DNA of 20,377 nt from a virus, in the IMG/VR virus record IMGVR_UViG_3300044302_005161, positions 1-20,377 of that record; one strand, written 5' to 3'. Positions 1 to 20,377 of this stretch are shown piece after piece (position 1 is the stretch's first letter; every line of letters starts with the position of its first letter). The position numbers were made by a program, and so were the translations under genes. Under the pieces are notes generated by a model. It had not been told where the DNA came from, ran no database searches, and saw only the letters and a program-made list of their open reading frames with translations.

Positions 1-3000
1 AGAGGAATGAAAACCTGATCGGTGTATTCAATTTACCAGATGGCGGTGTTAACTCCACGTCACCAGAAGCAGTGGCATCACCTCTAACCAGGGTTACTTG
101 AGAAAGGGGTGAGTTGTTTTTTGCTGCTGTGCCGTTTGTCGTGACAGTTGTGGCAGAATCAAAATCTGCTACAAAAGTAGATTGTTTCCTAGTTGCAGAT
201 TGTCCTGTCTCGTAAGGTGCAGTCTCGCCACTCACACTGATGGTCGGAGTTTTAGGATAGGTACTGTTCGAGTACTTCGAGCTAGATTCCTCATATCCGT
301 CAATCCATAAATGATTTCCTACCTTAATCGGATCACCGGCACCACTAGCGAGGTTGAACTCTTTAGCGTTCTCAATACTGATTGTTCTTGCGACTGGAAC
401 ACTTGCTAGAGTCGGGTAATCACTACCTAAAAAACGAGTCGAGGTTGTAGAAGCATCAGAGTAAGACTCAGTTACTAAAGTAGGAGTTATGCTACCGCTA
501 CTTCCACCGCCACTTATAGCTATAGTTGGAGCAGAAGTGTATCCAGTTCCCCCATTAGTTATCGTTACTGTTTGTATAACTCCACTACCATCAGCAGTAT
601 AGGTGCCAGCAAAACCAGATCCACCACCACCACTTGCGGTCAGATTGCCACCTGATGTGGTGTAACCAGTTCCTGCATTAGATATGGTCAGAGCATTTAT
701 GGTAAATGTATCTACAGCATCTCTATAATGAACACCGCCAGTTGCTTGCATACCAGATGATGTGTCATTCAAAGTTCCTCCCAAAGCAGAAGACCTTTCA
801 AATGTAAAAGATTTAGATGTCGGGACAGTTGCAATTGTAACCAATCCATCATGTGCCGCAGAATCATGGATGTGGACCTTATCCCCTTTTATGAATCCAT
901 GGTCTGCAGATGTCACCCCAGTGACTGTTGTCGCTCCATTTGCTCCTGTTAATGAGGTAAGAGTTTGCTGATTTGCTTTCGTTATATTGAAAGTTATCTG
1001 TTTCGCAGTTGAGTAGGTTACAAGATACGATCCTTCAAGATTGTGGATGTGGCTCCCGTTAGTTACTGAAGATAAATTGTAGATTACAATCTTATCATTG
1101 TTTACGAGTCCATGGTCATTAGTGAATGTAGCAGTAGCAGTGCCTCCAGTAGAGCTTGCGTCCCAAACAAGAGAACTTATTGTATTCTGGTTGTTAACCT
1201 CTCTGAGAAATCGGCCTTTCCCTGATGTTACTTTTTGTATAATACGCCCAGAAGTCGGGGAGTTCACGATTAGATTTGGTCTATTATAATTTACACCTCC
1301 TCCAATTGTTGCTGTTTCCTCAAAAACGGTTGAAACCTGGCGAGTAAGGTCTCCATTTGTACCAAAATTAGGCGCGTAAACTGATATCTCGTCATTAGTG
1401 CCATCACCATTTCCTACTGCAACAACACGATGAACTCTAGTGAAAGCAATGTCGGCATCAGATGACACATTCGCTGGATTTGAAAAGATAACGTCACCCG
1501 TATATCCATCGGGTATTGTTCCATCAAAAGTTATAACTAAGTTGTTGACAAGTGTTACATTTCCAAGAGCAGCAGAGGTGTCCTGACGGATTGCTGTCAT
1601 TCCCTCGTAAATACCACTCGAACCCCCATTAGATGAGGCTAATGTTACTGTTTTCGCAGAAGCAGAAGATCCTGTAGCATCTTGTCTAATTGCATTAGAA
1701 GCCGGATAAATCAAAGAAGTGGGAAGAGTCAAAGAAACATAATCGCCAACAGCAATCCCAGGGTTAGATCCTGCAGTATACGTTCCAGCATTAGAATTGC
1801 CTAAGCGAATATTCATTAATCCTTTTCCTGAACCGTTGTAATTTATCTTGCCAACAGTAGCAGCACTCCCGGAAGTAGTTAATTCTTCAAGCATCCAATG
1901 TGTGATTAGCTTCCCTCCGTCTCTCTCATTGAGCGATTTAAAGTCTACTTCAACATTTGATTTCTCAGTCTGTTTTGGGATAGGAATAAAGCCTGAACTA
2001 ACCTGAGTAATATTACCTTGAACAAAATTACCTAGGCTTGTAAAAACCCTTGATGCAACAGCAGCCTGATGTATACGTGCTCCTTTTGTCCCTGTTACAG
2101 AACCGTCAGAATCATCGTTAACGTAGGCTTGAATTGTCGCGGCTGTAATGTTTACGCCTTTATATACATCTGAATAGGTTGCTAATCCAACAGTACCAAA
2201 AAATGTGGCATCTACGTCTTCTCCATCTTGTGACGTGATATCTTTGATTGTAACTGTCGTTGATCCACCGCTGTTAGTAGATGTTTTTACCAATCCATAT
2301 TTAACAACATTAAGGTAGTGAGTCGCTCCGCCTGGGGTTCCTGTTTTATAAGCCTCATAATGACCCATTGTCCCTCCAGTCAAAGAAAGACCTAAAGTGA
2401 GTGTGGTTGCGGAGGGCACACTTTTCACATAATAATAATTTACATTAGATGGATTATTCGCATTTGCGGTAGTTGATGGTTGGAAGTTTGGAACAGCCTC
2501 ATCACTATTGTCCCTATTGATATATCCGAATAGTGTTCCTGTAGTATTTAACGTGAATTTATCATTGACCGAAAGCCCATGAGCATTTGATGTGGTAAGA
2601 ACTAAATCCCCACTACTAGATGTTACTGTTACTGGATTGGCCGTAACCCAACGGAGAGGCAGATTTGCAGGAAATGAACTTGATCCTTCTGAGACCACAA
2701 AGGTTGATGCCCCGTGTGCTCCTCCTGATGCAACTGTGACATCACTTTCACTTGTTGACGATGAGTCGTAAGAGAACACGAAATCATTGACGGAAGTAAT
2801 CGTCTTAAAATCCGCTGAAGCCGTGCCGACTGCATTTATATCAATTGCTGAGTTTGAACCCCCTTTTGTTCTTACTGAATCGCCTGTGGAAAGTGTGTGT
2901 TTGTACGATCCACCATTATAGAAAACCCTGTAACCATGAAGAGTTACTCTGCCACCATTTATTTTTACGAAGATGTCTTTTGCTAAGAAACTAAACTTAA

Positions 3001-3196
3001 CGTCGTCTGCTTGGAACCTGCCAAGAAACAGAGCACTTACCTGAGAATTGGCATCAAGTGTCACTTTATCGTTTACGAATCCTGAAACCCAAGAGTTCCT
3101 GTTACTATCGTCCAGCATATTGCCAGGACCATAGGTACTCAAAGGCTCTTCATCTACTGCAACACCAAGTATTCTGTCTGTTGTGAGTACAATCAA
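1..3196 (-). CDS. Large distal tail tip or fibre-like protein, C-terminus outside window (partial)
   Basis: I read this frame codon by codon from 3196 to base 1 and found no stop, so at least 1065 residues are encoded. The start is a TTG at 3196-3194: an in-frame TAG lies a short way upstream, no ATG intervenes, and AAGGAGA sits just before the TTG. The TTG overlaps the TGA of the preceding gene (TTGA). The first ~100 residues (LDDSNRNSWVSG, then VSALFLGRFQADDV) resemble the galactose-binding/discoidin-like domains of phage tip proteins; this is tentative. The rest is Gly/Ser/Thr/Asn-rich beta-type sequence. It holds three HGL-type domains (key His near residues 206, 695 and 766) and two GTGYT repeats (842 and 883). 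Position after the tape measure and hub suggests a tip or receptor-binding component. The exact role is unknown. Confidence 0.8.
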   Translation of the reverse strand, partial: MIVLTTDRILGVAVDEEPLSTYGPGNMLDDSNRNSWVSGFVNDKVTLDANSQVSALFLGRFQADDVKFSFLAKDIFVKINGGRVTLHGYRVFYNGGSYKHTLSTGDSVRTKGGSNSAIDINAVGTASADFKTITSVNDFVFSYDSSSTSESDVTVASGGAHGASTFVVSEGSSSFPANLPLRWVTANPVTVTSSSGDLVLTTSNAHGLSVNDKFTLNTTGTLFGYINRDNSDEAVPNFQPSTTANANNPSNVNYYYVKSVPSATTLTLGLSLTGGTMGHYEAYKTGTPGGATHYLNVVKYGLVKTSTNSGGSTTVTIKDITSQDGEDVDATFFGTVGLATYSDVYKGVNITAATIQAYVNDDSDGSVTGTKGARIHQAAVASRVFTSLGNFVQGNITQVSSGFIPIPKQTEKSNVEVDFKSLNERDGGKLITHWMLEELTTSGSAATVGKINYNGSGKGLMNIRLGNSNAGTYTAGSNPGIAVGDYVSLTLPTSLIYPASNAIRQDATGSSASAKTVTLASSNGGSSGIYEGMTAIRQDTSAALGNVTLVNNLVITFDGTIPDGYTGDVIFSNPANVSSDADIAFTRVHRVVAVGNGDGTNDEISVYAPNFGTNGDLTRQVSTVFEETATIGGGVNYNRPNLIVNSPTSGRIIQKVTSGKGRFLREVNNQNTISSLVWDASSTGGTATATFTNDHGLVNNDKIVIYNLSSVTNGSHIHNLEGSYLVTYSTAKQITFNITKANQQTLTSLTGANGATTVTGVTSADHGFIKGDKVHIHDSAAHDGLVTIATVPTSKSFTFERSSALGGTLNDTSSGMQATGGVHYRDAVDTFTINALTISNAGTGYTTSGGNLTASGGGGSGFAGTYTADGSGVIQTVTITNGGTGYTSAPTIAISGGGSSGSITPTLVTESYSDASTTSTRFLGSDYPTLASVPVARTISIENAKEFNLASGAGDPIKVGNHLWIDGYEESSSKYSNSTYPKTPTISVSGETAPYETGQSATRKQSTFVADFDSATTVTTNGTAAKNNSPLSQVTLVRGDATASGDVELTPPSGKLNTPIRFSFL
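480..700 (-). repeat. Two GTGYT glycine-rich protein repeats in the tip protein
   Basis: Two units about 41 residues apart share the pattern (I)(S/T)N(A/G)GTGYT followed by a run of glycines and serines. The units start near residues 842 and 883 of the partial tip protein. At DNA level the copies remain recognisable, with gtgta(a/t)ccagttcc on the plus strand near 536 and 659. Such GGTGYTSAPT-type repeats are, from memory, common in phage tail proteins from aquatic metagenomes. Their structural role is probably a repeated beta element. Confidence 0.75.
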
Positions 3197-3405
3197 TTTA
3201 GGTTCTCCTTGCCATTTAGCCTATAATACTCTTGTTCAAGCTCCTCTACAAGAGAAGCAGTTTCTTTTAATAACGACCATGCTTTAAACCAGTATTTTGG
3301 GTCATCTTTGTTTTCATCCCACTTCTTATTTAATTCGTTTATCGTCCTTAGATTAGAGTCAATTTTAGATTTTGTCTCGTCATAAATCGAATCATCAATA
3401 AACAT
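3193..3405 (-). CDS. Small helical protein of unknown function, tail tip region
   Basis: This 70-residue acidic, charged protein is probably all alpha-helical: DETKSKIDSNLRTINELNKK and then SLVEELEQEYYRL. It contains an aromatic cluster (YWFKAW) near residues 38-43. The ATG lies inside the end of the hub gene, an 11-base overlap. Its stop overlaps the TTG start of the next gene, so it is coupled at both ends. No family was recognised. The position between hub and tip protein suggests a tip assembly factor or minor virion part, which is inference only. Confidence 0.7.
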   Translation of the reverse strand: MFIDDSIYDETKSKIDSNLRTINELNKKWDENKDDPKYWFKAWSLLKETASLVEELEQEYYRLNGKENLN

Positions 3406-5290
3406 CTGAATTCTCGATAACGGTTATTGTACCATCACCAGAAAACTTTGTACTCAAACCGTCAATATTGAATCTTACCGTCCTGATGATCATGTCTACT
3501 GAGATAGAGTCTTCTTCTCTTGTAAACTTTATACGATCACCAATGTCCAAATCTGTTCTAATGTCACCCACTTCAACATCTATGATTGTTTTATTGAGAA
3601 GTGCTTTTTGTGATTCAAGATAAGTCCTTGCATCATCCAGATTTTTAGTAACAGTAACTACGTCCTGTACTTTGCCACTATCTGTGTTGCTAATAAGCAC
3701 ACTCTGGTCTTTTTGATCTAACCTGGCTGGGCTTACTGTTGTGTTTGTGATATTAGTTGTCCACTTACTCCTAAATGCTTTTATTGGATACGGGATCTTG
3801 TAACCAGCGGAAATAATGTCCTTGTTCTGGATATTTGTAAAATCCTCTGGATTCTCAGCCCTGTCGATTACTGTTATTTCTTTATTCTTAATCCTAAAAA
3901 GATGATTTGAACCCTCGGCAACCTTTCCTGCAAAGTCAATCAGTTTGGTTTGTGAAGTAACCCAAAGTTCCAAGTTTTTAGAAGATGCGTTTGGTGCCCT
4001 TGTAAAGTCCATCGTGAAGTCATTATCAGGAAAAAGTTTCCCGGCTATATACTGGAAAAATTCTGCAACAGTTTGACCATTGCTTGAAAGCCCTGATACC
4101 AAAGCTGTGCCAACAAATACAGTTCCGCCTGCACCTGAATTACTTGAGTTCGTTTCAGTAATGTCAATCTGCCTGGATTTTATAGTAGTTGCGGTTGGTG
4201 CGCGAACAGTGCCGAAAAAATTACCAAAAACACCTAAGTTGTTAGATCCAGATGTGCCAGAAAGAGTTTCAGGACTGTTATTAAAAACCTTAAAACTATC
4301 TGAATCAATAACCTCTATTACTGTAAAAATTCCATTATAGTCAGTATGAGTTAGTCCTTTTATGGAAACCTGTGTCCCAATAACACAACCATGTGCACCA
4401 CTAGCATTTATGGTTACTTCGTCACCCAATTTAGAAACACTACTTATTGTGAGTGTGGTTCCTGTGTCTGAAGAAAGTGATGACCCAACCAGAACTCCAT
4501 CGTCAAATACCTGAAGTGGGTTGGAGTTGTCAGCAATCTTCATCTGCGGATTGTCAAACTCGAAACCATTAACCTTCGCTGTTTTGATCAAACCTTTTTC
4601 ACGGGTTACTCTACCAAAACTGAAAGGGGCATTTTTCTTTTGGAAGTGTTTGACTGTGAAACCTGAAACTTCAGTTGCGGTTGTGCTGCTTATGGAATAG
4701 GTGAAACTATTGTCATCAACTTTCGTTATTGATGATTCCGAAACATTGAAAGCACTAGTCGAAGAGTCTGTGACAGTTACCAAATCACCAGTGTTCAGGC
4801 CATGGTCGGGCGAATTCACAGTCGCAGTTGTGCCAGCAGAAGTGATACTTACTGCAGCTAATGTGGTTAAATCGGCATCTACTTCAACGGCCTGTTCAAG
4901 CAAGTCTTGGTCTTTAAAGCTGTCTTCTAACAGAAAAGAGAGAGTATCAGTGTTGTAGCTTTTTAGGTACATCGTTCCTTCAAACAAAGCATCGGAAACA
5001 TCGTTCTGCTCCCAATATATTTGCACCTCGATCTTCTGAGTAGGATCAGACAAAAGCTTTGCATAGCCTCCACTAAAAACAGAGAATGGGCTAAATCTAT
5101 TATCTGGCTGATTTGCAATGGTCAGATTCCCAAAACGTGTCCCTATATACCCACCCTTTACCTGACCAAACTCCAAAGAAGGATTCTTGGTAATGAATGG
5201 CGCATAATACGCCTTACCGTTATAAGCCTCTGTACTCATATACCAAGTCTTATTGTTAAATTCCATTTCGATTAGAAGTACATTGCTCAT
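3395..5290 (-). CDS. Distal tail / baseplate hub-like protein with two inserted HGL-type domains
   Basis: This is a 631-residue protein directly after the tape measure. Its ATG overlaps the tape measure stop as ATGA. The N-terminal ~140 residues (WYMSTEAYNG, then FGQVKGGYIGTRFGNLTI) look like the beta-sheet core of a phage hub. Residues about 145-213 and 275-345 are two copies of a domain with a DHGL or AHG motif, GDxVTV, YNG or FNV, and a V-D-x-(N/D)-S-F ending. The C-terminal part (LDIGDRIKFT, then MIIRTVRFNID and TKFSGDGTI) matches the ending often seen in siphovirus hub/tail proteins. By analogy it forms part of the tip that the tape measure plugs into. It could instead be a distal tail protein; distal-tail versus hub identity is not certain. 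Confidence 0.75.
   Translation of the reverse strand: MSNVLLIEMEFNNKTWYMSTEAYNGKAYYAPFITKNPSLEFGQVKGGYIGTRFGNLTIANQPDNRFSPFSVFSGGYAKLLSDPTQKIEVQIYWEQNDVSDALFEGTMYLKSYNTDTLSFLLEDSFKDQDLLEQAVEVDADLTTLAAVSITSAGTTATVNSPDHGLNTGDLVTVTDSSTSAFNVSESSITKVDDNSFTYSISSTTATEVSGFTVKHFQKKNAPFSFGRVTREKGLIKTAKVNGFEFDNPQMKIADNSNPLQVFDDGVLVGSSLSSDTGTTLTISSVSKLGDEVTINASGAHGCVIGTQVSIKGLTHTDYNGIFTVIEVIDSDSFKVFNNSPETLSGTSGSNNLGVFGNFFGTVRAPTATTIKSRQIDITETNSSNSGAGGTVFVGTALVSGLSSNGQTVAEFFQYIAGKLFPDNDFTMDFTRAPNASSKNLELWVTSQTKLIDFAGKVAEGSNHLFRIKNKEITVIDRAENPEDFTNIQNKDIISAGYKIPYPIKAFRSKWTTNITNTTVSPARLDQKDQSVLISNTDSGKVQDVVTVTKNLDDARTYLESQKALLNKTIIDVEVGDIRTDLDIGDRIKFTREEDSISVDMIIRTVRFNIDGLSTKFSGDGTITVIENSDVY
4256..4468 (-). 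other. HGL-type beta domain 2 inserted in hub protein
   Basis: Residues about 275-345 carry LGDEVTINASGAHG, IGTQVSIKG, DYNGIFTVIEVIDSDSFKV. The AHG / YNG / VIDSDSF spacing matches the classical form of this module better than domain 1. It probably arose as a copy or a second acquisition of the same domain family. Confidence 0.55.
4652..4858 (-). other. HGL-type beta domain 1 inserted in hub protein
   Basis: Residues about 145-213 of the hub protein carry DHGLNTGDLVTV followed by a VDDNSFTYSI strand. The pattern is His-Gly-Leu, Gly-Asp, a hydrophobic strand, then Val-Asp-x-x-Ser-Phe. It resembles the short module that profile searches often label E1 FCCH-like in phage proteins (recalled, not searched). 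It probably decorates the hub core. Confidence 0.55.
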
Positions 5291-8200
5291 GCGTAATTAA
5301 CCACATCTCGATATCCGGCTTCAGCAGATGACGAGTTTGAACTACTCATCATTTGACCAACTTCATCCTCGGTATTCGTGTAAACATTCACGTTCATATC
5401 TTGATCGCGAATTGCATCAATAATTCCTTGTAATAATGCTTCACTCATTCCTGAATCAGCAGCAATCTGTCCGCCCATTTGGTATGAGTCCATTCTTGAC
5501 TGCATGATTGACTGAGATGCAAGAAGAGGACCGATAATACCACCATCAACATATTTGCCAACCGGAGAATCATGAACAAACTGCCTGCCAAAAGATGACC
5601 TTTGAAGGTCTTGTGCCATGAATCCTGTTTGAACTGGACCGCCAGATTTGTACCGGAAGGTTTGCGGTTGTACCTTCCTGAGCATATCTGTTTGCTGGGA
5701 TTCGGTCATCCCTCCACCTCGGAAAGTTTTAACACCACGATCAGAGAAAATATTACCAACACTAGTGATTACTCCGCCGATATCTCCACCGATTGCACCA
5801 CCTATCCCTCCAAGAACTCCAGATATTACGCCACCCCCTTGCTTGTCAACCTTTTGTCTCATGTGGTCAACAGTCTCTTTGATATCTATAAGTTTGTTGT
5901 AGTTTGCAGGAGCATAAACAGTGTTGTTATACATACCAGCCAAGGTCCACTCTTGACCTTCACCTACGGAATATTGAACTTGCTTGATACCTTGTAAATT
6001 ATCTCCATTTTGGGCAGACAAATTCATGTAATATCGATCATTAGCCCTGCCGTCTCTCCCAACTTGTTGGCGAAGGTAATCTATGCCGGATTGGACAATA
6101 TTCCAACCAGTGTCAAATTTTTGAACGATGGTATTCGTCAGGTCAGCCATCAAATTCCTTAACAATTCATTACTCTGTTCTTGCATTGAAGTGTTATAAC
6201 TCTGACCCATGATGAGAGCACTCAATGCGTTGAAGTTTTGAGCCTGTGTCTCACTAATAGAACTGAGTAGTTCTGCAGATACAGCAGTGTTTTGCGCTGT
6301 AACACTATTTGTCAGATTAAGCTGACCTAGTTGTGTCTCGCTCGGGCCACCAGAATAGACAGATGAGAGAAATCCTGAATCACCAGTGTTCTCTGTGGTT
6401 CTTACTCCAAAGTAATCTGATGGATTGAATGAGGTTGATCCACCTTCTTGGAATGAATTGATTCTACTTAAAAGTCCTCTGTGCCTTCTTGTTGCATTTT
6501 TGTTTACTACAAATTCACCACCTTCAGCATAAATCGGGACACCACCCTTGGAATGGGAAGCACCATGGATCATTCCGCCTTTTGCATAGTATCCTTTGGT
6601 GGATTTCGCTCCTGGCCAGTAGGGGTGCATACCTGTTGCAGCCGCTAATACAAGTTGGAATGCTCCTGTAATTGACTCCTGGGCACTCTCCATTCCTTTG
6701 GCTGAGGAATTGTTAGGAAGCAATTTTTCACCCCAAAGCTCAACATCATGATAATAGTTTCTCAAAATTGGCGTGCAGGTTTCTATCTTCCCCCACCGTC
6801 TACAATTGGTAGGATCTGAAACGCATCCCCACGGGGTGCAGATCTCCCCCCACTCTCGACAATTTGAATAATCTGTTACACTTGTGCAACTTTCACCTGC
6901 AGTCTCTGTACCCTTTCCTATGAATGGGACAAGTGGGAGGTCAGGTCTACCATCATAAAAATCAGACCTTTCCCCCTTCTTGCTTGCAGTTGCCTTTGCT
7001 CCTAACCTTTTCCCGTAATACAAAGAATTAATTGCGGAATCAGTATTCTCATGTTTTAATTTTTGTTCAAAATTTAATGAACCACCATTCGCAAAAGCCC
7101 TAAAATAAGAATCTCCAATATCAGCAGCATTTTTCATTGAAAATTTTGCTTCTATTCCGTGATCCCCGATTTGACTAAAAGGCCAAGGCCAGTTCCTTGT
7201 GCTAAAACCTGCTTGAAATAATGTTTTAGGGAATCCTGGTGTGTCTCCATCGACTGTTCCTGCTGCAGTTGAACTAGCACTTGCGTAACCTTCGCCATCA
7301 ACGTTTTTTGTGGGCATACCCCCATTCCCAAATTTCTGATGACATGAACAACTTTCAGGCATCCCCCCATTACGGAAAATTGGTTTCCCTACAAATGGTA
7401 GTAATTCTTTTAATTTAGCACTTTCTAATACAGGAGGCCTATTAGCATTGCCATAAGTAGATTGCACATGGTGAGCCTGAGTAGGAGTCCGTACATTATT
7501 AATTAAGTCTAAAGTGGATTTGCCAAGCATATCAACGGATCTTTTATTTATAATATACTCTCCACCCTCAAATTCTATAGGCTGACCTGTCGCTCTAATC
7601 ACCCCTGGCATCCCTCCCGAAAGATGTGATTTCCCTACAGCCATACCACCAGAAGATCCCATCAGGCTTGAATGTATTGCGGTTCCTGCTTTAGTGTTTC
7701 CTCCATTTGCGAACTGTTCAGGAAGCAATCCGCCTTTTTCCCAACTCCAATTAATGAAGTATTCAGGACCTATGTTGTAACTATGGAAAGGGTTCTTTAA
7801 TAATTTAATTCCACCTGAAGGTACAGAAATATTGAAAACATCCGTTATTGTTTCACCTACACGTTTAATAATGTCTGCTCCAGCATTAAAACTAGATGAC
7901 CCAAAATTAAAAAATCCTGTAATTGCCTCAGTTGTTTTATTCCATATCTCTTGTAAGGCATTCATTGCCTGACCACCGAAGTCTAATGCTGCACCAAGTA
8001 TTTGTTGTCCAACAGATGAAAGATCTAGTCCTCCTCCAGTAAAGATAAGGTCAAAAAGTTGCTGGAAGAATGCAGTTATATTGACTGCACCCATATCAAG
8101 TATAGGCTTAAATATACCCATCAAAAAATCGCCAACCCCAACAAACACACCAGATATTGGATAGAAAAGTCCTGCAAGAAAATCAGGAACTCCAACTATA

Positions 8201-11200
8201 ATCTCTCCTATTGGGCCAAATATTCCTGCTAAAAATTCAGAAACTATATTACCAGCAGAGCTCATTGCATCCATGATGGGCCCCATGATTGCAGATATAA
8301 CCATGGTTGCCACATCACCGACTCCTGCAAAAGCATCTCCAATGAAACCAAAAACAGCGTTTAGTATTTCTGTAACTCCTGCTCCTAAGGCCTTCAATGC
8401 TTCCATGAATCCATCTAGGATTGCTTGGGCAAGACCAGAAAGTGAACCCCCTAAGTCAGGAAGTCCTTCTAATAGTTGTTCCAATGGATTTTTTGACTCT
8501 TCTCTGTCAAAAGTAACTCTTTCAACTGCACCAATCTGGATTCCACTTGATCCTGCTGATGTCCCGACTGTTGTTGGAGAACTTCCTATATTAAGGTTTG
8601 AAAGGTCTGAAGTTTTACCAGCATAAAGTGCCCGTGCCGTAGCAGGGTCCACGACTACAGGTACACCTGCAGCATTTGCAGCAGCCATCATTGAGAGGGC
8701 ACCGGCGTCTGTTGCTCTATCTAAAACCTCTAGTGACCCATCAGAATTTCTCCTCACAGAAACAGCATAGTGTTCGGGGTTCATGATCAAGAGGGCGGCC
8801 TGTAAAACCCTATTGTATATCCCTGAATCCACACCAGCACTACCTGCAGCAAGTTCAGACTCATATCCCCTCAAAGATGTAGTTGTGCCATCAGGATTTT
8901 TTCTAAACATTTTACCTTCCATAGAACTACTAGCCCTGCCTTGCTGTTCATCATACTGTCCCAGTCTTGCTTTATACATCTTCTCAAGATCCCCAATACT
9001 TTTTACAGTAATACCAGTATCTTCGTAGTCATAAAGACTAAGGTCGTATGCTATTTGTTCCTGTTTCTTTTGGAAAAATGTTTGAACATCGGCAATCGAA
9101 ATTATTCCTGCATTGAAATCATCTACTAAGTTTGTGAAAACTTCTCCAAGATCCGAACCCACTAAATCAAGATCAAATATTGCGTCACGAAATGCTTCTG
9201 TCAATGTGTCTGACGCTGATTTCATGTATTCTGTGTTTAGTGAATTGATATCAGAAAGAACCTGATCATAAATATCTTGGTATGCTGCCGAAGATTTAAA
9301 TATGTCCTGTGACTGTTGTAAAAACTCCTTTGAATATCCAGTAAAAGCATCAATTGCTTCTTGAGAAGCATCTGTTTTTGTCGCTGCCTCAAACAACTCA
9401 TCATATTTTGCTGCAGCATCTTCTAATTTCACAGCAGGTGCTGCCAGGTTTAAAGTCGATTGCTCAATATCAAATATAACATCATTAATTTTCTCTAGAT
9501 GGTCTGCAGTCTTACCAATCGTTTCTTCAATCTCTCCCAATATCCTCTCTTCTGAGGAAAGCAACGCTGCAGACTTGTAGCCTACATCAGTTCCGCTACC
9601 CATCCCTAATGCCCCTAAAATATCTCTAATACCCTGTCCTATAAACTGTAAAAGTATATCGACAAGAGCAAGTATCCCGTGCATGACTGCCTCGAACATA
9701 AAAAACAAAGGTTGCATCTGCTCAATTAAGCTCATGAGTGGGTCAAAAACTTTCATCATGCTAGTGAATACTTTTCCTAATGGTTTCATGACCATTTTTA
9801 GTATTCCAAAAATTGGCTTCATTCCTGAAAAAACATCTGTCAAAAGGTCGCCAAGAGGATCAATCAAAGCATCAAAAACTTCTCCAATCATTTCGAAAAG
9901 TTTTTCAATTGCTGCCTGGACTTTTTTATTAGACATCACCATTGACAAAAGACCTGCTCCAATCATTGCCATTGGACCTCCTGCTGATGCTGCTGCCGCT
10001 GCTTGGCCTGCTTGCATACCTCTTGATGCTGCAGGACCAGAACCAGATACACCACTTTGAATTATCCCACCCGCTTGTTCTTGGAAACTGTAGCTCTCTT
10101 TTTTAATATCAGCATCCAGTTCTAATTTTTTCCGTTTCTCAAGAATTTGCTGCAAAACATCATTATCAATTTCCTTTAAACCTACAGACTCAGTATTGAT
10201 ATCTATTACATCTCTTTGAGAACCAGCAAGTGCATCAGTTCTAATCTTAAGCATATCCATGCTAAGGCCAAACTCTTTAGCAATATTCATTATGCCAGTG
10301 CTAAAAGCAGAGGAAATTGGGTCTGAGGCACGCAACTGGTCGCCAAATTTTTTGCGAACTTTTAGTTCTGTTTCTGCACCACGAGTTTGGTTTCTTAATG
10401 CAAGAAGTTTATTTTGTTGTCTTATTTGATAAGTAATTTTCTCTTGAGCGCTAATCTCCTCTTTAACAAAATCCAAATGAATTTTTTGTTTAGGATTCAA
10501 TAACTCAACAGATGTTAATCCTTCTTTTTGGAGAAATAAAAATTCTGCTTCAGCTTGTTTTAGGGCTATTGAACCTATTAACGCTGCTTGGTCTAATTCA
10601 TAAATTGCTCTTTTTTCATTTAACTGAACTCCTAAAATAGCACTTCGATCTTGAAGATTACGAGTCTGTGCATTTGCACTTCTTTCTGATCTAAGTAAGG
10701 AGTCCTCATAGTCTAATTGAATGCTTAGTATTCTATCCTGCAAAGCTTGAATTTCCCCCGCAGTAGCTGCTGTCACAGCAGATCTTGCCATACCTGGGAT
10801 TGCACCACCAGGCTTTGGAAGGTGAGCAAACTCTTTTCTGCTATAACCTTGTTCCGTTAAAAATTGACCTCTAGCTTGACTTATCAACCCTTTAACTGCG
10901 GATTCTTTCAGAGTATTGTCATCCCCTAAAATCCCTTGAAGCAAAGCTTTTACTTTATCATTGTCTGGGAGATTAACACTAAACTGTTTTTCTAAAATCC
11001 TAACAATCTCCCCTCTTATATTCTGAGCAGAACTTTGTCTTGCAGTAACCTTTGCTAGACCTGTTGGGTCTGACCCACCACGACTTCTACCTCTTCTTTG
11101 ATCCCTTATCAACCCGGCACCTATGCCAGACTGTGCCGCTAATTGTTGAGCAATAGTTGCAGCACGTTGCCCCTCTGCAAGAAATAGATCCATTGCTGAT

Positions 11201-12822
11201 TGGGCTTGGTTTGCTTTTTGAATAGCAATACGTTTCTCTAAATCTGCAATACGTTGAAGAATTTTCTCTCTTTCTTTTTCTGCCTGTGTTAAATCTTTAG
11301 GTTTGCTTCCCTTTAAATTAGCACGACCTGGGTCCAACAAAGATGCACCACTAGCCATGCCTGATCTCCCAACTTGGATCAAAAATCTTTGAAGAAATCC
11401 AGGACCTTCGGCTAATTTCTTGTTTTCCTGATCAATGAAACGAGTGAAATCCTGAACTTGCTGTTTTAGTTTTGCTAATTGCTCAGCATTGGAGCCTGTA
11501 ACATTTTCCAAAACAGGTTTCGCGATTTCTCCAAAATTAAAATATGAGAATCCTAATGTAGTCAGTGCCGCAGATACTGCAGCAAGACCAAGGCTCACAG
11601 GACCTAATGAAACAACAATAGCTTTAAACCCCATTGCAATTGCAAAAAGAACCCCTGTCGCAACTATTGAACCACCAGCAATTAAAATTAATTCAAAATT
11701 ATTTGCAATCCCTCTTAACATCTCAGCAAATTTAATTCCGCCTGTGCTCTTTCCTGCACGATCTATTGCTTTTGATATCCTAGTAAAGGCATCTGCAAAG
11801 GCTTTATTGGTTTTTGTAACCTTATCAATACTACCAACAGCCATAGTTAGGGAGTTGTTGACTTGGGTCATTGCTTGACCAATTGTCTTTTGGATGCTCT
11901 TAAACTCTTTATCAACAGCATCAGAGGCTTCAACTATCGCTGCTTCTAAAACTTTAGTTGTCAACTTGCCTTCTTTAGCAAACTGCCTCATCTGGCCAAC
12001 AGTGATACCAATCGAACTAGATATGGCTTGTGCAAGTCTAGGTGCTAATTCAAGAACAGAGCGAAGTTCATCGCCTTGCAACCGACCAGATGCAAAAGCT
12101 TGTGACAACTGGATCATCGCATTGTTTGCCTCTTCAATCGTCGCACCAGCAATCTGGAAAGATTTACCAATAGTAGAAGTAATCCGTGCAAGTCTAGTGA
12201 AGTCTGTTCTCAACTTTGCAGAGTTTCTACCTATACGGGCAAGTGTATTTGCAACTGTAAATAAAGGCTGTCTCGTTTCTTGAGCAATGGTAAAAGCATT
12301 GCGCATATTTGTATTAAAAACATTCATGTCTTGGTTCACAACACGAACACGGTTGCTCATCAATACAAATTGATCGGTCATCCGTTTTAAACCACCTATC
12401 AATTGATACTGAATAAAACCAAAAAATGCCGTAGTCATACTCTGTATGAGATACGCATTTTCTTTATATATTTTATTTAATCGCGCAAAAATGGGGCCAA
12501 TTTTACTAGTCTTTCCCTGTAATTTTGTTAATTCAGTTTGCAGAGTCTTAACCTGCTTCTTCAGCTTCTCTACATCTGCTGCGCTAGTTTTTGATGCACC
12601 ACTTAGTTGCTTCAATTGGCGAACAGTGCTTCTTCCTGCCTGTGCAGAAATCAACATACTCTTCTGTATCCCGCCAAATGTTTTTTCCATCTGGCCGAGA
12701 AACTTGTTTGTGCCTTTTGTAGCTTTAGAAACTCTAAGGAGGGAGCCCTCAATATTCTTGAAGGCCTTATTTGTACGGCCTAGGTCAACTTTTACATCAA
12801 CTAGTGCGGTATAATTCGCCAT
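5287..12822 (-). CDS. Tape measure protein, giant, with C-terminal S74-like domain
   Basis: The tape measure fixes tail length and helps DNA pass into the cell. At 2511 residues it is very long for the family. Residues ~1-130 are charged and helical. Residues ~130-330 match the conserved tape measure N-terminal domain: SGRLQGDELRSVLELAPRLA and then VGQMRQFAKEGKLTTKVL. Hydrophobic segments lie at ~377-427, ~940-1070 and ~1455-1640, and long helical, coiled-coil-like stretches at ~515-910. The C-terminal third is different: Gly-rich, with two GGEYIINK/GGEFVVNK modules (~1723-1775 and ~2081-2124), a six-cysteine patch (1979-2016), and an S74-like domain from Ser2360. The ATG follows the chaperone stop with no gap (TAGATG). 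The TGA overlaps the hub ATG. Identity as a tape measure is secure; the meaning of the tail end is inferred. Confidence 0.95.
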   Translation of the reverse strand: MANYTALVDVKVDLGRTNKAFKNIEGSLLRVSKATKGTNKFLGQMEKTFGGIQKSMLISAQAGRSTVRQLKQLSGASKTSAADVEKLKKQVKTLQTELTKLQGKTSKIGPIFARLNKIYKENAYLIQSMTTAFFGFIQYQLIGGLKRMTDQFVLMSNRVRVVNQDMNVFNTNMRNAFTIAQETRQPLFTVANTLARIGRNSAKLRTDFTRLARITSTIGKSFQIAGATIEEANNAMIQLSQAFASGRLQGDELRSVLELAPRLAQAISSSIGITVGQMRQFAKEGKLTTKVLEAAIVEASDAVDKEFKSIQKTIGQAMTQVNNSLTMAVGSIDKVTKTNKAFADAFTRISKAIDRAGKSTGGIKFAEMLRGIANNFELILIAGGSIVATGVLFAIAMGFKAIVVSLGPVSLGLAAVSAALTTLGFSYFNFGEIAKPVLENVTGSNAEQLAKLKQQVQDFTRFIDQENKKLAEGPGFLQRFLIQVGRSGMASGASLLDPGRANLKGSKPKDLTQAEKEREKILQRIADLEKRIAIQKANQAQSAMDLFLAEGQRAATIAQQLAAQSGIGAGLIRDQRRGRSRGGSDPTGLAKVTARQSSAQNIRGEIVRILEKQFSVNLPDNDKVKALLQGILGDDNTLKESAVKGLISQARGQFLTEQGYSRKEFAHLPKPGGAIPGMARSAVTAATAGEIQALQDRILSIQLDYEDSLLRSERSANAQTRNLQDRSAILGVQLNEKRAIYELDQAALIGSIALKQAEAEFLFLQKEGLTSVELLNPKQKIHLDFVKEEISAQEKITYQIRQQNKLLALRNQTRGAETELKVRKKFGDQLRASDPISSAFSTGIMNIAKEFGLSMDMLKIRTDALAGSQRDVIDINTESVGLKEIDNDVLQQILEKRKKLELDADIKKESYSFQEQAGGIIQSGVSGSGPAASRGMQAGQAAAAASAGGPMAMIGAGLLSMVMSNKKVQAAIEKLFEMIGEVFDALIDPLGDLLTDVFSGMKPIFGILKMVMKPLGKVFTSMMKVFDPLMSLIEQMQPLFFMFEAVMHGILALVDILLQFIGQGIRDILGALGMGSGTDVGYKSAALLSSEERILGEIEETIGKTADHLEKINDVIFDIEQSTLNLAAPAVKLEDAAAKYDELFEAATKTDASQEAIDAFTGYSKEFLQQSQDIFKSSAAYQDIYDQVLSDINSLNTEYMKSASDTLTEAFRDAIFDLDLVGSDLGEVFTNLVDDFNAGIISIADVQTFFQKKQEQIAYDLSLYDYEDTGITVKSIGDLEKMYKARLGQYDEQQGRASSSMEGKMFRKNPDGTTTSLRGYESELAAGSAGVDSGIYNRVLQAALLIMNPEHYAVSVRRNSDGSLEVLDRATDAGALSMMAAANAAGVPVVVDPATARALYAGKTSDLSNLNIGSSPTTVGTSAGSSGIQIGAVERVTFDREESKNPLEQLLEGLPDLGGSLSGLAQAILDGFMEALKALGAGVTEILNAVFGFIGDAFAGVGDVATMVISAIMGPIMDAMSSAGNIVSEFLAGIFGPIGEIIVGVPDFLAGLFYPISGVFVGVGDFLMGIFKPILDMGAVNITAFFQQLFDLIFTGGGLDLSSVGQQILGAALDFGGQAMNALQEIWNKTTEAITGFFNFGSSSFNAGADIIKRVGETITDVFNISVPSGGIKLLKNPFHSYNIGPEYFINWSWEKGGLLPEQFANGGNTKAGTAIHSSLMGSSGGMAVGKSHLSGGMPGVIRATGQPIEFEGGEYIINKRSVDMLGKSTLDLINNVRTPTQAHHVQSTYGNANRPPVLESAKLKELLPFVGKPIFRNGGMPESCSCHQKFGNGGMPTKNVDGEGYASASSTAAGTVDGDTPGFPKTLFQAGFSTRNWPWPFSQIGDHGIEAKFSMKNAADIGDSYFRAFANGGSLNFEQKLKHENTDSAINSLYYGKRLGAKATASKKGERSDFYDGRPDLPLVPFIGKGTETAGESCTSVTDYSNCREWGEICTPWGCVSDPTNCRRWGKIETCTPILRNYYHDVELWGEKLLPNNSSAKGMESAQESITGAFQLVLAAATGMHPYWPGAKSTKGYYAKGGMIHGASHSKGGVPIYAEGGEFVVNKNATRRHRGLLSRINSFQEGGSTSFNPSDYFGVRTTENTGDSGFLSSVYSGGPSETQLGQLNLTNSVTAQNTAVSAELLSSISETQAQNFNALSALIMGQSYNTSMQEQSNELLRNLMADLTNTIVQKFDTGWNIVQSGIDYLRQQVGRDGRANDRYYMNLSAQNGDNLQGIKQVQYSVGEGQEWTLAGMYNNTVYAPANYNKLIDIKETVDHMRQKVDKQGGGVISGVLGGIGGAIGGDIGGVITSVGNIFSDRGVKTFRGGGMTESQQTDMLRKVQPQTFRYKSGGPVQTGFMAQDLQRSSFGRQFVHDSPVGKYVDGGIIGPLLASQSIMQSRMDSYQMGGQIAADSGMSEALLQGIIDAIRDQDMNVNVYTNTEDEVGQMMSSSNSSSAEAGYRDVVNYA
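5443..5745 (-). other. Peptidase S74-like (intramolecular chaperone) domain at tape measure C-terminus
   Basis: Residues ~2360-2460 read SDRGVK, then LRKVQPQTFRYK, GFMAQDLQ, then V-x-KYVDGG-IIGPLLASQ. This follows the order of S74 domains from endosialidases and tail fibres: SDxxxK at the cleavage site, an L-x-P-x-F-Y-K strand, GF(I/M)AQ-(D/E), then a helix. The Ser-Lys pair known to act in self-cleavage is kept at the usual spacing (Ser2360, Lys2365). A short Gly-rich insertion follows the lysine. If active, cleavage before Ser2360 would release a 152-residue C-terminal piece. Confidence 0.7.
6770..6888 (-). other. Cysteine-rich repeat in the tape measure C-terminal region
   Basis: Residues 1979-2018 hold six cysteines in ~38 positions, as two imperfect copies of N-C-R-x-W-G-x-I-(x)-C-T-P: NCREWGEICTP and NCRRWGKIETCTP. 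Two more cysteines lie at 1825 and 1827 (SCSC). The other tape measure regions have none. The function is unknown; disulfide or metal binding are both possible. Confidence 0.8.
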
Positions 12823-13299
12823 CTATCGTCTTCTTCGTGGAGCAGATCGAGTCGGAGAAGTTCCTCGCTTGGCTGCTTGTTCAGCCTTACGTTTACGCTC
12901 CTCTTTCTCTTTCCTTTTTTTCTCTTCTTCTTGCTTAAATGCAAAAAGAGTCATTTCAATCCTGAATATCGTTTCATAGACATCAGGATCATTAGCCCCA
13001 TAACGCTGAAGATGAAGGTCAATGGCTTCTTCTCTCAGAGGCATTTCGCCAAAACCTCTATCTCTACCTGTTACGTCTAAATACTTCCACCTTTCATAAC
13101 AAAATGAATTGTACTCATCGATCTCCTGACCATAAAGAGGACAAACTTCACACGGAGGACCTTCCTCAGTGTCATTCCATATGTCGCTATGCTGACAACA
13201 CCACTCATGACGAAAAATCATGTCACGAGTTATTTCATGCTCCTTGCTATCTGCGGTATAAGGTCTCTTGCCCGTGTGAAGGTCAAGGAGCAGTTCTAG
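12823..13299 (-). CDS. Tail assembly chaperone, T part (made by -1 frameshift)
   Basis: This frame is open from the slippery site at 13299 to the TAG at 12825-12823 and encodes 158 residues. Reached by -1 frameshift from the G frame, it gives a fusion of about 279 residues, like lambda gpG-GT. An internal ATG at 13221 exists but has no ribosome site at a useful distance; AAGGAG is ~20 bases away and lies in a hairpin arm. So I take the frameshift as the main route. GT chaperones bind the tape measure and recruit tail tube subunits; they are not in the mature virion. The T part has a Cys/His cluster (HEWCCQH, then CEVC) and a very basic Lys/Glu/Arg-rich C-terminus ending in PRRRR. The stop abuts the tape measure ATG. 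Confidence 0.85.
   Translation of the reverse strand, partial: LELLLDLHTGKRPYTADSKEHEITRDMIFRHEWCCQHSDIWNDTEEGPPCEVCPLYGQEIDEYNSFCYERWKYLDVTGRDRGFGEMPLREEAIDLHLQRYGANDPDVYETIFRIEMTLFAFKQEEEKKRKEKEERKRKAEQAAKRGTSPTRSAPRRRR
13239..13291 (-). promoter_or_regulatory. Stem-loop downstream of the slippery site (frameshift stimulator)
   Basis: The arms GCTCCTTG (13291-13284) and CAAGGAGC (13246-13239) are perfect 8-base complements. The stem begins 7 bases after the heptamer, the usual spacing for a stimulator. The loop is about 37 bases, long enough for a pseudoknot. The 3' arm also contains AAGGAG, a Shine-Dalgarno-like sequence hidden when the stem forms. Confidence 0.75.
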
Positions 13300-13661
13300 T
13301 TTTTTTCCTGTATCCCGAGTTGTTCCCGACTCTTGTTTTCAAGCTCTGCCAGTAATTCCTCAATCAGAGGTTGCATGGCAGGATTACGAAACCATTCTCT
13401 CTTGGTGTCGTCAGTACAAAGGATCGCAGATCCTTTTTCATCGTTGATCCCTTCCCAGTCGATACAGCTTGCAATCCACTGATCCTCCAGGAACTTCGCA
13501 ACTCCTTTGTTGTTTTTGATTCGCTTTTCATAAATGCTTGACATCTGGTGTCGAGTTAGCGGCTGCATCTCGAAAAATACATCTGCTAATTCAGGATTCA
13601 TCTCTGCACCCGGACATTGGATGCGAAAGTTTGCTTTTAACTTATCTGGTACTAACGGCAT
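13296..13661 (-). CDS. Tail assembly chaperone, G part
   Basis: A 121-residue protein starting MPLVPDKLKANF. A longer frame opens at 13724, but that extension reads straight through an intrinsic terminator and its T-run (giving residues GYRGVVSTTPFF), so I chose ATG 13661. A GGGG stretch a few bases upstream may serve as a weak ribosome site. The protein is mixed helical, with NPELADVFFEM and RHQMSSIYEKRI, and a C-terminal acidic helix. Position before the tape measure, plus the frameshift at its end into an overlapping frame, identifies it as the G-type tail chaperone. Sequence similarity alone would not be enough. G is the major product and GT the minor one. Confidence 0.85.
   Translation of the reverse strand: MPLVPDKLKANFRIQCPGAEMNPELADVFFEMQPLTRHQMSSIYEKRIKNNKGVAKFLEDQWIASCIDWEGINDEKGSAILCTDDTKREWFRNPAMQPLIEELLAELENKSREQLGIQEKN
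13299..13305 (-). promoter_or_regulatory. Slippery heptamer A AAA AAC, -1 frameshift site
   Basis: In the minus-strand reading frame the G gene ends GAA AAA AAC TAG. The heptamer A AAA AAC has the right phase (X XXY YYZ) for tandem slippage. It sits directly before the stop. The -1 frame is open for 26 codons down to the next ATG and on to 12823. Confidence 0.9.
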
Positions 13662-13663
13662 AA

Positions 13664-13728
13664 ATACCCCATTTGCTAAAGTTGAAAAAAAGGGGGTAGT
13701 CGAAACCACCCCCCGATACCCCATTGCT
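13664..13728 (-). repeat. Direct repeat AGCA(A)ATGGGGTAT flanking the terminator
   Basis: The minus-strand copies are AGCAATGGGGTAT (13728-13716) and AGCAAATGGGGTAT (13677-13664), differing by one A. The terminator sits exactly between them. The downstream copy supplies the GGGG before the chaperone ATG. Confidence 0.85.
13685..13713 (-). terminator. Intrinsic terminator between the 83-residue gene and the chaperone gene
   Basis: On the minus strand GGGGGTGGT, loop TTCG, ACTACCCCC form a 9-bp stem with one G-T wobble, followed at once by seven T. This is a canonical rho-independent terminator. It lies 23 bases before the chaperone ATG, so read-through or antitermination is needed for tail genes downstream. 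Confidence 0.9.
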
Positions 13729-13731
13729 CAA

Positions 13732-13778
13732 AGGCGACACAAGGATGGGGCAGCCTTGAGGAACGCTCCTAGTCGCCT
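13732..13778 (-). ncRNA. Candidate structured RNA: perfect three-way junction
   Basis: Minus-strand pairings: P1 AGGCGAC/GTCGCCT (7 bp, 13778-13772 with 13738-13732); P2 AGGA/TCCT with loop GCGT (13770-13759); P3 CAAGG/CCTTG with a 9-base loop CTGCCCCAT (13758-13740). All pairs are Watson-Crick and only two junction bases are unpaired. P3 loop CCCCAT can pair with ATGGGG just downstream. It starts a few bases after the stop of the 83-residue gene and precedes the terminator. I recognise no known RNA class; it may be a cis-regulator or a released small RNA. Confidence 0.5.
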
Positions 13779-13781
13779 ATC

Positions 13782-14033
13782 CTACTCATCGTCTTTCGAC
13801 TTTGAGAATACTCCAGATTTTTTCTTAGGCTTGGGTTCTTCTTTCGGCTCCTCAACGGAAGAGCTTATAGGCCAACCCCATGATGAAACAGTCTCAATCA
13901 GAACCTTAGAATCCAGATCCATAAAGTTAGGGAGTCTTCTGCGAAATTGCTTTCTTGCTGAAGCGTCACCGTCTACAGCGCCAGAATCAGTATCCACATT
14001 GATTCCAGAACCTAAGCTGATTTTGAATTTCAT
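13782..14033 (-). CDS. Small protein of unknown function after the tail tube gene
   Basis: Encodes 83 residues: an N-terminal part (MKFKISLGSGINVDTDSG) of beta type, a middle with Trp-Gly-Trp, and a Lys/Glu/Pro-rich, probably disordered tail (EEPKEEPKPKKKSG). The ATG overlaps the tail tube TAA by one base (TAATG), with GAGG just upstream. Not recognised. Genes at this place, between tube and chaperone, are often minor tail or tube-decorating proteins; that is only a positional guess. Confidence 0.75.
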   Translation of the reverse strand: MKFKISLGSGINVDTDSGAVDGDASARKQFRRRLPNFMDLDSKVLIETVSSWGWPISSSVEEPKEEPKPKKKSGVFSKSKDDE

Positions 14034-15673
14034 TATCTGTACCTCAAGAAAAATTTATCTGCATCGTTGTCGTTGGTATCACTACCACGAACTACGGTGA
14101 AAGGAATGTCGATTGAGGTTGCACCATCTGCCTCAGTAGCAGTTGGAACTTCCATGTGAACAGTACCTGCTCCAAGCTCAATGATCTTGCCCTCAACAGT
14201 CCCGATTCTCACACCAATTGATCTTCGAGGCTCATCACGAAGAGAATTCATGAATTGGAAGTCTTTTGGTCGGAGAAGTAATGTGACTGAACCTGAAATG
14301 CTAGGCTCATTGATAAGATAACTTGCAGGAGGAAAACTCTCACCAGTCATTTCAGTTAAGCCTGGAGTTGTAATGGATCGATCAAAATCGAAACTTACTG
14401 CAGTAACGTCAAGAGCATTATCTGAATGGAAGAGGTGAGTGTTGTCTGCCTGAGTGTAACCATGCTTTGTTCCATCAGTTGCATCAGTCAAGAAAACCTG
14501 AACAGAACGCTGATCAATCAAAGTGGTTGTGTCAACAGTTGCGTCAGGAAGATCAGGAATCAAGAGGTCCCCAGTTGCGTAAGCTGCTGCGGGAGACTGT
14601 GAATCACCATGAAGTGAAACTGTTGCTCCATCAGGTGCTGCTCCAATCTCAAGTCCTGTCTTTTTAACTGTTGCTCCATCATTAGAAACAATCTTTACAG
14701 GTGTGCCCTGATCCTCTGTTGCCTCATACCACATGACATCAGAAGCAGTTACTGCTGATTGACTGGCATAACGCTTAGTTCCCTGAAGAGTTGCGGTTAC
14801 TGCAGAAGCATGACCAGTTATACCTGATCCTGAAATTTCTGCTGTTCCAGCATAGAGAACCTTACTTGCCTGAAAGCCAACAGACATTGTGAGAGGACCA
14901 TCCTTTGCCATTGCGACAGAGAAGGAAGTTGGTAGTGCTCCCTTTCCAGCATAGTACTGAACTGTCGTATCAGTTTCCTGAAGAGAATGGACAGATACAG
15001 TATCAATGGAGTTTTTCAAGAAATATGAAATTACTGTTTTATTACTCGCAGTTGTTCCGGTTGAACTAGAATCACCCGCATTATAGGTTCCTCCTAGACT
15101 TCCGAACTTAGTTCCTCCAAAAAGCCTTGAAAGAATGACGTGTTCTGGTGGAGTAGTGAGTACTTTCCTAACTACAGTGATTGTTCCACTTACAGTTCCA
15201 GAAAGAGTAGTTGCGAATTTAATGTTAGTATCCGCATTAACTTCTGTGATGATATGATCCGCGTTGAGGCCAGCAACACCCGTTGAGCCAACAATCGTAA
15301 CAGTATCACCAGCAGCTAAAGCATCCAACCCAGAAGGTGTAGTATCACCCATTGCAACTGTAGCAACGCCACCCGCAATAGTTATTCCTGTAGAGGCTAA
15401 TGCAGCTTCAGAAACTGAACCTTTAGGTTTCGCATAGAACTCAAGGTCAAAAGTTGAGTAGTCCATGTAATTCAATACACGGTCTACAGTAATCAAATCA
15501 GATCCGATCTCAGAAGTATCGGTATAGTTTCCGGCCTGTGCAATCACTGGGACAGTAGTAAGACCAAATGCGTCGCCCGCTACAGGGGCATCCGCAATTT
15601 GTCCAGCGGTTGTTTCTGCCTTGATATAGACTACAGCAGATCTAGACCGTTGAAGAGATGTAGGTAAAGCCAT
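14033..15673 (-). CDS. Major tail tube protein
   Basis: Encodes 546 residues, longer than a minimal tube subunit. It starts MALPTSLQRSRSAVVYIKAE and has the early segment VDRVLNYMDYSTFDLEFYAKP, typical of phage tube proteins of this layout. The C-terminus (SVTLLLRPKDFQFMNSL, then DIPFTVVRGSD) is also tube-like. Residues ~95-170 look like an inserted beta domain (AAGDTVTIVGSTG, then IITEVNADTNIKF), similar in pattern to the HGL modules in the tip genes. ATG 15673 has a strong AAAGGAGC ribosome site five bases upstream, consistent with high expression. It follows the tail terminator gene and precedes the chaperone and tape measure, as expected. Confidence 0.8.
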   Translation of the reverse strand: MALPTSLQRSRSAVVYIKAETTAGQIADAPVAGDAFGLTTVPVIAQAGNYTDTSEIGSDLITVDRVLNYMDYSTFDLEFYAKPKGSVSEAALASTGITIAGGVATVAMGDTTPSGLDALAAGDTVTIVGSTGVAGLNADHIITEVNADTNIKFATTLSGTVSGTITVVRKVLTTPPEHVILSRLFGGTKFGSLGGTYNAGDSSSTGTTASNKTVISYFLKNSIDTVSVHSLQETDTTVQYYAGKGALPTSFSVAMAKDGPLTMSVGFQASKVLYAGTAEISGSGITGHASAVTATLQGTKRYASQSAVTASDVMWYEATEDQGTPVKIVSNDGATVKKTGLEIGAAPDGATVSLHGDSQSPAAAYATGDLLIPDLPDATVDTTTLIDQRSVQVFLTDATDGTKHGYTQADNTHLFHSDNALDVTAVSFDFDRSITTPGLTEMTGESFPPASYLINEPSISGSVTLLLRPKDFQFMNSLRDEPRRSIGVRIGTVEGKIIELGAGTVHMEVPTATEADGATSIDIPFTVVRGSDTNDNDADKFFLRYR

Positions 15674-15689
15674 GATAAGCTCCTTTTAA

Positions 15690-16094
15690 TTAAGATGAAA
15701 AAACATAAAAATCAATAACAACAGGCACTTCGAAATGAGCACCTGAACCAAAACCTTGTGATACCTCCAAGGCATCAAAATGGTATGTAAAATTTGTGGT
15801 GCTAATATCTTTCTTATGAAAAATTGCGCTCAGCGCATTTGTGTAAGTATTAGCAGTTGCCATTCCTGTATTATCCTTAATCAACAGGTTTAATCCAAGG
15901 ATAAAATCCCTTCTTACAATGCCATCATTGCTAGGGACTTCCTTTACGTCACTACCCGCAAGGACAACGCTTGGTATAAGGTATTCAGTGTTCGCATCAT
16001 AATTGAATGTAACATTTGAATTAACCCAAGCAATAGTCGGAGTCTGAGACCAATTAGAGTTAAGATGATTAAGTATTTCAGTTTCAATTGTCAT
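15690..16094 (-). CDS. Tail terminator protein
   Basis: A 134-residue protein with PTIAWVNSNVTF near the N-terminus, a middle RRDFILGLNLLIKDNTG, and FEVPVVIDFYVFSS at the end. This is the pattern of small tail terminator/tail completion proteins (gpU/DUF4128-type fold), which cap the tube and join it to the neck. The ATG overlaps the previous stop by four bases (ATGA). Order after the gp10-like gene and before the tube gene supports the call. Confidence 0.75.
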   Translation of the reverse strand: MTIETEILNHLNSNWSQTPTIAWVNSNVTFNYDANTEYLIPSVVLAGSDVKEVPSNDGIVRRDFILGLNLLIKDNTGMATANTYTNALSAIFHKKDISTTNFTYHFDALEVSQGFGSGAHFEVPVVIDFYVFSS

Positions 16095-16546
16095 CTCTTT
16101 ACTATCGATCCAATTTTACCAGCGAGTCTTTTTGCTGCAGCACGAACCCAATATTGGTTTTGAGAGGACCAACCCTCTTCTAGCCTTCCTATGTAAGGTG
16201 CATCATTCGTGACATTCAGCCCATTCAAATTCTTATTACCCAAACGGTTTATTCTTGGAAGATGCTTTTGAATCGTAGCTTCTGCAGATCCGTAAGTAAC
16301 TCCATCATCTTTACTTGTAACTACTTTAGTTGGTGCTTCTCTTACGTCAGAAAGAAGATCCGCACTCCATCTTGACCTTGCAAAACCTGTATCCACAGGA
16401 GTTCCGTTTACACACTCCCTGAAAAAATCAGATGCTGCATCACGAATAGAATCTTTTAGATCAGACTCTATCTCTTTAAATGCGTCAGAGAAGTTGATGG
16501 TAATATTGTCTTCTCCCTTTATTTTAGAAGTTACAAACTTACCCAT
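16091..16546 (-). CDS. HK97 gp10-like neck protein
   Basis: A 151-residue protein with two family hallmarks: TPVDTGFARSRW at residues 49-60 and NDAPYIGRLEEGWS at ~114-127, followed by a C-terminal helix WVRAAAKRLAG. Members of this family act in the neck, at the head-tail join. The ATG lies inside the end of the membrane protein gene (8-base overlap), and the TGA overlaps the tail terminator start. Confidence 0.88.
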   Translation of the reverse strand: MGKFVTSKIKGEDNITINFSDAFKEIESDLKDSIRDAASDFFRECVNGTPVDTGFARSRWSADLLSDVREAPTKVVTSKDDGVTYGSAEATIQKHLPRINRLGNKNLNGLNVTNDAPYIGRLEEGWSSQNQYWVRAAAKRLAGKIGSIVKR

Positions 16547-16880
16547 GTCCGTTACGCCTTATTCTCTCAAGTTCACGTTCCACACCTTCCATGTGTGTTA
16601 CAAGTTTCGCTTTCAGTTCTGAGTCATGCTGAACTAGATCAAGTATCTTGTCATTCATAACTTCCATTTTCTTAGCCAACTTCCAGATAATAACTCCGCA
16701 AAGTAGCAGTGCCGCTCCAATCAGACCTTGGTCTAAGAGCATCTGTGGTATATCCTCTATCCCCGCTGATTGAGGTGCTACAACCTGGGCATATTGTTGC
16801 TGATAAGTATCAGCAGAAGGATCGAAAGTCCGCATACCTGAATGGTGTCCATTAGCATAAGCAATAAATCCAAATTTCAT
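16539..16880 (-). CDS. One-helix membrane protein with coiled coil, holin BhlA-like architecture
   Basis: Encodes 113 residues. The N-terminal ~45 residues are polar and unrecognised. Then LLDQGLIGAALLLCGVIIW (48-66) forms one membrane helix, followed by a charged amphipathic helix (KMEVMNDKILDLVQHDSELK and on to ELERIRR). A QG(L/P)-type helix then a coiled coil resembles BhlA/UviB holin-like proteins. A virion-associated or assembly role is just as possible, because the gene is embedded in the neck cluster with overlaps on both sides. ATG 16880 has AAAGG seven bases upstream. Confidence 0.7.
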   Translation of the reverse strand: MKFGFIAYANGHHSGMRTFDPSADTYQQQYAQVVAPQSAGIEDIPQMLLDQGLIGAALLLCGVIIWKLAKKMEVMNDKILDLVQHDSELKAKLVTHMEGVERELERIRRNGHG

Positions 16881-17299
16881 CCAATTGCCTTTATCTTATA
16901 GAGTATCCTAGTACTCCCCATATTTACCGATTGGACATCAAGTATTTTGTAGACTTTACTATCTACTGTAAGCTCATCATCAATTCCCTGATTTGGGAGA
17001 ACCCCACTGACAGGCCTCACAAGAAACTCAAGGTAGTCAATATTTTCATTACCTGATGAAGTATTGCTTGCCTGAGAAACTCCGCTTATCCCACCAATCC
17101 CCGTGGTATTCTCATTCCTTTTTATAATTTTTACAGCAATGTCTGACTCTGTTCGAGTTATTGATCCAGTAGAGGGATTGTAAGATCCAGTAACAACACT
17201 TTTATATGTTGCAGAAATAGATAACTCTGCTGCACTCACAAGAGTATTATCGAAAACCTTAGTAACTAGGTCATCAACAATTGTATTTAATGCAGACAT
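16877..17299 (-). CDS. Head closure / head-tail joining protein
   Basis: A 140-residue protein. The N-terminal helix (ALNTIVDDLVTKVF) precedes a beta-rich core. The ending DDELTVDSKVYKILDVQSVNMGS and then ILYKIKAIG fits small head-closure proteins, with a GD-like turn, then strands D-x-K-x-Y-x-I. It starts inside the adaptor stop (TAATG) and ends inside the next start (ATGA). Family assignment rests mainly on size, fold pattern and order. Confidence 0.65.
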   Translation of the reverse strand: MSALNTIVDDLVTKVFDNTLVSAAELSISATYKSVVTGSYNPSTGSITRTESDIAVKIIKRNENTTGIGGISGVSQASNTSSGNENIDYLEFLVRPVSGVLPNQGIDDELTVDSKVYKILDVQSVNMGSTRILYKIKAIG

Positions 17300-17838
17300 T
17301 ATCTCTTTATCTTAACAGAACTAGGATCTCCAGACTTAAGAAGAGGTCCTATGTAGTGCAAAATTTGACGGTCAATTACCCTGGATAGCCCTTGCCTATC
17401 AAGCTCGATAGCAATAACTCCTGAAACGTCAACCTTCTTGAATTGTCGCAGAGAAGGATCGCCTAGAAGTTCATTATCAGAAAGTAATCTGAATGCCAGT
17501 TCATAAGTTGCAAAAAGAATTCTATCTGGAATCACATTCTCGTCAAAATAATCAGTCCTAAGTCTAAGTTGTTGCCCCCAAAAAACGGCAGTAGAATCAG
17601 GATTTCTAAGGAATTGACGAGGAAATGATAAGTTTTGGGTGGTTGTAGTCCGCTCTCCACGATACATCATATTGTCAAGGTATCGCGTAGACATTATTAA
17701 AGATGCGTCTTTGTTTGCATCCGAGGCACCATCCCAAGTAGTAGCTACACCAAGTCTATCACCAAAATAAGTATTGGCATTTGCTCTTGTAGCGTACGAA
17801 TTTGAAGATGCGCCCTTAACTGTTGCATCAAGGGCCAT
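17299..17838 (-). CDS. Head-tail adaptor (DnaT-like family neck protein)
   Basis: A 179-residue protein. The N-terminus GASSNSYATRANANTYFGDRL and then W-x-G-A-S-D-A-N-K is the usual beginning of phage adaptors that databases often name DnaT-like ssDNA-binding protein. LIMSTRYLDNMMYRGERTT, FPRQF and IPDRILFATYELAFRLL follow as expected. By position it is a connector binding portal or filled head, not a replication protein. ATG 17838 has AAGGAG in the end of the preceding small gene. Confidence 0.8.
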   Translation of the reverse strand: MALDATVKGASSNSYATRANANTYFGDRLGVATTWDGASDANKDASLIMSTRYLDNMMYRGERTTTTQNLSFPRQFLRNPDSTAVFWGQQLRLRTDYFDENVIPDRILFATYELAFRLLSDNELLGDPSLRQFKKVDVSGVIAIELDRQGLSRVIDRQILHYIGPLLKSGDPSSVKIKR

Positions 17839-17842
17839 CTAT

Positions 17843-18001
17843 TTACTCCTTCTTAGAAGAAGATCTAGTCGATGTCGACTTAGGAGCAGGGCTTGATTCT
17901 TTTTTTTCGAAAGTCCAGCCCTTGGCGAGCATCTCTTTAACTTGCGCTCCACCAACCTTGACCTCAAAACCTGAAGGTTTATACATAGTAATTAAAGACA
18001 T
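17843..18001 (-). CDS. 52-residue protein between coat and adaptor genes
   Basis: ATG at 18001-17999, TAA at 17845-17843. The N-terminal half (MYKPSGFEVKVGGAQVKEM, then LAKGWTFEKK) is a compact beta-hairpin plus helix pattern ending in Gly-Trp; the C-terminal ~17 residues are Ser/Lys/Thr-rich and probably disordered. Similar tiny proteins with an AKGW motif occur near coat genes in other phages, as I recall; their function is not settled. The end of the gene carries the ribosome site for the adaptor. Confidence 0.75.
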   Translation of the reverse strand: MSLITMYKPSGFEVKVGGAQVKEMLAKGWTFEKKESSPAPKSTSTRSSSKKE

Positions 18002-18029
18002 AATTATCCGTAGAAAAATTAAGTGTGAA

Positions 18030-18049
18030 AGGGGCGTGAGAACGCCCCT
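18030..18049 (-). terminator. Hairpin after the coat gene
   Basis: AGGGGCGT and ACGCCCCT form a perfect 8-bp stem with a four-base loop, 14 bases after the coat stop codon. The T-run after it is interrupted (TTCACACTTAATTTTT), so it may terminate only partly or protect the coat mRNA 3' end. Confidence 0.7.
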
Positions 18050-18063
18050 ATATTTAAGAACTA

Positions 18064-19344
18064 TTAACCGTCAGTTGAGGCGATTCTCGCTCCCAAACGT
18101 GCGTCAACAGCAGCACAACCAACCATAGCATCAACAGAAATAAGATCACGCTTTTTAACATGATCAAAAGTCTGAAGGACACGAAGGCTCATACCGTTGT
18201 AAGAAACGGTAGCAGCACTTGTTCCAGGTCCCATTGGGGCGGGCTGAGGAACAAAAATTAGCTGGAAAGCCTCAGGTACAAAAGCACCACCTAATGTGTA
18301 CGAAGAAACAGATCCGCTACCACCAACGATTGTGACAACAGCATCATTTGCTACAACAGCAGGTGAACCCTGATCCACTGCAGCGGCGTCTACTCCATAC
18401 AATCCGGGGGAGATTCCCACGCTTGCAAATGCTCCAGATCCGCTTGCGGTGGCAGTTGTTACCTTATGATCACGAACAATACCATCAGCATATGTGATCT
18501 GTAGTGTGTCACCAATCGCAAGGGCGCGAGTTCCTGAACCGTCTCCACCATCAAGATTAATGGTTGTGGTCCCCTCTGTATAACCTGCTGGAGATGAACC
18601 TTGATTAATTGCAACTGCCATATCAGTGCCTGCAGTTACATACGCTCCAGCGGTATGAGTTGGAAGCTCTAGTGCCATCATCATGTCCATGCCCATGAAA
18701 CGACCAAGTGCCGCCTCTTTAACTGGTGAAGTAGCATCTCCACTCAAGTTTGCCTGGACAAAATTAGTGATGGTATAGATTTGAGTCTGCATAGCAGGGG
18801 ATACAATCATCTTCCTGTTACGCTGAGGAACTTTTTGCTTGTTGAGTTTTTCAACAATAGCAGCCATATCCGCCAAAGAATCTGGTGATCCATAATCGGT
18901 TGAGAAAGCAAATCCTCCAAGATCACCAATCTTAGAAAGAGCATACTTGTCAATCTTTTGAGCAAGAGCAGACATAGCAGGTTGAAGAAGTCGACCATTG
19001 AAATCATCAACACTGAGTGTCAATTCCTTTGAAGATACTTCGAAAGATACATCAAAATGATGCTCAATTTTCAAATCGACAGAAGTCTCATTCGCATCCT
19101 GAACTTTGATTGCCTCTGATCCACCAGCAGTTCTGCTGTAATCATCAACTCCAAAAAACGCAGGGCGCCTTACACGAATTGTGTCACCAACCTTGCTTCC
19201 GGTGAAGTCTGCGGCTGCAGAGGTGTTCATGACCTGAGGTGCAACAATATCGCCTTCAAGAATCATGAGCGCTTCTCGTGCGATAACGTCGGGGGTAAGA
19301 AAGGTATTATTCTCACCCGAGTAGTTTGTACTTGTAACAGACAT
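18064..19344 (-). CDS. Major capsid protein, P22 coat-like
   Basis: A 426-residue protein. FLTPDVIAREALMILE (15-30), KVGDTIRVRRPAFF (51-64), FEVSSKELTLSVDDF (101-115) and LLQPAMSALAQKIDKYALS (119-137) match the P22 gene 5 coat family, a HK97 fold with an extra I domain. Residues ~235-350 are Gly/Ser/Thr-rich beta sequence with AIGDTLQITYADG, at about the place where P22 has its I domain. The C-terminus (GMSLRVLQTFDHVKKRDLISVDAM) is also family-like. AAAAGGA lies upstream of the ATG. The gene is bounded by RNA hairpins on both sides, which fits separate high-level expression. Confidence 0.9.
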   Translation of the reverse strand: MSVTSTNYSGENNTFLTPDVIAREALMILEGDIVAPQVMNTSAAADFTGSKVGDTIRVRRPAFFGVDDYSRTAGGSEAIKVQDANETSVDLKIEHHFDVSFEVSSKELTLSVDDFNGRLLQPAMSALAQKIDKYALSKIGDLGGFAFSTDYGSPDSLADMAAIVEKLNKQKVPQRNRKMIVSPAMQTQIYTITNFVQANLSGDATSPVKEAALGRFMGMDMMMALELPTHTAGAYVTAGTDMAVAINQGSSPAGYTEGTTTINLDGGDGSGTRALAIGDTLQITYADGIVRDHKVTTATASGSGAFASVGISPGLYGVDAAAVDQGSPAVVANDAVVTIVGGSGSVSSYTLGGAFVPEAFQLIFVPQPAPMGPGTSAATVSYNGMSLRVLQTFDHVKKRDLISVDAMVGCAAVDARLGARIASTDG

Positions 19345-19375
19345 AATTAATCCTTTTTAAAGATTGAATAATGGT

Positions 19376-19511
19376 GAGCATCCAATCTTACAGGACGCTC
19401 TTAATTAAAATAAGTGCGCTCCTGCGCTAAAAAAGATTTATCCCTTCGAGGGAAGAAATTGTTAGGGGTAAACCCCTATAACAAAAAGATACAGGGGATT
19501 CTATCCCCTGT
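19376..19511 (-). repeat. Five consecutive hairpins between scaffold and coat genes
   Basis: In transcription order: 19511-19491 (9 bp, loop of 3); 19478-19463 (TAGGGG/CCCCTA, 6 bp); 19453-19441 (TCCCT/AGGGA, 5 bp, then TAAATCTTTTTT); 19427-19416 (GCGC/GCGC); and 19400-19376 (GAGCGTCC/GGATGCTC, 8 bp with one G-T pair). They fill most of the gap, and no small gene was seen here. Confidence 0.85.
19483..19511 (-). terminator. Intrinsic terminator after the scaffold gene
   Basis: ACAGGGGAT, loop AGA, ATCCCCTGT is a perfect 9-bp stem, followed by ATCTTTTTG. It starts nine bases after the scaffold stop. Strong stem plus T-run supports termination, at least partial, between scaffold and coat. Confidence 0.85.
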
Positions 19512-19514
19512 CAA
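19486..19514 (-). promoter_or_regulatory. Possible sigma70-type promoter for the coat gene, overlapping the terminator stem
   Basis: TTGACA (19514-19509), a 17-base spacer, then TATCTT (19491-19486, four of six bases of the -10 consensus). The spacer is the terminator hairpin itself. RNA would start near the second hairpin. The -35 is perfect but the -10 is weak, so this is only a candidate. Confidence 0.35.
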
Positions 19515-19520
19515 TACTTG

Positions 19521-20330
19521 CTACCGTATCGCCCCAGACTCGCGATGACGCTTATACTCATCAAGACTCATACGGCTAATATCCGACTGAGTAATGGATG
19601 ATCCACGTCTGGTGGTAGTAGAACCAAAAGCACTAGAACCAGTAGACTTTAAAAACAGTTCTGGCTGATCCTCGCGTAATGTTTCTATCAGTTCGGCTAC
19701 CTCCATAGGTGAGCCATCCTTCCCATACCTTATCCCATCTCCGTCTTTGACTAGGACTTTATCACTATCCGGGTCAAAAATAATATCATCTCTGACTTGT
19801 GCAGACATCGCTTTATACAATCTAGGATTTACGCCTGCTTCAGCACAACCATCAATAACAGCCTTCTCGGTTTCCCTGGTCTGATATCTCGATATTGCTT
19901 CGGTTGCCACTTTTTCCCAATCCTCTTTTTCCTTTACAACATTCTTCAGTTGGGCAGCATGATCTTGCTGTGCCCTAGTTAAGATTCTTGCGTTATACTT
20001 CTCTCTGTCTCCCGTAGTGAATAGTCTTAACTCTTCATCCTGATCAATCTTACTTTTCAGGTCAACAAGGCCTTTGATCCCCTCTTCACCACCAAGAGAA
20101 TGGACAAGATCACTAAAATCATTTACTTTAGCCTGTGCCTTTTTCTTTTCTTCCTTAAGAGCACTATTGTTGGATTTTAATCCTGCAATCTCTTTATCTA
20201 AAGCGGATTTGACGATTTGCTCCACCTGCTCTTTGGAGTAACTTTCTTCTTCTGAGAGTTCCACCACTTGCGTTTGCTGAGGTTCAGTTCCTCCGCTTGT
20301 TTCTTCCAATACCGTTTCTTGTTCTGCCAT
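19521..20330 (-). CDS. Capsid scaffold protein
   Basis: A 269-residue, highly charged protein. The N-terminal ~30 residues are acidic and Gln/Thr-rich. Residues ~35-70 and ~115-160 are long helices of coiled-coil type (LKSNNSALKEEKKKAQAKV, then LKNVVKEKEDWEKVATEAI). A middle part (AEAGVNPRLYKAMSAQVRDD) and a Ser/Thr-rich linker lead to a short C-terminal helix, MSLDEYKRHRESG, of the kind that binds coat protein. Placement directly before the coat gene and the composition are standard for scaffolds, which shape the procapsid and then leave. The frame has an upstream stop at 20354-20352; GAGGAG lies 14 bases before ATG, farther than usual. Confidence 0.85.
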   Translation of the reverse strand: MAEQETVLEETSGGTEPQQTQVVELSEEESYSKEQVEQIVKSALDKEIAGLKSNNSALKEEKKKAQAKVNDFSDLVHSLGGEEGIKGLVDLKSKIDQDEELRLFTTGDREKYNARILTRAQQDHAAQLKNVVKEKEDWEKVATEAISRYQTRETEKAVIDGCAEAGVNPRLYKAMSAQVRDDIIFDPDSDKVLVKDGDGIRYGKDGSPMEVAELIETLREDQPELFLKSTGSSAFGSTTTRRGSSITQSDISRMSLDEYKRHRESGAIR

Positions 20331-20377
20331 AGAATTCTTTCTTGCTCCTCTTCAGAGGGCATTTGGCGAATTGAATA

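Follow-up and report, generated by a model that had tools for sequence, protein, structure and literature searches.

The tape measure protein encoded in the window (the whole stretch of DNA that we analyzed, a 20,377-base IMG/VR virus record) ends in a genuine domain of the S74/ICA family, and the open reading frame that joins the two has no break over its 2511 codons (Table 1). The earlier note on this DNA had placed an S74 domain in frame on a tape measure, and both halves of that claim were confirmed by profile searches. The full protein matches TMP_3 (PF20155) at 161 bits (cut-off 41), and it also matches TIGR02675 at 69 bits and 20 PHROG tape-measure families. The S74 domain itself is known but its setting on a tape measure is new to the searches described here. 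On balance, and without great confidence, we lean toward a proposal in which this built-in domain trimerizes the tape measure, cuts it at F2359/S2360 and bares a membrane-seeking end.

Table 1. Features of the tape measure gene, with positions in the window
Feature	Position	Strand	Basis or remark
Tape measure gene	5287..12822	-	2511 aa, 270 kDa; profile matches
TMP_3 tape-measure domain, residues 147-334	11821..12384	-	PF20155, 161 bits
FlhB/SctU cytoplasmic-domain-like region, residues 1336-1401	8620..8817	-	PF01312
NPEH, residues 1348-1351	8781-8770	-	Alignment with FlhB, whose self-cleavage motif is NPTH
Hydrophobic glycine-zipper segment, residues 2328-2359; chained GxxxG, 2331-2350	5746..5841	-	Sequence and hydrophobicity
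Predicted scissile bond F2359-S2360	directly before SDRGVK	-	Analogy with MyRF S587/K592
S74/ICA domain core, residues 2360-2440	5503..5745	-	Profiles, alignment, predicted fold
SDRGVK, residues 2360-2365; predicted catalytic Ser2360 and Lys2365	5728..5745	-	Motif, alignment, MyRF S587/K592 analogy
QPQTFRYK, residues 2385-2392	5670-5647	-	Motif reading
GFMAQDLQ, residues 2400-2407	5602..5625	-	Motif reading, alignment
SPVGKYVD, residues 2419-2426	5545..5568	-	Motif common to virion-protein S74 subgroup
Additional C-terminal tail past the S74 domain, residues 2458-2511	5290..5451	-	Missing from most relatives

The motifs SDRGVK, QPQTFRYK and GFMAQDLQ occur in the order and at the positions that had been claimed for them, and both members of the Ser-Lys pair, S2360 and K2365, are retained as judged by motif reading and by our alignment of relatives, A4. 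The Pfam S74 profile (PF13884, cut-off 22) is matched at 24.3 bits (E 8e-7) in a six-frame scan, at 22.3 bits by the C-terminal 194 residues alone, and at 18.9 bits, below the cut-off, by the full 2511-residue protein. As the alignment to this profile begins at model position 13-14, SDxxxK is not covered by the Pfam match; the probability of a chance SDxxxK 15-45 residues upstream of MAQ is ~0.008 given the composition of the tape measure protein. A short insertion is present after SDRGVK, the relatives have a stronger C-terminal coiled coil, and no counterpart of endoNF Arg897 was mapped in the domain, all of which counts against the proposal; the tape measure C-terminus is known from one sequence only.

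Fold prediction also returned S74. The AlphaFold2 model, built with the A4 alignment, has a pLDDT of ~70-92 over model residues 51-130 (roughly 2368-2447) and a long helix at model residues 110-139, while the model is unreliable ahead of the Ser (pLDDT <50). Its top PDB match in Foldseek was the ICA domain of MyRF (probability 0.97, E 0.03), and its BFVD matches had probabilities of 0.99-1.00, the named ones being S74, fiber, baseplate or other tail-structure proteins. Similarly, VIA-align ranked four solved ICA domains first, those of endoNF, MyRF, the T5 L-shaped fiber and the GA-1 neck appendage, at Z 5.7-6.8 versus 3.2 for the next-best match; Z values below 8 are generally modest, and the weight of this result lies in the four ICA domains together standing above all others. 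In addition, the A4 profile matches three solved phage proteins (E 0.001-0.006); one of these is GA-1 3gud, in which the aligned Ser is the first residue of the chain. The C-terminal domain is thus predicted to have the ICA fold.

The closest relatives of the domain are not tail-fiber domains. They are ~80 IMG/VR proteins (L014-L106) of 190-970 residues, mostly helical and rich in Ala and Gln, which short-tail-like phages encode within their block of virion genes; upstream of them, in the genomes examined, lies a gene for ~1000 residues which in most cases matches families of internal virion or structural proteins. A degenerate search yielded 14 and then 80 viral loci, plus two genome loci; 86 loci were read, one of them (L071) incomplete, and 77 distinct intact members were analyzed. 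The alignments by which the search was widened (A2 and A3) include hand-written consensus-like rows; A4, the fold and the models were built from real relatives only. PF13884 is matched by 11 of the 11 A4 rows, in which Ser, Asp, Lys, Tyr-Lys, Met-Ala-Gln and Pro-x-Gly-Lys are invariant, and SDxxxK is kept in 84 of the 85 intact relatives. L059, an ORF at the end of its locus, has SDKEVA at this place with the Lys lost, and is a candidate for a naturally non-cutting member. SDxxxK usually lies directly behind the most hydrophobic stretch of the relative, the 35 residues before the Ser being in the top 2% for hydrophobicity in 53 of 77 proteins and in the top 10% in 65 of them. When a model is built from the 77 relatives with the window left out, it scores the window at 56.8 bits, and this score, the S74-like fold and the spacing of SDxxxK together put the S74 identity well beyond chance. 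A literature search on S74 and internal virion proteins returned no description of such a helical, Ala/Gln-rich S74 group; we infer that these S74-bearing virion proteins act in ejection.

What would such a domain do at the end of a tape measure? Its place is suggestive. The dyad sits right after a glycine-zipper segment whose hydrophobicity is no more than moderate (19-residue mean 1.27), and this glycine-rich lead-in differs from the trimeric beta-structured part that precedes S74 in proteins of the fiber/spike type; a beta-helix stalk before the S74 domain is absent from the tape measure. ICA domains form trimers via a C-terminal coiled coil, and their Ser-Lys dyad cuts the chain before the Ser (PMC8326128, PMC3742443), a cleavage that requires the dyad and the trimer, the upstream stalk being dispensable in MyRF (PMC8326128). 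Two tape measures, T5 pb2 and lambda gpH, undergo a cut close to the C-terminus while the phage assembles, and in pb2, which is a trimer, the cut separates a hydrophobic stretch from the C-terminal domain (PMC10038345). In tape measures of Burkholderia prophages, glycine zippers that overlap membrane segments have been noted within the C-terminal part (PMC10240207).

The order in the window, a chained zipper followed by F2359-S2360, and the T5 pb2 precedent lead us to propose a built-in cut that would free the zipper. During tail assembly the S74/ICA domain would gather three tape-measure C-termini and, after the trimer had formed, Ser2360 and Lys2365 would cleave the chain between F2359 and S2360. 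The predicted products are a mature tape measure of 253.5 kDa with a glycine-zipper end, such as T5 obtains for its hydrophobic stretch by a separate cleavage, and a C-terminal piece of 16.5 kDa; the freed hydrophobic end may then act at the host membrane in DNA ejection, and the cut would double as a check on trimer formation. The earlier note's idea of a built-in S74 that trims the tape measure is in keeping with this position, since the predicted cut falls right behind the zipper and resembles that of pb2, while the cleavage itself is a prediction. If the proposal is true, then cut, cutter and trimer check are combined in one tape-measure chain.

Could the domain instead be a trimerization clamp only, in which cutting has been lost and the C-terminal piece remains attached at the tail tip? 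The insertion after SDRGVK, the lack of a beta-stalk and the long branch on which the window falls in our tree (2.2 changes per column) would all fit a clamp, and L059, having no Lys, means that non-cutting S74 members are possible. However, the window keeps SDxxxK on that fast-evolving branch, with Ser, Asp, Lys, MAQ and GK-VD all retained, and we regard a clamp that no longer cuts as possible but rather unlikely.

The suggestion that the domain was captured from a fiber gene has fared less well. A tail-fiber S74 recently captured by the tape measure, and retained by chance or as a relic, would be in keeping with the GC content of the S74 stretch (0.465 versus 0.407 for the tape measure gene). 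The tree, in which fibers are split from the rest with support of 98/95, does not reject a grouping of the window with the fibers (p-AU 0.81), the window's position in it being not firm and the domain too short to give its origin. Against this, a 13-sequence model of fiber and surface S74 domains scores the window at 13.7 bits as compared with the 56.8 bits of the non-fiber virion-protein model, a comparison that is biased toward the relatives because they were collected by similarity to the window and that, with so small a fiber set, favors rather than proves non-fiber kinship. Also, the motif [ST]PxGKxVD and the hydrophobic lead-in are common to the tape measure domain and the non-fiber relatives. 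We consider a recent capture improbable.

That a tape measure was joined to the S74 end of another gene in assembly is very hard to credit, because even though all further contigs of this phage stop at tape measure residue 655 or 619, such that the C-terminus depends on one assembly, the reading frame is intact throughout, the stop codon shares ATGA with the start of the next gene, which makes the S74 domain the natural end of the tape measure gene, and the order of tail genes around it is ordinary. A P22-type major head protein and neck and tail-terminator proteins are encoded in the same window, as judged by profile matches. Two stretches of the gene after the tape measure (3395-5290, minus strand) weakly match PF12195, a phage endosialidase beta barrel domain, below the cut-off, and a search for relatives of the neighboring tail gene found none. 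Within the tape measure itself, residues 1977-2018 in the C-terminal third (6769-6894, minus strand) are rich in Cys and Trp, and the motif EGGE[YF][IV][IV]NK occurs twice (7543-7572 and 6499-6531, minus strand).

How unusual is the arrangement? Our survey was a sample, and tape-measure families other than PF20155 exist. On 40 other TMP_3 frames the S74 models scored at best 7.6 bits or less, versus 57-58 for the window, and across 379 genomes from a single phylum the 63 S74 places and the 54 TMP_3 places had no gene in common; nine long S74 frames in those genomes were read and are not tape measures. A generic S74 query matches 1614 phage records, and none of the 120 listed, comprising the best matches and a spread of the rest, is annotated as a tape measure. 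Single-sequence scans of viral and genome contigs found no close relatives of the C-terminus, a tblastn search of 50,697 phages with it gave one weak match that is not a tape measure, and a DNA pattern for GFMAQDLQ gave two chance matches and one fiber. A literature search found no description of a tape measure with S74.

A second module lies in mid-protein, where a region resembles the cytoplasmic domain of FlhB/SctU. PF01312 is matched at 39.2 bits (E 4.7e-12) in a six-frame scan and at 34.3 bits on the full tape measure, and phmmer matches the region to solved FlhB at E 5.5e-5; the lectins ranked at the top of that phmmer list are summed over repeats, with no single stretch passing, and are not counted as relatives. 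Only positions 245-312 of 335 in PF01312 match, the N-terminal membrane domain of FlhB being absent from the tape measure. No phage relatives of the region were found, its sole viral-contig match being an ordinary host flhB adjoining a prophage. A single-sequence structure model (pLDDT 47) is too low in confidence for use, and the GC content of residues 1321-1410 is 0.496 versus 0.407 for the tape measure gene. NPEH, which stands where FlhB has NPTH, may be a second self-cleavage site. A broader scheme can be drawn, in which two self-cleaving modules, FlhB-like NPxH and S74, would divide the tape measure into three pieces without a separate protease (146.5, 107.0 and 16.5 kDa if both sites are active) and S74 would widely bare the membrane-seeking ends of virion proteins; as a whole we find it doubtful.

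Among known systems, the S74/ICA domains of endoNF, the T5 L-shaped fiber and the GA-1 neck appendage share with the tape measure domain its predicted fold, the SDxxxK dyad, the FxYK and G-[IFM]-AQ motifs and a C-terminal position, but they stand behind beta-structured trimeric fiber or spike parts, whereas here the domain stands on a tape measure with a zipper lead-in. The MyRF ICA domain (PDB 7dc3) is alike in fold, in its Ser-Lys dyad and in having a function outside the phage fiber; in MyRF the domain lies between a beta-helical stalk and a membrane segment that follows, whereas here the hydrophobic segment precedes the domain. T5 pb2 resembles our proposal in being a trimer and in the site of its C-terminal cut, with a hydrophobic stretch on one side and the C-terminal domain on the other (PMC10038345), although no S74 has been described in pb2, where the C-terminal domain acts as a muralytic peptidase and is not self-cutting. 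The IMG/VR virion proteins are none of them of tape-measure size and, in the genomes examined, adjoin an internal-virion-like gene, unlike here, but they share with the tape measure the MAQDL and [ST]PxGK-VD motifs and a hydrophobic segment of small residues directly before SDxxxK. The recurrence of this layout in ~80 proteins of phage particles suggests a role for S74 beyond fibers, in the timed exposure of hydrophobic ends.
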